The position numbers and the translations under genes are program-made. The notes below the pieces were generated by a model, which saw only the letters and a program-made list of their open reading frames with translations, was not told the origin of the DNA and made no database searches. A DNA stretch of 64,000 nt from NCBI RefSeq assembly GCF_004357995.1, contig NZ_SMTK01000001.1, positions 124,001-188,000 on the forward strand, given 5' to 3'. Position 1 is the first letter of the stretch, and each line of letters begins with the position of its first letter. Origin of the DNA: Arthrobacter crusticola. GTDB taxonomy: Bacteria; Actinomycetota; Actinomycetes; Actinomycetales; Micrococcaceae. This document shows, one piece after another, positions 1 to 64,000 of the stretch.

Positions 1-4
1 ACGC

Positions 5-193
5 CTAGGAGACGTCCTCTGGGAACCAAAGGGTCACATAGCCGGCCTGTTCTTCCATTTCGGATTGACCGCATCGACACTCATCGTCATCGCGCGGGTG
101 GTGCCAGCAACCTACGTTGTCCGTGGTTGCGGTGTAGACGGCGCGGCGCCCGCCCATGCGCTCACCAAGTTCGAGCGCGCGTGGTCGCACCAA
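5..193 (-). CDS. Small hypothetical protein (62 aa)
   Basis: This is a short complete frame that would start with TTG. Its middle contains W-H-H and C-R-C clusters that could bind a metal, but no family is recognised. It lies just outside the tRNA-derived direct repeat, so it would belong to the chromosome flank rather than to the island. No convincing ribosome binding site was identified. It may be spurious. Confidence 0.25.
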   Translation of the reverse strand: MVRPRALELGERMGGRRAVYTATTDNVGCWHHPRDDDECRCGQSEMEEQAGYVTLWFPEDVS

Positions 194-250
194 TTCTGAC
201 CTCGGTGGTCAGCCTGAAACTCAGAGTGAGCCCGATCTGAGGCAAAAGAG

Positions 251-291
251 AAGCGGCCCCCACCCGACATGATGTCGAGTAGGAGCCGCTT
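251..291 (-). terminator. Hairpin downstream of the partial tRNA-Lys copy
   Basis: Arms AAGCGGC (251-257) and GCCGCTT (285-291) pair, with a smaller inner hairpin CGACA/TGTCG. Read on the minus strand the stem is followed by CTCTTTT. The hairpin sits just beyond the partial tRNA 3' end, in the position that the terminator at 5344-5388 holds beyond the intact tRNA-Lys. It is therefore probably part of the duplicated tRNA tail. Confidence 0.5.
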
Positions 292-337
292 TCCTCCCTG
301 TGCACCCCACCGGGACTTGAACCCGGAACCCATCGAT
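282..337 (-). repeat. Displaced tRNA-Lys 3' end (att-like direct repeat, distal copy)
   Basis: Positions 282-337 repeat 5377-5431 with three mismatches and one inserted base (A309), 52 of 56 positions matching. The copy holds the T-arm and acceptor 3' strand of tRNA-Lys plus the start of its terminator, and no tRNA 5' half. An intact tRNA at one end and a same-orientation 3' fragment at the other is the usual geometry of elements integrated at tRNA 3' ends. An old partial tRNA duplication is the alternative. Confidence 0.6.
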
Positions 338-501
338 GGAGATTTTATAGGGGTTTGACAGTTTCAGGATTGAAACTTCTGTGCGCAGAGTTCCTTGATC
401 TGACGCGGATTTTGGCTGCGGGGGCGCCATTCCCCTCGGAATGTTTCATTCAGAGAACAGGTGTTGCAAGAATAAGCGTGCAGCGGAGGGGCGTTTTCCC
501 C

Positions 502-807
502 TCATCCGTCCCGGTGGAGGTTGCGCTGCGGGATCTCCCGGCGCCGGCACGCGCCCGCCTCCACCCCTGCATGCCTGGGCTTGGAGTGCTCGATCCACTG
601 CATCCACACCAGCTCCTTCGTCCATGCCATGGCGATGCCCTTCACCGTCTGCTTGGACTTGTTTTCGTAGGCGAGATCCGCCCACAGTGGTGGCGCCTTC
701 TCCCTCGTCCAGTGGACACCCTCGGCGGGCTGCTCGAGCTGGACCGAGGGAGTGAAGCGGTCAGCCGGCGGCGGGATGCCGTGCCAGGAGCTGTGCGAAG
801 CGCTCAT
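502..807 (-). CDS. Hypothetical small protein (101 aa)
   Basis: The ATG lies 3 bases after the stop of the polysaccharide deacetylase gene, so the two are probably co-transcribed and translationally coupled. The central third is rich in Trp and Lys (MAWTKELVWMQWIEHS) and is followed by a basic Arg-rich tail. The look is that of a small, conserved, possibly SH3-like or nucleic-acid-binding actinobacterial protein, but no family is assigned. No signal peptide or membrane segment is seen. The frame is credible because of its position and its non-random composition. Confidence 0.42.
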   Translation of the reverse strand: MSASHSSWHGIPPPADRFTPSVQLEQPAEGVHWTREKAPPLWADLAYENKSKQTVKGIAMAWTKELVWMQWIEHSKPRHAGVEAGACRRREIPQRNLHRDG

Positions 808-810
808 CCG

Positions 811-2145
811 TTACGCGGCGAGGAGTTTTGGTTCGTGCAGGTGTATCTCTCCGCCGGAGCGGGGGGTGATTCTCACCCGCAGGCGTGCGGTGTCGCGTAA
901 GGGCAGAGTCAGGTAGTGGTTGATGTCGGCGAAGTTCGCACTTTTCGGCAGTGTGGCGTCACGGGTGATCAGCAGGCGAGACGGGGATGCTGCATCGAGG
1001 ATCTCGATTCGGACCGATGCCCCTGTAGTGGACCGCAATGGGATGCGTAGTTGCCGGGTCGAGCCAGCATAGGAGCCGACATTGACGTCCTTGGAGAGAC
1101 TCGTGGATCCTGATCCCCGTCTGGCGTACCTGGTCCCACCCTCGGTAAGCAGTGCCCAGTTCGCCGTGGACCCGTTCCAACCGTTCCAGCCGCCACTGAA
1201 GCTGGCAGTGGAGGAGAGCATATTGTGGCGCTGAGCGCTGCCGAATTTGGCGGCCATCATGCCGGTGCTTGAAAGGACCTCCAGCCTTCCAACTCGTCTC
1301 TCAGCGGCGCACCAGGCGAAGAACCCTTCGATTGCGTGCAGATCGATGGGATCTATCAAGTTGGGGTGGTACATGAAGTTCACCCCTCGGCCCGATTGCG
1401 CAGCGGCCCGCACGAAGTCCGGCCCGCGGTTCGCATAGGGGGCGTTCTCTATGTTGATGTGCACTGCTCCAACCGCGCTCATCGGGTCGCCGTTCATTGG
1501 CCACGCGCCAGGGATGTAGCCGGTGGACACCGCGTGGTTGGCGATGATCACCCGGCCCGCCAGATACCGCTGGTAATCGGACTGGATCCGGCCTCCGTCA
1601 AAACCTCCATACCGTGTACCGCCGACGCCCGGTGGAACGAACATTTCCACGGGCAGCTTCGGCATGGCCTCCTCCAAGTCCCACTTGGAGTGGACGATCT
1701 CGGCTCGGAGCTCCGTACTCGTGGCGGCATCCCGGTGGGTCGCGCCGTGGTTACCGATCTCGAAGCCGTTCTCAAGGGCGAGTTTCTGGATGCCCGGGAA
1801 GGTCAGTAGGTGGCTTCCGTCAGCCCCTACTTCGCGTTGGAGCGATTTCGATCCGAAGGCGAGGGTGACTGGTATGTCGTATTTGCGGTGCAGCGGGAGG
1901 AGCAAAGACTGGAACTTGTTCAGGTGGTGATCACACCGGAAGGACACCGCTGGCTTTCCGCCCGTGCCGATCGGGCCTCCACGGCGTGCAAGGAACGCGT
2001 CCACCAGTGCCTGGTTCGGAACGAACGGATACGCCTGGGCCCGCGCCTTGGCGGCGTGGAATTGGCCACCGGCGGCGGCAAGGACCACGGCGAGGGCCGA
2101 GGACTTGAGCAGAGTCCGGCGCGAAGTTGTGGCGGAAGCTTGCAA
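811..2145 (-). CDS. Tat-exported polysaccharide deacetylase family protein
   Basis: Predicted secreted carbohydrate esterase of the NodB/CE4 type, removing acetyl groups from an extracellular or wall polysaccharide. The 444-residue product starts with TTG, 7 bases after AGGAG. The N-terminus carries a twin-arginine signal (SRRTLLK followed by an Ala-rich hydrophobic stretch), so it should be exported folded. Residues about 65-300 form the NodB-like barrel, with an RCDHHLNKF block and a metal-type NHGATH motif near residue 135. The last ~130 residues look like a beta-sandwich carbohydrate-binding domain. Neighbours are other envelope-glycan genes inside the putative tRNA-Lys island. Confidence 0.87.
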   Translation of the reverse strand: MQASATTSRRTLLKSSALAVVLAAAGGQFHAAKARAQAYPFVPNQALVDAFLARRGGPIGTGGKPAVSFRCDHHLNKFQSLLLPLHRKYDIPVTLAFGSKSLQREVGADGSHLLTFPGIQKLALENGFEIGNHGATHRDAATSTELRAEIVHSKWDLEEAMPKLPVEMFVPPGVGGTRYGGFDGGRIQSDYQRYLAGRVIIANHAVSTGYIPGAWPMNGDPMSAVGAVHINIENAPYANRGPDFVRAAAQSGRGVNFMYHPNLIDPIDLHAIEGFFAWCAAERRVGRLEVLSSTGMMAAKFGSAQRHNMLSSTASFSGGWNGWNGSTANWALLTEGGTRYARRGSGSTSLSKDVNVGSYAGSTRQLRIPLRSTTGASVRIEILDAASPSRLLITRDATLPKSANFADINHYLTLPLRDTARLRVRITPRSGGEIHLHEPKLLAA

Positions 2146-2274
2146 GCTGGAACTCCTGGTGCACTGACGGCGGGTGACTGCCGCGCCGCGTCATGCACTG
2201 TGGGTTGGCTCCGTCAGCCTAACCGGCGCCTTCCTGAAAATCCACGCCCGACTCCCCGAACCGCGGTCGCAGGG

Positions 2275-2803
2275 TTATGCGCTGACCGTCCGTCTCGTCG
2301 TGTAGCCCTTGTATTTCTCCATATCGGTGCTGATGATCCGGGCTGGGACTCCTGCGACCACGCAGTTGTCGGGCACTTCAGAGGTGACGACAGCGTTGGC
2401 ACCGCCCACGACGTTGCCGATCTTCCCGCCTAGGCATTTGGCGCCCGATGTAGACCTTGTTACCAACGACCGGGGTGCTGTCGCCGCGGGATCCGAGCGT
2501 AACGTTCTGGCCGGTCAGGCAGTTTTTGCCGATGATGGTGTCCGGGTGCAGGACCGTGCCCAGGCTGCTGTAGCCAAGCCGGGTTCCTTCGCCGATCTTC
2601 ACCTTGAACGGGATGCGGGCGCTGTATTGGTTGAAGATGAAGCGTTGGATGCAGTAGGCGCCCACGGTTGGCCCTTCGAGGTGCGCGGTGTGGGACATGC
2701 GGTACAGGTCCATCACTCCGAAGCGGTGCAATTCCTTGGAGAGCGCGTCGACCGAGCCGTTGTCGATCGTGAAAGTCTCCACGCCGGGGGTGCTGGCCGG
2801 CAT
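2275..2803 (-). pseudogene. Serine acetyltransferase-like left-handed beta-helix gene, frameshifted
   Basis: This is a hexapeptide-repeat acetyltransferase of the kind found in polysaccharide clusters. One frame encodes the start (MDLYRMSH, then KIGEGTRLGYSSLGTV and GKNCLTGQNVTLGSRGD) up to VVGNKVYIG near 2450. The matching C-terminal end (GAKCLGG through VPDNCVVAGVPARIIS) continues in another frame to the stop at 2275. A single frameshift near 2440-2460 therefore interrupts the gene. The true start may be at 2803, 2713 or upstream. Either the gene is dead or the assembly carries an indel here. Confidence 0.78.
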
Positions 2804-3083
2804 GGGCCTTATGTCCGATCGGGAGCGTTCCGGCGGGGATTTCCGTTGGTCCGAAGATGGGCAGGTCGAAGAAGGTGCCGCCGGCATGCTGGCCGGTTGG
2901 GTCGATGAAGCAGTGCACGGTGTGCTTGACGGCGAGGACCTGTGCGGCGAAGGCGATCAAGAGGGCATCGTTGGTTTCGCGGCGCTTGTCAGCCCGCCGG
3001 ATGAAGTAGGCGATGACCGGGCCGATGACACCGCAGACGGCGACGAACGCCGCGCTGGCCGCGCTGATGAGTCCAGAATCCAC
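2460..3083 (-). CDS. Membrane-anchored hypothetical protein, probably broken at its 3' end
   Basis: A GTG start at 3083 follows GGGGAGGA at good spacing. The first ~95 residues look real: a hydrophobic N-terminal segment (SAASAAFVAVCGVIGPVIAY), then a basic RRADKRRE stretch and a helical part. Beyond about position 2800 the frame is only a shadow of the acetyltransferase gene, so the natural gene probably ended or changed frame there. It may once have been the 5' part of the same reading unit. No family is recognised. Confidence 0.4.
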   Translation of the reverse strand: MDSGLISAASAAFVAVCGVIGPVIAYFIRRADKRRETNDALLIAFAAQVLAVKHTVHCFIDPTGQHAGGTFFDLPIFGPTEIPAGTLPIGHKAHAGQHPRRGDFHDRQRLGRRALQGIAPLRSDGPVPHVPHRAPRRANRGRLLHPTLHLQPIQRPHPVQGEDRRRNPAWLQQPGHGPAPGHHHRQKLPDRPERYARIPRRQHPGRW

Positions 3084-3148
3084 ACGTCTTGTCCTCCCCA
3101 TCGCGGGCAATAAACAAGCACCCACGGTGTGTGCTTCTCTGGAGGGGC

Positions 3149-3868
3149 CTAGAAGGCCCCTAGTATTTCGTCTCGCATCCACTCATAGGCCGGCGGAGCG
3201 TAGTGGTAGGGCTCCGGGCCCCACTTGTGAGTTAACGAGGACACCGCCAGTTTGTCGGGGAGCCTCTTTGAGAGGAGGCCTCGCCGACGAAGGTGTGTGT
3301 AGTAGGGGCGGTAAAGCTCTCCTGCTTCAGAGGCGGACATCCCTCGGAAGGACACGACCTCTTCGCCGGTGTCAGTGCGCGAGGCCCACGGTGTCTCCAT
3401 AACCAGGGTGCGTTCCCTCAACCCGACTTCATTGATGGACGCGACGAGCTTGTCGGCCGCCCGCTTCCACAGGTTGAAGTGCTTCTCGGTGCCGAACTTG
3501 ATGAGGGACGGGCCCTTCTCCAACGAGCCAAGGCGCCCGCTTGCTCGGAGTTCCCGCGAGTTGGTGATGTAGGTCTTGTCGGGCAGCGCATAGACGCCGA
3601 GGCGGTCGCTGAGAAGATCAATCAGAAAGATGTCAGCGGAGGGGCCCAGCTCGCGGACCTGCCGAAACAGAGTGGAGTTGATGTCCCCGTCGAGTGAACG
3701 ATTTTGGAAAGCCGAGGCTAGCTTTCCTTCCCCAAGAAGGGCTGTCGGTGGTGACGCTGCACTGATCAGTGACTGCCGGGCGACGTAGCCGGTGAGGGTA
3801 TGGCCCTCACCGAGATAGTCGAACGTGTCCCTCATGACGCATCCGCCATAAATCAGTACGTTCCTCAA
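3149..3868 (-). CDS. DUF6270 family protein
   Basis: The 239-residue protein starts with TTG, preceded by GGGAGAT. The N-terminus shows the family pattern: IYGGCVMRDTF, then YVARQSLISA. DUF6270 proteins resemble SGNH hydrolases at the N-terminus and often accompany surface polysaccharide or teichoic acid genes, but their reaction is not established. The next gene upstream on the same strand is an SGNH hydrolase, 47 bases away, so the two may be an operon. No signal peptide is seen, which suggests a cytoplasmic site of action. Confidence 0.78.
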   Translation of the reverse strand: MRNVLIYGGCVMRDTFDYLGEGHTLTGYVARQSLISAASPPTALLGEGKLASAFQNRSLDGDINSTLFRQVRELGPSADIFLIDLLSDRLGVYALPDKTYITNSRELRASGRLGSLEKGPSLIKFGTEKHFNLWKRAADKLVASINEVGLRERTLVMETPWASRTDTGEEVVSFRGMSASEAGELYRPYYTHLRRRGLLSKRLPDKLAVSSLTHKWGPEPYHYAPPAYEWMRDEILGAF

Positions 3869-3915
3869 ATGATCTCCCTCGTTCTACAGTAAGTGCTTTC
3901 CGCCTGGCGGCACGA

Positions 3916-4764
3916 TTAGAAGTGCTTGCCGATTTCTCCCGCCAGCAGGGTGGCAAACTTCCCGTGCCCATACTGGTTCAGGTGGAGCTCGTCATAGAAC
4001 CAGGTCGGATCGCCCCCGACAAGGGAGTGGAAGTCGATCACCCGTGTCCCCGTTGCGGCGGCTACCTTCACGACCGATTCGACTACGCCGAGGCGCCGCT
4101 CCCGCTGCTCTTGGAAGAAGACCCTGTCGCGGCGGTACAGGTGCCGCAGGAGCTCATCGGTGTTGAAGTCGCCCTCGCGGAACGGGCTCACGGCGAGGAC
4201 GAGATCCAAGTCGAGCGACTGCGCGGCGTGGACCACCATGCGCAGCAGCCGCTCCGTGGCGTCGGTTCCCTGCGGGAGCGTCCCGGAAGGTTCTTTGCCG
4301 GGAACGATGGGCGTGCCCCGGAAGTGGGATGTCCAGTAATTCGCCGTCTTGCTGAGGTGGTCCACGTCGGACTGCCCGACGAAGAACAGAACCTTCCCGC
4401 CGAGGCCGACGATTGGGTAGACCTTGTTCACGAGGACATTGAGCAGCTGGAGTGTGGTCGATCCGGAGTACCCACCGTTGAGGATCCGGTAGTGGGGTAG
4501 CGCCCTTTCAACGACCGAGGAGAACCGGGCGTCCTCATCAACGAAATTGGCCTCCACGAAGGAATCTCCAAGGAAGACCAGCGGGGTCGCGGCCGGGTCG
4601 ATAGGATTGCCGGTCATCTGGAAGCCATCTTCGTCCATGCGGGCGCGGAAGGGGCCGGCGCCCAGGGTCCCATCTGAGCGGTCCAGGAACTCCTCTGTGG
4701 GGACCTGCATGACGTCCTTGTTGGGATCCGATTCTTTCAGCCGGATACTCCGAAGTCTGCCCAC
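3916..4764 (-). CDS. SGNH/GDSL-type hydrolase
   Basis: Predicted esterase or acyl hydrolase of the SGNH superfamily, 282 residues. Block I with the catalytic serine is FLGDSFVEA. A Gly in GGYSGSTT and the FVGQSD stretch suit blocks II and III. The catalytic Asp and His lie in YDELHLNQYGH near the C-terminus. The start is GTG, 7 bases after GGGGGA. No signal peptide or membrane segment is visible. With the deacetylase, acetyltransferase-like and DUF6270 genes it suggests acyl decoration of a surface glycan. The exact substrate is unknown. Confidence 0.83.
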   Translation of the reverse strand: MGRLRSIRLKESDPNKDVMQVPTEEFLDRSDGTLGAGPFRARMDEDGFQMTGNPIDPAATPLVFLGDSFVEANFVDEDARFSSVVERALPHYRILNGGYSGSTTLQLLNVLVNKVYPIVGLGGKVLFFVGQSDVDHLSKTANYWTSHFRGTPIVPGKEPSGTLPQGTDATERLLRMVVHAAQSLDLDLVLAVSPFREGDFNTDELLRHLYRRDRVFFQEQRERRLGVVESVVKVAAATGTRVIDFHSLVGGDPTWFYDELHLNQYGHGKFATLLAGEIGKHF

Positions 4765-4821
4765 GCCACGTCCCCCAAATCAGTCCAACACTTCTTATGG
4801 AGGATACCGCAGGGGTGAATG

Positions 4822-5052
4822 CTAGACCGCCACCCCTGGGGCATCAACCCATACGCCAGTTGCTTCGGCCCAGATGAGCTTGAGCATGGTTTCATCAAGG
4901 TATTGGTCTGCGACGACGTTGGCGGGCCGGTTCGCTGCGGTGCCCGCGGCGTTCTGCGTTTTCCATCTGCCGCTCATCTTCAGGTAGCTGAGGCCCGGGC
5001 TGTGATCGGACCACTTCGACCCGTTTTTGAAGGACGTAGCCGACTTCAGACT
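4822..5052 (-). pseudogene. C-terminal fragment of an unrecognised protein
   Basis: A frame without a start, opening after TGA at 5053-5055, encodes about 76 residues with protein-like composition (SDHSPGLSYLKMSGRW, then a Leu/Ile/Trp-rich end and WVDAPGVAV). The neighbouring frame upstream (to about 5200) ends in WVKSEVGYVLQ, so a frameshift near 5030 may split one gene. The family is not recognised. It is one of several signs of decay between the two tRNA-Lys repeats. The rest of 4765-5343 shows no convincing gene. Confidence 0.35.
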
Positions 5053-5343
5053 TCACCCATGCACGCCCTCCCGCGCCGCTGTCGGCGCCGGAGGGGTGCG
5101 TCGAGGATGACACCATGCCGGGTCTATGGTGGGGGAGTCCGATCACTGCGGGAGGGCGGCTCACCGTCGAGCCGTCCTGGTCCGCCGAGGAGGGGCACAA
5201 GGGGGCCCATCTCGGCCCCGGATGCGTTGACCCCGATGGATGCCGGCGCGCTCATCCAGGCGCTGACGAAGTTCTAGTAAGACTCGTGGAGTAACAAGCA
5301 AGCGTGCAGTAAGTGTGCACCTGCCCCTGAAAGGGGGACAAAC

Positions 5344-5388
5344 GAAAGCGGCTCCGACCGGGCGTTTTGCCTGGTCGGAGCCGCCTTC
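5344..5388 (-). terminator. Terminator of tRNA-Lys
   Basis: A strong stem pairs GCGGCTCCGACC with GGTCGGAGCCGC around a short AT-rich loop. On the minus strand it is followed by TTTCGTTTG. It sits directly downstream of the tRNA-Lys 3' end. Confidence 0.78.
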
Positions 5389-5431
5389 TTCCCTGTGCAC
5401 CCCCCGGGACTTGAACCCGGAACCCATTGAT
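5377..5431 (-). repeat. tRNA-Lys 3' end direct repeat (tRNA-proximal copy)
   Basis: Proximal copy of the repeat described at 282-337. It covers the terminator's proximal arm, the tRNA acceptor 3' strand and T-arm. If an element inserted here, this copy restores the tRNA gene and the 5.1 kb towards position 282 is the insert. Confidence 0.6.
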
Positions 5432-5468
5432 TAAGAGTCAATTGCTCTGCCAATTGAGCTAGAGGTGC
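5396..5468 (-). tRNA. tRNA-Lys (anticodon CTT)
   Basis: A complete 73-nt cloverleaf on the minus strand. The acceptor pairs GCACCTC with GGGGTGC, discriminator A. The anticodon loop CTCTTAA reads CTT, and the T-arm is CCGGG-TTCAAGT-CCCGG. CCA is not encoded. It is followed by a strong terminator. Confidence 0.96.
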
Positions 5469-5570
5469 GTGGCGTCGAGACGGTCGTTTTTTGCAAGTCC
5501 GTGTCATCCGCAACAGCATGAAACTCTACCAGCACTCCTGCGGAATCGAAAAATCGAGGGGACCGGCCGT

Positions 5571-7241
5571 TCAGCTCACGCTCAGGGCCGGCTGCTTCAG
5601 GGGCAGGCAGAAGACCATGGACGTACCCTCGCCGAGCCGGCTCCGGCACTCGATTCCGCCATCGTGCTGTTCGATAATTTCCTTCACAATGGCCAGGCCG
5701 AGTCCCACGCCCGGAATCGCCGCACGCACCGCCTCCGGGCTTCGGAAAAACCGGGTGAACACGTTGCGGCAATCGGCCTCGCTCATTCCCATCCCGGTGT
5801 CGGCCACGGTGCACAGCAGCCGGCCGTCCGCGGATCGTGCGGAGACCGTGACAGTCCCGCCGCGCGGAGAGTACTTAATCGCGTTTGAGATGAGGTTATC
5901 GAGCACCTGCCCGATCTTCCCGGGGTCACACACGACGCGCAGGCCGTCCGCCAGTTCGGTGTCGAGCAGTACTCCCGCCTCGATGGCGCGGGGTGTCGCC
6001 GACGCGATGGCCTGGGAGACCACCTGCACAAAGTCGATGGGGGAGGGATCGAGGGCCGTCGGGCCGTCGGCGGTCCCCAGCAGGTCGTTAACCAGGCCGA
6101 GCAGCCGCTGGGCGTTGCGGGAGACGACGTCGAGCCCGGCCACCATCGGCGCGGGCGCGCCGTCGACGCCCGAGAGCATTTCGACATACCCGACGATCGA
6201 CGTCAGAGGGGTGCGCAGTTCGTGCGTGATGTTGGAGATGAAGGCCTGCTTGGCGTTCAGCGCCGACATCAGTTCGGTCACGTCGCTGAAGGTGACAACC
6301 GTGCCGTCGTGGCGACCGTCGTCGGACCTCATCCGGGCAGCGGACGCCGAGAGGGTCTTCTGCTCGGGGCCGGTGCCGATCCGCACCACTTCCTTCGAGA
6401 AGGTCTCGCCCCCGACCGCCCGGTACAGCGGACGCCGTTCCGGCGGCAGGACGGTGGTTCCATCCTCCTCGAACATGGGGGCGGCGGCCTCGCCGTGGAC
6501 GGCGCCGGCCGGCGCCGCGGTCGAGGGCATCAGCCGCCGGTGCTTCTGATTGGCGAGAATCTCCTTGCCTGAGGAGTCGACGGCGAGCACCCCGACGTCG
6601 ACGGCGTTCACCACGGTGTGGAGCAGCCGTTCGCGCCGGGCGCTGGCCTGAAGGAGCGAGCGGAGTTCCGCATCCTTGCTCTCAAGTATCCTCCGCTGGC
6701 TCCTGAAGCCCCCGGTGATGGCGCTGATGGTGATGCCGATGGCCAGCATCATGATGGGCAGGAGCATGGGCCGGGCCAGTTCCTCGGCGGTGACGGGCCC
6801 ACGCAGGAACTGCGGCAGCCACACCACGGCCAGGGAGCCAAGAACTCCGGTGAGGATCGCGGCGCGGGGGTGGATTCCCGAGGCTGTCAACCAGATGACA
6901 GGGAAGGCGGCGAGGAGTCCGAGGGCCGTGAATTCGGTGCCCGCTCCTTCGCGCATCAGGGCGATCGGGATGAATTCGAGGACCGGTATGGCGAGCGTCG
7001 CGGCCGGGGGGAGGCGGTGCCAGGGAACGGCGGCGCAGAGCACGAGCAGCAGCAGGTGCATCAGCATGCACAACTGCAGCAGGGTCCCTGCAAGGAGAGC
7101 CGGCGCGAAGACGGCCACCACGGCCAGGAGGATCAGGGCCGTCGCGGTCAGGGGTACCTGGCTGAGCAGCATCCGACGGCGGGGGGAGAGCCGCTCGAAG
7201 TGCTCCGGGTTGAACGTGAGGTACGACAGGGCTCGATCCAA
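5571..7241 (-). CDS. Membrane sensor histidine kinase
   Basis: 556-residue sensor kinase, TTG start after CCGGAG. Residues about 28-190 hold six or so hydrophobic segments (an integral membrane sensor), followed by a PAS-like domain (about 195-305). The HisKA helix carries the phospho-acceptor H-box ISNITHELRTPL, and the HATPase domain shows an N-box (DNLISNAIKYS), G1 (DTGMGMSE) and G2 (GVGLGLAIV). It should autophosphorylate in response to an unknown signal. No response regulator gene adjoins it, so it is an orphan here. Confidence 0.92.
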   Translation of the reverse strand: MDRALSYLTFNPEHFERLSPRRRMLLSQVPLTATALILLAVVAVFAPALLAGTLLQLCMLMHLLLLVLCAAVPWHRLPPAATLAIPVLEFIPIALMREGAGTEFTALGLLAAFPVIWLTASGIHPRAAILTGVLGSLAVVWLPQFLRGPVTAEELARPMLLPIMMLAIGITISAITGGFRSQRRILESKDAELRSLLQASARRERLLHTVVNAVDVGVLAVDSSGKEILANQKHRRLMPSTAAPAGAVHGEAAAPMFEEDGTTVLPPERRPLYRAVGGETFSKEVVRIGTGPEQKTLSASAARMRSDDGRHDGTVVTFSDVTELMSALNAKQAFISNITHELRTPLTSIVGYVEMLSGVDGAPAPMVAGLDVVSRNAQRLLGLVNDLLGTADGPTALDPSPIDFVQVVSQAIASATPRAIEAGVLLDTELADGLRVVCDPGKIGQVLDNLISNAIKYSPRGGTVTVSARSADGRLLCTVADTGMGMSEADCRNVFTRFFRSPEAVRAAIPGVGLGLAIVKEIIEQHDGGIECRSRLGEGTSMVFCLPLKQPALSVS

Positions 7242-7394
7242 GCTGCGGCTCCGGAGGTGGCTGAACGGCGGTGGGCAGGCGGCAGCTCATTCGCAGGCGG
7301 CGCCGGTCCTTGTATGATCACACACGCCTGAGCGGCGGCGGCGCCGCCGCACCGTGCGGTGCACTCCGGCCGGCGGCGCCGTTAGGCTGGCCCG

Positions 7395-8360
7395 ATGGAG
7401 ACCAGCGGCAGGCCCGGCCACGCGATTCGAACCCTCACCGTCCCCTCGGAGGACCTGCGGGAGGCCCTCGCTCCCGCCGCAGGCGCCATCCGGCTGGCGG
7501 TCTGGGACTTCGACGGCGCCCCGGCCGGGGTTGACCCGGCAGAGGTCGACGCCGTGGTCCTTCCCTACACGGGCAGTCCCGACCTGCGATCCGCCCTGCC
7601 CGCGGCGCCGGGCCTAAAGCTCGTCCAGACCCAGACCACCGGCTACGACGGGGTGACCGACCTCGTCGGGCCCGGGGTCGGCATCGCCACCGCGTCGGGA
7701 GTCCACGCCGCCGCGACAGCTGAACTCGCCGTCGGCCTGGCCCTGGCCTCGCTGCGCGGGATCGACGACGCCGTTCGTAATCAGCGCGAGGGCCGGTGGC
7801 GCCCCCGGCGGTACCCGGGACTCGCCGACCGGCGCGTCCTCCTGGTCGGCGTGGGCGGCATCGGCCGGGAGATCAAGCGCCGCCTCGACGCCTTCGACGT
7901 CGTTCTCACCCGGGTCGGCAGCTCAGCCCGCGACGACGAGTCCGGGCATGTCCACGCGGCCTCCGAGCTCGTGGCACTGGCGCCCGACCACGATGTCGTC
8001 ATCGTCATCACTCCGCTGACCGAGGCGACCCAGGGGCTGATCGGGGCCGAGGTGCTCGCTGCGCTTCCGGACGGCGCCCTGGTGGTCAATGTTGCCCGCG
8101 GCCCGGTGGTCGACACCGAAGCGCTGACGCGGGAGGTGGTGGCGGGCAGGCTTCGGGCCGCCCTCGACGTCGTGGATCCCGAGCCGCTGCCGGCGGAGCA
8201 CCCATTGTGGCGGGCCCCCGGTGCGCTGATCACCCCGCACGTCGGAGGCAACTCCGGGGCATTCTGGCCCCGCATCGTCCGGCTCCTTGAGCGCCAGCTT
8301 CACCTGCTGGGCGCCGGCGCCGCCCCTGAGAACCTGGTCCAGCGCGGTCCGTGGTCCTAG
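7395..8360 (+). CDS. D-2-hydroxyacid dehydrogenase, NAD-binding
   Basis: 321-residue member of the D-isomer-specific 2-hydroxyacid dehydrogenase family, reducing 2-keto acids or oxidising D-2-hydroxyacids with NAD(P). The Rossmann motif is VGVGGIGREI (about residue 150). The catalytic Arg is in VNVARGPVVD, the Glu in VDPEPLP, and the His in LITPHVGGNSG, where a typical member has PH-x-[AG]. Length is normal. The ATG at 7395 has no strong Shine-Dalgarno. The substrate cannot be deduced; serA, a relative, lies 7 kb away but is far longer. Confidence 0.9.
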   Translation: METSGRPGHAIRTLTVPSEDLREALAPAAGAIRLAVWDFDGAPAGVDPAEVDAVVLPYTGSPDLRSALPAAPGLKLVQTQTTGYDGVTDLVGPGVGIATASGVHAAATAELAVGLALASLRGIDDAVRNQREGRWRPRRYPGLADRRVLLVGVGGIGREIKRRLDAFDVVLTRVGSSARDDESGHVHAASELVALAPDHDVVIVITPLTEATQGLIGAEVLAALPDGALVVNVARGPVVDTEALTREVVAGRLRAALDVVDPEPLPAEHPLWRAPGALITPHVGGNSGAFWPRIVRLLERQLHLLGAGAAPENLVQRGPWS

Positions 8361-8363
8361 GGC

Positions 8364-8831
8364 CTAGGCGAGCCCGATGAAGGCCTCCATGAAGGCGTCG
8401 AAATCGATCCGGTCGACGTCCTGCTCGAGGACGATGCCGTTGCCCGGACCGACATCCAGCACGGGTTGGTCCTCGACGGCGAAACGGAAGACCTTTCCCG
8501 TGCTGGTGCCGACCTCGTAGGTGTTGTCGTCCCACATAGTCGCATGCGCCAGGTTCGTCATATTGACCTCCACCGGTGACCCTGCGCTGCTGAGGTCCGC
8601 AACCCGCACCGGCGCGATCATCAGCTCGGCCGGCTTCCAGCGGTAACCGAGCACGTAGGACGTCCCGTCAGGCGCTGGAGCCTCGCCCTGCTCCGGTTCC
8701 TCCGGTGCGGCAAAGACGAGGTTGTAGGCGCCGTAGTTCGGGATCTGTGAGTCGAAGATCCGGCGGAGGGCGTTCTTTAGCCCCTGGCCGCCGGAAAGAT
8801 GCTCTGGGGACGATGCGGGCTCGGACGTCAT
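8364..8831 (-). CDS. Conserved-looking hypothetical protein (155 aa)
   Basis: The frame from ATG 8831 encodes a soluble, acidic protein with no signal peptide or membrane segment. It is convergent with the hydroxyacid dehydrogenase (3 bases between stops) and divergent from ilvD. The first ~30 residues look disordered and then helical, and the remainder alternates in a way that suggests a beta-rich fold. No family is recognised. The longer in-frame extension towards 9440 is only the antisense of ilvD and was not used. Confidence 0.7.
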   Translation of the reverse strand: MTSEPASSPEHLSGGQGLKNALRRIFDSQIPNYGAYNLVFAAPEEPEQGEAPAPDGTSYVLGYRWKPAELMIAPVRVADLSSAGSPVEVNMTNLAHATMWDDNTYEVGTSTGKVFRFAVEDQPVLDVGPGNGIVLEQDVDRIDFDAFMEAFIGLA

Positions 8832-8927
8832 GTTCCGCCAAGGAGTTAGGGTGCCAGCTGGTGGGTCGGCCGCGGGATCGAACCCCCGGGCCGCGGGCGC
8901 TCGCCCGCTGCGGCCGATTGTACCGGA

Positions 8928-8953
8928 GGCAACCTTCCGGATCGAAGGTTGCC
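8928..8953. other. Perfect inverted repeat between ilvD and its divergent neighbour
   Basis: Arms GGCAACCTTC (8928-8937) and GAAGGTTGCC (8944-8953) flank a 6-base loop. No T-run follows on either strand, so a terminator is unlikely. Its place in a divergent promoter region suits an operator or an RNA structure. A GC-rich CCGCGG-flanked stretch lies beside it (about 8871-8895). Confidence 0.4.
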
Positions 8954-9030
8954 CGGCGCGAATCGCCATGCGGTAACAGCCCGGAAACAGAAAACAGGAA
9001 CCCGCGACTGTTACCCATAGACTTTCAGGC

Positions 9031-10731
<1,701 letters not shown>

Positions 10732-10745
10732 AACCTCCCAGGGGT

Positions 10746-10975
10746 GCCACGCGCTAAGCGCATGGCACCCCTGGGGCCCTCGGTTCGACGCCTTATTGTG
10801 GGTGGCTGGCTTCCTGCCTTCCTCACCAGCCACGCGCTAAGCGCATGGCACCCCTGGGGTCCTCGGTTCGACGCCTTATTGTGGTGGCTGGCTTCCTGCC
10901 TTCCTCACCAGCCACGCGCTAAGCGCGTGGCAACCCTGGGGCCCTCGGTTCGACGCCTTATTGTGGCGGCCGGCC
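10746..10975. repeat. Three tandem 82-83 bp repeats with palindromic (REP-like) heads
   Basis: Units begin at 10746, 10829 and 10911 (spacing 83 and 82 bases); the third is cut at about 10975. Each opens with an imperfect palindrome, GCCACGCGCT-A-AGCGCATGGC in units 1 and 2, which becomes fully paired in unit 3 (AGCGCGTGGC). A shared CTCGGTTCGACGCCTTATTG follows. Units 1 and 2 differ by only a few bases. No coding function is likely. The repeats may insulate ilvD from the ilvB leader or stabilise ilvD mRNA. Confidence 0.85.
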
Positions 10976-11026
10976 CAGTGCCTCTGGCGCCAGCCGCGCG
11001 CCCCGGGCGCACGGCTTCCCGAATCA

Positions 11027-11042
11027 GTTAGTGTCCACTAAC
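11027..11042. promoter_or_regulatory. Candidate operator upstream of the ilvB leader
   Basis: A perfect palindrome GTTAGTG-TC-CACTAAC lies about 75 bases before the ilv leader ORF. It has the size and symmetry of a dimeric repressor site. The regulator is unknown. A half-site TGAGAC, like that in the leu operators, lies at 11063-11068. Confidence 0.45.
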
Positions 11043-11118
11043 CGGACGCCTTGTCCAGCATATGAGACAGCGGGGAGTGCTGTTGACACTGCACAACCCG
11101 TACGAGGAGACTTCCAAT

Positions 11119-11166
11119 ATGCAGTCAGTGAACGTAATCGTCGTCCTTACCAAGCGCGTGGCTTAA
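11119..11166 (+). CDS. ilvBNC leader peptide (15 aa)
   Basis: The ORF encodes MQSVNVIVVLTKRVA and is preceded by GAGGAGA with 8 bases of spacing. Six of its 15 codons are for Val, Ile or Leu. A short leader rich in the end-product amino acids and followed by a terminator is the hallmark of ribosome-mediated attenuation, known for ilvB operons of corynebacteria and streptomycetes. When charged branched-chain tRNAs are scarce the ribosome should stall and allow read-through into ilvB. Confidence 0.88.
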   Translation: MQSVNVIVVLTKRVA

Positions 11167-11196
11167 AGCCCGACCGGTAGACCCTACGTCACGCGC
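11154..11196 (+). promoter_or_regulatory. ilv attenuator pause/anti-termination hairpin
   Basis: GCGCGTG at 11154-11160, inside the last leader codons, can pair with CACGCGC at 11190-11196, which directly abuts the terminator stem. A ribosome at the leader's end would cover the first arm, so folding depends on translation. This is inferred from base pairing only. Confidence 0.55.
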
Positions 11197-11232
11197 AACC
11201 CCTCACCAGCCCACCAGGCGGAGGGGTTTTTT
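11197..11232 (+). terminator. ilv attenuator terminator
   Basis: CCCCTC (11199-11204) pairs with GAGGGG (11221-11226), followed by TTTTTT. It is a classic intrinsic terminator between the leader peptide and ilvB. Confidence 0.88.
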
Positions 11233-11304
11233 GTTTCCACAGGACAAATCGCGCACCAACTGTCCAGCACGTCAATGCAGTACACGTTCCGAAGGAAGTT
11301 TCAG

Positions 11305-13185
11305 ATGTCCAAGGGATCGCCCATCAGCCCGGCGCTGATGGCAGCAAGGCCGGCCGCTCCTGCAGCCCCGGGCAGGGACACCGCCCAGACGGCGCCGGTG
11401 AGCGCAGTCCGGGGACCCAACAACGTTGTGCCCCCCACCGAAATGCTCGGCTCCTCGGCGATCGTCCGGTCCCTCGAAGAGCTCGGCGTCGACGACATCT
11501 TCGGACTTCCCGGCGGAGCCATTCTGCCGACCTACGACCCGCTGATGGCCTCCACGAAGCTGCGCCACATCCTGGTCCGGCATGAGCAGGGCGCGGGGCA
11601 CGCCGCCCAGGGCTACGCCATGGTCACCGGCCGCCCGGGAGTCTGCATCGCCACTTCCGGCCCCGGCGCGACAAATCTGGTTACCGCGATCGCCGACGCC
11701 CACATGGATTCGGTGCCCCTCGTCGCCATCACCGGTCAGGTCGCGAGCGGGGTCATCGGCTCGGACGCCTTCCAGGAGGCGGACATCGTCGGCATCACCA
11801 TGCCGATCACCAAGCACTCCTACCTGGTGACCAATGCCAACGACATCCCCCGCGTGCTCGCCGAGGCCTTCCACATCGCCTCGACCGGCCGCCCGGGACC
11901 GGTACTCGTGGATATCGCCAAGGACGCCCAGCAGGGCAAAATGACCTTCTCCTGGCCGCCGAAAATCGACATCCCCGGCTACCGCACGGTGGTGCGCGGT
12001 CACTCGAAGCAGGTCCGCGAGGCCGCCCGCCTGATTGCCGGCTCCACCCGGCCGGTCTTCTACGTCGGTGGCGGAGTCATCAAGGCACACGCCGCCGCGG
12101 AACTGAAGGAGCTCGCCGAACTGGTCGGCGCGCCGGTCGTCACTACGCTCATGGCCCGCGGTGTGTTCCCGGATTCCCACCCCCAGCACGTCGGGATGCC
12201 CGGCATGCACGGCTCCGTCTCGGCCGTCACCGCCCTGCAGCAGTCCGACCTGCTGATCACCCTGGGCGCACGCTTCGATGACCGGGTCACCGGGGTGCTC
12301 TCCAGCTTCGCGCCGGGCGCCAAGGTCATCCACGCGGACATCGACCCCGCGGAAATCTCCAAGAACCGCACCGCCGACGTGCCCATCGTGGGATCGGTCA
12401 AGGAGATCATCCCCGAACTCATCTCCGCCGTCCGTGAGCAGTACGACGCCGGGGCAACTCCCGACATCTCGGCCTGGTGGAACACCATCAACCGGCTCCG
12501 TGAAACGTACCCCATCGGCTTCACCCAGCCCGACGACGGACTCTCGGCGCCGCAGCAGGTCATCAAGCGCATCGGTGAGCTCACCGGCCCCGAGGGGGTC
12601 TATGTTGCGGGCGTCGGCCAGCACCAGATGTGGGCAGCCCAGTTCATCCAGTACGAGCGCCCGCACGCCTGGCTCAACTCGGGCGGGCTCGGCACCATGG
12701 GTTATTCGGTTCCGGCCGCCATGGGTGCCAAGGTCGGCAATCCCGACCGAGTGGTCTGGGCCATCGACGGCGACGGCTGCTTCCAGATGACCAACCAGGA
12801 ACTCGCGACCTGCGTCATCAACAACATCCCGATCAAGGTCGCCGTCATCAACAACTCATCCCTCGGCATGGTCCGGCAGTGGCAGACCCTGTTCTACGAG
12901 GGCCGGTACTCCAACACCGACCTGAACACCGGGCACGACACCGTGCGCGTGCCCGACTTCGTCAAACTCGCCGACGCCTACGGGTGCGCCGGCCTGCGCT
13001 GCGAGCGTGACGAGGACATCGACGCCACCATCCAGCAGGCCCTGGCGATCAACGACCGGCCCGTCGTCGTCGACTTCGTCGTGAGCCGCGATTCGATGGT
13101 GTGGCCGATGGTGCCCTCCGGAGTGAGCAACGACCTCATCCAGATCGCCCGCAATATGACCCCCGTCTGGGAACAGGAGGACTAG
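11305..13185 (+). CDS. ilvB: Acetolactate synthase large subunit
   Basis: Catalytic subunit of acetohydroxyacid synthase, which condenses pyruvate with pyruvate or 2-ketobutyrate using thiamine diphosphate. The start at 11305 follows GAAGGAAG; an upstream in-frame ATG at 11275 lacks such a site. The product is about 626 residues. After a disordered Ala/Pro-rich N-terminus come the TPP-binding N-domain ([12 protein letters not shown], catalytic Glu in [11 protein letters not shown]), the central domain and the TPP/Mg motif [14 protein letters not shown]. It is followed after 2 bases by ilvN. Confidence 0.97.
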
Positions 13186-13187
13186 CC

Positions 13188-13700
13188 ATGACCCGTCACA
13201 CGCTCTCCGTACTCGTCGAGGACGTCCCCGGTGTCCTGACCCGCGTCGCGAGCCTCTTCGCCCGCCGGGCCTTCAACATCAACTCCCTCGCGGTCGGCCC
13301 CACCGAGATTCCCGGCATGTCCAGGATGACCGTCGTGGTCGAGGCGGAAGGTGATCTGCTCGAGCAGGTCACCAAACAGTTGAACAAGCTCATCAATGTC
13401 ATCAAGATTGTCGAGCTCACCTCCGAACAGTCGGTGCAGCGTGACCACATCCTGGTCAAGGTGCGCGCCGATGCGGCAACCAGGCTGCAGGTCACCCAGG
13501 CCGCCGACCTGTTCCGGGCCTCCGTCGTCGACGTGTCCACCGACTCGTTGATCATCGAGGCCACAGGCACCCCCGAAAAGCTCAGCGCCCTCCTGTCGGT
13601 GCTCGAGCCGTTCGGGGTGCGGGAGATCGTCCAGTCCGGCACCCTCGCAATCAGCCGCGGGGCGAAGTCGATGAGCGACCGGGCGCTCCGCAGCGCCTGA
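13188..13700 (+). CDS. ilvN: Acetolactate synthase small (regulatory) subunit
   Basis: 170-residue regulatory subunit that gives the synthase its full activity and its feedback inhibition by valine. The N-terminal ACT domain begins TLSVLVEDVPGVLTRVASLF and continues through FNINSLAVGPTE. A C-terminal ALS_ss domain follows. ATG 13188 lies 2 bases after the ilvB stop, with the ribosome site CAGGAGG inside the end of ilvB, so the two subunits are probably translated at matched levels. Confidence 0.96.
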   Translation: MTRHTLSVLVEDVPGVLTRVASLFARRAFNINSLAVGPTEIPGMSRMTVVVEAEGDLLEQVTKQLNKLINVIKIVELTSEQSVQRDHILVKVRADAATRLQVTQAADLFRASVVDVSTDSLIIEATGTPEKLSALLSVLEPFGVREIVQSGTLAISRGAKSMSDRALRSA

Positions 13701-13740
13701 GCCCGCACCGCCCTTTTCACCCATCAAGTTTTCCAGGTAA

Positions 13741-14787
<1,047 letters not shown>

Positions 14788-14841
14788 GCGCCGGGGCAGC
14801 ACCACGCTGCCCAGCCCCCGCTGGGGAACAATCAGGACACG

Positions 14842-14886
14842 AAGGCCGGGCTCACTGCTGAGTAACATAGCGGGCCCGGCCTTTCC
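14842..14886 (+). terminator. Terminator after ilvC
   Basis: Ten-base arms AAGGCCGGGC (14842-14851) and GCCCGGCCTT (14874-14883) flank a loop and run into TTTCC. It separates the ilvBNC operon from serA. Confidence 0.75.
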
Positions 14887-14948
14887 TGCACCCTAAGCTG
14901 GCCGTACACTCCACCCGCCCCGCATTGCAGCAGTGAAGGATCATTCCT

Positions 14949-16538
14949 GTGGAAAAACCCGTAGTTCTCCTCGCCGAAGAACTCTCGCCCGCCACCGTCG
15001 AGGCCCTCGGCCCGGACTTCGAAATCCGGAGCACCGACGGTGCCGACCGCACCCAGCTCCTCGCGGCCCTGGGCGACGTCGACGCCGTCCTGGTCCGCTC
15101 GGCCACGCAGATGGACGCCGAAGCCATCGCGGCTGCGCCGAAGCTCAAGGTGATCGCCAGGGCCGGGGTGGGCCTGGACAACGTGGACATCAAGGCGGCC
15201 ACGCACGCCGGAGTCATGGTGGTGAATGCTCCAACCTCGAACATCATTTCGGCCGCGGAGCTGACAGTGGGGCATATCCTCAGCCTCGCCCGGAACATCC
15301 CGCAGGCCAGTGCAGCGCTCAAGGCGGGGGAGTGGAAGCGCTCCCGCTACTCCGGCATCGAGCTTTATGAGAAGAAGATCGGCATCATCGGCCTCGGCCG
15401 GATCGGGGCCCTCGTTGCCGCGCGCCTGCAGGGATTCGGGACCGAGATCCTCGCATACGACCCCTATGTGACCTCCGCGCGGGCCGCGCAGCTGAACGTG
15501 CGGCTCGTGACCCTCGACGAGCTCCTCACCGAAGCCGATTTCGTCACCATCCACATGCCCAAGACGCCCGAAACCGTCGGCATGCTCGGCGAGGAGGCGT
15601 TTGCGAAGATGAAGGCCAGCGCGTACGTCGTCAATGTCGCGCGGGGCGGGCTGATCGACGAGCCGGCGCTCCATGCGGCGCTGGAGCGCGGCGAGATCGC
15701 AGGCGCCGCCGTCGACGTGTTCGTCACCGAGCCGAGCACCGACCTCCCCTTCTTCAAGCTCGACAATGTGGTCGTCACCCCGCACCTTGGTGCCTCCACC
15801 GCCGAGGCCCAGGAAAAGGCAGGCATCTCCGTTGCGAAGTCGGTCCGGCTCGCCCTCGCCGGGGAGCTCGTGCCCGATGCCGTCAACGTCGCTGGCGGCA
15901 TCATCGACCCAGCCGTCCGCCCCGGTATCCCGCTCATGGAAAAGCTCGGTCGGATCTTTACGGCACTGACCCATGACTCGCTCACCCAGATCGAGGTCGA
16001 GGTCGCCGGCGAAATCGCCTCGCTGGATGTGAAGGCCCTTGAACTCGCGGCGCTCAAGGGGGTGTTCACCGACGTCGTCTCGGATCAGGTCTCCTACGTG
16101 AACGCCCCGGTGCTCGCGGAGCAGCGCGGAATCGCCACCCGGCTGACGACGACGCCGGAATCGGAGGAATACCGCAACGTCCTGCGGATCCGCGGCGCGC
16201 TCTCGGATGGATCACAGATCTCGGTCGCGGGAACCCTCACCGGCCCCAAGCAGATCGAGAAGCTCGTCGGCGTCAACGGGTACGACCTGGAGATTCCGAT
16301 CAGCGAGCATCTCCTGGTGCTGCTGTACACCGACCGCCCCGGCGTGATCGGCGCCCTCGGCCGGCTGCTGGGCGAGAAGGACATCAATATCGCGGGCATG
16401 CAGGTGGCGCGGAACAAGGAGGGCGGCCAGGCGCTGTCACTGCTCACGCTCGACAGCGCGGTTCCCCAGGACGTGCTCGACGCCGTCAAGGCCGAGATCG
16501 GCGCGACAGTGGCACGCGAGGTCGACCTGCAGTCCTAA
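14949..16538 (+). CDS. serA: D-3-phosphoglycerate dehydrogenase
   Basis: First step of serine synthesis: NAD-dependent oxidation of 3-phosphoglycerate to 3-phosphohydroxypyruvate. 529 residues, the long actinobacterial (type 1) form. The N-terminal catalytic and NAD domains show GLGRIGALVAARL and NVARGGLID. They are followed by the intervening (ASB) domain and a C-terminal ACT domain (about 455-529, HLLVLLYTDRPGVIGALGRL) that senses serine. The GTG start follows AAGGA. It lies downstream of the ilvC terminator, so it is probably a separate transcript. Confidence 0.97.
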   Translation: MEKPVVLLAEELSPATVEALGPDFEIRSTDGADRTQLLAALGDVDAVLVRSATQMDAEAIAAAPKLKVIARAGVGLDNVDIKAATHAGVMVVNAPTSNIISAAELTVGHILSLARNIPQASAALKAGEWKRSRYSGIELYEKKIGIIGLGRIGALVAARLQGFGTEILAYDPYVTSARAAQLNVRLVTLDELLTEADFVTIHMPKTPETVGMLGEEAFAKMKASAYVVNVARGGLIDEPALHAALERGEIAGAAVDVFVTEPSTDLPFFKLDNVVVTPHLGASTAEAQEKAGISVAKSVRLALAGELVPDAVNVAGGIIDPAVRPGIPLMEKLGRIFTALTHDSLTQIEVEVAGEIASLDVKALELAALKGVFTDVVSDQVSYVNAPVLAEQRGIATRLTTTPESEEYRNVLRIRGALSDGSQISVAGTLTGPKQIEKLVGVNGYDLEIPISEHLLVLLYTDRPGVIGALGRLLGEKDINIAGMQVARNKEGGQALSLLTLDSAVPQDVLDAVKAEIGATVAREVDLQS

Positions 16539-16579
16539 TCCGCGCACCGTCGGCCCTCAGCCGTCCCGAAAGGAGACCG

Positions 16580-17503
16580 ATGGCGGTCCACACCCTGCCC
16601 GCCGGGCGGAGCACGGTCCTTCAGTCGTTCAACCGATCGGTTCCTCCCGTGCTCGAAGTCCACCCGGGCGACACGGTCGTGGTGTCCTCTCTCGACGCCT
16701 CGGGCCACCTGGAGGCCCCGACGTCGCCGGGGGAGGCGAAACCCCTGATGTTCCCCGACCGCCTGGGCCACTGCCTGACCGGGCCCATCGCGGTCAGGGG
16801 CGCGGTGCCGGGTGACGTGCTCGCCGTGTCCTTCACCGCCCTGACGCCGGGGGAGTGGGGATGGACGATTGCCGGCCACCGCCGGGACGCCCTCGCCAGT
16901 GCCCTCGGGATGGACGAGGCCGAGCCCCAGTGGCTCCTGTGGGACCTCGATCCCGCACAGGGCACGGGAGTGAACCAGCTGGGGCACGCGGTCGGGCTGA
17001 GCCCGTTCCTCGGCGTCGTCGGCATGCCACCCAACGAGCCGGGGGAGTTCCAGACTGTCCCGCCGCGGGCCGCCGGCGGTGGCAATATCGACTGCCGCGA
17101 ACTCACCGCCGGGTCGGTCCTCTACCTGCCGGTGACCGTGCCGGGGGCGATGCTCTGCGTGGGCGACGGGCACGCCCGCCAGGGGGACGGGGAAGTGGGC
17201 GGTACGGCGATCGAGTGTCCCATGACCTCGGAGCTGGTGCTGGACCTGGCGGCGGATCCGGCGCTGCAGTCGATCCATGCGGTTACACCCACCGCGCGGA
17301 TCACTTTCGGTTTCGATTCCGATCTGAACGCCGCCAGCGCAGAAGCCCTTGGCGCCATGCTGACGTGGATGCAGGCCATGTATGGGCTGGATCGCACGAG
17401 AGCCCTGGCCCTGGCGAGCACCGTCGTTGACCTGCGCGTTACGCAGATTGCCAACGAGGTGTGGGGCGTCCACGCCGTGCTCGGCCGGGACGCGCTGCGG
17501 TGA
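16580..17503 (+). CDS. Acetamidase/formamidase family protein
   Basis: Predicted amidohydrolase of the FmdA/AmdA family, which releases ammonia from formamide, acetamide or similar amides. 307 residues. The family pattern is seen in the N-terminal LEVHPGDTVVVSSLDASGH, the central conserved IAVRGAVPGDVLAVSF, the GGNIDCRELTAGSVLYLPV block and GDGHARQGDGEVGGTAIE. Acidic, His and Cys residues in these blocks suit a metal site. The ATG follows AAGGAGA. No signal peptide is seen. The substrate is not deducible. Confidence 0.9.
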   Translation: MAVHTLPAGRSTVLQSFNRSVPPVLEVHPGDTVVVSSLDASGHLEAPTSPGEAKPLMFPDRLGHCLTGPIAVRGAVPGDVLAVSFTALTPGEWGWTIAGHRRDALASALGMDEAEPQWLLWDLDPAQGTGVNQLGHAVGLSPFLGVVGMPPNEPGEFQTVPPRAAGGGNIDCRELTAGSVLYLPVTVPGAMLCVGDGHARQGDGEVGGTAIECPMTSELVLDLAADPALQSIHAVTPTARITFGFDSDLNAASAEALGAMLTWMQAMYGLDRTRALALASTVVDLRVTQIANEVWGVHAVLGRDALR

Positions 17504-17570
17504 GCAGCCCCACCCGGGGCACGCCCGGAACGGAATCGGGTTTCGACGGCGGACAGGGTAATTTCGTAGA

Positions 17571-19142
17571 GTGACTTCTCCCGGTTCAAACACTCCGTTC
17601 TACATCACCACGGCGATCTCCTACCCCAACGGCGTCCCGCACATCGGCCACGCCTACGAGACGATCGCCACCGACACCATGGCCCGGTTCAAGCGGCTTG
17701 ACGGCTATGACGTCCGCTTCCTCACCGGTACGGACGAGCACGGGCTGAAGATGCAGCAGACGGCGGACAAGGAAGGTATTCCGGTCCGGGAACTGGCAAC
17801 GCGAAACGCGAAGGCCTTCCGGGCGATGAACGACTCCCTCGGGATTTCCTATACGCGCTTCATCCGCACCACCGACGAGGACCACTATGCGGCCGCCTCG
17901 GAGATTTGGCGCCGGATGGAGGCGAACGGGGACATCTACCTGGATAAGTATTCGGGCTGGTACTCCGTGCGGGACGAGGCCTTCTGGCCGGAGGACGAGA
18001 CCGAACTGCGCGAGGACGGCATCCGCTACGCCACGGAGACCGACACCGAGGTCACGTGGACCGAGGAAGAAAGCTACTTCTTCCGGCTGGGCTCCTACCA
18101 GCAGCGGCTCCTCGACTTCTATGAGAAGAACCCCGAGTTTGGTGCGCCCCAGTCCCGCTTCAATGAGGTCATCAGCTTCGTGCGGGGCGGCCTGCAGGAC
18201 CTCTCGATCAGCCGCACCACCTTCGAGTGGGGAGTGCCGGTACCCGGCAGTGAGAAGCACGTCATGTACGTCTGGGTGGACGCCCTCACCAACTACCTGA
18301 CCGGTGTCGGGTTCCCGGATACGGAGTCGGAGTCCTTCCGTAGGTACTGGCCCGCCGACGTCCATGTTATCGGCAAGGACATCTCGCGCTTCCACGCCGT
18401 GTACTGGCCGGCGTTTCTCATGTCGGCAGGGCTCGAGCTGCCCAAGCGCGTCATGATTCACGGCCACCTCCACAACAAGGGGGTCAAGATGTCCAAGTCG
18501 CTGGGCAACGTCGTCGCACCGCAGGACTGGGTGGAGCAGTACGGCCTGGACCAGGTCCGTTTCTTCCTCCTGCGCGAGGTTCCCTTCGGCGCGGACGGCT
18601 CCTACAGCCACGAGGCTGTGGTGGGCCGGATGAACTCGGACCTGGCGAACAACTTCGGCAACCTCGCGCAGCGCTCCCTGTCGATGGTGGCCAAGAACTG
18701 CGCCGGGATGGTGCCCTCACCCGGTTCCTTCACGGAGCCCGACGCCGCGCTGCTTGCCGACGCCGGGGCGCTCCTGGAAACGTGCCGATCGGCCTTCGAG
18801 AAGCAGGAGTTCTCCCGCGCGCTGGAGGCGATGTGGACCGTGCTGGGGGACACCAACGCCTACTTCGCCGAGCAGCAGCCGTGGGTGCTCCGCAAGACCG
18901 ACCCAGAGCGCATGAACACCGTTCTCTATGTGACCCTTGAAGTGCTGCGCATCGTCGCGGTGCTGTCCCAGCCGGTGATGCCGACGAGCGCCGCCCAGCT
19001 CCTCACGGTGCTGGGACAGGGCACTTCTGACGGCGACCCGCTGCGGGCCTTCTCGGCACTCGATACGGCGCTGCAGCCGGGCACCGAACTGCCTGCCCCG
19101 ACCCCGATCTTCCCGAAGTACGAGGAGCCGAGCGAGGGGTAG
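17571..19142 (+). CDS. metG: Methionyl-tRNA synthetase
   Basis: Charges tRNA-Met with methionine. Class I synthetase of 523 residues: HIGHAYE near residue 22 and KMSKSLGN near 303 form the ATP site. The connective peptide has no Cys-type zinc knuckle that I can see, in line with the single-knuckle or metal-free short bacterial form. There is no C-terminal Trbp111-like extension. The GTG start was chosen because the reading frame opens there directly with the conserved [18 protein letters not shown]. Confidence 0.97.
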
Positions 19143-19160
19143 CAGCCGGCCAGCACGGTC

Positions 19161-19697
19161 CTAGTTCGAGAAGAACCGCTCGACGGCCGTTTCGCGCATG
19201 AGGCGGGCCACCGTCTGTTGCTGCTCCCGGGCCGCCGTGAGGAGCCGCTTGAGTTCGGTTGGATCAAGGGCGGGCTCACGCCTGCCGGCGGGCGTGTCAG
19301 CCACGAACAGCAGAGTGTCCCAGAGCGCTTCTTTGCCACGCAGGAGCGACTGCAGCGCTTCAAACTCCAGCTGGGCTCCCTCACCGGATTTCCGCCGCAG
19401 GAGATTGATGGGGTTCACCGAGGAGATCAGGGCGCCGCTGTGGGCTGCCGCCATCTTCAGCCTGCCCGGACGGTGTCCTAGCGCGTAGATGAGCCGTACG
19501 AGCGTGTCCCGTTCTCCGGAGATACCGCGTGCCAGTTCGGCGAGCTCAGCACCGCTTGCCGTGCCGTCCCAGGAACGGCTGGCCGCTTCGAAGAGTCGAA
19601 CTCCGTTGGTCGCGCCCAGCAGATGGGTGTCGAGGTAACCGAACAGCGTTTCCTTATCGAGGCGCGTCCGGAGGGGCGCCTGCTCGTGATCGTTCAT
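19161..19697 (-). CDS. Hypothetical helical protein (178 aa)
   Basis: The ATG at 19697 follows AAGGATAGGA; an upstream in-frame start at 19748 lacks this. The soluble product is almost entirely amphipathic helices rich in Leu, Arg and Glu, arranged like a four-helix bundle. A conserved-looking DTHLLGATNGVRLFEAASR lies near the N-terminus. It resembles ferritin-like or DUF-type stress proteins in overall look, but no family is assigned. It is convergent with metG and lies upstream of the hybrid kinase gene on the same strand. A role in stress is only a guess. Confidence 0.7.
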   Translation of the reverse strand: MNDHEQAPLRTRLDKETLFGYLDTHLLGATNGVRLFEAASRSWDGTASGAELAELARGISGERDTLVRLIYALGHRPGRLKMAAAHSGALISSVNPINLLRRKSGEGAQLEFEALQSLLRGKEALWDTLLFVADTPAGRREPALDPTELKRLLTAAREQQQTVARLMRETAVERFFSN

Positions 19698-19757
19698 ATT
19701 CCTATCCTTGTTGTTCCATCGCAGGGTGCAAATCGGAGGCAACGGCAATGCGGGCCG

Positions 19758-21446
19758 CTAGCTGCGGGCGGCAGCCGGGGATGAAGCCTTCAACGGCAGT
19801 TCGATGCGCACAGTGGTCCCTTCGCCGACGGTGGAGTCGACGGTGATCGAACCGTTGTGGGCAGTCATCGTCCGTTGGGCTATCGCCAGTCCGACTCCCG
19901 CGCCGGGAACTGCGCCGTCGGTCGCGTTCGAGGCGCGGAAGAAGCTTTCGAAGAGGCGGGGGATATCGGCTTCGGGGATACCGATGCCGGTGTCGCGCAC
20001 CACCACTTCGGCCGGGCCCGCTTCCGAGCTGCAGAGGGTGTTGACCTCGACCACACCGCCCGGTCCGGTGAACTTCACCGCATTGGAGATGACCAGCCCA
20101 ACTGCTTCCTTGAGCTGGTCGTAATGTCCGGCGACGAGGATGCTTTCTTCACTGGGCGGGCAGAGAAGGGACACGTTTTTCGCCGCAGCAGCGGCAGAAA
20201 GGTCCCCGGCGGCTGAGACAACGACATGGCCAAGGTCCACGGAGAGGTGGCCGTGCGGCTCATCAAGCGTGGGCGAGAGGGCCGTGATGTTCTCAATCAG
20301 GTCGCGGAGCCGGGTTGTGTTGCGCTCGACCGTTTCAAGCATGCGCCGGGCCCCTTCGGGCAACGGACCGCCTGAGCCGTCGAGGATCATCTCAAGGTAG
20401 CCTGCCATTGACGCGAGCGGTGTCCGCAGCTCGTGGTTCACCGTACCTACGAAGTCGCTTTTGGCCTTATTGAGGCGCCGGAGTTTCTCGACGGCCTGCT
20501 GCTGCCGGGCGATCAGCTGACCCTGGATCAAGCCGTGGGCGAAGTTGCCGAGCACGTGCTGGGTCAGCGAGTTCTCGACCGGGGTCCACTCAAGGGGTCG
20601 GTGGTTATTGATTAGCCAGACAAGCCCGAACGGTGTGGTGCCTTCCCCGAGGGCGACGACGACGCCGCTCGTAATGCCGGACAGATCGGCGAGATCCTCG
20701 AAGACTGACATGCCCGCCGATACAGAGTCCGTTGCGGGAGGGAAGCGTTCGCCGGTGGAGCTTTCCCACAGTCGGAGCGCCAGGGCCTTGGCCCTTCCCG
20801 AGTGGGCCAGGGATGGAACCTCCATGGGGTCAGCATCCGAACTTGACCAGTGCGAACTCAGGTCCGCCACGCGGTCGTCGGGGAAAATCTGGAGGTAGAC
20901 GGAGTCGGAGCCGAGTGCGCGGCCGAGCCCGGCGAGGAAGTTTCCAACCATGGTTTCGAGGCTGTTGGCGGCGCGGATGCCTGCGGAAATTTCACGCATC
21001 CGTTCGCGGAGCAGGGACGCAGATTCGCGCTGGACCCGGTGCTGGCGGCGTCGGGCGATGGCGGACGCGGCGCGCTGGATAATCTCGCGCTCCTGGTACG
21101 GCCGAAAAACGAAATCGGTGATCGGATTCTCGAGCAATCCTCCGGGCTCCAGCGGCGAACTGTCGGGCAGGAGGAGGATGACCGGAAGCCCAGCGAAGCG
21201 GGAATCGGATTCAAGGACACCAAGGAGTGCCCGACTGCTTTCGTCGGCCAATTGAAGGTCAAGGAAAACAATGTCGGGTGTGCTTTGACGGAGGGTGCCC
21301 AGAAGTGCCGAACCTGAACTGACAGAGACTGCGGCGTAACCTGCCTGCTGCAAAATGGCACACAGATCTTGGCCGTCCTCACCGCTTGGCGATGCGACGA
21401 CGGCCGTGCCGCCGAACCCGGCCCAGCTAACGTCTTGCTTGCTCAC
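19758..21446 (-). CDS. Hybrid receiver-GAF-histidine kinase
   Basis: 562-residue soluble signalling protein. The N-terminal receiver domain (about 12-125) has the phospho-acceptor Asp in PDIVFLDLQL. A linker and GAF domain (about 150-315) follow, then HisKA with the H-box VNHELRTPLAS and a HATPase domain (SNAVKFTGPGG, DTGIGIPE, GAGVGLAIA). No membrane segment is seen, so it senses an internal signal. An N-terminal receiver ahead of the kinase is less common than a C-terminal one. GTG start after GGAAGGGA. No separate response regulator is nearby. Confidence 0.9.
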   Translation of the reverse strand: MSKQDVSWAGFGGTAVVASPSGEDGQDLCAILQQAGYAAVSVSSGSALLGTLRQSTPDIVFLDLQLADESSRALLGVLESDSRFAGLPVILLLPDSSPLEPGGLLENPITDFVFRPYQEREIIQRAASAIARRRQHRVQRESASLLRERMREISAGIRAANSLETMVGNFLAGLGRALGSDSVYLQIFPDDRVADLSSHWSSSDADPMEVPSLAHSGRAKALALRLWESSTGERFPPATDSVSAGMSVFEDLADLSGITSGVVVALGEGTTPFGLVWLINNHRPLEWTPVENSLTQHVLGNFAHGLIQGQLIARQQQAVEKLRRLNKAKSDFVGTVNHELRTPLASMAGYLEMILDGSGGPLPEGARRMLETVERNTTRLRDLIENITALSPTLDEPHGHLSVDLGHVVVSAAGDLSAAAAAKNVSLLCPPSEESILVAGHYDQLKEAVGLVISNAVKFTGPGGVVEVNTLCSSEAGPAEVVVRDTGIGIPEADIPRLFESFFRASNATDGAVPGAGVGLAIAQRTMTAHNGSITVDSTVGEGTTVRIELPLKASSPAAARS

Positions 21447-21836
21447 GGCGTCCCTTCCGCATGTCGCTTGCGCTCACCCTATCCGAAGGCCTGTCCGGTG
21501 TCAGGTTCATGGGCACCCGATCGATGGGTCTATTTCCAACTCCGGCTGAAAATACACGCTCACGAACCGCCACGTATTTTCAGCAACGCCGAGCGTAGCG
21601 ATGCGAGTAAATACCCGGAGTCCTCCGAAACAGTCGAGTATTGCTCACTCGCGACTATCCCTCGGGCCATTTCTAGCCTGAGTAAGTAATCAAAAACTGA
21701 TGATTCTGCTGGGGAAACATCAAGGTTTTGAGTCGGTCTCACACGGCATTCGAGCGTTCTCTTGCAACGCCATGCGTCACCGGATTTCAGCCCCCAGGAG
21801 TGGTCAGTAAAGCCCCCATCTGGTTGGAGAGCTGCC
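21447..21836. other. Long leader region before the repeat protein, with a large inverted repeat
   Basis: This gap of about 390 bases has no convincing gene. A perfect 11-base inverted repeat, GCTGAAAATAC (21545-21555) and GTATTTTCAGC (21574-21584), encloses 18 bases. It could be an operator pair or an RNA stem in the divergent promoter region between the hybrid kinase and the repeat protein. The stretch 21590-21760 is relatively AT-rich. No known riboswitch class was recognised. Confidence 0.4.
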
Positions 21837-24035
21837 ATGAAGTCAATCCTTACAACTGTCGGGCTCGTAGGCTTCGCCTTCGCAGCCAGCACCGCTCCCG
21901 CCTACGCGGCGCCTCCTCCGAAGAGTAATCCCTGCCAATCGGCAGGCATCACGGGCGTCGGCGCCCAGGCCACAGCGGGGAACGGGGCGAGGTGTTCTGG
22001 CGGCGGCCAAGGGGGAGTGCCGGAACAGCCGGCTACGCCCGCTCCGCCCGCAAGTCCAGCGGCCCCGGCCGAGCCCGCCGTTCCCGTGGTGCCGGCGATT
22101 CCTGCCGTCCCAGCGGTTCCTGCTACGCCGGTCGAACCCGTCGTTCCCGCGGCCCCGGTTGAGGTTGTTGCTCCGACGGTGCCGACCATTCCCGTTTCTC
22201 CGGACCAGGTAGGCAATGCGGCCGGTAGCAAACCGAACGCGGGAAATCCCGGCGGTGGCGGCAACGGCAACCCAGGCGGCGGGGGCAACGGCAATCCCGG
22301 CAACGGTGACCCCGGCAACGGCGGCGGCAACAGTGACAGCGGTGGCGGTGACAACGGCAATCCCGGCAACGGTGACCCCGGCAACGGTGACTCCGGCAAC
22401 GGTGACCCCGGCCACGGCGGCGGCAACGGCAATCCCGGCAACGGTGACCCCGGCAACGGTGACCCCGGCCCCGGCGGCGGCAACGGGAACAACCCCGGCA
22501 ACGGCGGTGGGGACAGCGGAAATCCCGGCAACGGCGGCGGCGACGGCGGCAACGGGAACAACCCCGGCAACGGCGGTGGGGACAACGGCAACCCCGGCAA
22601 CGGCGGTGGGGACAACGGCAACCCCGGCAACGGTGACCCTGGCAACGGTGACCCTGGCAACGGGAACAACCCCGGCAACGGCGGTGACAACGGCGGCGGC
22701 GACGGCGGCAACGGGAACAACCCCGGCAACGGCGGTGACAACGGCGGCGGCGACGGCGGCAACGGGAACAACCCCGGCAACGGCGGTGACAACGGCGGCG
22801 GCAACGGCGGCAACGGCAACCCCGGCAACGGTGACCCCGGCAACGGCAACCCCGGCAACGGCGGTGACAACGGCGGCGGCAACGGCAACCCCGGCAACGG
22901 CGGCGGCAATGGGAACAACCCCGGCAACGGTGGTGGGGACAGCGGAAATTCCGGCAACGGCGGTGGGGACAACGGCAACCCCGGCAACGGCGGCGGCAAC
23001 GGTGGTGGGGACAGCGGAAATTCCGGCAACGGCGGTGACAACGGCGGCGGCAACGGGAACAACCCCGGCAACGGGGACAACCCCGGCAACGGCGGTGACA
23101 ACGGCGGCGGCAACGGGAACAACCCCGGCAACGGCGGTGACAACGGCGGTGACAACGGCGGCGGCAACGGCGGCGGCGACGGCGGGAACGGCAACCCCGG
23201 CAACGGCGGCGGCAACCCCGGCAACGGCGGTGGGGACAGCGGAAATCCCGGCAACGGCGGTGGGGACAACGGCAACCCCGGCAACGGCGGCGGCGACGGC
23301 GGCAACGGGAACAACCCCGGCAACGGCGGCGACGGCAACGGCGGTGACAACGGCGGCGGCAACAACGGCGGCGGCAACGGGGACAACCCCGGCAACGGCG
23401 GTGACAACGGCGGCGGCAACAACGGCGGCGGCAACGGGGACAACCCCGGCAACGGCGGTGACAACGGCGGCGGCAACGGTGACGGCTGCGGCGACAACAA
23501 CGGCGGCGATAACAACACCGGTGAGGGCAACAACGGTGGCGGCAACAACACCGGTGAGGGCAAGAACGACTGTGGGGAGAACCCCGGTGGGGAGAACCCC
23601 GGTGGGGAGAACCCCGGTGGGGAGAACCCCGGTGGGGAGAACCCCGGTGGGGAGAACCCCGGTGGGGAGAACCCCGGTGGGGAGAACCCCGGTGGGGAGA
23701 ACCCGCAGCTTCCCGGAACTCCGGAGTCGCCCTCCGTACCCGAAGCTCCTGAAGTGCCGCAGGCCCCTCAGTCCCCAACCAAGCCAGGAAAAACCGTCGT
23801 GATCACGAAGGTCCCAGTGAAGACTCCGGGCACCGTCACGGTGCGGACTGTGGTCGTGCCCGTTTCAACTGGGACGGTTCGCACCAACCGGGGCCTCAAT
23901 GTTCAGTCGGCTGCGATTGCGGCATCGGATGACCCGGGTCAGGTGTGGTTGGGAGGGCTTGTCGTGGCGGGCCTGACCGGTGCGGGCCTCGTGGCCGGCC
24001 GAGTCGTTGAGCGGAAGCGGAACGCTAGCTTCTAG
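21837..24035 (+). CDS. Secreted Gly/Asn/Pro repeat protein with C-terminal membrane anchor
   Basis: 732-residue surface protein of very low complexity. ATG 21837 follows GGAGAG; the longer frame from 21762 has no such site. Residues 1-26 are a Sec signal ending AYA-A. Then come a short Cys-containing part, a Pro/Val/Ala hinge (about 65-125), roughly 430 residues of G-N-P-G-N-G-[DG] repeats, eight perfect ENPGG units and a Pro-rich linker. A hydrophobic segment near the end ([19 protein letters not shown]) and an ERKRN tail follow. LPGTP occurs about 95 residues before the anchor, too far for a normal sortase signal. It is probably a wall-spanning or matrix-forming protein. Confidence 0.85.
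22247..23575 (+). repeat. Degenerate GGCAACGG-type coding repeat tract
   Basis: About 1.3 kb of interleaved 6-, 9- and 12-base units based on GGCAACGG(C/T)G and AACCCCGGCAAC encodes the Gly/Asn-rich arm. The tract keeps several frames open on both strands. Larger blocks (for example around 22660-22800) recur nearly unchanged, so the tract probably grew by unequal exchange. Confidence 0.85.
23581..23700 (+). repeat. Eight perfect 15-bp tandem repeats
   Basis: The unit ACCCCGGTGGGGAGA is repeated eight times without a change and encodes consecutive NPGGE units. Perfect identity points to recent expansion. Because the unit is a multiple of three, slippage would change protein length without shifting the frame. 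Confidence 0.93.
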
Positions 24036-24060
24036 CAGGCACGAACCAGTCAGTACGAAT

Positions 24061-24091
24061 GGGGACGGGCACCCGAAAGGGGCCCGTCCTC
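24061..24091 (+). terminator. Likely terminator after the repeat protein
   Basis: GGGGACGGGC (24061-24070) pairs with GCCCGTCCTC (24082-24091), with one wobble. The stem is strong and GC-rich but has no clear T-run. It lies 25 bases after the stop codon. Confidence 0.55.
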
Positions 24092-24144
24092 ATGTCTGCA
24101 ACGAGAGCGGCATCGTGGGGGACCCGGTAGCCCCCTATGCCGAT

Positions 24145-24161
24145 GTCTCACAAAATGAGAC
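24145..24161. promoter_or_regulatory. Leucine operator upstream of leuB
   Basis: The palindrome GTCTCA-N5-TGAGAC lies directly upstream of a -35-like box. The identical arms and spacing occur in the iclR/leuC gap at 43028-43044. It is therefore a strong candidate binding site for the IclR-family regulator encoded there. Confidence 0.75.
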
Positions 24162-24164
24162 TGA

Positions 24165-24194
24165 TTGTCCGCAGGGCGGCCCGCTTCGTAATCT
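24165..24194 (+). promoter_or_regulatory. leuB promoter (possibly leaderless)
   Basis: TTGTCC (24165-24170) and TAATCT (24189-24194) are 18 bases apart. Transcription would begin about at the leuB ATG (24201), and no ribosome binding site is present. The message may be leaderless, as is common in actinobacteria. Confidence 0.5.
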
Positions 24195-24200
24195 GGGTCG

Positions 24201-25259
24201 ATGGACCCCTCAACTGCTCGTATCGACCTCGCGATCATCCCCGGAGACGGCATCGGCCCGGAAGTCACGGCGGAAGCGGTGAAGGTGCTCTCGGCGGTAC
24301 TGGCCGATGAGGTGGAACTTGCGCTTACCGAGTACTCCCTCGGAGCCCAGCACTGGCTCGCCACCGGGGAAACGCTCCCAGAGGAAACCCTCACCCGGCT
24401 GCGTGCCCACGATGCGATCCTCTTTGGAGCGGTGGGTGCGGCACCGGGGGATAAGCGGATCCCCTCGGGGCTGATCGAACGCGAACTGCTGCTCAAACTG
24501 CGATTCGAACTCGATCACTACGTCAATCTGCGCCCCTCCAAGCTGTACCCGGGGGTGGGCTCGCCCTTGGCTGCCCCAGGAGCCGTCGACTTCATCGTGG
24601 TGCGGGAGGGCACTGAGGGCCCCTACGCCGGCAATGGGGGCACCCTGCGCGGCGGGACGAATCATGAGATTGCCACGGAGGTTTCGCTCAATACGGCACA
24701 CGGGGTGGAACGGGTTGTGCGTGACGCCTTCCGCCGTGCGAGCGAGCGCCCGCGCCGGAAGCTGACCCTGGTCCACAAACACAATGTGCTGGTCTTCGCA
24801 GGCCACCTCTGGAAGCGGACGGTGGAAGCTGTCGCGCTGGAGTTCCCCGAAGTCACCCACGACTACCTGCACGTCGATGCGGCGACGATTTTTCTTGTCA
24901 CCGATCCGTCACGGTTTGACGTCATCGTGACCGACAATCTCTTCGGCGACATCCTGACCGATCTCGCCGCGGCCATTAGTGGAGGGATCGGCCTAGCGGC
25001 CTCAGGAAACCTCAACATGGACCGCACGGCGCCCTCAATGTTCGAGCCGGTCCACGGTTCCGCCCCTGACATCGCAGGTCAGCAGAAGGCGGATCCCACG
25101 GCCGCTATCCTCTCGGCGGCGCTCCTGCTGCGGCACCTGGGCCAGAATGCCGCGGCCGAGCGCATCGAGCGTGCGGTTGAAGCCGACATCGCGGGCCGCA
25201 CTGGAGCACCGCGCACGACGTCGGCGGTGGGCGATGCGATTGCCGCCGCGGTGTCCTAA
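24201..25259 (+). CDS. leuB: 3-isopropylmalate dehydrogenase
   Basis: Oxidises and decarboxylates 3-isopropylmalate to 2-ketoisocaproate, with NAD, in leucine synthesis. 352 residues. The N-terminus is [11 protein letters not shown]. Substrate-binding Arg and Asp residues are in place, and the signature is [25 protein letters not shown]. It stands apart from leuC-leuD but shares their operator motif, so it is probably under the same leucine control. The start is supported by the IPGDGIGPE motif at residue ~13 and by a promoter box that ends just before it. Confidence 0.97.
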
Positions 25260-25370
25260 GGTGGTTAGGAACCATTAACCCAGCGTCGGCGAAGCAGCCG
25301 GCACTGATCACTGACCGAATAGCCTCCCGGAGCGCCGCTCCGCACGGAGCAGGTCACGCGCGGAGGAATC

Positions 25371-26477
25371 ATGACAGCCACCGATCTGGAGTTCGCCCAG
25401 CATCTCTCCACCACTCCCAAAACCGTGGAGCAGCGCGAGGCCATCCTCGCCGATCCGGGGTTCGGCAACCACTTCACCGACCACACAGCGATCGTGGATT
25501 TTTCGGTCGACGCCGATGGAAAGGGCGGATGGAGCAATGCGCGGGTCGAACCCTACGGACCCATCGCACTCGACCCCGCCGCCGCCGTTCTGCACTACGG
25601 CCAGGAAATATTCGAGGGCATGAAGGCGTACCGCCATGCCGATGGTTCAATCTGGACCTTCCGTGCGGACGCCAACGCCGCACGCCTCAACAGGTCGGCG
25701 GCTCGACTCGCCCTTCCCCAGCTTCCGGAACCGATCTTCCTCGAATCTCTGCGCCAGCTGGTTTCAGCCGACCGTGATTGGATTCCGACCGGTGAGGGAG
25801 AGAGCCTGTACCTGCGACCCTTCATGATTGCCACGGAGGCGTTCCTCGGGGTCCGGCCCGCACGGGAAGTTTCGTTCCGCGTCATCGCCTCGCCCGCAGG
25901 AAACTACTTCGGAGGAGAGCTGAAGCCGGTTTCGATCTGGGTATCCCGGAACTTCGCCCGCGCCGGACGGGGCGGAACCGGCGCGGCGAAATGCGGAGGC
26001 AACTACGCGGCTTCCCTCGCGGCCCAGCTCGAGGCGGAAGCCAATGATTGCAAGCAGGTGCTCTTCCTTGATCAATTCAACGACAACGCCGTCGAAGAGC
26101 TCGGCGGCATGAACGTGTTCTTCGTGTTCAAGGACGGCTCACTCGTCACTCCGGCGTTGTCCGGCACCATCCTGGAGGGCGTGACGCGCTCCTCGGTGAT
26201 TCAACTGGGCCGGGACCGCGGGATGAACGTCGTCGAGCGCAAGATCACTCTCGACGAGTGGCGCGACGGTGTTGCCACCGGCGACATCACCGAAGTCTTC
26301 GCCTGCGGCACGGCAGCGGTGATCACCCCAATTGGGCAGCTGAAGGACGGCGACGAGATTATCGGCGCACCTGATGCCCGTCCCGGTGAGGTGACCATGT
26401 CCATCCGCAGTCAGCTGCTAGGAATCCAGACCGGCACCGCCGAGGATGTCCACGGCTGGTTGACCAGGCTGGTTTAG
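25371..26477 (+). CDS. ilvE: Branched-chain amino acid aminotransferase
   Basis: Final step for valine, isoleucine and leucine: PLP-dependent transfer of the amino group from glutamate. 368 residues, fold type IV. The PLP-binding lysine lies in GTGAAKCGGNYAASL. The signature with the Glu interacting with PLP is near VEELGGMNVFFVF, and EVFACGTAAVITPIG is the phosphate-binding end. The ATG at 25371 follows GCGGAGGAATC. It follows leuB by 111 bases and may be co-transcribed. Confidence 0.96.
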   Translation: MTATDLEFAQHLSTTPKTVEQREAILADPGFGNHFTDHTAIVDFSVDADGKGGWSNARVEPYGPIALDPAAAVLHYGQEIFEGMKAYRHADGSIWTFRADANAARLNRSAARLALPQLPEPIFLESLRQLVSADRDWIPTGEGESLYLRPFMIATEAFLGVRPAREVSFRVIASPAGNYFGGELKPVSIWVSRNFARAGRGGTGAAKCGGNYAASLAAQLEAEANDCKQVLFLDQFNDNAVEELGGMNVFFVFKDGSLVTPALSGTILEGVTRSSVIQLGRDRGMNVVERKITLDEWRDGVATGDITEVFACGTAAVITPIGQLKDGDEIIGAPDARPGEVTMSIRSQLLGIQTGTAEDVHGWLTRLV

Positions 26478-26561
26478 ATCCCGCTTCTTGGGCGGCGCAG
26501 CTTCACAGTTGTGCCGCCCAGGGCCTGCGCCCGCGGCGGAGGCTCAATGCTGCCTCGTCGG

Positions 26562-28103
26562 CTAGGCCGGCAGGCTGAGATACCGGTGGGTGGCGAGCAG
26601 GGCTTTGATCTCCTCGATCGGCAGCGGCCTGCTGAAGTAGAACCCCTGGCCGCTGGCGCATCCCATGGCCCGCAGCTGGTCGGCCTGTTCCTTTGATTCG
26701 ATGCCCTCACAGACAGCCTCAAGTCCGGCTGCCCGGATCAACTGAAGCACTGCAGAGACGAATCCGAACTGGCCGGGTTTGGTATCAAGATCGACAAGAA
26801 GCGAGCGGTCGACCTTCACCATACTGACGGGCAGCTCGCGCAGGTAGCTGATTGAGGAATAGCCTGTCCCAAAATCGTCGATCTCGATCCCCACCCCAAG
26901 CTGCTGGAGGCTGAGAAGCGAGTACATCTCCACTTCGCCCCGCGTCACGATCGCCGATTCGGTGATCTCAATGACCAGGCAGGAGGCAGGGACCCCTGTT
27001 TCCCGCAGGAGGCCGCGCACATAGTCGACCAGGTCGAGCTGCTTCAGCTCAACAGCGGAGAGGTTCACCTGAAGCTGGAAGTCGTCGTCAAGCTGGAGCT
27101 CACGGCGCCATTCGGCAAGGTGGCGCAGAGACGTCGACATCACCCACCGGTCGAGGTCATGAATGACTCCGATTTCCTCGGCGAGGGGGATGAAGACGTC
27201 CGGTGGGATGAGCCCGCGCACCGGGTGCTGCCAACGCACCAGCACCTCAAGCCCGATAATGCGGCTTGTCGCAAGTTCAACCAGCGGCTGGAAGTGAAGA
27301 ACCAGTTCTTCCCGACGGATGGCGGCCCGGAGTTCTGCCGCCATCTGGCTACGGAGCTGCCGCGAATACTGCATCACCGGTTCGAACACCTTAATGATGT
27401 TGCGGCCTTCGCGCTTGGCGGCGTACATCGCGGTGTCTGCATCGAGCAGCAGGTCATCCGCACTCTGCTGGGGGTCTCCAAGCCGTACCCCGATGCTCGC
27501 TCTCGGATGAACCTGCAGGTCCTCCAGCTCGATGATCTCGCCAAGGACTTCGAGGGCGCGTCGTGCCACGCGCATGCAGATCTCCATGCTGGCGGCCGGG
27601 AGGAGAATCGCGAACTCGTCACCGCCGAGACGCGCGACGACGTCGCTCGCACGCACAACGCCGTTGAGCCGGACGCCGACTTCCTGGAGTACGCGGTCAC
27701 CCGCGTCATGCCCGAAGCGGTCGTTGACGTTCTTGAAGGAATCGAGGTCAAGGAGGATCAGCGCCGGCGGGGGCGCCCCGTTCGCCGTCTCGGCTAGCGC
27801 GTTTTCAAGGGCTTCCATCAGGGCCACCCGGTTCGCGAGGCCGGTGAGGGCATCGGACATCGCCATTTTCTTCATATCCCGGTGTGCCTGGCGAAGCATC
27901 GCCGTACGGCTCTCAACCCGCTTCTCGAACTGGTCGTAGACCTGTTCGAGCTCCTCCGCAAGGAGGTTGAAGCCGGTGATCACCGCATCAACTTCATCCC
28001 TTGCATCCGAGGGCTCGATCCGGCTGCTCAACTCGCCGCGCGAAAGTCGGACGATGCTGTCAACCAGCTGGCCTAGCCGCGGATCCTTGTTTTCGGCGTT
28101 CAT
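26562..28103 (-). CDS. GGDEF-EAL protein (cyclic di-GMP synthesis/breakdown)
   Basis: A cytoplasmic 513-residue protein with a HAMP-like helical N-terminus and coiled coil (to about 95), a diguanylate cyclase domain with intact RLGGDEF and an RxxD inhibitory site five residues before it, and a phosphodiesterase domain. The EAL signature reads EVL, but the other catalytic residues are present (QVNLSA, LVIEITES, DDFGTG, VKVDRS, CEGIES). Both activities are possible. The ATG chosen lies just after the stop of the STAS-like gene; an alternative at 28139 overlaps that gene. Overlap and order suggest an operon with that gene. Confidence 0.9.
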   Translation of the reverse strand: MNAENKDPRLGQLVDSIVRLSRGELSSRIEPSDARDEVDAVITGFNLLAEELEQVYDQFEKRVESRTAMLRQAHRDMKKMAMSDALTGLANRVALMEALENALAETANGAPPPALILLDLDSFKNVNDRFGHDAGDRVLQEVGVRLNGVVRASDVVARLGGDEFAILLPAASMEICMRVARRALEVLGEIIELEDLQVHPRASIGVRLGDPQQSADDLLLDADTAMYAAKREGRNIIKVFEPVMQYSRQLRSQMAAELRAAIRREELVLHFQPLVELATSRIIGLEVLVRWQHPVRGLIPPDVFIPLAEEIGVIHDLDRWVMSTSLRHLAEWRRELQLDDDFQLQVNLSAVELKQLDLVDYVRGLLRETGVPASCLVIEITESAIVTRGEVEMYSLLSLQQLGVGIEIDDFGTGYSSISYLRELPVSMVKVDRSLLVDLDTKPGQFGFVSAVLQLIRAAGLEAVCEGIESKEQADQLRAMGCASGQGFYFSRPLPIEEIKALLATHRYLSLPA

Positions 28104-28108
28104 CTTTT

Positions 28109-28543
28109 TCAGGGTACCGGCAGGAAGCCCGCGAGCCATGCAAGCGCTTCGCTCCGCGATGCGAAGAAGGCGACAGGACTTTTGGCATCCTTGCCTCCCA
28201 TGAGGAAGTTGCCAAGCACTCGGTCGACAGGGCTCGATCCCAGGACTGCAACGGCCACGGATACATGCGCTGCACCCAAGACCACGCGGGCATTCCGATC
28301 AATAGATTTCACTCCGCGGATATCGATGAGCAGCGGCCGCGGTACGCCCGCGGCGAGCGCCCGCGCCTGCTCCGCCTTGGATTCCGCGAGGCGCCGGGAG
28401 ATATGCTCACCGGCCGGTAGCGTTATCACCGTAATCCCCTCCGCGGACATGGTTTGCGCTCCGGCCCGTGGCGCATCAGCGCCAACGTCGTCACCGTCGC
28501 CGAGCTTGTCGGCAACATTGTCGATTGTTATCCCATCGGTCAT
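28109..28543 (-). CDS. Small STAS/SpoIIAA-like protein
   Basis: 144 residues. After a ~35-residue acidic disordered part comes an alpha/beta domain in which LLIDIRGVKSIDRNAR and the end SRSEALAWLAGFL match the style of SpoIIAA/STAS-like proteins (a strand and helix ending in a sequence of the type 'SRSEALAWL'). This is a weak family call; a related DUF is possible. Such proteins usually work by protein-protein contacts. It sits 29 bases downstream of the GT2 synthase and directly before the GGDEF-EAL gene, so it could link the synthase and cyclic di-GMP. Confidence 0.6.
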   Translation of the reverse strand: MTDGITIDNVADKLGDGDDVGADAPRAGAQTMSAEGITVITLPAGEHISRRLAESKAEQARALAAGVPRPLLIDIRGVKSIDRNARVVLGAAHVSVAVAVLGSSPVDRVLGNFLMGGKDAKSPVAFFASRSEALAWLAGFLPVP

Positions 28544-28572
28544 CGGTCCCCCAACCTTTCCCGTGCTTGAAT

Positions 28573-30885
28573 TCAGCGAACCGAGGCGCGCCTACGGCGG
28601 TCCTTGCCGTCACGCATGTCGCGGTTCAGCCGCCGGTCGCCGTGATACAGGATTGACGCCCAATCGGCGTCTCCCTCCTCCCTGGCAGGGATGGTCGGTG
28701 CTGCTGTTGGAACTGACTTGGGTTTGACGTACAGCCAGTTCAACACTCCCAGCCCGACGTCGACGGCCGAGTTCTTGATGCCAATGTAAGCGCGTATGGC
28801 ACCTGCGGCGAGTACCGCATTCAGGCCGGCGAATACGGCGTTACCCCAGTGTCCCTGACTCGTGTCCCTGACCAGCGTCAGTATCGAGAACGCGACGATC
28901 AGGTAGGGGACAAGGACGTAGAGCCCCGGCGCCGCGGTACGGTTCTTTACCTTGGGCGTGCGGACGAACGGGATCTTGTCACCGGTGAATGCCTGCTGGA
29001 TCGACTTCAGGACGCCGGCGAGATTTACCGGGAGAAGGACGAGGTTGAACCCGTAGATTCTGAAGATATCGGAGAAGCGGTGGCCACAATCACGTAGATC
29101 GCTGCCCATCGCCAGGAAATAGGGGAGGGCGGCAAGGAAAACGACGGGGCTGAGCAGCCTGCTGTCGTAGGGATAGGCAAGGAGGAACAGGAGGCCGAAG
29201 CTTGCCCAGGAAATGGATGCCATGTAGTTCACCCGCAGGAGGATCTCCCTCAGAAGGACCGGCTCGCGTTTGAAGCGGCGTCCCCTTACCTGGTCCCACA
29301 GCTTGGGAAGGATCAGCAGCCCACCGTTGGCCCAGCGGCGGCGCTGCACCACCAGCGAACCGAAGTCCGGGGGCGTGGCACTGTAGCTCAGACGTTCGGG
29401 ATAGTTCATCAGGGTCCATCCGTGGGACCCGAGGTCGACGCTTGACTCGGTGTCCTCGATGACCGTCCGGTCCTGAATGTAGGTCTTGATGTCGAATCCG
29501 CCGACGTTTTCGACCTCGACGATGTCCTCGACAGCCTTTTTCCGGATCACGGCGTTGGCGCCGACCCAGAAGGTCGCCCCGTAGTAGGACATGCCCTGGT
29601 GGAGGATGTGCTGGATATCCGTGGTTGCACCGGCCACCCGCTCGATGCGGGTCGGTGCGCCGCGGAAGGAGGAGTATGGGGTTTGGGTCACCGCGACACG
29701 TTCATTGCCCGGCGATTCCAGCAGGTACACCAGGCGCAGGCAGTAATCGCGCAGCAGGAGCGAATCGGCATCGAGGGTCAGCAGGTAGGTGGTGTCAGGA
29801 ATGTCGAGATCGGCTGGGCCGCCGGCCGGTGCGGGCCGGAGCACTGTGCCGTTTGCGGCTTTTTCCTCAACCCACCGCTGGCCCATCAGGGAGATGTAGG
29901 CGTTCAGGTTCATCGCCTTGTTGGCCTCGTGGGACAGGGAGGCGTACCGCTTGCGTTCGAACGTCGCCAGCTGGGTGGTGAAGATGCGGACAAGCCGCAG
30001 GTAGAGCTCGCGGGTCCGCTCCGGTTCGGGGGCCTCGTTCTGGCTAAGCGCGGCGTTGAGGGCGAGGATGGTCAGCCGCAGTTCGCGTGCGAGGCCCATC
30101 AGGACGAGATCCACGAAAAACTCGTCGACGTGGTCATCCACGCGCTCGGACTCCGCCATTCCCTCGAGCCACGCCGCCGCGGCCTCATACTCGGCGATCA
30201 GCGCGGGCAGCTCTCCGGCGCCCGTGGACCCGGCGCCGTGTCGGCTGTCGAAGTCTGCGAGGACCTGGGTAGCCCGCGCCGCTGGTTCAATAAGGCTCGC
30301 CTCGATATCCACCGTCAGGGCGCGGGTAGCCTCCAGCTTTCCGCGCGCGGCCGGGTCTGTCGGGTTCGTCGGGTCATCCACCAGCAGGACAACCCGCAGA
30401 TCGGGGAATTCCTGCAGGGCCGCGGACCACAATGTGGCGCGGACTACGCGCGGTTCCTCGGCGTAGGACGGAACGAGGACGGTGATGCCGTGCTCGTATG
30501 AAGCGAAGTGGCGGTCAAGCTCCCCGCGGGGAACCCGCCGGTGGTCGCGGAACCGGTACAGGGCGCCCTGGCGGGCAAGCAGGTACATGAGGGCCGAAAA
30601 CGTCAGGAAGGTTACGACGATGAGGTAGGAAACCGCTTCGAACTGGAAACGGAATCCCGCGTCGGGGTTTTCGGCAAACTGCCGGAGGATCGTGGTGACG
30701 ACATAGGTGAGCCAGGCGAGAACCGTCACCACAATGCCCAGCCGGCCGAGGGCGATCTTCCGGTTCGATGGAGTCGGATGAACGATCGACAAAGGCTCGG
30801 ACCGTCGTTCCGCTCCCCACTGGCGCCGTCGCACGGGGCCTTGATCCGGCTCTGTGGAGCGCGGAACGGTAATTGAATTAGACAT
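28573..30885 (-). CDS. Membrane glycosyltransferase family 2 (processive polysaccharide synthase type)
   Basis: 770 residues from ATG 30885, which follows GGGGAGC; an upstream in-frame ATG lacks such a site. Two N-terminal membrane segments precede a GT-A domain with VPSYAEEP, VVLLVDDP, LTLDADSLL and the processivity motif QRRRW. Five or so C-terminal membrane segments follow. The enzyme resembles cellulose, chitin and hyaluronan synthases and probably makes and extrudes a beta-linked polymer. About 150 mostly helical residues are inserted between the VDDP and DAD motifs, which is unusual. No PilZ domain was seen. A secreted GH18 protein is divergently encoded. Confidence 0.88.
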   Translation of the reverse strand: MSNSITVPRSTEPDQGPVRRRQWGAERRSEPLSIVHPTPSNRKIALGRLGIVVTVLAWLTYVVTTILRQFAENPDAGFRFQFEAVSYLIVVTFLTFSALMYLLARQGALYRFRDHRRVPRGELDRHFASYEHGITVLVPSYAEEPRVVRATLWSAALQEFPDLRVVLLVDDPTNPTDPAARGKLEATRALTVDIEASLIEPAARATQVLADFDSRHGAGSTGAGELPALIAEYEAAAAWLEGMAESERVDDHVDEFFVDLVLMGLARELRLTILALNAALSQNEAPEPERTRELYLRLVRIFTTQLATFERKRYASLSHEANKAMNLNAYISLMGQRWVEEKAANGTVLRPAPAGGPADLDIPDTTYLLTLDADSLLLRDYCLRLVYLLESPGNERVAVTQTPYSSFRGAPTRIERVAGATTDIQHILHQGMSYYGATFWVGANAVIRKKAVEDIVEVENVGGFDIKTYIQDRTVIEDTESSVDLGSHGWTLMNYPERLSYSATPPDFGSLVVQRRRWANGGLLILPKLWDQVRGRRFKREPVLLREILLRVNYMASISWASFGLLFLLAYPYDSRLLSPVVFLAALPYFLAMGSDLRDCGHRFSDIFRIYGFNLVLLPVNLAGVLKSIQQAFTGDKIPFVRTPKVKNRTAAPGLYVLVPYLIVAFSILTLVRDTSQGHWGNAVFAGLNAVLAAGAIRAYIGIKNSAVDVGLGVLNWLYVKPKSVPTAAPTIPAREEGDADWASILYHGDRRLNRDMRDGKDRRRRASVR

Positions 30886-31152
30886 ATGCTCCCCAGCATC
30901 CATACAGCAACAGCAGCGTCCTTCAGCAGGCGCATGATCGTTGCAAGACTTGTCCATAGGAGGACAGGATCCTTGTTATACCAGAGATCACTGACAGCGT
31001 ACTCGTTGGATGGCGCTGTCCCGGATCCGGTGCCCGCGAAGCAGTTCCACCTGTGTGACGTGCGTAACAATAGCACCGATGGCGTCCCCTCTCCGACGGC
31101 GCTACACTTCACTGTCGGCCTTCGCTGGGGAGGCCATCATATTGGGGGCACG

Positions 31153-32727
31153 TTGTCCAAGCGTTTTCCAGGCCGCCGGCTTTCCGCCCTGCGGCTCCTC
31201 TTCCTTGTGTGTGTCTCAGGTGCCCTCGTGACCGCATCCGTCGTGGGTTGGACCCGCTTCGATGATGCCCGCGCCGCTGCGAGCGGCAAGCCGTTCTTCG
31301 CCGGATATGTCGACGCGACGGCCACACCCTTTTATGCCTTCGAGAAGCCGCCGACCAGGCAGGGCAGGAATATCGTGCTCTCCTTTGTCGTAGCTGATCC
31401 GGCCGATGACTGCGAACCGTCCTGGGGCGCCGCGTACTCCCTTGACGAAGCCGAATCGACGCTGGATCTGGACCGCCGGATCGCCCACCTATCCCGCAGC
31501 GGCGGGGAGGTGTCGGTGTCCTTCGGCGGCCTGCTCAACACCGAGCTCGCTGCCTCGTGCACCGACGTCCGGAAGCTCACCGCCGCCTACGAAGCCGTCA
31601 TCGACCGGTACGACATCACCACGATCGACCTGGATGTTGAGGGCGGAAACCTCGCCAACACTGAAGCAGGAAAACGCCGTGCCGAGGCCGTCGCAGCGCT
31701 TCAGGAGGACCGGGCAAAGAGTGGCGCCCCGCTCAACGTCTGGCTCACTCTTCCCGTGGCGCCTTCGGGCCTCACGGCTGAAGGGACGGACGCCGTCGCC
31801 CAGATGCTTGCGGCGAAGGTCGATCTCGCCGGCGTGAATGTCATGACCATGGACTACGGGGCATCCAGGACCGAAGGTACGAGCATGCTCGAGGCGTCGG
31901 TCGCAGCAGCGAGGGCAACCCACAGCCAACTGGGCACGCTGTACGGGCGGGCCGGTATCGATCTGGGGCCGCAGACCCTCTGGCGCAAGATCGGCCTGAC
32001 GCCGATGATCGGTCAGAACGACGTTGTCGGCGAGGTGTTCGACACCGATGCGGCCGTGGACTTCAACCGGTTCGCCAAGGAGAACGGCATCGGCCGGATG
32101 TCGATGTGGTCTCTGAACCGGGATGGAAACTGCAGCGCCAATTATGCGGATCTCACGGTGGTATCCGACGGGTGCAGCGGGATCGACCAGAACGGACTCC
32201 AGTTCGCGGAGCTCCTGGGTGACGGGTTCGAGGGCCGTGCATCGACGCTCGTGAAGGGCCCCACTGTGTCGGAGCCCATTGCGACGCCGGTAGCGGACGA
32301 CCCCGAGACGAGCCCCTACCCGATCTGGGAGGAGGAGGGCACCTACACGGAGGATGACCGCGTTGTCTGGCACGGGAACGTCTATGTTGCCAAGTACTGG
32401 ACGCGGGGAGACATTCCCGACAACCCCGTGCTGCAAGCTGAGGAAACTCCGTGGACGATCCTCGGGCCGGTGCTCCCGGGGGAGAAACCTCTGCCGCAGG
32501 TGACGGCACCGGCCGGAACCTACCCCGTCTGGAACCCCAAGACCGTGTACCTCAAGGGCGAGCGCATTCTCCTCGACGGCGACGTCTTCGAAGCGAAATG
32601 GTGGACTCAAGGGGACAGCCCTGAGGCTGCTATGCAGGGCTCGGACGGGTCACCCTGGAACAAGTTGAGCAGCAGCGAGCTCGCCGAACTACTGAAGAAG
32701 GACCCCGGCGGCGTGGCCGGAGGATAG
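31153..32727 (+). CDS. Secreted GH18-like protein with two C-terminal carbohydrate-binding repeats
   Basis: Chitinase-like enzyme of ~524 residues. After one N-terminal membrane segment or signal comes a GH18-type barrel. The catalytic strand reads TTIDLDVE, keeping the last D-x-D-x-E of D-x-x-D-x-D-x-E. Two CBM5/12-like modules end the protein, each with Y-P-x-W near the start and A-K-x-W-T-x-G-D inside. The start is uncertain: TTG 31153, or the rare ATT at 31141, which sits 7 bases after GGGGAGG. It is divergent from the GT2 synthase and may trim or release its polymer. Confidence 0.8.
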   Translation: MSKRFPGRRLSALRLLFLVCVSGALVTASVVGWTRFDDARAAASGKPFFAGYVDATATPFYAFEKPPTRQGRNIVLSFVVADPADDCEPSWGAAYSLDEAESTLDLDRRIAHLSRSGGEVSVSFGGLLNTELAASCTDVRKLTAAYEAVIDRYDITTIDLDVEGGNLANTEAGKRRAEAVAALQEDRAKSGAPLNVWLTLPVAPSGLTAEGTDAVAQMLAAKVDLAGVNVMTMDYGASRTEGTSMLEASVAAARATHSQLGTLYGRAGIDLGPQTLWRKIGLTPMIGQNDVVGEVFDTDAAVDFNRFAKENGIGRMSMWSLNRDGNCSANYADLTVVSDGCSGIDQNGLQFAELLGDGFEGRASTLVKGPTVSEPIATPVADDPETSPYPIWEEEGTYTEDDRVVWHGNVYVAKYWTRGDIPDNPVLQAEETPWTILGPVLPGEKPLPQVTAPAGTYPVWNPKTVYLKGERILLDGDVFEAKWWTQGDSPEAAMQGSDGSPWNKLSSSELAELLKKDPGGVAGG

Positions 32728-33089
32728 GGCCCCGTCCGCGGATGCCCTTGTGGCCGGTCGACGACACCCCTGAGGCTCGCTCGGCGTGCCGGGGCACCGT
32801 AGCCAGCGGCAGGGGAGCCGGGGCGGGGCTCAGGGGAGTCACCTCCCCGTTCGGCATGCCGGCGCAGAGTGGAATGCGGACCAGAAACGGCAGTGACGCG
32901 CAGTGAAGCAGTTAACGTAGAAGGCCCCGACCGGGGTGGGAGTAATGGGGGGAAACGCCCAGCCCGGCCAGGGCTTAGATAAGACTCTACACAACTAGCT
33001 ACCCTCAACCGCAAGTCCGCTTCGCTCAGAGGGGAATTCGTAACGCTGGACGGCGGCCGGCGGCCGTGCTGTGTCGGGAGCCGGCCGGC
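32728..33089. other. Gene-free stretch between the GH18 gene and the TPR gene
   Basis: About 360 bases between convergent genes without a credible ORF. It is rich in G/C runs with several short inverted repeats (for example GGCCCC/GGGGTGG-like near 32922-32940). No known RNA family was recognised. Transcription terminators for both flanking genes may lie here. Confidence 0.4.
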
Positions 33090-34214
33090 TCAATCAAAGC
33101 CCTGGACCTTGTGGATAAGTTGTCGTGCAGCGGCGGCCCGGTCATTGGCGCCGGACTGGACGAAGAGCTCCTCGCTCGCTTCGAGGTTCAGCAAGGCTTC
33201 AAGCTCGATGTGCCGGGCGTTATAAGCCTGGCCCAGCAGGAAGCGCGCCTCGGCGGCGGTGTGGGTAGCGAGCAGAGACTCCTGCGAGGTCACTGCCCTC
33301 AGGCGTTCGATCGCTGCATCGAACTGGCCGGTCAGTACGAGCCAATGCGCACGGGTCAATGCCAATTCAAGCCGGTCCCGTTCACTGCCGCCGACAATCG
33401 AGCTGGCCATTTCGGCGCGGTCAATGCATTCAAGTGTCTCAGGCTCAACGACTCCCGCGGCCAGGCGCAGCGCAGCAGAAGCACGGTTGAAGCGGGCCCA
33501 CAGATCAAGATCGTTGGTCGGCGACAGGTTCTCAGCTGCGAGGCGGTGATACTTGGTTCCGTCTTCAACGCGCTGAAGGAGGAATGCCACGTTGCCGATG
33601 GCCCAGTAGCTCATCCCCGACGTCTGCTTGCTGGGGTTGTCCTCAAGAAGCTCGGCAAGGACGAGGCATTCGGTCCAGGCGTCGTTCAGCTGGTCGCTGT
33701 CGGCAAGCGCCGCGATCAACGCATTCTGCGCCTCGATGTGCAGTTCCTGTTGCCCCGGAATGCGCGCGGCGCTTTCGGCCGCACGACGGGCTTCCACGAC
33801 CGCATCGGCGAGGTCGCCGGAGCCCTGCAGCGCCAGCGAGGTCATTGTGCACACTCGCGCGACGAGAGCCGCTGATTGCCCGGTCATAGGGTGATGCTGG
33901 AGGGTGCGGGCAACCATTGCTGATTCTCTGACGAGTCCCTGTTTCCGGAGACTTTCGGCCTGCAGGAAGGTCATGTTCCACCAGGCGTTGTCGTCTTTTA
34001 GCTCGGCGGCCATGGCAGCCGCCTGCTCGGCGATCCGCTGCGTCTGCTCGTAATCCCGCTGGTTCCATGCACTGCGTGCTTGCAGTTCGAGGAGGACCTG
34101 CTCTCCTGTTATTTCCTGCAGGACCTTCACCACCTTCAGCTCGCGGACGGGGCCTGGCGGCACCGTCCAACAACGTGGGCCACACGCGGCCGGGCGCCCC
34201 GTGATGGCCAGCAT
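33090..34214 (-). CDS. TPR-like helical-repeat protein
   Basis: 374-residue soluble protein made almost wholly of paired amphipathic helices in units of about 35-45 residues (A-x3-A-x-L patterns with repeated W/Y/L and A-A), like TPR proteins. There is no clear HTH domain, enzyme motif, signal or membrane segment. The start at 34214 follows AGGGG; the first ~30 residues look odd and a later start is possible. It is divergent from a secreted 47-residue peptide gene 139 bases away. This recalls TPR receptors of the RRNPP type (Rap, NprR, PlcR) paired with peptides, but the link is only inferred. Confidence 0.75.
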   Translation of the reverse strand: MLAITGRPAACGPRCWTVPPGPVRELKVVKVLQEITGEQVLLELQARSAWNQRDYEQTQRIAEQAAAMAAELKDDNAWWNMTFLQAESLRKQGLVRESAMVARTLQHHPMTGQSAALVARVCTMTSLALQGSGDLADAVVEARRAAESAARIPGQQELHIEAQNALIAALADSDQLNDAWTECLVLAELLEDNPSKQTSGMSYWAIGNVAFLLQRVEDGTKYHRLAAENLSPTNDLDLWARFNRASAALRLAAGVVEPETLECIDRAEMASSIVGGSERDRLELALTRAHWLVLTGQFDAAIERLRAVTSQESLLATHTAAEARFLLGQAYNARHIELEALLNLEASEELFVQSGANDRAAAARQLIHKVQGFD

Positions 34215-34353
34215 GGACCCCTGAAATTAAATAGTCAAAAATTGTTACGATTGTGACTGGTGTGGCGGAACAACATTTCGTAGACTGAATCTGCTATAGC
34301 AAGGCAGAAGACCGCTTATGTCTTTTGCTTCCATCTCACCTTGAGGACAAATT

Positions 34354-34497
34354 ATGAAGAAGCTCACCTCCGCACTCCTGCTGTCGGTACTTTTCGTCGC
34401 CGCAGGAAGCTCGGCAGCCGTTGCCGCCGACTCCACGTCGACGAAGTCGGGCTCGACCACCGTCAGCACCGATCGCATCAACAACTGGCCGTACTGA
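34354..34497 (+). CDS. Short secreted peptide (47 aa), candidate signal peptide precursor
   Basis: An ORF too short for usual gene calling. It begins MKKLTSALLL, has an Ala/Val-rich hydrophobic core ending AAVAA, and then a Ser/Thr-rich stretch ending TDRINNWPY. GAGGA lies 7 bases before the ATG. Export by Sec with cleavage after AVAA would release about 22 residues. A further cut could yield a short C-terminal peptide such as INNWPY, like Phr pheromones. It is divergent from the TPR-like gene and followed by hairpins and a terminator, so it forms a complete one-gene unit. Confidence 0.7.
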   Translation: MKKLTSALLLSVLFVAAGSSAAVAADSTSTKSGSTTVSTDRINNWPY

Positions 34498-34509
34498 TTC
34501 TTTCTCCAG

Positions 34510-34567
34510 TCGGTTCCAAAGGGAACCGATTGAAAGTAAAGAAAGACCCTAGCCGGACCTGTCCGGC
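34510..34567 (+). other. Two hairpins just after the peptide gene
   Basis: TCGGTTCC (34510-34517) pairs with GGAACCGA (34522-34529), loop AAAG. GCCGGAC (34552-34558) pairs with GTCCGGC (34561-34567), loop CT. Neither is followed by a T-run. They may stabilise the 3' end of the peptide mRNA. Confidence 0.5.
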
Positions 34568-34578
34568 AGTGTGATAAG

Positions 34579-34620
34579 GGCCGTGAACCCGCCTCCTGGG
34601 GGGCGAGTTCACGGCCTTTC
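34579..34620 (+). terminator. Terminator after the secreted-peptide gene
   Basis: Ten-base arms GGCCGTGAAC (34579-34588) and GTTCACGGCC (34607-34616) lead into TTTCC. The next gene (fumarylacetoacetase family) starts 43 bases later and is therefore probably separately transcribed. Confidence 0.75.
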
Positions 34621-34662
34621 CGCTGCCCGGGGTCGGCTGGAATGAACCTGTAGCCTAGGACA

Positions 34663-35436
34663 ATGCGTATAGCCCGCTTTGTTGTAGATAACGATCCAAT
34701 GTTCGGCGTCGTCGAAGGCCCAGACGGCAGCGAAGAGCTCGCGGTGATCAACGGTGACCCCTTCTACTCCGGCATCCAACTCACTGGCGCGCGTCACCTG
34801 CTGGCCGATGTCCGCCTGCTGGCCCCGGTGATTCCCCGCAGCAAGGTGGTTGGCATTGGCAGGAATTACGCGGACCACGCCGCCGAACTAGGCAATGAGG
34901 TTCCGCCGGCTCCACTGATGTTCCTCAAGCCCAACACCTCCGTCATCGGGCCCGGCGACCCCATCCTGCTCCCTTCCTTCTCGGATGAAATCTCCTACGA
35001 AGCGGAACTGGCCATCGTCATCGGGCGGATCTGCAAAGACGTACCCCTCGAACGGGTCGACGACGTCGTCTTCGGCTACACCTGTGCCAACGACCTCACC
35101 GCGCGTGATGCCCAGCGCACCGACGACCAGTGGGCGAGGGCCAAGGGCTTCGACACCTCCTGCCCCATCGGGCCCTGGATCGAGACCGAGCTTGACCCCG
35201 AAAACCTCGCGGTCAAGGGAAGCCTGGACGGTGAGCTGCGCCAGGACGGGTCCACCAGCCAGATGATCTGGGGGGCGAAGGAACTCGTTTCCTACGTATC
35301 CCAGGCCTTCACCCTGCTTCCCGGCGACATCATCCTCACCGGGACGCCGGCCGGAGTGGGACTCATCAGCGAGGGCCAGCGTTACGAAGTCGAGGTCGAG
35401 GGAATCGGGCGGCTTTCAAACCCGGCCCGCCGCTGA
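34663..35436 (+). CDS. Fumarylacetoacetate hydrolase family protein
   Basis: 257 residues of the FAH superfamily, which includes C-C bond hydrolases, decarboxylases and isomerases of 2-keto-acid catabolism and oxaloacetate tautomerases. The N-terminal small domain is followed by the catalytic domain from KVVGIGRNYADHAAE. Metal ligands lie in the conserved EISYEAELAIVIG and the ANDLTARDAQ region, and the C-terminal GDIILTGTPAGVG is typical. The substrate cannot be read from sequence. It is upstream of gltX by 63 bases and possibly co-transcribed. Confidence 0.93.
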   Translation: MRIARFVVDNDPMFGVVEGPDGSEELAVINGDPFYSGIQLTGARHLLADVRLLAPVIPRSKVVGIGRNYADHAAELGNEVPPAPLMFLKPNTSVIGPGDPILLPSFSDEISYEAELAIVIGRICKDVPLERVDDVVFGYTCANDLTARDAQRTDDQWARAKGFDTSCPIGPWIETELDPENLAVKGSLDGELRQDGSTSQMIWGAKELVSYVSQAFTLLPGDIILTGTPAGVGLISEGQRYEVEVEGIGRLSNPARR

Positions 35437-35499
35437 CTCCGGTGCCCGCCGGGCCCGGTGGCCGGGGGAGAAGGGGCCGGCTACTAGAATTGGGCCATC

Positions 35500-37008
35500 A
35501 TGACTACTGCAGCCGAAATCCCTACTGTCAATGACTCAACCCCGGTCCGCGTGCGGTTCTGCCCGTCACCCACGGGCACGCCTCACGTCGGGTTGATCCG
35601 TACCGCCCTCTTCAACTGGGCGTATGCCCGGCACACCGGCGGCAAACTGGTCTTCCGGATCGAAGACACCGACGCCGCCCGCGACAGTGAGGAAAGCTAC
35701 AACCAGCTTCTCGACGCAATGCGGTGGCTCGGGATCGACTGGGATGAGGGCGTGGAGGTTGGCGGCCCCCATGGGCCGTACCGGCAGTCACAGCGCGGCG
35801 ACCTCTACCAGGACGTGATCGCGAAACTCGTGGAGGCCGGACACCTCTATGAGTCCTTCTCGACGCCAGAAGAGGTCGAGGACCGTCACCGGTCTGCCGG
35901 GCGCGACGTCAAGCTCGGCTACGACAACTTCGACCGCACCCTCACCGAGGTTCAGCGCGAGGCGTTCCGCAGCGAGGGCCGGGGCGCGGTGCTCCGGCTG
36001 CGGATGCCCGATGAGGACATCACTTTCACTGACCTGGTGCGCGGCGAGATCACCTTCAGGGCCGGAAGCGTTCCCGATTTCGCCGTCGTCCGCGCGAATG
36101 GCGCGCCGCTCTACACGCTGGTCAATCCTGTCGACGACGCCCTGATGGGAATCACCCATGTGCTGCGCGGGGAGGACCTCCTCTCCTCCACCCCGCGGCA
36201 GATCGCCCTCTACCGTGCCCTGATCGATATCGGTGTCGCACGCTACATGCCGCTGTTCGGGCATCTGCCGTACGTCATGGGCCAGGGCAACAAGAAGTTG
36301 TCCAAGCGCGATCCGGAGTCGAACCTGTTCCTCCACCGCGACCGCGGGTTCATTCGGGAAGGGCTGCTCAACTACCTCTCCCTGCTGGGATGGAGTCTCT
36401 CCGCTGATGAGGACATCTTCAGCGTCGAGCAGCTGGTGGAGAAGTTCGACGTCCGCGACGTCCTGGCCAACCCCGCCCGCTTCGACCTGAAGAAGGCAGA
36501 GGCGATCAACGGCACCCACGTCCGGCTGCTCGACCCGGCGGATTTCCGCGCGCGCCTCGTTCCCTACCTCCAGGCCGCCGGACTGGTGGGAGAACCGGTG
36601 ACGGAGCGGGAGGAACGAATCATCGCCGAGGCCGCGCCGCTGGTCCAGGAACGGATCACCCTGCTCGGCGAGGCCCCCGAAATGCTTGGTTTCCTCTTCA
36701 AGGACGACAATGCCATCGACGTCGCCGACGACGCACGGAAGGGCCTGCCGGAAAACCTCGCCGAGGTCCTTGCCAAGACGCTCGAGGCTCTCGAAGCCGT
36801 GACCGACTGGGATGCGGAGTCAATCCAGGGTGCCCTGCGGGCTGCCCTGGTGGACGACCTCGGCCTCAAACCCCGCCTTGCTTTCGGTCCGGTGCGCACC
36901 GCCGTGTCAGGCCGCCGCATCTCCCCGCCCCTGTTCGAGTCAATGGTCATTCTCGGCCGCGACTCCTCGCTGGCGCGGATCCGCGCCTTCGCCGGGGCGG
37001 GCGACTAA
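35500..37008 (+). CDS. gltX: Glutamyl-tRNA synthetase
   Basis: Charges tRNA-Glu (and in many actinobacteria also tRNA-Gln, which is then amidated by GatCAB). 502 residues, class I. The HIGH-type motif is [10 protein letters not shown], the KMSKS-type motif is KKLSKRD, and [11 protein letters not shown] is the discriminating glutamate motif. It lies close to both tRNA-Gln(CTG) and tRNA-Glu(CTC). The stop overlaps the start of the HAD gene by one base. Confidence 0.97.
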
Positions 37009-37799
37009 TGAGCAAGGGTCCGGGGGAGGGGACGCCGGACATCGAGGGAGTGCTCTTCGACATCGATGACACGCTGGTCGACCTTGAGACGGCCATGGGC
37101 AGGACCCTCCACCACATCGCAGGGGATGCCTTCGGCCACCTGAGCGATGATGACTGGGCCGAATACAAGCGGCTCTTCACCACGGACCCCCAGGGCCACT
37201 ATGACGCCTTCCTGTCCGGTCAGTTGACGTTTGCCGAGCAGCGGCTTCGACGCGCCCGCCACGCCCAGGCCGCCTTCATCGCGGATCCACTCGAGGGGGA
37301 GGCCGCCCACCGGTGGACCAGCGCCTACGAGGCGACGCTGCCGCTGCATTTCCGGCCGTACGACGACGTGATGCCCCTCCTCGACGAGCTCCAGGCCCGG
37401 GGCGTCCCGTACGGCGCGGTGAGCAACAATGTGCACGACTACCAGCGGGCCAAGCTTGACCGGTCCGGGCTCAGCCGGATCCGGGTGCTGGTGGGGATCG
37501 ATGCCGTCGGAGTCGCGAAACCCGACCCGGCCATCTTTCATGAGGGTGCCCGCCGCCTAGGCACGGACCCTGCCCGCACCCTCTATGTCGGCGACAACCC
37601 TGCCATCGACGCCCGGGCTGCGGATGCCGCGGGTCTGGTCGGCGTCTGGCTGGACCGGCGTGCCGCCGGTTCACCCGCCACTTCCGGGGCGTCCGACGCC
37701 CCGGAAGCGGGGGCGGATGAGGCCGGAACGGCGGCGGAGGGGCTGCGCAGGATCACTTCCCTCGACGCCGTTTTGCAGTTCCTGCCATCTTTCCGGTAG
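37008..37799 (+). CDS. HAD-superfamily hydrolase (phosphatase-like)
   Basis: 263 residues. Motif I is FDIDDTLVD, with the nucleophile and acid Asp pair. Motif II lies in AVSNNV, Lys in VAKPDPAIFHEGARRLG and motif IV in YVGDNPAIDARAADAAGLVGV. The helical cap between motifs I and II is of the C1 type (phosphoglycolate phosphatase-like). The substrate is unknown. A Pro/Ala/Gly-rich stretch near residues 222-242 is probably a disordered tail before the last helix. It is coupled to gltX (TAATG overlap). Confidence 0.92.
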   Translation: MSKGPGEGTPDIEGVLFDIDDTLVDLETAMGRTLHHIAGDAFGHLSDDDWAEYKRLFTTDPQGHYDAFLSGQLTFAEQRLRRARHAQAAFIADPLEGEAAHRWTSAYEATLPLHFRPYDDVMPLLDELQARGVPYGAVSNNVHDYQRAKLDRSGLSRIRVLVGIDAVGVAKPDPAIFHEGARRLGTDPARTLYVGDNPAIDARAADAAGLVGVWLDRRAAGSPATSGASDAPEAGADEAGTAAEGLRRITSLDAVLQFLPSFR

Positions 37800-37868
37800 A
37801 GTTATTTCTCGGCGCGGAGCGGTAACGCGGCCCGGAGGCCTGTACCACTGGGCTTCGGGGAGTGCCAT

Positions 37869-37940
37869 TGGGGTATGGTGTAATTGGCAACACACTGGTT
37901 TCTGGTACCAACATTCTAGGTTCGAGTCCTGGTACCCCAG
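37869..37940 (+). tRNA. tRNA-Gln (anticodon CTG)
   Basis: A 72-nt cloverleaf on the plus strand. The acceptor pairs TGGGGTA with TACCCCA, discriminator G. The anticodon loop TTCTGGT reads CTG. The T-loop is GGTTCGAGTCC-like. CCA is not encoded. Confidence 0.95.
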
Positions 37941-38027
37941 CGCAGTAAAATGCAAGCAGCAAGACAAAAGTAGGATAAAGTAGTACAGCAGTAAAAGCAG
38001 TTTGAAGTAAAGCAAGATCAAAGTACT

Positions 38028-38100
38028 GGCCCCATCGTATAGCGGCCTAGTACGCCGCCCTCTCACGGCGGTAACGCGGGTTCGAATCCCGCTGGGGTCA
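38028..38100 (+). tRNA. tRNA-Glu (anticodon CTC)
   Basis: A 73-nt cloverleaf. The acceptor pairs GGCCCCA with TGGGGTC, discriminator A. The anticodon arm is CCGCC-CTCTCAC-GGCGG, giving CTC, and the T-arm is GCGGG-TTCGAAT-CCCGC. It lies 87 bases after tRNA-Gln, and the two are probably one transcript. Confidence 0.96.
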
Positions 38101-38131
38101 CAAGCGTCCTTATTCAAGGACATCGGAAGAG

Positions 38132-38168
38132 ACGCCCCGGACATTCCCCGAATGTCCGGGGCGTTTTT
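38132..38168 (+). terminator. Terminator after tRNA-Gln/tRNA-Glu
   Basis: A 15-base perfect stem, ACGCCCCGGACATTC with GAATGTCCGGGGCGT and a CCC loop, is followed by TTTTG. It is a strong intrinsic terminator. Confidence 0.93.
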
Positions 38169-38229
38169 GCGTCCGGGGGTCATTCTGTTTGCTCCAGCAG
38201 GAAAGTAAGCAAGCTGGCAGAATGGAAAG

Positions 38230-39996
38230 ATGAATGCATCCCTCACCGCCGCCGACGCCCGCGGGGTGGCGGGATTCCTCCGCGAAGTACATGGTGCGCT
38301 GCTGGGCGCCGGGTTTCCGCTCTCCCTGGCAGGAGCCCCCGCAGCGCGCGCAGCGGCGGCTGCGGCCGCCGCGCAGCTGGACGACTACATCCTTCCGCGG
38401 CTCGACCGGCTCGACGCTCCGCTTCTTGCCGTCATCGGAGGATCGACAGGGGCCGGCAAGTCCACGCTCGTCAACGCCCTTATCGGGCGGCCGGTGACCC
38501 GAACCGGAGCGGTGCGGCCAACGACGCGGCAGCCCATCCTGCTCCACCACCCCGCCGAAGCCGAATGGTTCACCTCCCAGCGGGTGCTGCCCTCGCTCAG
38601 CCGGGTCCAGGCAGGCGCTGGCGAACTCGCCCCCCAAGACGCCGCCGGAGCCGCTGCAGGAACCCTCCTCCTGCAGGGTGAGGCAACCGTTCCGCGGGGG
38701 CTGGCGATCCTTGACGCCCCCGACATCGACTCAATCGCAGACGAGAACCGACGGCTCGCCGGGCAGCTGCTTGCCGCGGCCGACCTGTGGATTTTCGTCA
38801 CCACAGCCAACCGCTACGCCGACGCCGTACCGTGGAAGCTCCTGGCTGAGGCGGCCCGGCGCGACATCCTCCTGGCCGTGGTGCTCGACCGGGTGCCGCC
38901 GGGGGTCGAGGAGGAGGTCCGCGAAGACCTCATGACCCTCCTCACGGCCGAGTCCCTCGGGCACGCCCCGATCTTCGTCGTGCAGGAGTCGGGCCTCGAT
39001 GAGGATGGAATGCTGCCCGCTGGGTCGGTCGATCCCATCCGCCGCTGGCTCGGGGCCTTGGCCGCCGACGCGGAGGGGCGCACCGACATCGCGCGCCGCA
39101 CCCTGGCCGGAGCGGTGCGCGCCCTTGCCGGACGCGTCGAGGAGGTCGCTGAGGCCGCCGAGGCCCAGCAGGCGACCGCTGACCGCCTCTCCGGGGCGGC
39201 GGAGGCCGCCTATTCGGAGGCCCTCGCTGCGATCCTCCGCTCGACCGAGGATGGAACAATGCTGCGCGGGGAGGTCCTCGCCCGCTGGCAGGACTTCGTC
39301 GGCACCGGTGAGTTCATGCGCGGCATCGAGACCCGGGTGGGATGGCTGCGGGACCGGATCACCGCGTTCTTCACCGGCCAGCCTGCCCCGGCGACCACGG
39401 TCGCAGCGGCGATCGAGACCGGGCTGCACTCGGTCATTGTCGAAGAGTCGGCGAAGGCGTTCGAGCAGACCGAGCAGTGGTGGCGCAGCGACGACGCCGG
39501 CCGGGCCCTCCTTGCCGGGCGGGGCGCCTATGTCAGCGACGAATTTTCCGCCGAGGCCGCACGGCAGGTGAGGGAGTGGCAACAGGATCTGCTCGAGCTG
39601 GTCAGTACCGAAGGCTCCGACAAGCGCTTCGCCGCACGGATGCTTTCCTTCGGCGTTAACGGGGTGGCGGTGGCGCTGATGGTGGTCGTCTTCGCCTCCA
39701 CCGGTGGCCTGTCCGGTGCCGAGATCGGCATCGCCGGCGGCTCGGCCGTCGTCGGCCAGAAACTCCTTGAGGCCGTGTTCGGCGAGGACGCGGTCCGCAG
39801 GCTGGCCAAGACCGCGCGCGACAACCTTGAGCGCCGGTGCCGTGCCCTGCTCGACGAGGAGAAGGACAAGTTCATCGTCCTCCTCGCCCCGGTGGCAGGG
39901 CAGACACCGCCTGAAGCGCTTTTCGCCTATGCGCGCCGGCTCGCCGGAACCGACCTCACCGGTGCCCCGGGCCCCACGGCCGGTGGCAGCCGGTGA
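38230..39996 (+). CDS. Dynamin-like GTPase (first of a pair)
   Basis: 588 residues. The P-loop is GGSTGAGKST, the switch-type Thr lies in RPTTRQP, and DAPDIDSI fits the DxxG position. A membrane-associating hydrophobic region (about 475-510) follows a long helical middle. The overall layout fits the bacterial dynamin-like or YfjP-type GTPases, which remodel or stabilise membranes. It overlaps the next GTPase gene by GTGA, so the two are coupled. Streptomyces DynA/DynB are a comparable adjacent pair with a cell-division role; whether these two are orthologous is not shown here. Confidence 0.82.
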   Translation: MNASLTAADARGVAGFLREVHGALLGAGFPLSLAGAPAARAAAAAAAAQLDDYILPRLDRLDAPLLAVIGGSTGAGKSTLVNALIGRPVTRTGAVRPTTRQPILLHHPAEAEWFTSQRVLPSLSRVQAGAGELAPQDAAGAAAGTLLLQGEATVPRGLAILDAPDIDSIADENRRLAGQLLAAADLWIFVTTANRYADAVPWKLLAEAARRDILLAVVLDRVPPGVEEEVREDLMTLLTAESLGHAPIFVVQESGLDEDGMLPAGSVDPIRRWLGALAADAEGRTDIARRTLAGAVRALAGRVEEVAEAAEAQQATADRLSGAAEAAYSEALAAILRSTEDGTMLRGEVLARWQDFVGTGEFMRGIETRVGWLRDRITAFFTGQPAPATTVAAAIETGLHSVIVEESAKAFEQTEQWWRSDDAGRALLAGRGAYVSDEFSAEAARQVREWQQDLLELVSTEGSDKRFAARMLSFGVNGVAVALMVVVFASTGGLSGAEIGIAGGSAVVGQKLLEAVFGEDAVRRLAKTARDNLERRCRALLDEEKDKFIVLLAPVAGQTPPEALFAYARRLAGTDLTGAPGPTAGGSR

Positions 39997-41618
39997 GCCG
40001 GCACCGCGGTGCGGGGTCCACGAGCGGTCTGCATAAGCAACTTGAGGCACTCGACACTGTGCGCGGGCTCGCCGAAGGGCGGCTTCCCGACGAGAACGTA
40101 CAGGACCTCTTCGGCGTGCTCGACCGGGCCAGCAGCCGCCGCTCGTTGTCGGCAGACCACACTGTCATCGGAATCTTCGGTCCCACAGGGAGCGGCAAAT
40201 CGTCGCTGATCAACGCACTCAGCGGCACCGAGGTGGCGCGGGTCGCTGCCCGCCGTCCGACCACCTCGAAACCGCTGGCTGTGGTGTGGGGCGCCGCGGG
40301 AAGCGGCCCGCTCCTTGACTGGCTGGAAGTCGACGAGCGCCACGAGATGCCGGCGGACTCCGCGCTGCTTGGCGCGGACACCGGCGGGCTGATCCTGCTT
40401 GACCTTCCCGACTTCGACTCGACCGCCGCAGCCCACCGGACCATCGTCGAACGCATGTCGGGCCAAGTGGACGTGCTGCTGTGGGTGGTCGATCCGCAAA
40501 AATACGCCGACGCGGCACTTCATCATGACTTCCTCGCCCCGCTGGCCTCCCACGGCGCGGTGACCCTCGTCGCACTGAATCAGGCGGACCGGCTTTCCGG
40601 CCGCCAGCAGGAGCAGGTGACGGCCTCACTCTCCGGCATCCTGGCAGAGGAAGGTCTTCGCGGCGTGCGGGTCTTTCCTGTCTCCGCCCGGACCCGGGAC
40701 GGCCTCGAAGACCTCGCCGGCGCCATCCGGCAGATCGCCGGACGGAAGCAGGCTGCCAACGCCCGGCTGGCAGCCGATGTCGCCGCGGCCTCCTCGCAGC
40801 TTGCCCCGTTCGTCGGGCCGGAGGACCTGCCCGTACCCGGCAAGGCGGCCCAGGCGGACCTTTCGACTCGCCTCGCCGCAGCCGCCGGGGTTGACGCCGT
40901 CGTTGACGCCGTCGTGCGTTCCTACCGCCGTGATGCCCACGCAGCGACGGGTTGGCCCGTGACCCGCTGGTTGGGTTCCTTCCGCTCGGATCCGCTCCGG
41001 CGGCTCAACCTGCGCCGGAGCGACGTCGACGCGGCCCTGCGCCGGACCTCGATGCCCGCGGGAGCGCCGGCCCAGCGGGCACGGGTCGATCAGGCGCTGC
41101 GGACCTTCGCTGACACCGCAGCGGGATCGGCGGTTGAGCCTTGGCGCTCCGCCATCCGCTCGGCAGCGCGCGCGACTGTGCCCACGCTCCTCGACGGACT
41201 CGACCAGGCCCTCGCCGGGACCAACCTCGATACCGGTCGAAGGTCGTGGTGGTGGCCGCTGGTGGGCCTGCTCCAGTGGCTGGCGCTGGCCGCCCTCGTC
41301 GTCGGCATCGGCTGGCTGGGGGTCATGGCCGCGATGGGGTTCCTTCAGTTCGACGTCCCGGACGCTCCCTCAATCGAGGGCTTCCCCGTGCCCACCCTGC
41401 TGATCGCGGGTGGTGTTGCCGCGGGAATCCTCCTGGCAATACTCGCCTCGGTCATCGCCCGCTTTGCGGCCAAGGCCCGCGGACGCAAGGCGCGGCGCCG
41501 GCTCCGGGCCGCCTGCGCGAAGGTGGCCGAGTCGGTGGTCGCCCAGCCGGTGAGCGCCGAAATCCGCAGGTACAACGACTTCCGGGCGGCGCTCGAGACG
41601 GCGGGGCGCGCGAAATGA
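39993..41618 (+). CDS. Dynamin-like GTPase (second of a pair), membrane-bound
   Basis: 541 residues. The P-loop is GPTGSGKSS, RPTTSKP has the switch I Thr, LDLPDFDS the switch II type motif, and LNQAD the NKxD-type base motif. Two membrane segments near the C-terminus (WLALAALVVGIGWLGVMAAM and the LLIAGGVAAGILLAILAS part) anchor it. Its GTG start overlaps the stop of the first GTPase by 4 bases. With that neighbour it probably forms a heteromeric membrane machine. Its product is somewhat unlike the first, so they are divergent paralogues. Confidence 0.83.
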   Translation: MSRHRGAGSTSGLHKQLEALDTVRGLAEGRLPDENVQDLFGVLDRASSRRSLSADHTVIGIFGPTGSGKSSLINALSGTEVARVAARRPTTSKPLAVVWGAAGSGPLLDWLEVDERHEMPADSALLGADTGGLILLDLPDFDSTAAAHRTIVERMSGQVDVLLWVVDPQKYADAALHHDFLAPLASHGAVTLVALNQADRLSGRQQEQVTASLSGILAEEGLRGVRVFPVSARTRDGLEDLAGAIRQIAGRKQAANARLAADVAAASSQLAPFVGPEDLPVPGKAAQADLSTRLAAAAGVDAVVDAVVRSYRRDAHAATGWPVTRWLGSFRSDPLRRLNLRRSDVDAALRRTSMPAGAPAQRARVDQALRTFADTAAGSAVEPWRSAIRSAARATVPTLLDGLDQALAGTNLDTGRRSWWWPLVGLLQWLALAALVVGIGWLGVMAAMGFLQFDVPDAPSIEGFPVPTLLIAGGVAAGILLAILASVIARFAAKARGRKARRRLRAACAKVAESVVAQPVSAEIRRYNDFRAALETAGRAK

Positions 41619-41739
41619 CCGGGCAGCGGCACACCTGACGGGCCGGATGCGGCGATGACGGCCAGCGCGGGCTGCGGCCGCAGCGCTTCAGGGGGACGCA
41701 GGCGCGGTGGGTGCGGCGACGCAGGGATCAGGACGGGGG

Positions 41740-42294
41740 TCAGCTCGCCATCGCGGCTGAGACCTTCACCAGCGTCCGCAGGTTGCGGGTGGTCGTCACC
41801 GCCTTGAAGCGGCCCCGGGCCGTGATCTTCCCCAGTTCCGAGTCGAGGGTTCCTCCCCGCGCGGCCTGCCAGGCGACGGCGTCGGGTCCTAGCACCGTGA
41901 GCGCCTCGCCGGCGGCCCGGGCCGCGGCGGCGAGCTCCTCCACTGCCGCGGGATCCGAGCTCAGGGTGACGTAGGCGTGCACCGCGGGGTCGTCGGCGGG
42001 GAAGGGGCAGGCCTCAATGATCTCGGTGAGCCGTCCCGCCGGCAGAACCACGACCCAGGCGTCGTAGCCGAAAGCCAAGCGCAGGCGCTGTTCGATCGCG
42101 TCCTTGAGTTCCTGCGCCCCGAGGGCCGAGGAGCAGACGAGATTTCCGGAGGCCAGCAGGGTGCGCGGATGGGAAAGCGGAAGCCCTTCAAGCGCCTTGA
42201 GCAGGTCCGCCATCCGGATGGTGGTGCCCTGTACGTTGACGCCCCGAAGGAAAACGGCCCAGGGCACGGCCGCCCCGGCGGAGCCGGCCGTCAC
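41740..42294 (-). CDS. DUF1697 family protein
   Basis: 184 residues. The family pattern is seen: an N-terminal FLRGVNVQGTTIRMADLLKALEGL, then TLLASGNLVCSS, and a YVTLSSDP-type strand. The function of DUF1697 is unknown. The GTG start overlaps the iclR stop by GTGA, so it is translationally coupled to the leucine regulator, perhaps only by chance of gene order. Confidence 0.85.
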   Translation of the reverse strand: MTAGSAGAAVPWAVFLRGVNVQGTTIRMADLLKALEGLPLSHPRTLLASGNLVCSSALGAQELKDAIEQRLRLAFGYDAWVVVLPAGRLTEIIEACPFPADDPAVHAYVTLSSDPAAVEELAAAARAAGEALTVLGPDAVAWQAARGGTLDSELGKITARGRFKAVTTTRNLRTLVKVSAAMAS

Positions 42295-43013
42295 TCGTTG
42301 GCCGCTTTGCTGACGGCGAGGGTGAGTTGCTGCGCCGCTTCGGTAACGACCTCGGCGTGGATCCGTCCAGGCTGGCGGGTCAGCCGTTCCATCGGCCCCG
42401 AGATTGAGACAGCGGCCACCACGCGGCCCGACGGACCCCGCACGGGTGCGGAGACCGAAGCGACGCCCGGCTCGCGTTCACCAAGGCTCTGAGCCCAGCC
42501 GCGCCGGCGCACGCCCGCGAGCACCGTCGGGGTGAAGCGCGCATTCTGCAGCCCTTTGAGGAGCCGGTCGTGGTCCTCCCAGGCGAGCAGGCACTGGGCG
42601 GCCGAGCCGGCCCTCATCGAAAGCTGGGTTCCAACCGGAATGGTGTCGCGGAGTCCGGCCGGGCGCTCGGCGGAGGCGACGCAGACACGCCATTCGCCCT
42701 GCCTCCGGAACAACTGGGCACTCTCGCCGGTGGCATCGCGGAGCTGCTGCAGGACCGGGCCCGCCGCGGCGATGAGGCGGTCTTCACCGGCCGCGCTGGC
42801 CAGCTCCACCAGGCGGCTGCCGAGGACGAACCGCCCCTGGATGTCTCGGCTGACCAGCCGGTGGTGCACGAGGGCGAGGGCAAGCCGGTGCACCGTGGGC
42901 CGGGCGAGTCCCGTTGAAGCCACAAGCTGCGCCAGCGTCGTCGGACCGGCCTCAAGGGCGTCCAGGACGGTTGCCGCTTTATCAATGACTCCCACACCAC
43001 TAGAATTGTCCAT
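42291..43013 (-). CDS. IclR-family regulator, probable leucine-biosynthesis regulator (LtbR/NdgR type)
   Basis: 240 residues from ATG 43013. Winged HTH at the N-terminus (about 8-65; TLAQLVASTGLARPTVHRLA), then an IclR effector-binding domain. It is divergent from leuC-leuD, with a shared palindrome 15 bases upstream of its start. Corynebacterium LtbR and Streptomyces NdgR, which control leuB and leuCD, share this family and gene position (established knowledge). A CAATAT -10-like box lies 6 bases before the ATG, so its mRNA may be leaderless and autoregulated. Confidence 0.9.
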   Translation of the reverse strand: MDNSSGVGVIDKAATVLDALEAGPTTLAQLVASTGLARPTVHRLALALVHHRLVSRDIQGRFVLGSRLVELASAAGEDRLIAAAGPVLQQLRDATGESAQLFRRQGEWRVCVASAERPAGLRDTIPVGTQLSMRAGSAAQCLLAWEDHDRLLKGLQNARFTPTVLAGVRRRGWAQSLGEREPGVASVSAPVRGPSGRVVAAVSISGPMERLTRQPGRIHAEVVTEAAQQLTLAVSKAANE

Positions 43014-43027
43014 AGACTGATATTGCC

Positions 43028-43044
43028 GTCTCAGTATCTGAGAC
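43028..43044. promoter_or_regulatory. Leucine operator in the iclR/leuC gap
   Basis: GTCTCA-GTATC-TGAGAC, the same arms and spacing as at 24145-24161 before leuB. It sits upstream of the -10-like box of iclR. It is a candidate site for autorepression and for control of leuCD. Confidence 0.75.
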
Positions 43045-43161
43045 GCAAGTCGATCCGCTGGCGTGTCGGGCGGCGTCACTGGAACAGTTGGGATCGAAGG
43101 CTCCGCAGGGCAGGCGAACAGCAGGTTCGCGCCAATGCGGACGAGCGGTGGAGGGAACACC

Positions 43162-44652
43162 ATGGGCAAAACACTGGCAGAGAAGGTCTGGGACTCGCAC
43201 GTCGTCCGCAAGGGCGAGGTCGTCGGCGCCGAGGCGCAGCCCGACCTCCTGTACATCGACCTCCACCTCATTCACGAGGTGACCTCGCCTCAGGCCTTCG
43301 AGGGCCTGCGGCTGGCCGGACGGCGGCTCCGCCGGCCCGACCTCACCATCGCCACCGAGGACCACAACACCCCGACCCTGGATATCGATAAGCCGATCGC
43401 CGACCCCACCAGCCGGACACAGATCGAAACCCTAAGGGCGAACTGCCGCGAATTCGGGGTCCGCCTTCACTCCCTGGGCGACGCCGAGCAGGGCATCGTT
43501 CACGTCGTCGGCCCGCAGCTCGGCCTCACCCAGCCGGGCCTGACGGTCGTCTGCGGAGATTCCCACACCTCCACCCATGGCGCCTTCGGGGCCCTGGCCA
43601 TGGGCATCGGCACCTCCGAGGTGGAGCACGTCATGGCCACGCAGACGCTGTCGCTGCGGCCCTTCAAGACGATGGCCATCACAGTCGAGGGCACCCTTAA
43701 GCCCGGAGTCACGGCGAAGGACATCATCCTGGCCGTGATCGCGAAGATCGGCACCGGCGGCGGGCAGGGCTACGTCCTCGAATACCGCGGCTCGGCGATC
43801 CGTGCGCTCTCCATGGAAGCACGCATGACCATCTGCAATATGTCGATCGAGGCCGGGGCCCGTGCCGGCATGGTCGCCCCCGACGAGACCACGTTTGCAT
43901 ACCTCAAGGGGCGTCCGCACGCCCCCGAAGGTGCCGACTGGGACGCCGCCGTCGAGAACTGGCGCGGGCTGGTCACCGACGACGACGCGGTGTTCGACGC
44001 CGAGGTGTACCTCGACGCCGACGACCTCGAACCGTTCGTCACCTGGGGCACGAACCCCGGCCAGGGAGTCTCGCTGTCCCAGGCCGTGCCCGCGCCCGCG
44101 GACTTCGCCGACGAAAACGACCGCGCCGCCTGTGAACGTGCCCTTGAGTACATGGCGCTCGAGGCCGGTACCCCGATGAAGGAGATCCGGGTCGATACGG
44201 TGTTCCTCGGCTCGTGCACCAACAGCCGGATCGAGGACCTCCGCATCGCCGCCGACATCATCCGCGGACGCGTTAAGGACCCGGACGTCCGCATGATGGT
44301 CGTTCCAGGTTCCGCCCGGGTCCGCCTTGAGGCCGAGGCGGAGGGCCTGGACCGGGTATTCAAGGACTTCGGGGCCGAATGGCGGTTCGCGGGCTGCTCG
44401 ATGTGCCTGGGCATGAACCCGGACCAGCTGGCGCCGGGGGAGCGGTGCGCCTCCACCTCGAACCGGAACTTCGAGGGACGGCAGGGCAAGGGCGGACGCA
44501 CACACCTCGTCTCACCCGTCGTCGCCGCCGCGACGGCGGTGCGCGGGACCCTCAGCTCGCCGTCCGACCTCGGCCCAGTCCCGCCGTCGGGCAGCGGACT
44601 GGGCGCCCCTGGCGCCTTCGCGACCACCCCGTCCGCCACCCCAGCCGCCTAG
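43162..44652 (+). CDS. leuC: 3-isopropylmalate dehydratase large subunit
   Basis: Isomerises 2- to 3-isopropylmalate together with LeuD. 496 residues from ATG 43162, which follows GGAGGGA; an upstream in-frame start at 43063 lacks that. The aconitase fold has [15 protein letters not shown], and the iron-sulphur Cys residues lie in [11 protein letters not shown] and CSMCLGMN. The last ~33 residues after the conserved end are low-complexity Pro/Ala/Ser/Gly, longer than in typical LeuC. It starts the leuC-leuD operon, 148 bases from iclR. Confidence 0.96.
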
Positions 44653-44662
44653 GAGCGCCGCC

Positions 44663-45262
44663 ATGGAAAAAATCACCACGCACACCGGCATCGGTGTTCC
44701 GCTGCGCCAGAGCAATGTGGACACCGACCAGATCATCCCCGCCGTCTACCTCAAGCGGATCACCCGGACCGGCTTCGAGGATGCGCTCTTCGCGGCTTGG
44801 CGCAAGGATGAGAACTTCATCCTCAACCGGGAGCCGTACACGCGAGGTTCGGTGCTCGTCGCGGGCCCCGACTTCGGCACGGGTTCATCCCGGGAGCACG
44901 CCGTGTGGGCGCTCAAGGATTTCGGCTTCCGGGCCGTGCTCTCCTCCCGCTTCGCCGACATCTTCCGGGGCAACTCGGGCAAGCAGGGACTCGTTGCCGC
45001 CCAGGTCGCCCAGGACGACATTGAACTGATCTGGAAGGTGCTCGAGAACGAGCCCGGTGCCACGGTGACCGTTGACCTCCAGGCCCGAACGGCCGTGTGC
45101 GGTCCGGTGAGCGCGCCGTTCCAGATCGACGACTACACGCGCTGGCGGCTGCTTGAAGGGCTTGACGACATCGGGCTGACCCTTCGCCATGAGCCCGATA
45201 TCACCGCATTTGAGGCCACCCGGCCGAGCTTCCGGCCCACTACCCTTCCGGTGCGCACCTAG
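44663..45262 (+). CDS. leuD: 3-isopropylmalate dehydratase small subunit
   Basis: 199 residues, swivelling domain of the LeuCD isomerase. The typical beginning [20 protein letters not shown] is followed by [32 protein letters not shown] 44663 follows TAGGAGCGCC, overlapping the region just after the leuC stop (10 bases between genes), so translation is coupled. Length is normal. Confidence 0.96.
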
Positions 45263-45312
45263 CTCCGGCCCGGCGCGCCGCCTCCTCTTCCAGGGAGGAA
45301 AAATGCTCAGTG

Positions 45313-45343
45313 CACCCGTTCCGGACCGCCTGCGGAACGGGTG
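45313..45343. other. Strong hairpin between leuD and murA
   Basis: Eleven-base arms CACCCGTTCCG (45313-45323) and CGGAACGGGTG (45333-45343), loop of 9 bases. No T-run follows, so it may be a terminator of unusual form or an mRNA-stabilising structure. The 250-base gap holds no gene that I can see. Confidence 0.5.
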
Positions 45344-45511
45344 TGATCCTGATTGCGTTAAGGAATCTTCCCTGTCGATCCGCGGTTCCAACCGTTGGGC
45401 AAGGCAAGAATGAACTAGCCTTGCATTTCAGTTCGGTTCGACAAGCTCCTATGCTGTACACGGGCAATCACGTTCTGCGGGGGCATATTTGTATGAGGAA
45501 ATTAGGTATTC

Positions 45512-46861
45512 ATGGGTAACGTTCTGACCATCCGCGGTGGGGTTCCTCTGAACGGAAAGGTCTCCGTTCGCGGAGCGAAAAACCTCGTGCCGAAGGCCAT
45601 GGTGGCGTCCCTGCTGGGAAACACCCCGTCAGTGCTGCGCAACGTCCCCGAAATCAAGGATGTTGAGGTGGTGACCAGCCTGCTGCGCCTCCACGGCGTG
45701 GAGGTCACGAAGGACCCGGTGACCGGTGACCTCACCATGGATCCCAGCGCCGCGAAGATGGCGCAGTCGAAGGACATCGACGCGCACGCCGGCGACTCGC
45801 GCATCCCCATCCTCTTCTGCGGCCCCCTGATGCACAGCATCGGCGAGGCGTTCATCCCCGACCTCGGCGGGTGCAAGATCGGCGACCGGCCCATTGATTA
45901 CCACCTCCAGGTGCTGCGCAACTTCGGCGCCGTCGTTGACAAGCGCCCGGGCGGCATCTCCATCTCCGCACCCAAGGGCCTCCACGGCGCCAAGCTGTCT
46001 CTTCCCTACCCCAGCGTCGGAGCCACCGAGCAGGTACTGCTGACCGCCATCCGCGCCGAAGGCATCACCGAACTGTCCGGTGCCGCAGTCGAGCCCGAAA
46101 TCATGGATCTCATCGCGGTGCTGCAGAAGATGGGCGCCATCATCACGGTCCAGACCGACCGCGTCATCCGCATCGAAGGCGTCCGGGAACTGACCGGCTA
46201 CAACCATAAGGCCATCTCCGACCGCAATGAGACCGCCTCGTGGGCCTCTGCGGCACTGGTCACCCAGGGGGACATCTACGTCGAAGGTGCCCGCCAGCTC
46301 GACCTCACCGCCTTCCTCAACACCTACCGGAAGGTCGGCGGCGCCTTTGACGTCGACGACGACGGGATTCGCTTCTACCACCCCGGCGGCCCGCTCAAGC
46401 CTTTGGTCCTTGAGACGGACGTGCACCCCGGGTTCATGACCGATTGGCAGCAGCCCCTCGTGGTCGCGCTCACCCAGGCCTCGGGCGTCTCCATCGTCCA
46501 CGAGACCGTCTACGAGAACCGGTTCGGCTTCACGGAGGCTCTGATCCGCATGGGTGCGAACATCCAGGTCCACCGCGAGTGCCTCGGCAGTGTGCCGTGC
46601 CGCTTCGGCCAGCGGAACTTCCTCCACTCCGCCGTCATCTCGGGTCCGACGCAGCTGCGCGGGGCCGACATCGACATCCCCGACCTGCGGGGCGGCTTCA
46701 GCCACCTCATCGCGGCCCTCGCGGCCGAAGGCACCTCCCGGGTGACGGGCATCGAGCTCATCAATCGCGGGTACGAGCGCTTCCAGGACAAGCTCGAGGG
46801 CCTTGGCGCCGATTTCGACATCACGGAGGAAGCCCCGGTCTTCGCCGCGGGACTCCTCTAG
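45512..46861 (+). CDS. murA: UDP-N-acetylglucosamine 1-carboxyvinyltransferase
   Basis: First committed step of peptidoglycan synthesis: transfers enolpyruvate from PEP to UDP-GlcNAc. 449 residues, EPT fold. The catalytic Cys is in GGCKIGDRPID, the position that binds fosfomycin; it is Cys and not the Asp found in mycobacteria. The N-terminal RGAKNLVPKAM binds UDP-GlcNAc (Lys-Asn; the consensus is GAKNAALP). The first ATG gives the full N-terminus. A second murA may exist elsewhere; only one is seen here. Confidence 0.95.
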   Translation: MGNVLTIRGGVPLNGKVSVRGAKNLVPKAMVASLLGNTPSVLRNVPEIKDVEVVTSLLRLHGVEVTKDPVTGDLTMDPSAAKMAQSKDIDAHAGDSRIPILFCGPLMHSIGEAFIPDLGGCKIGDRPIDYHLQVLRNFGAVVDKRPGGISISAPKGLHGAKLSLPYPSVGATEQVLLTAIRAEGITELSGAAVEPEIMDLIAVLQKMGAIITVQTDRVIRIEGVRELTGYNHKAISDRNETASWASAALVTQGDIYVEGARQLDLTAFLNTYRKVGGAFDVDDDGIRFYHPGGPLKPLVLETDVHPGFMTDWQQPLVVALTQASGVSIVHETVYENRFGFTEALIRMGANIQVHRECLGSVPCRFGQRNFLHSAVISGPTQLRGADIDIPDLRGGFSHLIAALAAEGTSRVTGIELINRGYERFQDKLEGLGADFDITEEAPVFAAGLL

Positions 46862-46879
46862 GCCCGGGGCGCACCAGCC

Positions 46880-47638
46880 ATGGGTGAGACAGGCACGTCA
46901 CGGGCCGCTTTTGGCGTGCTCGCCGGAATCCTGCGCCCGGTCATGAATCTGCTGATGAGCAAGCAGTGGACTGACGCGCAGAAACTGCCGCGGGATTCCG
47001 GTTTTATCCTGTGCCCGAACCACGTCACCGAGATCGACCCGGTGGTCGTGGGGCACTTCCTCTACAACAACAAGGTGATGCCCCACTTCCTGGCCAAGGC
47101 GTCCCTGTTCAAAGTGCCCGTGCTGGGAGGTGCGCTGCGCGCCACCGGGCAGATCCCGGTCGAGCGCACCACCGCGGGAGCGAACCGGTCCCTCGAGGCG
47201 GCCCAGCAGGCCATCGCCGACGGCGGCGGAGTGATCGTGTATCCCGAAGGCACCCTCACCCGCGATCCGGGGATGTGGCCGATGAAGGGCCGGACCGGTG
47301 CCGCCCGCCTGGCCCTGCAGACCGGCGCGCCCGTGGTGCCCATGGCGCACTGGGGAGCGCATGAGGTGTTTCCCCGGTACGCCCGGCGCCTCTATCTCTT
47401 CCCTCGGAAGACCTCACGGGTCATTGTCGGGGATCCCGTGGACCTCAGCGACTTCCGCGACCGTCCGGTCACCCGGGACACCCTGAACGAGGCGACAGAC
47501 CGCATCCTTGACGCCGTCACGGCCCTGCTGGCCGAGCTGCGCGGCGAGCAGCCGCCGGCGGAGCGCTGGGATCCGGCCGCAAAACGCCAGAAACGGACAG
47601 GCCGCGACTTCGACGCGGCGGAGGAGGACAACGCGTGA
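46880..47638 (+). CDS. plsC: 1-acyl-sn-glycerol-3-phosphate acyltransferase family protein
   Basis: Acylates lysophosphatidate for phospholipid synthesis (family role). 252 residues. The catalytic H-x4-D is NHVTEID, then the substrate motif VYPEGTLTRD. One hydrophobic segment (FGVLAGILRPVMNLLM) near the N-terminus could associate with the membrane. A charged tail ends the protein. The start lies 19 bases after murA. Its stop overlaps gpsA (GTGA), so murA-plsC-gpsA-ddl probably form one operon joining wall and lipid synthesis. Confidence 0.9.
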   Translation: MGETGTSRAAFGVLAGILRPVMNLLMSKQWTDAQKLPRDSGFILCPNHVTEIDPVVVGHFLYNNKVMPHFLAKASLFKVPVLGGALRATGQIPVERTTAGANRSLEAAQQAIADGGGVIVYPEGTLTRDPGMWPMKGRTGAARLALQTGAPVVPMAHWGAHEVFPRYARRLYLFPRKTSRVIVGDPVDLSDFRDRPVTRDTLNEATDRILDAVTALLAELRGEQPPAERWDPAAKRQKRTGRDFDAAEEDNA

Positions 47639-48687
47639 GTGCTGGAACGTCCCGGATGGGACGCCCGGTGCCCACCCGTGTCGCCGTCCTTGGAGCGGGG
47701 AGCTGGGGAACCACCTTCGCGAAGGTCCTCGCCGACTCCTCGAAGGAGGTGGCGGTGCGGCTCTGGGCCCGACGTGAAGAGGTCACCCTCGAGATCAACG
47801 GCTCCCACCGCAACAGCAGGTACCTCGGTGACGTCGTCCTGCCCGGGAACATCACCGCGTCAAGCGATGTCAGCGCCGTCCTAGCGGATGCCCAGCTCGT
47901 CGTCCTGGCTGTTCCGGCGCAGACCCTGCGCCCCCAGCTGGCCGGCTGGAAGGCCCTGATTCCCGATGGCGCCGTCGTGGTCTCGCTCATGAAGGGCCTC
48001 GAGGTCGGCACCGATGCGCGCATGAGCGAAGTCATCGCCGCCGAGCTCAGCCTTCCCGCCGACCGCGTCGCCGTGGTGTCCGGACCGAACTTGGCAATGG
48101 AAATCGCCCGCCAGGAGCCCACGGCCTCGGTCGTGGCCTGCTCGGACCACGACGTCGCCGCCTGGATCGCCGCAGCCTGCACCGCCTCCTACTTCCGGCC
48201 CTACACCACGACGGACGTCGTGGGCGTGGAGATCGGGGGCATCGTCAAGAACGTCATCGCCCTCGCCGTGGGCATCTGCGAGGGACGGAGGATGGGGGAC
48301 AACACCAAGGCCTCGGTCATCACCCGCGGCCTTGCCGAAACGACCCGGTTGGCCGTGGCGCTGGGCGCGCGGGCGGAGACCCTCGCCGGACTCGCCGGAA
48401 TGGGCGACCTCATCGCCACCTGCTCCTCCGCGCTGTCCCGCAACCACACCGCCGGACACCTGCTTGGCCAGGGCCTCACCCTGGAGCAGGTCACGGTGCG
48501 CATGAACCAGACCGCCGAGGGCATCAAGTCGGCCCAGGCCGTGCTCGACCTCGCCACCCAGCTCGGCGTCGACATGCCGATCACCGATAATGTTGTGGCA
48601 GTGCTCCAAGGGAGTATTTCAGTTAACGATCTGGGACCGCGCCTTCTGGCCCGCGACCTCAAACCGGAAGGCGAACATACTTCGTGA
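47635..48687 (+). CDS. gpsA: Glycerol-3-phosphate dehydrogenase [NAD(P)+]
   Basis: Reduces dihydroxyacetone phosphate to sn-glycerol-3-phosphate, the backbone for phospholipids. 350 residues. Dinucleotide-binding GAGSWGTTFAKVLA near the N-terminus, SLMKGLE, and the catalytic region with Lys in GGIVKNVIALAVGICEG. The GTG start overlaps the plsC stop by 4 bases, and its stop overlaps ddl in the same way. Confidence 0.95.
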   Translation: MSAGTSRMGRPVPTRVAVLGAGSWGTTFAKVLADSSKEVAVRLWARREEVTLEINGSHRNSRYLGDVVLPGNITASSDVSAVLADAQLVVLAVPAQTLRPQLAGWKALIPDGAVVVSLMKGLEVGTDARMSEVIAAELSLPADRVAVVSGPNLAMEIARQEPTASVVACSDHDVAAWIAAACTASYFRPYTTTDVVGVEIGGIVKNVIALAVGICEGRRMGDNTKASVITRGLAETTRLAVALGARAETLAGLAGMGDLIATCSSALSRNHTAGHLLGQGLTLEQVTVRMNQTAEGIKSAQAVLDLATQLGVDMPITDNVVAVLQGSISVNDLGPRLLARDLKPEGEHTS

Positions 48688-49829
48688 CAAGTGAATCCAC
48701 TCCGGGGCGCAGGCCCCGCGTCCTTGTCCTGTTTGGGGGGCGCTCCAGCGAGCACTCGGTCAGCTGCGTCACCGCCGCCGGAGTACTCAATGCGATCGAC
48801 CGGTCGAAGTACGACGTCGTTCCGGTGGGCATCGCCAAGAACGGGCAGTGGGCGCTGGTGTCCGAAGATCCCTCCCAGTGGTCGCTGAGTTCCGGCACCC
48901 TCCCCGAGGTGACGGCATCCTCCGAGTCCGTTGCCATCTCCTCGGCGGCCTTCCCCGGCGCTGCCCGCGGCCAGGAACTGATGGTGACCGCACCGGATTC
49001 GATGCCACGCAGCCTCGGCGGTGTCGACGTCGTCCTGCCCCTGCTGCACGGGCCGTTCGGTGAGGACGGGACGATCCAGGGAATGCTGGAGATGGCGGAC
49101 ATCCGCTACGTCGGCGCGGGCGTCCTGGCTTCGGCCGTCGGCATGGACAAGCACTACATGAAGGTCGTGTTCGCCTCGGCCGGACTGAACGTGGGCCCCT
49201 ACGCCGTGTTCACCAACCGGCAGTGGGAGAAGGACAGCGAGGAGTGCCTGCGGCGCGCCGCGGACCTCGACTTCCCGGTGTTCGTGAAGCCGGCGCGCGC
49301 GGGATCCTCAATGGGGATCAGCCGGGTCGACACCCCGGCTGGCCTGCGGCAGGCCATCGAGGCCGCACGGGTCTTCGACCCCAAGGTCATCGTCGAGGCG
49401 GGCATCGACGGACGCGAAATCGAGGTCGCCGTCCTGCAGGGTCGGGGAACCCAGGAGCCACGGACGTCGCTGCCCGGGGAGATCGCGGTGCAGCCGGGTG
49501 GCCGTGACTGGTATGACTTCGAGGCCAAGTACGTTGACGGGAACGCGGCGCAGCTGAGCTGCCCCGCGGACCTTCCGCCGCACGTCACCGACTCGGTCCG
49601 TGACCTGGCCGCGCAGGCCTTCGACGCCGTGGGCGCCGAAGGGCTGTCCCGGGTCGACTTCTTCTACACCCTGGCAGGCGAGCTGATCATCAATGAGATC
49701 AACACCATGCCCGGATTCACCCCGATCAGCATGTACCCGCAGATGTGGGCCAAGTCGGGTCTCACCTACACCGACCTCATCGACGAATTGATCGAACTGG
49801 CACTCGAGCGCAGGACCGGCCTGCGCTGA
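48684..49829 (+). CDS. ddl: D-alanine--D-alanine ligase
   Basis: ATP-dependent formation of the D-Ala-D-Ala dipeptide for peptidoglycan. 381 residues, ATP-grasp fold. The N-terminus is LFGGRSSEHSVSCVTA. PLLHGPFGEDGTIQG and KPARAGSSMGISRV are family motifs, and INEINTMPGFTP carries the magnesium ligands. The active-site Tyr region lies near WYDFEAKYVDG, as in vancomycin-sensitive Ddl. GTG start in a GTGA overlap with gpsA. Confidence 0.95.
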   Translation: MTSESTPGRRPRVLVLFGGRSSEHSVSCVTAAGVLNAIDRSKYDVVPVGIAKNGQWALVSEDPSQWSLSSGTLPEVTASSESVAISSAAFPGAARGQELMVTAPDSMPRSLGGVDVVLPLLHGPFGEDGTIQGMLEMADIRYVGAGVLASAVGMDKHYMKVVFASAGLNVGPYAVFTNRQWEKDSEECLRRAADLDFPVFVKPARAGSSMGISRVDTPAGLRQAIEAARVFDPKVIVEAGIDGREIEVAVLQGRGTQEPRTSLPGEIAVQPGGRDWYDFEAKYVDGNAAQLSCPADLPPHVTDSVRDLAAQAFDAVGAEGLSRVDFFYTLAGELIINEINTMPGFTPISMYPQMWAKSGLTYTDLIDELIELALERRTGLR

Positions 49830-49896
49830 CGGGCCCGCCGTAGCCGGCTGCGGCTGGCTGCGGCCGCCCGCAGAGTTCATATTCGGTCCTGAACGC

Positions 49897-49933
49897 AGAA
49901 GCGCCCCTCCCTGGATCGGGGAGGGGCGCTTCT
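49897..49933. terminator. Bidirectional terminator between ddl and putA
   Basis: Fifteen-base arms AGAAGCGCCCCTCCC (49897-49911) and GGGAGGGGCGCTTCT (49919-49933), loop of 7 bases. The genes converge on it, and weak T-runs flank both sides (GGTTT after it; the other strand has few T). It probably stops both transcripts. Confidence 0.85.
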
Positions 49934-49951
49934 GGTTTGGGCCTGTCCCGG

Positions 49952-52900
49952 CTAGATCAGGCCCACCGAGAGCTCGTTCTTGGTGCCGAACCGGTGGGCG
50001 GTGATGCTGACGGCCTGCTCGTGCAGGAAGGGCAGCATTTCGACCCGGCCGGCCTCGGTGACGGGCTGGGAGTACACGGCCAGGTCGGGGCGGCCGCCGG
50101 TTGCCTTGGCCAGGGCAGCGGGGTCGCCGCCGATGAGGCGGATGCGCCCGGCTTCGTGGCGGGCAACGGACACCAGCCACTCCTCGTCGGTTTCGGTGGT
50201 GACCGACGCCGCGAAGGTGCGGACCGCCGTCGAGAGCGCGCTGGTCAGCTCCACGGCCGAGGACACGCGCACGGTTGAACCGGCGGCCGCCGCGGCGGCC
50301 AGGACGCGGATCAGCTTGACGACCGGCTCACCTTCGGCGAGGCGGACGGTCACGGGGACCGGGAGGTAGCGGAACACGTTCCGCTCCGCCGTGAGCGCCG
50401 AAACGTCCTTGGCCGCACCGAACTCGTCCGCCCAAGCCGCTGCGTCGGAGGCCGCCGCGCGCTGGAGCATCGCGAAGTCGCCCTCGCGCAGCTCGGATCC
50501 GGCATCGGGTGCCACGGCGGCCAGCAGCGGCTGTGCAGCCGGAACCGGCTCGGCGGACGCCGTTGACTCGCGCGTGCTCCAGTTGCCCAGCCCGACCAGG
50601 TAGTTCGGTCCGCCGGCCTTGGTGCCCGCACCGACGGCGGACTTCTTCCACCCGCCGAACGGCTGACGCTGGACGATCGCTCCGGTGGTGCTGCGGTTTA
50701 CGTACAGGTTGCCGGCCTGGATGGAGTCGATCCAGGTGCCGATCTCCTCCGGGTTGAGCGAGTGCAGCCCGGCGGTCAGGCCGTAGTCGACCTGGTTGGC
50801 GATCTCGATTGCCTCTTCGATCGTCTCTGCGGTCATGACGCCGAGGATCGGGCCGAAGTACTCGGTGAGGTGGTACTCGGAGCCGCGCTTGACGCCGGCG
50901 CGGACGCCGGGGCTCCACAGCCTGCCCGTGTCGTCGAGCTTGCGGGGCTGGATCAGCCAGTTCTCGTCCTCGCCGAGCTTCGTCAGGCCGTCGAGCAGCT
51001 TGCCGGAGGCGGGCTCGATGACCGGACCCATCTGCGTGGCCGGATCCGAGGGGTAGCCGACCTTCAGGGAGGTGACCGCATCGACGAGCTGGTTGCGGAA
51101 GCGCTGGGAGTGCCGCACGCTGCCCACAAGGATCACCAGGGACGCCGCAGAGCACTTCTGGCCCGCATGGCCGAAGGCCGAGTACGCCACGTCCTTGGCC
51201 GCGAGGTCGAAGTCCGCGCTCGGGGTGACGATGATCGAGTTCTTGCCCGAGGTCTCCGCCAGCAGGGGCAGGTCCTGGCGGAAGGAACGGAACAGCTGGG
51301 CCGTCTCGTATCCACCGGTCAGGATGACCCGGTCGACGCGTGCGTCGGAGATCAGCTTGGTGCCCAGGGAACGCTCATCGAGGTGGACCAGCTGCAGGAC
51401 GCCGCGCGGAACGCCGGCCTCCCACAGCGCCTCCACCATCACCGAGCCGCTGCGCGGGGCCTGCCCTGCGGGCTTGATGATCACCGAGGAACCGGCAGCG
51501 AGGGCTGCCAGGGTCGAGCCGGCCGGAATGGCCACCGGGAAGTTCCACGGGGGAGTGACGACGGTGAGCTTTGCCGGGGTGTAGACGGCGCCGTCGACGT
51601 CGTCGAGCCCGCGGGCAAGCTCGGCGTAGTAGTGCGCGAAGTCGATCGCCTCGGAGATCTCGGGGTCGGACTGGTCGAGGGTCTTGCCGGTCTCGGCCGC
51701 CATGACCTCCATCAGGTCGGCCCGGCGGGCCGCCAGGGCGTCGCCGGCGCGGTGCAGGATCTCCGCACGCTCGGCGCCGCTCAGGGCACCCCAGGCGTCT
51801 GCCTCGGCGATGGCCTCGGAAATGACGCGCTCGAGGGCCTCGGGATCCCTCAGGGTGGTCGCGGCGACCGTCGCTTCGCCCAGGCCGGAACTCTCAACCC
51901 GCTTGAGCACCGCGCGGCCCCAGCGGCGGTTGGCCGGCAGAGACGGATCGGTGTCAGGGGTATTGGTGAAGCCGGTGGTCGGCGCGGGAGGCTCGGGCTG
52001 GTTGCGGTCCTGCGTGCGGTTCGGGCCGGGCACCGTGTCGTCGAGGGCCTCGAGCGAGCGGAGGAACCGGTCCTCCTCACGGGCGAACAGGGCCTCGTTG
52101 GAGGAAAGCTCGAACACCGCCGACATGAAGTTTTCCTGGCTGGCGCCCTCTTCGAGGCGGCGGATCAGGTAGGCGATGGCGACGTCGAACTCCCGGGGGT
52201 GCACCACCGGGGTGTAGAGCAGCAGGGAGCCGACGTCCTTCTTGACCGCCTCGGCCTGGCCCTGGGCCATGCCGAGGAGCATCTCGAACTCGATGCCCTC
52301 GCGCACGCCGCGCTCACCGGCGAGGAGCCAGGCGAAGGCGAGGTCGAACAGGTTGTGGCCGGCGACGCCGATGCGCACGTTGCCGATGCGGTCGGGGTGC
52401 AGGGCGTAGTTGAGCACCCGCTTGTAGTGGGTGTCGGATTCCTGCTTGGAGCCCCAGGTGGCCAGCGGCCAGTCGTGAAGGGATGCCTCGACCTGTTCCA
52501 TGGGCAGGTTGGCGCCCTTGACGACGCGGACCTTGATCGCGGCACCGCCTTCGGCGCGGCGCTTGGCCGCCCATTCCTGCAGGCGGATCATCGCTGCGAG
52601 GGAGTCCGGCAGGTAGGCCTGCAGCACGATGCCGGCCTCGAGGTGCTTGAATTCGGGGCGGTCAAGGATCGCTGTAAAGACTGCGATCGTCAGGTCCAGG
52701 TCCTTGTACTCCTCCATGTCCAGGTTGATGAACTTGGCAGGGGAGGTGGACGCGGCGAGCGTGTACAGCGGCGTCAGCTTCTCGGTGACGTGCTGCACGG
52801 CTTCCTCGAACGCCCAGGGGGAGTGGGGGGAGACGGTCGAGGAGACCTTGATGGAGACGTAGTCGACATCCGGGCGGGCGAGGAGCTTCATGGTGCCCTC

Positions 52901-53476
52901 AAGGCGGCGCTCGGCTTCGTGCTCGCCGAGGACGGCCTCACCCAGGAGGTTGACGTTCAGCCGGGTGTCGTCCTTGCGGATCTTGCTGATCGACTTGCCC
53001 AGCTTCTGGTCCGAGGCGTCGATAATCAGGTGACCGACCATTTCACGCAACACCCGCCGCGCCACCGGAATGACGACCTGCGGCAGGACCGGGGCCACGG
53101 TGGCGCCCAGGCGCACGGCGGAGCGCATGTACCAGGGGAGGAAGGCCGGCACCTTGGGGGCGATGGCCGCAAGGTTGCGCGCGGCGACCGACAGATCCTC
53201 GGGGCGGATCACGCCGTCGACGAATCCCACGGTGAACTCGAGGCCGTGCGGGTCCTTGAGGACGCCGGCCAACTGCTCGGCGGAGGCGTCGACCGGTACT
53301 TTGGCCGCTTCGGTGAGCCAGCGGCGCACCAGCGCCGTAGCCTCGGCCGCGAGGTGCTCAGGAATTGGACCGGAGCCTGCGGCGTCCGGACCGGTGGCGC
53401 CGGCGGCGCCCGTTCCGCCGTCGGAGATGATGTCTCCGCGGTCGGACAGTGAGCTAGTCATGATTTCTGTATCCAT
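49952..53476 (-). CDS. putA: Bifunctional proline dehydrogenase / L-glutamate gamma-semialdehyde dehydrogenase
   Basis: Oxidises proline to glutamate in two linked steps. 1174 residues. The FAD-containing PRODH barrel lies at about 130-480 and the ALDH domain at about 560-1000. The ALDH domain has the catalytic Cys in GQKCSAASL and the general base region ETSGKNSI. A C-terminal ~170-residue extension is probably structural. No N-terminal DNA-binding domain of the E. coli type is visible, so it is not a self-regulator. It follows an amino acid permease by 54 bases on the same strand; a LysR gene lies beyond. Confidence 0.95.
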   Translation of the reverse strand: MDTEIMTSSLSDRGDIISDGGTGAAGATGPDAAGSGPIPEHLAAEATALVRRWLTEAAKVPVDASAEQLAGVLKDPHGLEFTVGFVDGVIRPEDLSVAARNLAAIAPKVPAFLPWYMRSAVRLGATVAPVLPQVVIPVARRVLREMVGHLIIDASDQKLGKSISKIRKDDTRLNVNLLGEAVLGEHEAERRLEGTMKLLARPDVDYVSIKVSSTVSPHSPWAFEEAVQHVTEKLTPLYTLAASTSPAKFINLDMEEYKDLDLTIAVFTAILDRPEFKHLEAGIVLQAYLPDSLAAMIRLQEWAAKRRAEGGAAIKVRVVKGANLPMEQVEASLHDWPLATWGSKQESDTHYKRVLNYALHPDRIGNVRIGVAGHNLFDLAFAWLLAGERGVREGIEFEMLLGMAQGQAEAVKKDVGSLLLYTPVVHPREFDVAIAYLIRRLEEGASQENFMSAVFELSSNEALFAREEDRFLRSLEALDDTVPGPNRTQDRNQPEPPAPTTGFTNTPDTDPSLPANRRWGRAVLKRVESSGLGEATVAATTLRDPEALERVISEAIAEADAWGALSGAERAEILHRAGDALAARRADLMEVMAAETGKTLDQSDPEISEAIDFAHYYAELARGLDDVDGAVYTPAKLTVVTPPWNFPVAIPAGSTLAALAAGSSVIIKPAGQAPRSGSVMVEALWEAGVPRGVLQLVHLDERSLGTKLISDARVDRVILTGGYETAQLFRSFRQDLPLLAETSGKNSIIVTPSADFDLAAKDVAYSAFGHAGQKCSAASLVILVGSVRHSQRFRNQLVDAVTSLKVGYPSDPATQMGPVIEPASGKLLDGLTKLGEDENWLIQPRKLDDTGRLWSPGVRAGVKRGSEYHLTEYFGPILGVMTAETIEEAIEIANQVDYGLTAGLHSLNPEEIGTWIDSIQAGNLYVNRSTTGAIVQRQPFGGWKKSAVGAGTKAGGPNYLVGLGNWSTRESTASAEPVPAAQPLLAAVAPDAGSELREGDFAMLQRAAASDAAAWADEFGAAKDVSALTAERNVFRYLPVPVTVRLAEGEPVVKLIRVLAAAAAAGSTVRVSSAVELTSALSTAVRTFAASVTTETDEEWLVSVARHEAGRIRLIGGDPAALAKATGGRPDLAVYSQPVTEAGRVEMLPFLHEQAVSITAHRFGTKNELSVGLI

Positions 53477-53530
53477 TCAACTGTTACTGGCGCCGCCCTG
53501 GTGGGCGGAGCGGGAGCCGGTGGCGCCTGG

Positions 53531-55009
53531 TCAGGCGTTCCGGACATCTTGGGTGTGACGCGGGCTGTTCGGATTCATCAGGGAGTGCTTGCGGCCGTAG
53601 AACCAGTAGATGATCAGGCCGATGATCAGCCAGATACCGAACCGCATCCAGGTTTCGAATTCGAGCTGGAGCATCAGGAAACCGGACGCCAGCACGCCGA
53701 AGGCCGGAACAACCGGCATCCAGGGGAGGCGGAAGGTGCGGGGAGCATCAGGTGCCTTGCGGCGCAGGACGATGACGGCGACACAGACGACGACGAACGC
53801 TGCGAGGATGCCGATGTTGGTGAGGTCGGCGACGGCGCGGATCGGGAACACCCCGGCGAGCAGGGCGGCCGCAATGCCGGCGATCCAGGTGACGCGCTGC
53901 GGGGTGCCGTGGCGGTCGGTGCCGGAGAACCAGGCGGGAAGCAGGCCGTCGCGGCTCATGGAGAACCAGACCCGGGTGACTCCGAGGAGGAAGGTCAGCA
54001 TGACCGTGAGGATCGAGATCACGGCGAACGCCGAGATGATGGTGGCGATCACGGGCAGGCCGACCGACTGGAAGGCGGAGGCGAAGCCTGCGGTGGGGCT
54101 GATCTCGGTGTAGTTCTGCATTCCGGTGAGCACGAGGGTGGCCAGGACGTAGAGGAACATGGCGATGGCCAGGGAGAGCAGGATCGCCTTTGGCATGTGC
54201 TTCTTGCCGTCGGTCGCCTCTTCTGCGGCGGTGCTCATGGCGTCGTAGCCGAACACCGCGAAGAATACGGTGGCCGCACCAGCGAAGATGGCGCCGAAGC
54301 CGGAGGGTAGGAACGGCGTGTAGTTGTCGACGTTGACGTAGAAGAAGCCGAGCCCGACGATGCCGATGATCAGCAGGATCTTCAGCCCGACGGCGATCAG
54401 TTCGAAGCGGCCGAAGGTCTTGGTGCCGCGGCTGAGGATGAAGGTGATGAGCAGGCACACGACGATGGCGGGCAGGTTGATGAGCCCGCCCTCTATGGTG
54501 TCCGGTGTTCCCTGCATCCAGACCGGGACCTGGATTCCGATGCCGGACATGAATTCGGTGAAGTACCCGGAGATGCCGATGGCGACGACGGCCACGATGG
54601 CGATGTACTCAAGGAGCAGGTCCCAGCCGATGAACCAGCCAATGATCTCGCCCAGGGCGACATAGCCGTAGGTGTAGGCGGACCCGGCTCGCGGGATCAT
54701 CCCCGCGAACTCTGCGTAGGACAGGGCTGCCGCCGCGCTGGCCAGGCCGGCGACGAGGAAGGAGATCAGCACGGCGGGCCCCACGGGCTGTCCGTCCTCA
54801 CCGCCGTTCGCCACAAGGCCGGCCAGGGTGAAGATGCCGACGCCGATAATTCCGCCGACGCCGATGGCCGTCAGCTGCCACAGTCCCAGGCTCTTGAAAA
54901 GCTTGGTTCCGCCCTTCTCATCCTCGACATCGTCGATCGGCTTCCGCCGAAGAATGGAGGTTGAAGAGCCGCCCGTTGGAGGCAGGCTTCGATCCGATGC
55001 GTTTGTCAT
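53531..55009 (-). CDS. APC-family amino acid permease
   Basis: 492 residues from ATG 55009 (an upstream in-frame start at 55117 lacks a ribosome site and adds a non-membrane tail). Twelve predicted membrane segments. The consensus region GVGGIIGVGIFTLAG in TM1 and SYAEFAGMIPRAGSAYTYGY typify the cationic amino acid/APC superfamily. It is probably co-transcribed with putA and divergent from a LysR gene, so the substrate may be proline or a related amino acid, but the sequence does not settle this. Confidence 0.88.
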   Translation of the reverse strand: MTNASDRSLPPTGGSSTSILRRKPIDDVEDEKGGTKLFKSLGLWQLTAIGVGGIIGVGIFTLAGLVANGGEDGQPVGPAVLISFLVAGLASAAAALSYAEFAGMIPRAGSAYTYGYVALGEIIGWFIGWDLLLEYIAIVAVVAIGISGYFTEFMSGIGIQVPVWMQGTPDTIEGGLINLPAIVVCLLITFILSRGTKTFGRFELIAVGLKILLIIGIVGLGFFYVNVDNYTPFLPSGFGAIFAGAATVFFAVFGYDAMSTAAEEATDGKKHMPKAILLSLAIAMFLYVLATLVLTGMQNYTEISPTAGFASAFQSVGLPVIATIISAFAVISILTVMLTFLLGVTRVWFSMSRDGLLPAWFSGTDRHGTPQRVTWIAGIAAALLAGVFPIRAVADLTNIGILAAFVVVCVAVIVLRRKAPDAPRTFRLPWMPVVPAFGVLASGFLMLQLEFETWMRFGIWLIIGLIIYWFYGRKHSLMNPNSPRHTQDVRNA

Positions 55010-55120
55010 AACGGTCCATCCTGGAGAGAAGGGAGGGTCGGCCACGCGGGTGTCGCACGAAAAACACAGTGGTGTCCGCCACTTTGGGAACTGATCCATT
55101 ATGGTGCCGATTTTCATTTA

Positions 55121-55138
55121 GCAAAAGCTAGGTTTTGC
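55121..55138. promoter_or_regulatory. Candidate LysR operator in the permease/lysR gap
   Basis: The palindrome GCAAAA-N6-TTTTGC lies in the 169-base gap between the divergent permease and LysR genes. It is AT-rich in a GC-rich context, and LysR proteins usually bind an interrupted palindrome between divergent genes. Confidence 0.6.
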
Positions 55139-55178
55139 GAATAATATTGTTCAGATTCCCTAAAGTATCGGTGGCACA

Positions 55179-56144
55179 ATGCTCGACGTTCGACGGCTGC
55201 GCCTGCTCCGCGAGTTGAAGATCCGCGGGACCCTGAGCGAGGTGGCCTCGGCTCTCCGCTACAGTCCGTCCTCCGTATCCCAGCAGTTGGCCCTGCTTGA
55301 GAAGGAGGTAGGGGTCGAACTGCTTCGCAAATCCGGGCGCGGGGTGACGCTGACACCCCAGGCGGAGGTCCTCGTGGTGCACACGGCCGAACTTCTCGAG
55401 ATCCTCGAGCGCGCCGAGGCCGACCTCGCGGCTTCCCTCACCACGGTCACCGGGACGGTGCGCGTTGCCGTGTTCCAGTCCGCCGCGCTGGCGCTGATGC
55501 CCGATGCGCTGACCATCATGACGAAGGAGTATCCGGAGGTTCGGATCGAGATGGTGCAGCGCGAACCGGAGACGGCGCTCTATGAAACCTTCGCCCGTGA
55601 CTTCGACCTCGTGATTGCCGAGCAGTACCCCGGCCATGCCGCGCCCCGGCATCCGGAGCTTGACCAGATCGCCCTCACGACGGACGCGATCCGGCTCGCC
55701 GTGCCGCCCGATCCGCTCAACCACCTGCGGATCAGTACTGTCGCCGGGGCCGCCGATGCGGCTTGGGTGATGGAGCCCCGGGGCGCGGCTTCCCGCCACT
55801 GGGCCGAGCAGGCCTGCCGCCGCGCGGGTTTCGAGCCCGACGTCCGGTACGAGACGGCGGACCTGCAGGCGCAGATCCGCCTGATCGAGTCAGGCAATGC
55901 GGTGGCGCTGATGCCGGACCTCGTCTGGACCGGAAGGCAAACGACCGTGAAGCTCTATGACCTTCCCGACAATCCACGGAGGTCGGTTTTCACCTCGGCA
56001 CGACGAGCCAGCACCAACCGTCCGGCGCTGCTGGCCTGCAGGGAGGTCCTGGCGCGTTCGGCCGCAATGGTCGCAGCCGGACCCGAGGATCACGCAGGGC
56101 CGGGAACGGGGGCAGCAGCGGGCGATCCTGCCGGCAGGCAATAA
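55179..56144 (+). CDS. LysR-family transcriptional regulator
   Basis: 321 residues. N-terminal winged HTH (GTLSEVASALRYSPSSVSQQLALLEKE spans the helix-turn-helix), a linker helix, then a type 2 periplasmic-binding-like effector domain. It is divergently transcribed from the permease-putA operon and so probably controls it, sensing proline or a related metabolite (inference). No effector-specific residues can be named. The C-terminus has a Gly/Ala-rich tail. Confidence 0.92.
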   Translation: MLDVRRLRLLRELKIRGTLSEVASALRYSPSSVSQQLALLEKEVGVELLRKSGRGVTLTPQAEVLVVHTAELLEILERAEADLAASLTTVTGTVRVAVFQSAALALMPDALTIMTKEYPEVRIEMVQREPETALYETFARDFDLVIAEQYPGHAAPRHPELDQIALTTDAIRLAVPPDPLNHLRISTVAGAADAAWVMEPRGAASRHWAEQACRRAGFEPDVRYETADLQAQIRLIESGNAVALMPDLVWTGRQTTVKLYDLPDNPRRSVFTSARRASTNRPALLACREVLARSAAMVAAGPEDHAGPGTGAAAGDPAGRQ

Positions 56145-56173
56145 AGCGCACCCTGTGGACGTTCTTCCTATGA

Positions 56174-56201
56174 GGAGCCGGCGGAATATCCCGTCGGCTC
56201 C
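56174..56201 (+). terminator. Terminator-like hairpin after lysR
   Basis: GGAGCCGGCGG (56174-56184) pairs with CCGTCGGCTCC (56191-56201), one wobble, loop AATATC. T-rich bases are limited (GTTC), so strength is moderate. Confidence 0.5.
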
Positions 56202-56238
56202 GTTCAGTGTGCCCCCTGCCCCCGACTAAGGTTGATTC

Positions 56239-57660
56239 ATGGCTTTTTCGTTCGATCCGCTTCTGATTCCTTCAACGGTTGAGCGGGTCACCGAGACGGT
56301 GCTACCCACACGGCACGGTCTCTTTCGTATGGTCGGATATCGAGACGCCGAAAACACCGAGCACGTGGCGTTGGTGCGGGGGATCGACGATGTGACGACT
56401 GCGACCGGGGAGCCGTTGCCTGCCGGTGCAGCGCCGCTGGTCCGGGTCCACTCCGAATGCCTGACCGGGGACGCGTTTGGTTCCTTCCGCTGCGACTGCG
56501 GCGAGCAGCTTGATGCGGCACTCGCAGCGATCAGTGACGAAGGCAGGGGAGTGGTCGTCTACGTCCGGGGCCATGAAGGCCGGGGGATCGGGCTGCTCGC
56601 AAAGCTCAAGGCCTACGCCCTTCAGGACCAGGGCGTCGACACGGTTGACGCCAACACATCGCTCGGCCTGCCGGTCGACTCGCGCAGCTACCACCAGGCG
56701 GCCGAAATTCTCCAGGACCTCGGCGTGGACCGGATCCGGTTGCTCTCCGGGAACCCCGCTAAGCAGGAGGCGCTGGAGGACCTTGGAATCTCCGTCGCCG
56801 AGCGCCTGAACCTCGCAGTGCCCGACCGTGCTGAGAACGCGGCCTATCTCGCCACGAAGCGGTTGCGGATGCGCCACGATCCCGCTCCGGCCAGCGACAC
56901 GTGGGGCGAGCTCGTATCCGGCAGGGTGCCGGCTGCCCCGCTCACCGGGGAGCCTGAGGACCTGGTCCACCGCTACGGGTATCTCGCTGCAGCTGATGGT
57001 CCGGTCGTCCTCGCCCAGCTCAGGCAGAGCCTGGACGGCTTCATTGCCTCGCGCAGCGGCGACGGCACTGTCGCCGATGCCCGCGAAGACCGCACCCACC
57101 TGCACCGTCTCCGGGCTCTGGTCGACGCCGTCGTCATCGGTGCCGGCGCCGTAGCCGCCGACGACTCCCAACTGACCGTAAGGGACGTTCCGGGAACAAA
57201 CCCGACCCGGGTGGTGCTCGACCCCACGGCGCGCGTCGGGGCCGGATCCCGAATCCTGACCGACGGCGCCGCTCCCACCCTGTGGCTCGTTGGACCCGAC
57301 GCGCAGGTGCCGGACGAAGTGGCCGCCCATGTCCGGATCCTTCGCCTGCAGCCCCAGCAGTTTGAGCCGGTCGAACTCCTCAAGCTGCTGCGCGGACAGG
57401 GGCTGGACAGGGTGCTCGTCGAAGGCGGAGGTCGCACCGTGTCCGCCTTCCTCGCGGCGGGCGCATTGGATCGTCTCTACCTGACGACGGCGCCCCTGCT
57501 CGTCGGTGACGGCGTGCCCGGCGTGCGGTTCGAGGGGTCGGATGCGCTCGCCGAGGCACGCACCGCACCGGTGCGGAGATTCGTCTTCGGCCAGGACATC
57601 TGCACGGAGTTCAACTTCGCCGCAGCACGGGATCAGGCCGGGGCCACGGTCCGCTCGTAG
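56239..57660 (+). CDS. GTP cyclohydrolase II fused to RibD-type reductase domain
   Basis: 473 residues. The N-terminal half is a GTP cyclohydrolase II (RibA): [21 protein letters not shown] is the zinc Cys region, [10 protein letters not shown] the GTP-binding part, and [12 protein letters not shown] follows. From about residue 245 the chain matches the RibD_C/pyrimidine reductase fold ([30 protein letters not shown]), the NADPH-dependent domain that normally follows a deaminase. The linked activities catalyse two non-consecutive riboflavin steps. Usual ribA is fused to ribB, so this layout is unusual. No rib operon or FMN riboswitch is seen nearby. Confidence 0.88.
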
Positions 57661-57707
57661 GCGAACCCCCAGGCTGCGGTCTGCCCGGCTGTCTCTGCGC
57701 CGGAGAG

Positions 57708-57935
57708 CTATGAGTCGGAGAGGCGCTTGCTCTTCTGCTGCAGGCGGTCGATATGCTCGGACGCCTCCGCCTTGGTGATGTCCGCCGGAATCTCCTCGCC
57801 GGCCTCCCGGGCGAGGGTATCGAGGTAGCTTCGCTGCGCATCGGTCATCGGTTCGTCGCCGGTGACCCAGTCGGAGGGGTCGCGTTCAAAGTTGCCGGCC
57901 GGTTCAGGGGTGGAGCTTCCCAAGGTGTCTGACAT
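57708..57935 (-). CDS. DUF3072 family protein
   Basis: 75 residues from ATG 57935, preceded by AAAGGAACTGAC. The family pattern is clear: DPSDWVTGDEPMTDAQ, YLDTLAREAGEE and the final helix TKAEASEHIDRLQ. The protein is small, acidic and soluble; the function of DUF3072 is not known. A longer frame to 58031 has no ribosome site. Confidence 0.87.
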   Translation of the reverse strand: MSDTLGSSTPEPAGNFERDPSDWVTGDEPMTDAQRSYLDTLAREAGEEIPADITKAEASEHIDRLQQKSKRLSDS

Positions 57936-57984
57936 GTCAGTTCCTTTCGTGGTGTCCCTCGTGACTGCTCGATCGTTACTCAGT

Positions 57985-58974
57985 CTACTGAGCTTCGGCT
58001 CCTTGTCGCCGTCGGGAGTGTGCTTGCGCATGACGGCGGGTCAGCCATGCCTCCGAGTGTGCGGCGAGCTTCATCCGGCCTCCGGCGTAGGGCACGCCGC
58101 CCCTTAACCTGCTCAGGACGGCCAGCCAAATGCAGACCCCCCGCTCGAGCGCCCACAGCGGTGCCCACAGGGCGGAGGTTGGAGGGAAGACCTGCCGTCC
58201 GCCCTGCCGCCTGCGCCCCACCTCCGTCAGCACAACCAGGGCACCGATGCCCGCCACAAGGCGGCGGGGGCGTCCCGCGGCGTACCCCACGAGCGGCAGG
58301 ATGGCCAGTTCGGCGGCGAGGCGGCCCGGTTGGGCAAAGCTGTCATACGCCTGACGGATCCGCTGGCCCAGGAAATGCCGTGCCGTTGGCGGGATGCGTG
58401 CAACGAACACGTCGTCGGCCCTTGCTTCCCGACCGCCTGCGGCGTGGACCGTGCGGATCAGCTCGAGGTTCTCGAACAGCGCTTCGCTGCTGTAACCGCA
58501 GGTCGTCTCAAGGATGCTCCGGCGGACCGCTAGCGTTCCGGGGTAATCCGAGCCGAAGGCCCTGTTGATGAGGGAGCGTGCCGTATCCCAGCGGGCGTGC
58601 CAGGGGAGCTCGCGGAAGTAGTTCTGTGGACGCACGAGGTCGGCGCCGTCGAGCCGGTTCACCACTTCGCGAAGCTGCTCGGCGCTGTAGCGGACGTCGT
58701 CGTCGGCCAGAACCAGCCGCTCATGGCGTGCGGCCCTCACGCCGGTGAGCACGCCGACCACCTTCCCGTTGCCGGTTTCGAAGGCATCAGGGCGGAGCAC
58801 GCGGAGCCGTGGCGGAAGGGCCCGCATATGTCGTTCAAAGCAGTTCGCCGGGGAACCGTCGACAACAGTGATTTCGACCCAGTCCGGAAGCATTGCCAGG
58901 TAGTCGGCCAATTCAGTGATCGGCCCCTCCTGGGTCCACTTCAGGGGAAGGATGTACTCCACTGTCGACGCCAC
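57985..58974 (-). CDS. Glycosyltransferase family 2 with C-terminal membrane region
   Basis: 329 residues from GTG 58974, which follows AGGAGGAGG at 7 bases; the further-upstream GTG at 59004 lacks such a site. An N-terminal GT-A domain (VDGSPA at the nucleotide position, LADDDVRYS as D-x-D type, NYFRELPWHARWD), followed by a hydrophobic region (LAAELAILPLVGYAAG and a second segment near residue 260-280). It resembles cell-envelope or lipid-linked sugar transferases. The acceptor is unknown. It is divergent from the SDR gene at 59102. Confidence 0.8.
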   Translation of the reverse strand: MASTVEYILPLKWTQEGPITELADYLAMLPDWVEITVVDGSPANCFERHMRALPPRLRVLRPDAFETGNGKVVGVLTGVRAARHERLVLADDDVRYSAEQLREVVNRLDGADLVRPQNYFRELPWHARWDTARSLINRAFGSDYPGTLAVRRSILETTCGYSSEALFENLELIRTVHAAGGREARADDVFVARIPPTARHFLGQRIRQAYDSFAQPGRLAAELAILPLVGYAAGRPRRLVAGIGALVVLTEVGRRRQGGRQVFPPTSALWAPLWALERGVCIWLAVLSRLRGGVPYAGGRMKLAAHSEAWLTRRHAQAHSRRRQGAEAQ

Positions 58975-59101
58975 GCGGCTGCCTCCTCCTGTCGATTGGG
59001 TCACTTGTAAATACTAAGTGTGCTTCCAAATATCCGGTGGTAGTGCCTAGGGTTGTTCTGCGACCGATCTTGGAAACGCCACCGATCAGCGAGGAGCACC
59101 A

Positions 59102-59944
59102 ATGAGCCAGCCAGCCCAGCAGCAGACGCCTCCCGGCACCACCGCCGCGATGGATCCCAGGCCGGACCACGGTGAGGAGAGCTACCGGGGGTCGGGAAGG
59201 CTCGAAGGGAAGGCTGCCGTCATCACCGGCGGGGACAGCGGCATTGGGAGGGCCGTGGCCATCGCCTATGCCCGCGAGGGTGCGGACGTGCTCATCAGCT
59301 ACCTCGAAGAGGAGGAGGAAGACGCAAGGGACACCGCCCGGTGGGTGGAGGAAGCGGGCCGGAAAGCAGTGCTCTTCCCGGGCGACCTCGCCGATCCTGC
59401 CTACTGCAGGGCCGTCATCGCCAGGGCTGTGAAGGAGTTCGGCCGGGTGGACGTGCTCGTCAATAACGCGGCTTTCCAGATGAGCCACGAGTCTCTAGAG
59501 GAGATCCCTGACGAGGAGTGGGATCGGACCATCGCCATCAACCTCAGCGCCTTCTTCCACCTGACGAAGGCGGCGCTGCCTCACATGAAGCCGGGAGCAT
59601 CCATCATCGGTTCAAGTTCGATAAATTCCGACAACCCGGTGCCGACCCTCGTTCCGTACTCAGTGACGAAGGCAGGGATCGCCAATATGACGGCGTCGTT
59701 GGCGCAGCTGCTGGCCGAGCGTGGGATCCGGGCAAACAGTGTGGCGCCCGGACCGATCTGGACGCCGTTGATCCCCGCCACCATGCCGGAGGACGAGGTG
59801 GAAAGCTTCGGCCAGCAGGTGCCGATGCAACGGGCCGGGCAGCCGGTGGAACTGGCTCCGGTCTACGTGATGCTGGCCTCCGATGAGGCGTCCTACGTCT
59901 CAGGTGCTCGTATCGCGGTGACCGGCGGTCAGCCGATCCTGTAA
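59102..59944 (+). CDS. SDR-family oxidoreductase
   Basis: 280 residues. Typical short-chain dehydrogenase with an N-terminal extension of about 37 residues. Cofactor motif TGGDSGIGRA (TGxxxGIG), NNAA, and the catalytic Ser/Tyr/Lys in SSSINSDNP and YSVTKAG. The chain resembles glucose 1-dehydrogenase/YghA-like members that act on aldehydes or sugars with NADP(H). The substrate is not deducible. ATG follows GAGGAGCACCA. Confidence 0.9.
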   Translation: MSQPAQQQTPPGTTAAMDPRPDHGEESYRGSGRLEGKAAVITGGDSGIGRAVAIAYAREGADVLISYLEEEEEDARDTARWVEEAGRKAVLFPGDLADPAYCRAVIARAVKEFGRVDVLVNNAAFQMSHESLEEIPDEEWDRTIAINLSAFFHLTKAALPHMKPGASIIGSSSINSDNPVPTLVPYSVTKAGIANMTASLAQLLAERGIRANSVAPGPIWTPLIPATMPEDEVESFGQQVPMQRAGQPVELAPVYVMLASDEASYVSGARIAVTGGQPIL

Positions 59945-60152
59945 GTGGCTTGTGTCGGCGGAGGCGGACCAGCGGTCCGCCTCCGGTGGCTTGTACCTTC
60001 CCGGAAACCCCTAACCGGGCTACCTAATCTCTCCGCAGACCGCTGTCCGCACTGCCCCGGTGGCGTGGTGCCCACTACTCTGAAAGTGCTTGCCCCTGTA
60101 CGGCCAAACGGCGGCCGCCACAGGTACATCCGAGTCAGAGCTGGAGGTTGCG

Positions 60153-60779
60153 GTGCGCCCACTGCGATCATTGCAGGGCATGCGGATGCAGCGCATGGGG
60201 ACCGTCGTCGTTGCCGCCCTGCTCCTGGCAGGCTGTCAGGGCTCGGAAGCCGGCAATTCGCCGCCTGCCAGTGGTGAAGCGGCCCGTCCGTCGGTGTCCT
60301 CGACGTCCGGCACTGCCCCATCGCCTGGTCCCCCTGCGGACCTCCAGCCGCCTGAGAAGCCCCTAGGGGCCGACGCCGAGACGCAGGAAGGGCTGGAGGC
60401 CTTTACCCGGTACTGGTTTGAGCTGTTGAGCTATGGATACGAATCAAATGACTGGACGCCCCTGCAGGCGGTTACCGACAGGGGGTGCGATACCTGCACC
60501 AATGTGATCGGTGAGGTGCGTAAGCACTACGAAAGTGGCGGATGGATCACCGGTGGCAGGATCACCGTCAATTCGATATCCACAACGGGTAACCCGGGTG
60601 CTCGGGGACATATCTCGTCAAACGTTGAACTCGAGCAGGCCGAGCTGAAGTACCTTGATCAGTCCGGTCGGGAGGCGGCCGTTTCAGATGCGCTTCCGCC
60701 CACGCGCAGCGTCATCATTGCAGTGCACAAGAACAACCGCTGGGTGATGCTCGATTTCGGCTCTCCCAGCTCCACTTAG
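60153..60779 (+). CDS. DUF6318 lipoprotein
   Basis: 208 residues from GTG 60153, which follows GGAGG; the frame upstream to 60090 is not supported. Lipoprotein signal with lipobox LLAGC, a Pro/Ser-rich linker (~50 residues), then the conserved domain starting EGLEAFTRYWFELLSYGYESNDWTP and ending NRWVMLDFG. Two Cys (CDTC) in the domain could form a bond. DUF6318 proteins are secreted lipoproteins of unknown function in Actinobacteria. A paralogue follows 95 bases later. Confidence 0.85.
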   Translation: MRPLRSLQGMRMQRMGTVVVAALLLAGCQGSEAGNSPPASGEAARPSVSSTSGTAPSPGPPADLQPPEKPLGADAETQEGLEAFTRYWFELLSYGYESNDWTPLQAVTDRGCDTCTNVIGEVRKHYESGGWITGGRITVNSISTTGNPGARGHISSNVELEQAELKYLDQSGREAAVSDALPPTRSVIIAVHKNNRWVMLDFGSPSST

Positions 60780-60874
60780 TCGAATGATCTGTGGATATCG
60801 GGACCACCCTGGCATCCACGGATTAGGCTGATTATGCGTTATCGGCCATTGCCCGCACCACTTCGGGGGCTTAC

Positions 60875-61561
60875 ATGAAGCGGACTTCAACCGCCTACCG
60901 CTTCCGGTTCCGTGTGCTCCTGGTGCTTGTCGCTGGAACAGTGTTGCTGAGTGGCTGTCAGAGCGACCCGAACGAGGAGCGGACCACTTCTCCTGCCACC
61001 TCTTCTCCTCCACCTTCGGCTGCTGTTTCGGCACCGCCGACGGCGTCGGTTGGTCCCTCGGATGGTGCATCCACTGCTGCACCGGAGCCTACGCCTGCGT
61101 CCTCGAATGGCCCGGCTGCCAATATTCCTGTGCCGACGAAGCCGGCGCTCGCGGATGAGAACAGCAAGGAGGGTCTTGAGGCCTTCACGAGGTACTGGTT
61201 CGAGCTGTTCAACTACGGGTATGCGACCAACGATTGGAAAGCTTTCGACCAAGTGACGGACCCCGCCTGCGGGACGTGCCGGAACGTCCTCACCGCCGTG
61301 AATGACCACTACAAGTCTGGTGGATGGATTGTTGGAGGCGAGGCTGAGGTGCGCAGTTTTACTACTGACTTCGTTCCGAACATTGAGGGATCGATCAGCT
61401 CCTTTGTCGAGGTGGACCAAGCCGCAGCCATGACCATTTCTCAGGACGGCACAATGGAAGGTCAAACTAAGGCCCGGCAGGAATCGATAGACGTCGTTAT
61501 CGCTCTTTGGGAAGACGGCCGGTGGGTGATGCTCGATTTCGGTCCTCCGGAGGGAACATGA
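60875..61561 (+). CDS. DUF6318 lipoprotein (paralogue)
   Basis: 228 residues. Lipobox LLSGC at residue 24-28, a long Pro/Ser/Ala linker, and the same domain as the gene before it (EGLEAFTRYWFELFNYGY, then CGTC and WVMLDFG). The ~130 C-terminal residues align without gaps of note to the upstream copy, so the pair arose by tandem duplication. The stop overlaps the PKD gene by ATGA. Confidence 0.87.
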   Translation: MKRTSTAYRFRFRVLLVLVAGTVLLSGCQSDPNEERTTSPATSSPPPSAAVSAPPTASVGPSDGASTAAPEPTPASSNGPAANIPVPTKPALADENSKEGLEAFTRYWFELFNYGYATNDWKAFDQVTDPACGTCRNVLTAVNDHYKSGGWIVGGEAEVRSFTTDFVPNIEGSISSFVEVDQAAAMTISQDGTMEGQTKARQESIDVVIALWEDGRWVMLDFGPPEGT

Positions 61562-62514
61562 CTGCCTTCAAGGTGTTGGCAGGGGTGGGGTTCGCTGCAC
61601 TCGGGTTCCTACTCGCCCATCCCGCAAGCGCTTCTGCGGATGGGTCGGGGGTAACTTTCGATGAGAATGAAGTTGGAGCGAGGAACATCTCCCGGAGCGA
61701 AGCCGACGGGACTATGCCACGCAGAGGATCATCCGGAACCTCCGCGGAACAATCCGCCGCACTCCCTGTCGACGATGGCATCGATTACTACTATGAGCGC
61801 GTCTGCACCAGTCGGACCGGTGAATCTCTCGATCCCGCCCGATGCGTCCTGCTCAACGCTCAATGTGATGCCAAGCCGGATGGAGTCTTCGTCGAATGGA
61901 TTCAGGTCGATCGCCGTACCGACCCACCCCGCGAGACGAGGACCGGCCGCAACGCGTGTATCTATCCCGGCGAAGCACCCGAACCACCGACGGCCGGTGA
62001 GCCCGCCGCTGAACCCGTCGTCATCACGATTGCTGAATTCCAAAGTCAGCCAATAGCTCCCTCCGTGGTCTTTTCCCAGCCACGCAACTTCGGGCTCAAA
62101 AACGCGCATTCGAATGTGTACGCCGAGGCACAGGAACAGGAATTCACGTTCGCCTTCCGCAACGCCGAGGTCCGCCTGCGTGCCTGGCCCGTCTCGTACC
62201 GATGGGATTATGGCGATGGAACCAGCGCCACCACAACCGTTCCCGGCAGCTCAGCAGAAGGCGACGCCTTCAACACTGAGACCCCAACAAGCCACCAATA
62301 CCTCGACACGGGCGACTACAACGTCACACTCACTACGTTCTTCGCTGGTGACTACTCGGTCGACGGTGGTCCGTTCCAGCCCATAGCTGGACAGGCGGAA
62401 GTCCCATCGGCTCCGCATCTCATGAGCATCTGGCGCACCGAAGCACACTCTGTAGCTGATGATTGCCTTGAGAATCCCTCAGGCATCGGTTGCACGACAC
62501 CGCTGGATCGTTAG
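61558..62514 (+). CDS. Secreted PKD-domain protein
   Basis: 318 residues from ATG 61558, with GGAGGGAAC before it and a 4-base overlap (ATGA) with the DUF6318 gene. An N-terminal signal peptide (VLAGVGFAALGFLLAHPASASA) is followed by a short linker. Two Cys pairs (e.g. ERVCTSRTG and DPARCVLLNAQC) precede a PKD-like domain with YRWDYGDG and HQYLDTGDYNVTL. The final residues hold two more Cys. The protein is probably exported to the wall or beyond; coupling to the lipoproteins suggests joint action. Function unknown. Confidence 0.82.
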   Translation: MTAFKVLAGVGFAALGFLLAHPASASADGSGVTFDENEVGARNISRSEADGTMPRRGSSGTSAEQSAALPVDDGIDYYYERVCTSRTGESLDPARCVLLNAQCDAKPDGVFVEWIQVDRRTDPPRETRTGRNACIYPGEAPEPPTAGEPAAEPVVITIAEFQSQPIAPSVVFSQPRNFGLKNAHSNVYAEAQEQEFTFAFRNAEVRLRAWPVSYRWDYGDGTSATTTVPGSSAEGDAFNTETPTSHQYLDTGDYNVTLTTFFAGDYSVDGGPFQPIAGQAEVPSAPHLMSIWRTEAHSVADDCLENPSGIGCTTPLDR

Positions 62515-62696
62515 GAGTACTGGGTCCGGCCGGCAAGGTGAGGCCACCTGGTCCTACTAGCCACCCTCATCCGTGAGTTCGACTCATCCGACCTCATCCG
62601 CGTGAGTTCTACTCGGCTGACCTCAACCGCTGCGACCGACGAGGCCAGATTCACCCGTCGGGTCCGAACTGGCCATCCCTATCGACTGGGTCTTCA

Positions 62697-64000
62697 TTAG
62701 CCGGGGGCGGGTTCGGGCAGGGTCTGGTATGTGCGGCCGGCCGGGGAGGTGGCGGTGATGTTGCCGGGTTGGGGTTGTTCGTAGTGCCACAGGCCCTGGC
62801 TTTTGAGCATGTGGTGCCTGCGGCACAGGTGGGCGAGGTTGTTGTGGGCGGTGGTCCCGGCCCGGGACCAGGGGAGGGTGTGGTCGAGTTCGGCGGCGGC
62901 CGCGGAGCGGTTGCAGCCGGGGTGGCGGCAGGTGCGGTCCCGCACCCGCAGCCATTTCTTCAGATCCGCCGGCACCGTGTAGGTGTCCCGGCCGACGCTG
63001 AGCACGGCCCCGGTTTCGGGGTGGGTCAGCAGCCGGGTGAAGGAGGGGGCGTGGGCGGCCAGCCGGCGGGCCAGGTCCGGGGCGATGGGCCCGTAGCCTT
63101 CGAGTTCGCCGGGGGCGTCATCGACATCGAGCAGGGTCAGCACCGGGACGGTGACGTGGACCTGGGCCTGGATCCCGTTCCAGCCGTGGGGCTCGACCGG
63201 CCGGCCCGGACCCCTCCCCGCACCGGCCGCGCCCGCACCGCCAGGGGTCGCACCGGCGGCACCCGCACCGGCGGGGGCGATGCCCGGGCCGCCGGGGGCG
63301 GTGTGTGCGGGGCAGGTGTGGGTGAGCAGGTCGGTGAGCACGTCGGTGCGCAGCTGGGTCAGGGTCCGGGCTTCCCCGGGGCACTGCAGGGCCCGTGAGA
63401 GCCGGGTCAGGCGCCCGTCGATGGCCACGGCCTGCTCCGCCGGCAGGTACACGTTCAGCCAGGCCATGCCGTCGTCGTCGGGGCGGTAGTCCACCCGGCG
63501 GTTCTTCTGCGCCGACTCGGTCCGCTTGCTGAGGGGCTCCGGGTGCATTTCCGTGCGCAGCCGGCGGGCCCGGTGGGCCAGTCTGGCGGCGGTGGTGTCC
63601 TGGGCGAGGGGTATCAGCTTTTGTTCGAAGTAGGGCAGGGCGAAGTCCGGGATCCCGGCGCACTCCTCGACAATGGTGGCCGCGTGCCGCCAGGAGATGG
63701 TCCCGGTGTCCAGGGCGGTGAGGGTGGCCGGGAGGTGCCCGGTGAGCAGGTAGGCGTGCTGGACCAGGGTCCCGGCGGTGCGTTCGGGGATCCGCAGGGC
63801 GCAGGCGACCTCGGAGGCGGTCAGGGTGTCGGCCAGGGAACCGGGATGCATGCCGCGCTGCTCGAGGCGTTCTGCGGTAAGGACACGCACCCGCTCGGTG
63901 AACCTCACGGTCTGGGCATCGGCCCAGTTCTTCAGCCGCGCCATCGCCTCCAGCCCGCCGAGCGCCTCCTCAAGGGAGGCCGTTTCCGCCGGCCCCCCGG
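62697..64000 (-). CDS. DUF222 / HNH endonuclease protein, cut by the window end
   Basis: The frame runs from its stop at 62697 to beyond 64000; the in-frame ATG at 63944 is probably internal, as the coding sequence continues upstream with helical family-like residues. The DUF222 (13E12 repeat) N-terminal domain is followed by a low-complexity Ala/Gly/Pro stretch (about 62% along) and an HNH nuclease domain (CRHPGCNRSAAAAELDH, then NLAHLCRRHH). Such genes are abundant, often repeated, in actinobacteria and may be mobile; the substrate is not established. Confidence 0.9.
   Translation of the reverse strand, partial: GGPAETASLEEALGGLEAMARLKNWADAQTVRFTERVRVLTAERLEQRGMHPGSLADTLTASEVACALRIPERTAGTLVQHAYLLTGHLPATLTALDTGTISWRHAATIVEECAGIPDFALPYFEQKLIPLAQDTTAARLAHRARRLRTEMHPEPLSKRTESAQKNRRVDYRPDDDGMAWLNVYLPAEQAVAIDGRLTRLSRALQCPGEARTLTQLRTDVLTDLLTHTCPAHTAPGGPGIAPAGAGAAGATPGGAGAAGAGRGPGRPVEPHGWNGIQAQVHVTVPVLTLLDVDDAPGELEGYGPIAPDLARRLAAHAPSFTRLLTHPETGAVLSVGRDTYTVPADLKKWLRVRDRTCRHPGCNRSAAAAELDHTLPWSRAGTTAHNNLAHLCRRHHMLKSQGLWHYEQPQPGNITATSPAGRTYQTLPEPAPG

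Follow-up and report, generated by a model that had tools for sequence, protein, structure and literature searches.

Do the two divergent genes at positions 33,090 to 34,620 of this stretch of the Arthrobacter crusticola genome encode a peptide pheromone and its cytoplasmic receptor, and, if so, on what would a receptor without a helix–turn–helix (HTH) domain act? The original prediction, made from the letters of the window (the whole stretch of DNA analysed, 64,000 nucleotides), had paired the two products as a peptide-signalling system on the basis of gene order and shape. This pairing is largely supported by the conservation of the pair, by the hexapeptide at the end of the small protein and by the predicted TPR fold of the larger one. 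The features of the locus, in window coordinates, are listed below.

26562–28139, minus strand: HAMP-GGDEF-EAL protein carrying the catalytic and I-site motifs and proposed to be the receptor's effector; a homologue lies near 67 of 67 HTH-less receptors
28109–28543, minus strand: small DUF7793 protein (sequence, Pfam), overlapping the start of the GGDEF-EAL gene
28573–30957, minus strand: group 2 glycosyltransferase (GT2), lying between receptor and GGDEF-EAL gene solely in part of the genus; perhaps an exopolysaccharide synthase
30886–32727, plus strand: CBM5/12-containing protein that also matches GH18, under the Pfam cut-off; convergent with the receptor gene; co-occurs with the glycosyltransferase in relatives
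33090–34130, minus strand: HTH-less TPR receptor of about 346 residues, its start placed by comparison at the GTG at 34130 or 34133
34244–34265, plus strand: element GTTACGATTGTGACTGGTGTGG / GTTACNNNNGTGACTGGTGTGG, GTnAC repeats spaced by 9 bp, upstream of the precursor gene; similar in part of the genus
34343–34347, plus strand: ribosome-binding site GAGGA (sequence)
34354–34497, plus strand: pheromone precursor of 47 residues with a Sec-type N terminus, a Ser/Thr-rich spacer and a C-terminal INNWPY; in 36 of 38 genus genomes a homologue adjoins the receptor gene
34477–34494, plus strand: predicted mature signal or core INNWPY (ends approximate), equivalent of the unit found one to six times in relatives
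34498–34617, plus strand: three hairpins 3′ of the precursor gene (about 34498–34543, 34552–34567 and 34577–34616; sequence, folding)

The small open reading frame (ORF) is confirmed. It has its own ribosome site, a Ser/Thr-rich spacer and the C-terminal end TDRINNWPY, all as first described. Its N terminus consists of Lys-Lys followed by a hydrophobic stretch with A-x-A sites, which agrees, as a prediction by simple rules, with the Sec signal proposed earlier. Hairpins and a terminator had been thought to close the gene: the hairpins stand (minimum free energy −69.9 kcal/mol, z −7.36, with 0 of 200 shuffles equally good), but a simple scan of the plus strand lists no intrinsic terminator behind the precursor. 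The GTnAC repeats upstream, which might be read as MtrA-type boxes, form a pattern that, at up to three mismatches, matches five times in the window's genome against five times for the reversed control; a short form is present at 22 of 67 HTH-less loci. The exact NNWPY pattern matches once in the window's genome, with no second NNWPY-coding place, and neither precursor nor receptor matches a Pfam or an NCBIfam family over cut-off.

The other gene encodes, as predicted, a divergent helical-repeat protein without HTH, although its start has to be revised. The first 27–28 codons read from 34214 are common only to the two closest relatives (L004 and L005). Matches in other relatives mostly start at receptor residues 19–38, and the few reaching further upstream run through stop codons or weak similarity. 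Because similarity within the family mostly begins behind these codons, a start at 34214 is probably too far upstream, and we correct it to the GTG at 34130 or 34133, which gives about 346 residues instead of 374 (starts were assigned by rule over 42 aligned sequences, taking the nearest ATG, else GTG or TTG).

A TPR fold on structure prediction had been set beforehand as a test of the original proposal, and AlphaFold2 returns one at high confidence: the model of the window receptor, computed with 53 sequences, is an all-helical TPR superhelix (mean pLDDT 94.0, pTM 0.86), helix following helix from residue 2 onward. No Pfam TPR model scores above cut-off in the window receptor itself; an HTH-bearing relative (L139) is above the Pfam cut-offs for HTH_31, HTH_3, TPR_12, TPR_2 and TPR_14. 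Fold comparison of the model finds NprR (5dbk, Z 21.2), RapI (4i1a, Z 20.6) and Rap-pLS20 (6t3h, Z 19.7), and, above NprR and Rap, the eukaryotic protein LGN (Z 28.3), and a profile search of solved structures with the window receptor finds no RRNPP receptor chain up to an E value of 10. Since the RRNPP matches are weaker than that to LGN, the comparison shows a TPR superhelix and not kinship with RRNPP receptors. Rap proteins have an N-terminal three-helix bundle for protein–protein contact, as described in PMC9765709. Of 42 invariant residues in the receptor, 13 lie in the helices spanning residues 168–184 and 208–224, which, on the model, make up a possible binding site.

The divergent pair is conserved. 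The receptor is present in 38 of 38 genomes of the genus and a precursor homologue adjoins it in 36; in the other two (G020 and G029), a contig end falls between receptor and precursor. A scan of the genome collection returned 225 relatives, and the best 80 of the 225, which were retained, carry the titles Arthrobacter, Paenarthrobacter, Pseudarthrobacter or Sinomonas, except two. One contig with an Arthrobacter-type locus (L088) comes from a record titled Vibrio cholerae strain 35D, a title that looks wrong. Among distinct, non-truncated receptor loci of the family, 111 of 113 have such a precursor, so the expectation that the peptide gene would accompany TPR homologues in relatives is borne out. 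In this set, 18 hits truncated where a contig or locus ends were dropped and identical precursor–receptor pairs merged; it omits L033–L062, L195–L230, L002, L003, L193 and L194. At 110 loci, a divergent Sec-type precursor was recovered by one filter, which required a Lys/Arg start, a hydrophobic stretch and a WP motif, and at a further locus (L179) the precursor starts with TTG and contains VGDWPH six times. No precursor was found at the remaining two: the HTH locus L182, and G017, whose second receptor stands at a contig end. As a control, the same filter applied elsewhere in the 836,110 bases of 80 named loci returned 14 ORFs, 11 of which are one ORF in one clade, against 79 at the receptors. 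The pairing is more than chance, because homologous pairs recur in genus and family. Seven genomes (G011, G012, G017, G031, G035, G036 and G037) have tandem receptors whose signals differ (in G011, VGNWPD beside LIDDWPH); one precursor of G017 and one of G035 sit at the end of another contig.

A feature of the precursors is a hexapeptide of the form [IV]xxWPx, present in one to six copies; that of the window is INNWPY. Among the 110 precursors, which are 41–117 residues long and in 107 cases contain A-x-A within residues 15–34, 44 have one copy, 35 two, 21 three, seven four, two five and one six. This count is anchored on WP and omits an extra degenerate copy, [TIV]GNWAD, in L122, L123, L128, L129 and L134. 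The hexapeptide is under selection: within the 66 multi-copy precursors, comparison of the copies over the six codons from W−3 to P+1 gives 242 synonymous differences and no nonsynonymous one. These are sums over 175 unit pairs that, coming from related precursors, are non-independent; 43 of the 175 pairs are identical in DNA. The copies have drifted at silent positions while the peptide was kept, as expected if each copy is a pheromone. Across 221 copies, W−3 is Ile or Val in 216 and W−2 is Gly in 198 and Asn in 18; W−1 is mostly Asn or Trp and P+1 mostly Asp or Asn, with Tyr, Phe, His and Gly also at P+1 in the window's genus. Cys does not occur in the hexapeptide position counts. A conserved peptide C terminus, which the original prediction required, is found in that [IV]xxWPx is kept, W-P having been the search anchor and the surrounding residues not.

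Between species the picture depends on the group. Pooled pN/pS in the C-terminal part and in the first 26 codons is 0.52 versus 0.33 in the window's group (n = 23), 0.07 versus 0.15 in 33 HTH-type precursors ending in WPDPM and 0.00 versus 0.04 in 16 precursors ending in IGWWPN. Judged by these ratios, the window's group has a diverging signal; the HTH-type and IGWWPN groups keep theirs. Co-variation of the C terminus with the receptor had also been proposed as a check. The part of it that stands is co-inheritance: the hexamer changes 40 times on the receptor tree, against a mean of 76.5 and a lowest value of 71 in 200 shuffles, which is what neighbouring genes of related loci show anyway.

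The receptors fall into two types. An XRE-type HTH precedes the TPRs at 45 of the 113 loci and is absent from the other 68, the window's branch included. A tree of 111 receptor cores, a quick one with long branches, 29 of 108 forks open and no direction given, has a single change of HTH state. Loss in the window's branch is the likelier course, because a more distant XRE-TPR paralogue has the HTH. This paralogue, in the window's own genome (G000:C2:168975-169835, L002), has 407 residues and is 36% identical to the window receptor, and the filter found no precursor beside it. A second receptor match at 29–37% identity occurs in 24 of 38 genus genomes, the window's included; the HTH was checked in the window's genome only.

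The HTH branch has a distinctive intergenic space. CTTGACA...TGTCAA is present at 41 of 43 loci and the palindrome ACATTTTACAATGT, with at most one mismatch, at 35 of 43; at HTH-type loci among L120–L162, the gap between precursor and receptor contains a strongly conserved stretch CTTGACA...ACATTTTACAATGT...TGTCAACAAG, which is likely to be an operator with a divergent promoter. With at most one mismatch, the palindrome occurs once, at its own locus, in four of five genomes and is absent from the fifth, which suggests autoregulation in the HTH branch. For the same reason we discarded it as a means of finding a regulon, as it pointed to no target genes. In the HTH clade, an ABC transporter gene lies about 3 kb from the pair at 33 of 34 loci, and all 34 have a molybdopterin oxidoreductase gene near it. 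No neighbour group is common to all three clades among the 40 largest groups.

HTH-less receptors have a different neighbour. All 67 HTH-less loci counted have a GGDEF-EAL gene nearby (59 in the initial flanks, the window itself and seven in longer flanks), 66 downstream on the same strand and one upstream; the 68th HTH-less locus, the second receptor of L097, is covered in the 81-receptor count below. At six of the longer-flank loci (two each in G012 and G037, one each in G028 and G014), the gene lies behind a GH18–GT2–DUF7793 block like that of the window, and in G190 it lies on the other side of the receptor, on the same strand. By contrast, none of the 45 HTH loci has a GGDEF-EAL match within flanks of about 5 kb (most of 34 loci) or about 1.5 kb (11 loci). 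Counted over 81 receptors of the named loci, leaving out three truncated loci (L087, L109 and L149), the gene is found at 29 of 30 receptors in the window's genus, at all 17 of the IGWWP clade and at none of the 34 with HTH; at the 30th genus receptor the sequence is cut two bases behind the receptor. Across these genomes, absence of the HTH is associated with linkage to GGDEF-EAL.

In the IGWWP clade, the end of the receptor gene and the beginning of the GGDEF-EAL gene share 4 nt at 11 of 17 loci, with gaps of 0–2 nt at three and about 455 nt at three (measured from the first in-frame ATG or GTG). Tandem receptors have one GGDEF-EAL gene in common. Of 36 full ORFs, 35 retain the motifs GGDEF, EAL with DDFGTG and the RxxD I-site. 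The one that lacks them is that of L094, a locus in which the FAA hydrolase match, too, is partial; either decay or a sequencing error would account for this, as it would for L244 (G014:C14), where the G014 receptor matches in two frames. As the window's whole genome has four GGDEF matches, chance linkage is unlikely. On the precursor side, the flank in the window's genus contains an FAA hydrolase gene (26 of 30 receptors) and gltX (25 of 30), and that of the IGWWP clade contains neither; receptor, precursor and enzyme therefore stayed together through a change of this flank. DUF7793-like genes accompany 14 of 30 genus and 15 of 17 IGWWP receptors, partly on the other side. No operon is evident in the window, because the GH18-like, GT2 and DUF7793 genes separate the receptor from the GGDEF-EAL gene.

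In a sample of the order, with at most five candidates per genome scored, 22 of 396 genomes match the receptor at an E value of 1e-40; every one of the 22 belongs to the window's family, which contributes 35 genomes to the sample. In a sample of the phylum, 3 of 396 match at 1e-15, one of them in another family (1.8e-22), where the filter found no precursor within 3.7 kb. A mobile-element origin was considered and rejected, no relative of the receptor having been found in the viral_contigs, plasmid or phage collections.

Signal-like sequences also occur on their own. The pattern [VI]GNWPD matches single unrelated ORFs in other families, and in another family of the order (L200/L215, G170:C1:4323289-4323369) there is a 174-codon frame full of differently made GNWP repeats. 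Six orphan IGNWPDP[MI] ORFs were seen (L230:3063-3162, G042:C12; L229:3177, G218:C3; L228:2819, G286:C3; L225:2624, G042:C15; L227:2449, G286:C11; L226:2956, G042:C17), with no receptor beside them within 5.5–6.5 kb. One has four copies and no Sec leader, two are about 11 residues long and one has a Sec-type leader; one contains both IGWWPN and IGNWPDPM, in a genome with both receptor types, and one adjoins unknown bases.

We put the probability at about three in four that the locus encodes an RRNPP-like peptide-pheromone/receptor pair of Micrococcaceae whose HTH-less receptor acts on c-di-GMP turnover. The Sec pathway would export the 47-residue precursor, and extracellular trimming would leave a short peptide around INNWPY. 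An oligopeptide permease would then take this peptide back up (the window's genome has six SBP_bac_5 matches, oligopeptide-type solute-binding proteins), and the cytoplasmic TPR protein would bind it in its groove. The receptor of the HTH sister branch is probably a transcription factor that controls, as a minimum, its own divergent promoter. As the HTH is missing from the window receptor, the GGDEF-EAL enzyme encoded in its neighbourhood is the most likely target; the receptor probably controls this enzyme, and the level of peptide would set c-di-GMP turnover. Output may also run through the neighbouring polysaccharide-synthase gene of the window, which is plausible because the block between receptor and GGDEF-EAL gene encodes a GT2 protein and a CBM5/12/GH18-like protein. 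Going further, we see roughly even odds for an actinomycetotal form of one-component peptide quorum sensing in which the HTH-less receptor became a peptide-controlled regulatory partner of the c-di-GMP enzyme, forming a direct switch from pheromone to second messenger, while its HTH sister stayed a transcription factor and orphan ORFs, one of them with both signals, add cross-talk in some genomes.

The principal competitor to control of the GGDEF-EAL enzyme also takes the locus for a signalling pair and has the HTH-less receptor act through another protein, by sequestering the peptide or through an XRE-TPR paralogue, the GGDEF-EAL gene being merely a stable neighbour. The XRE-TPR paralogue of the window's genome, with no precursor found beside it, the second receptor matches at 29–37% identity in 24 of 38 genus genomes and the genes that separate receptor and GGDEF-EAL in the window all speak for it. 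It is nevertheless unlikely, though it deserves to be taken seriously, given that GGDEF-EAL stays with HTH-less receptors across clades in which the other flank differs, that the two genes overlap by 4 nt at 11 of 17 loci of one clade and that the enzyme was not found at any of the 45 HTH loci within the flanks examined. The same parts would serve an export–import timer or a self-sensing loop within one cell, in place of population-density sensing. Orphan signal ORFs without a Sec leader in some relatives would fit such a circuit, but the precursors linked to receptors retain Sec-type leaders, and we regard it as improbable.

Readings in which the peptide is no pheromone fare worse. RiPP precursors, too, can carry repeated short cores behind a leader, and the peptide might be an antimicrobial or RiPP precursor with the TPR protein as its regulator or immunity factor; the ABC transporter (33 of 34) and molybdopterin oxidoreductase (34 of 34) genes kept near the pair in the HTH clade could be taken in the same sense. 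Set against this are the lack of a neighbour common to the three clades among the 40 largest groups, a leader that is of Sec type by simple rules, hexapeptide counts free of Cys and a TPR protein that adjoins the precursor throughout, which together make such a role very improbable. We give still less credence to a conserved membrane or envelope peptide that carries no signal: a Sec-type leader and short length would suit one, yet the spacer varies freely while the residues of the hexapeptide are kept and its copies differ silently only, and linkage ties the gene to that of a TPR protein. A pheromone whose receptor controls c-di-GMP turnover remains the preferred reading, and it is on this reading that the locus is compared below.

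Cytoplasmic peptide-pheromone receptors have been described from Bacillota and their mobile elements, and a large survey of RRNPP systems, which proposed new subfamilies, covered Firmicutes and virus genomes only (PMC10075063). The main text of a review of quorum sensing in Actinobacteria does not contain the words RNPP, RRNPP, Rap or oligopeptide (PMC4748050). The original prediction had held that a counterpart in an Arthrobacter-like actinobacterium would be new; we found no earlier report of such a system in Actinobacteria, and no paper containing the motif strings, in the open-access literature searched. If the proposal is right, the Arthrobacter counterpart would carry the principle of the cytoplasmic peptide pheromone to a second phylum and would yield concrete hexapeptides for synthesis and testing in common soil bacteria. 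Through the GGDEF-EAL linkage, it would also become possible to test whether a peptide signal leads directly to c-di-GMP.

The published hallmarks of RRNPP systems include a small precursor of 10–100 residues, a receptor of 250–500 residues made of TPRs, adjacency of the two genes and Sec export, as given in PMC10075063. The window precursor has 47 residues (the longest of 110, with 117, exceeds the range), the receptor about 346, the AlphaFold2 superhelix is made of TPRs and the genes are adjacent at 111 of 113 family loci. In all, four of the five published criteria are found here; for the fifth, Sec export, the agreement is at the level of simple sequence rules only.

The phage arbitrium system AimR–AimP likewise consists of a TPR receptor and a short peptide from a small precursor. 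The window system pairs a TPR receptor with a short peptide of a small precursor in the same manner; unlike AimR, its receptor has no relatives found in the viral_contigs, phage or plasmid collections. Closer in form is Rap–Phr of Bacillus, in which an HTH-less TPR receptor is also encoded beside a small precursor with a short pheromone (export being predicted here). Rap–Phr precursors with more than one pheromone are known, and duplicated pheromones are described for Rap3T–Phr3T and Rap105–Phr105 (PMC11343458). The present system differs in its phylum, in a unit that reaches six copies in relatives and in that no sequence similarity to solved RRNPP chains was found. The partners differ too: Rap proteins have been solved with Spo0F or ComA, whereas here it is a GGDEF-EAL gene that is linked. 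The HTH sister branch, with its HTH and TPR receptor and its small precursor of predicted export, resembles NprR–NprX and PlcR–PapR of the Bacillus cereus group. It departs from them in its signal of the [IV]GNWPDPM type in up to six copies, in its divergent genes with a conserved palindrome between them and in belonging to Actinomycetota. In tying a quorum signal to c-di-GMP, the proposed system would be like DSF/RpfR of Burkholderia, whose signal is a fatty acid (PMC13220807), and unlike it in using a peptide and a separate TPR protein. Judged from its genes, what would set the system apart from the known RRNPP systems is its phylum together with the proposed tie to c-di-GMP.
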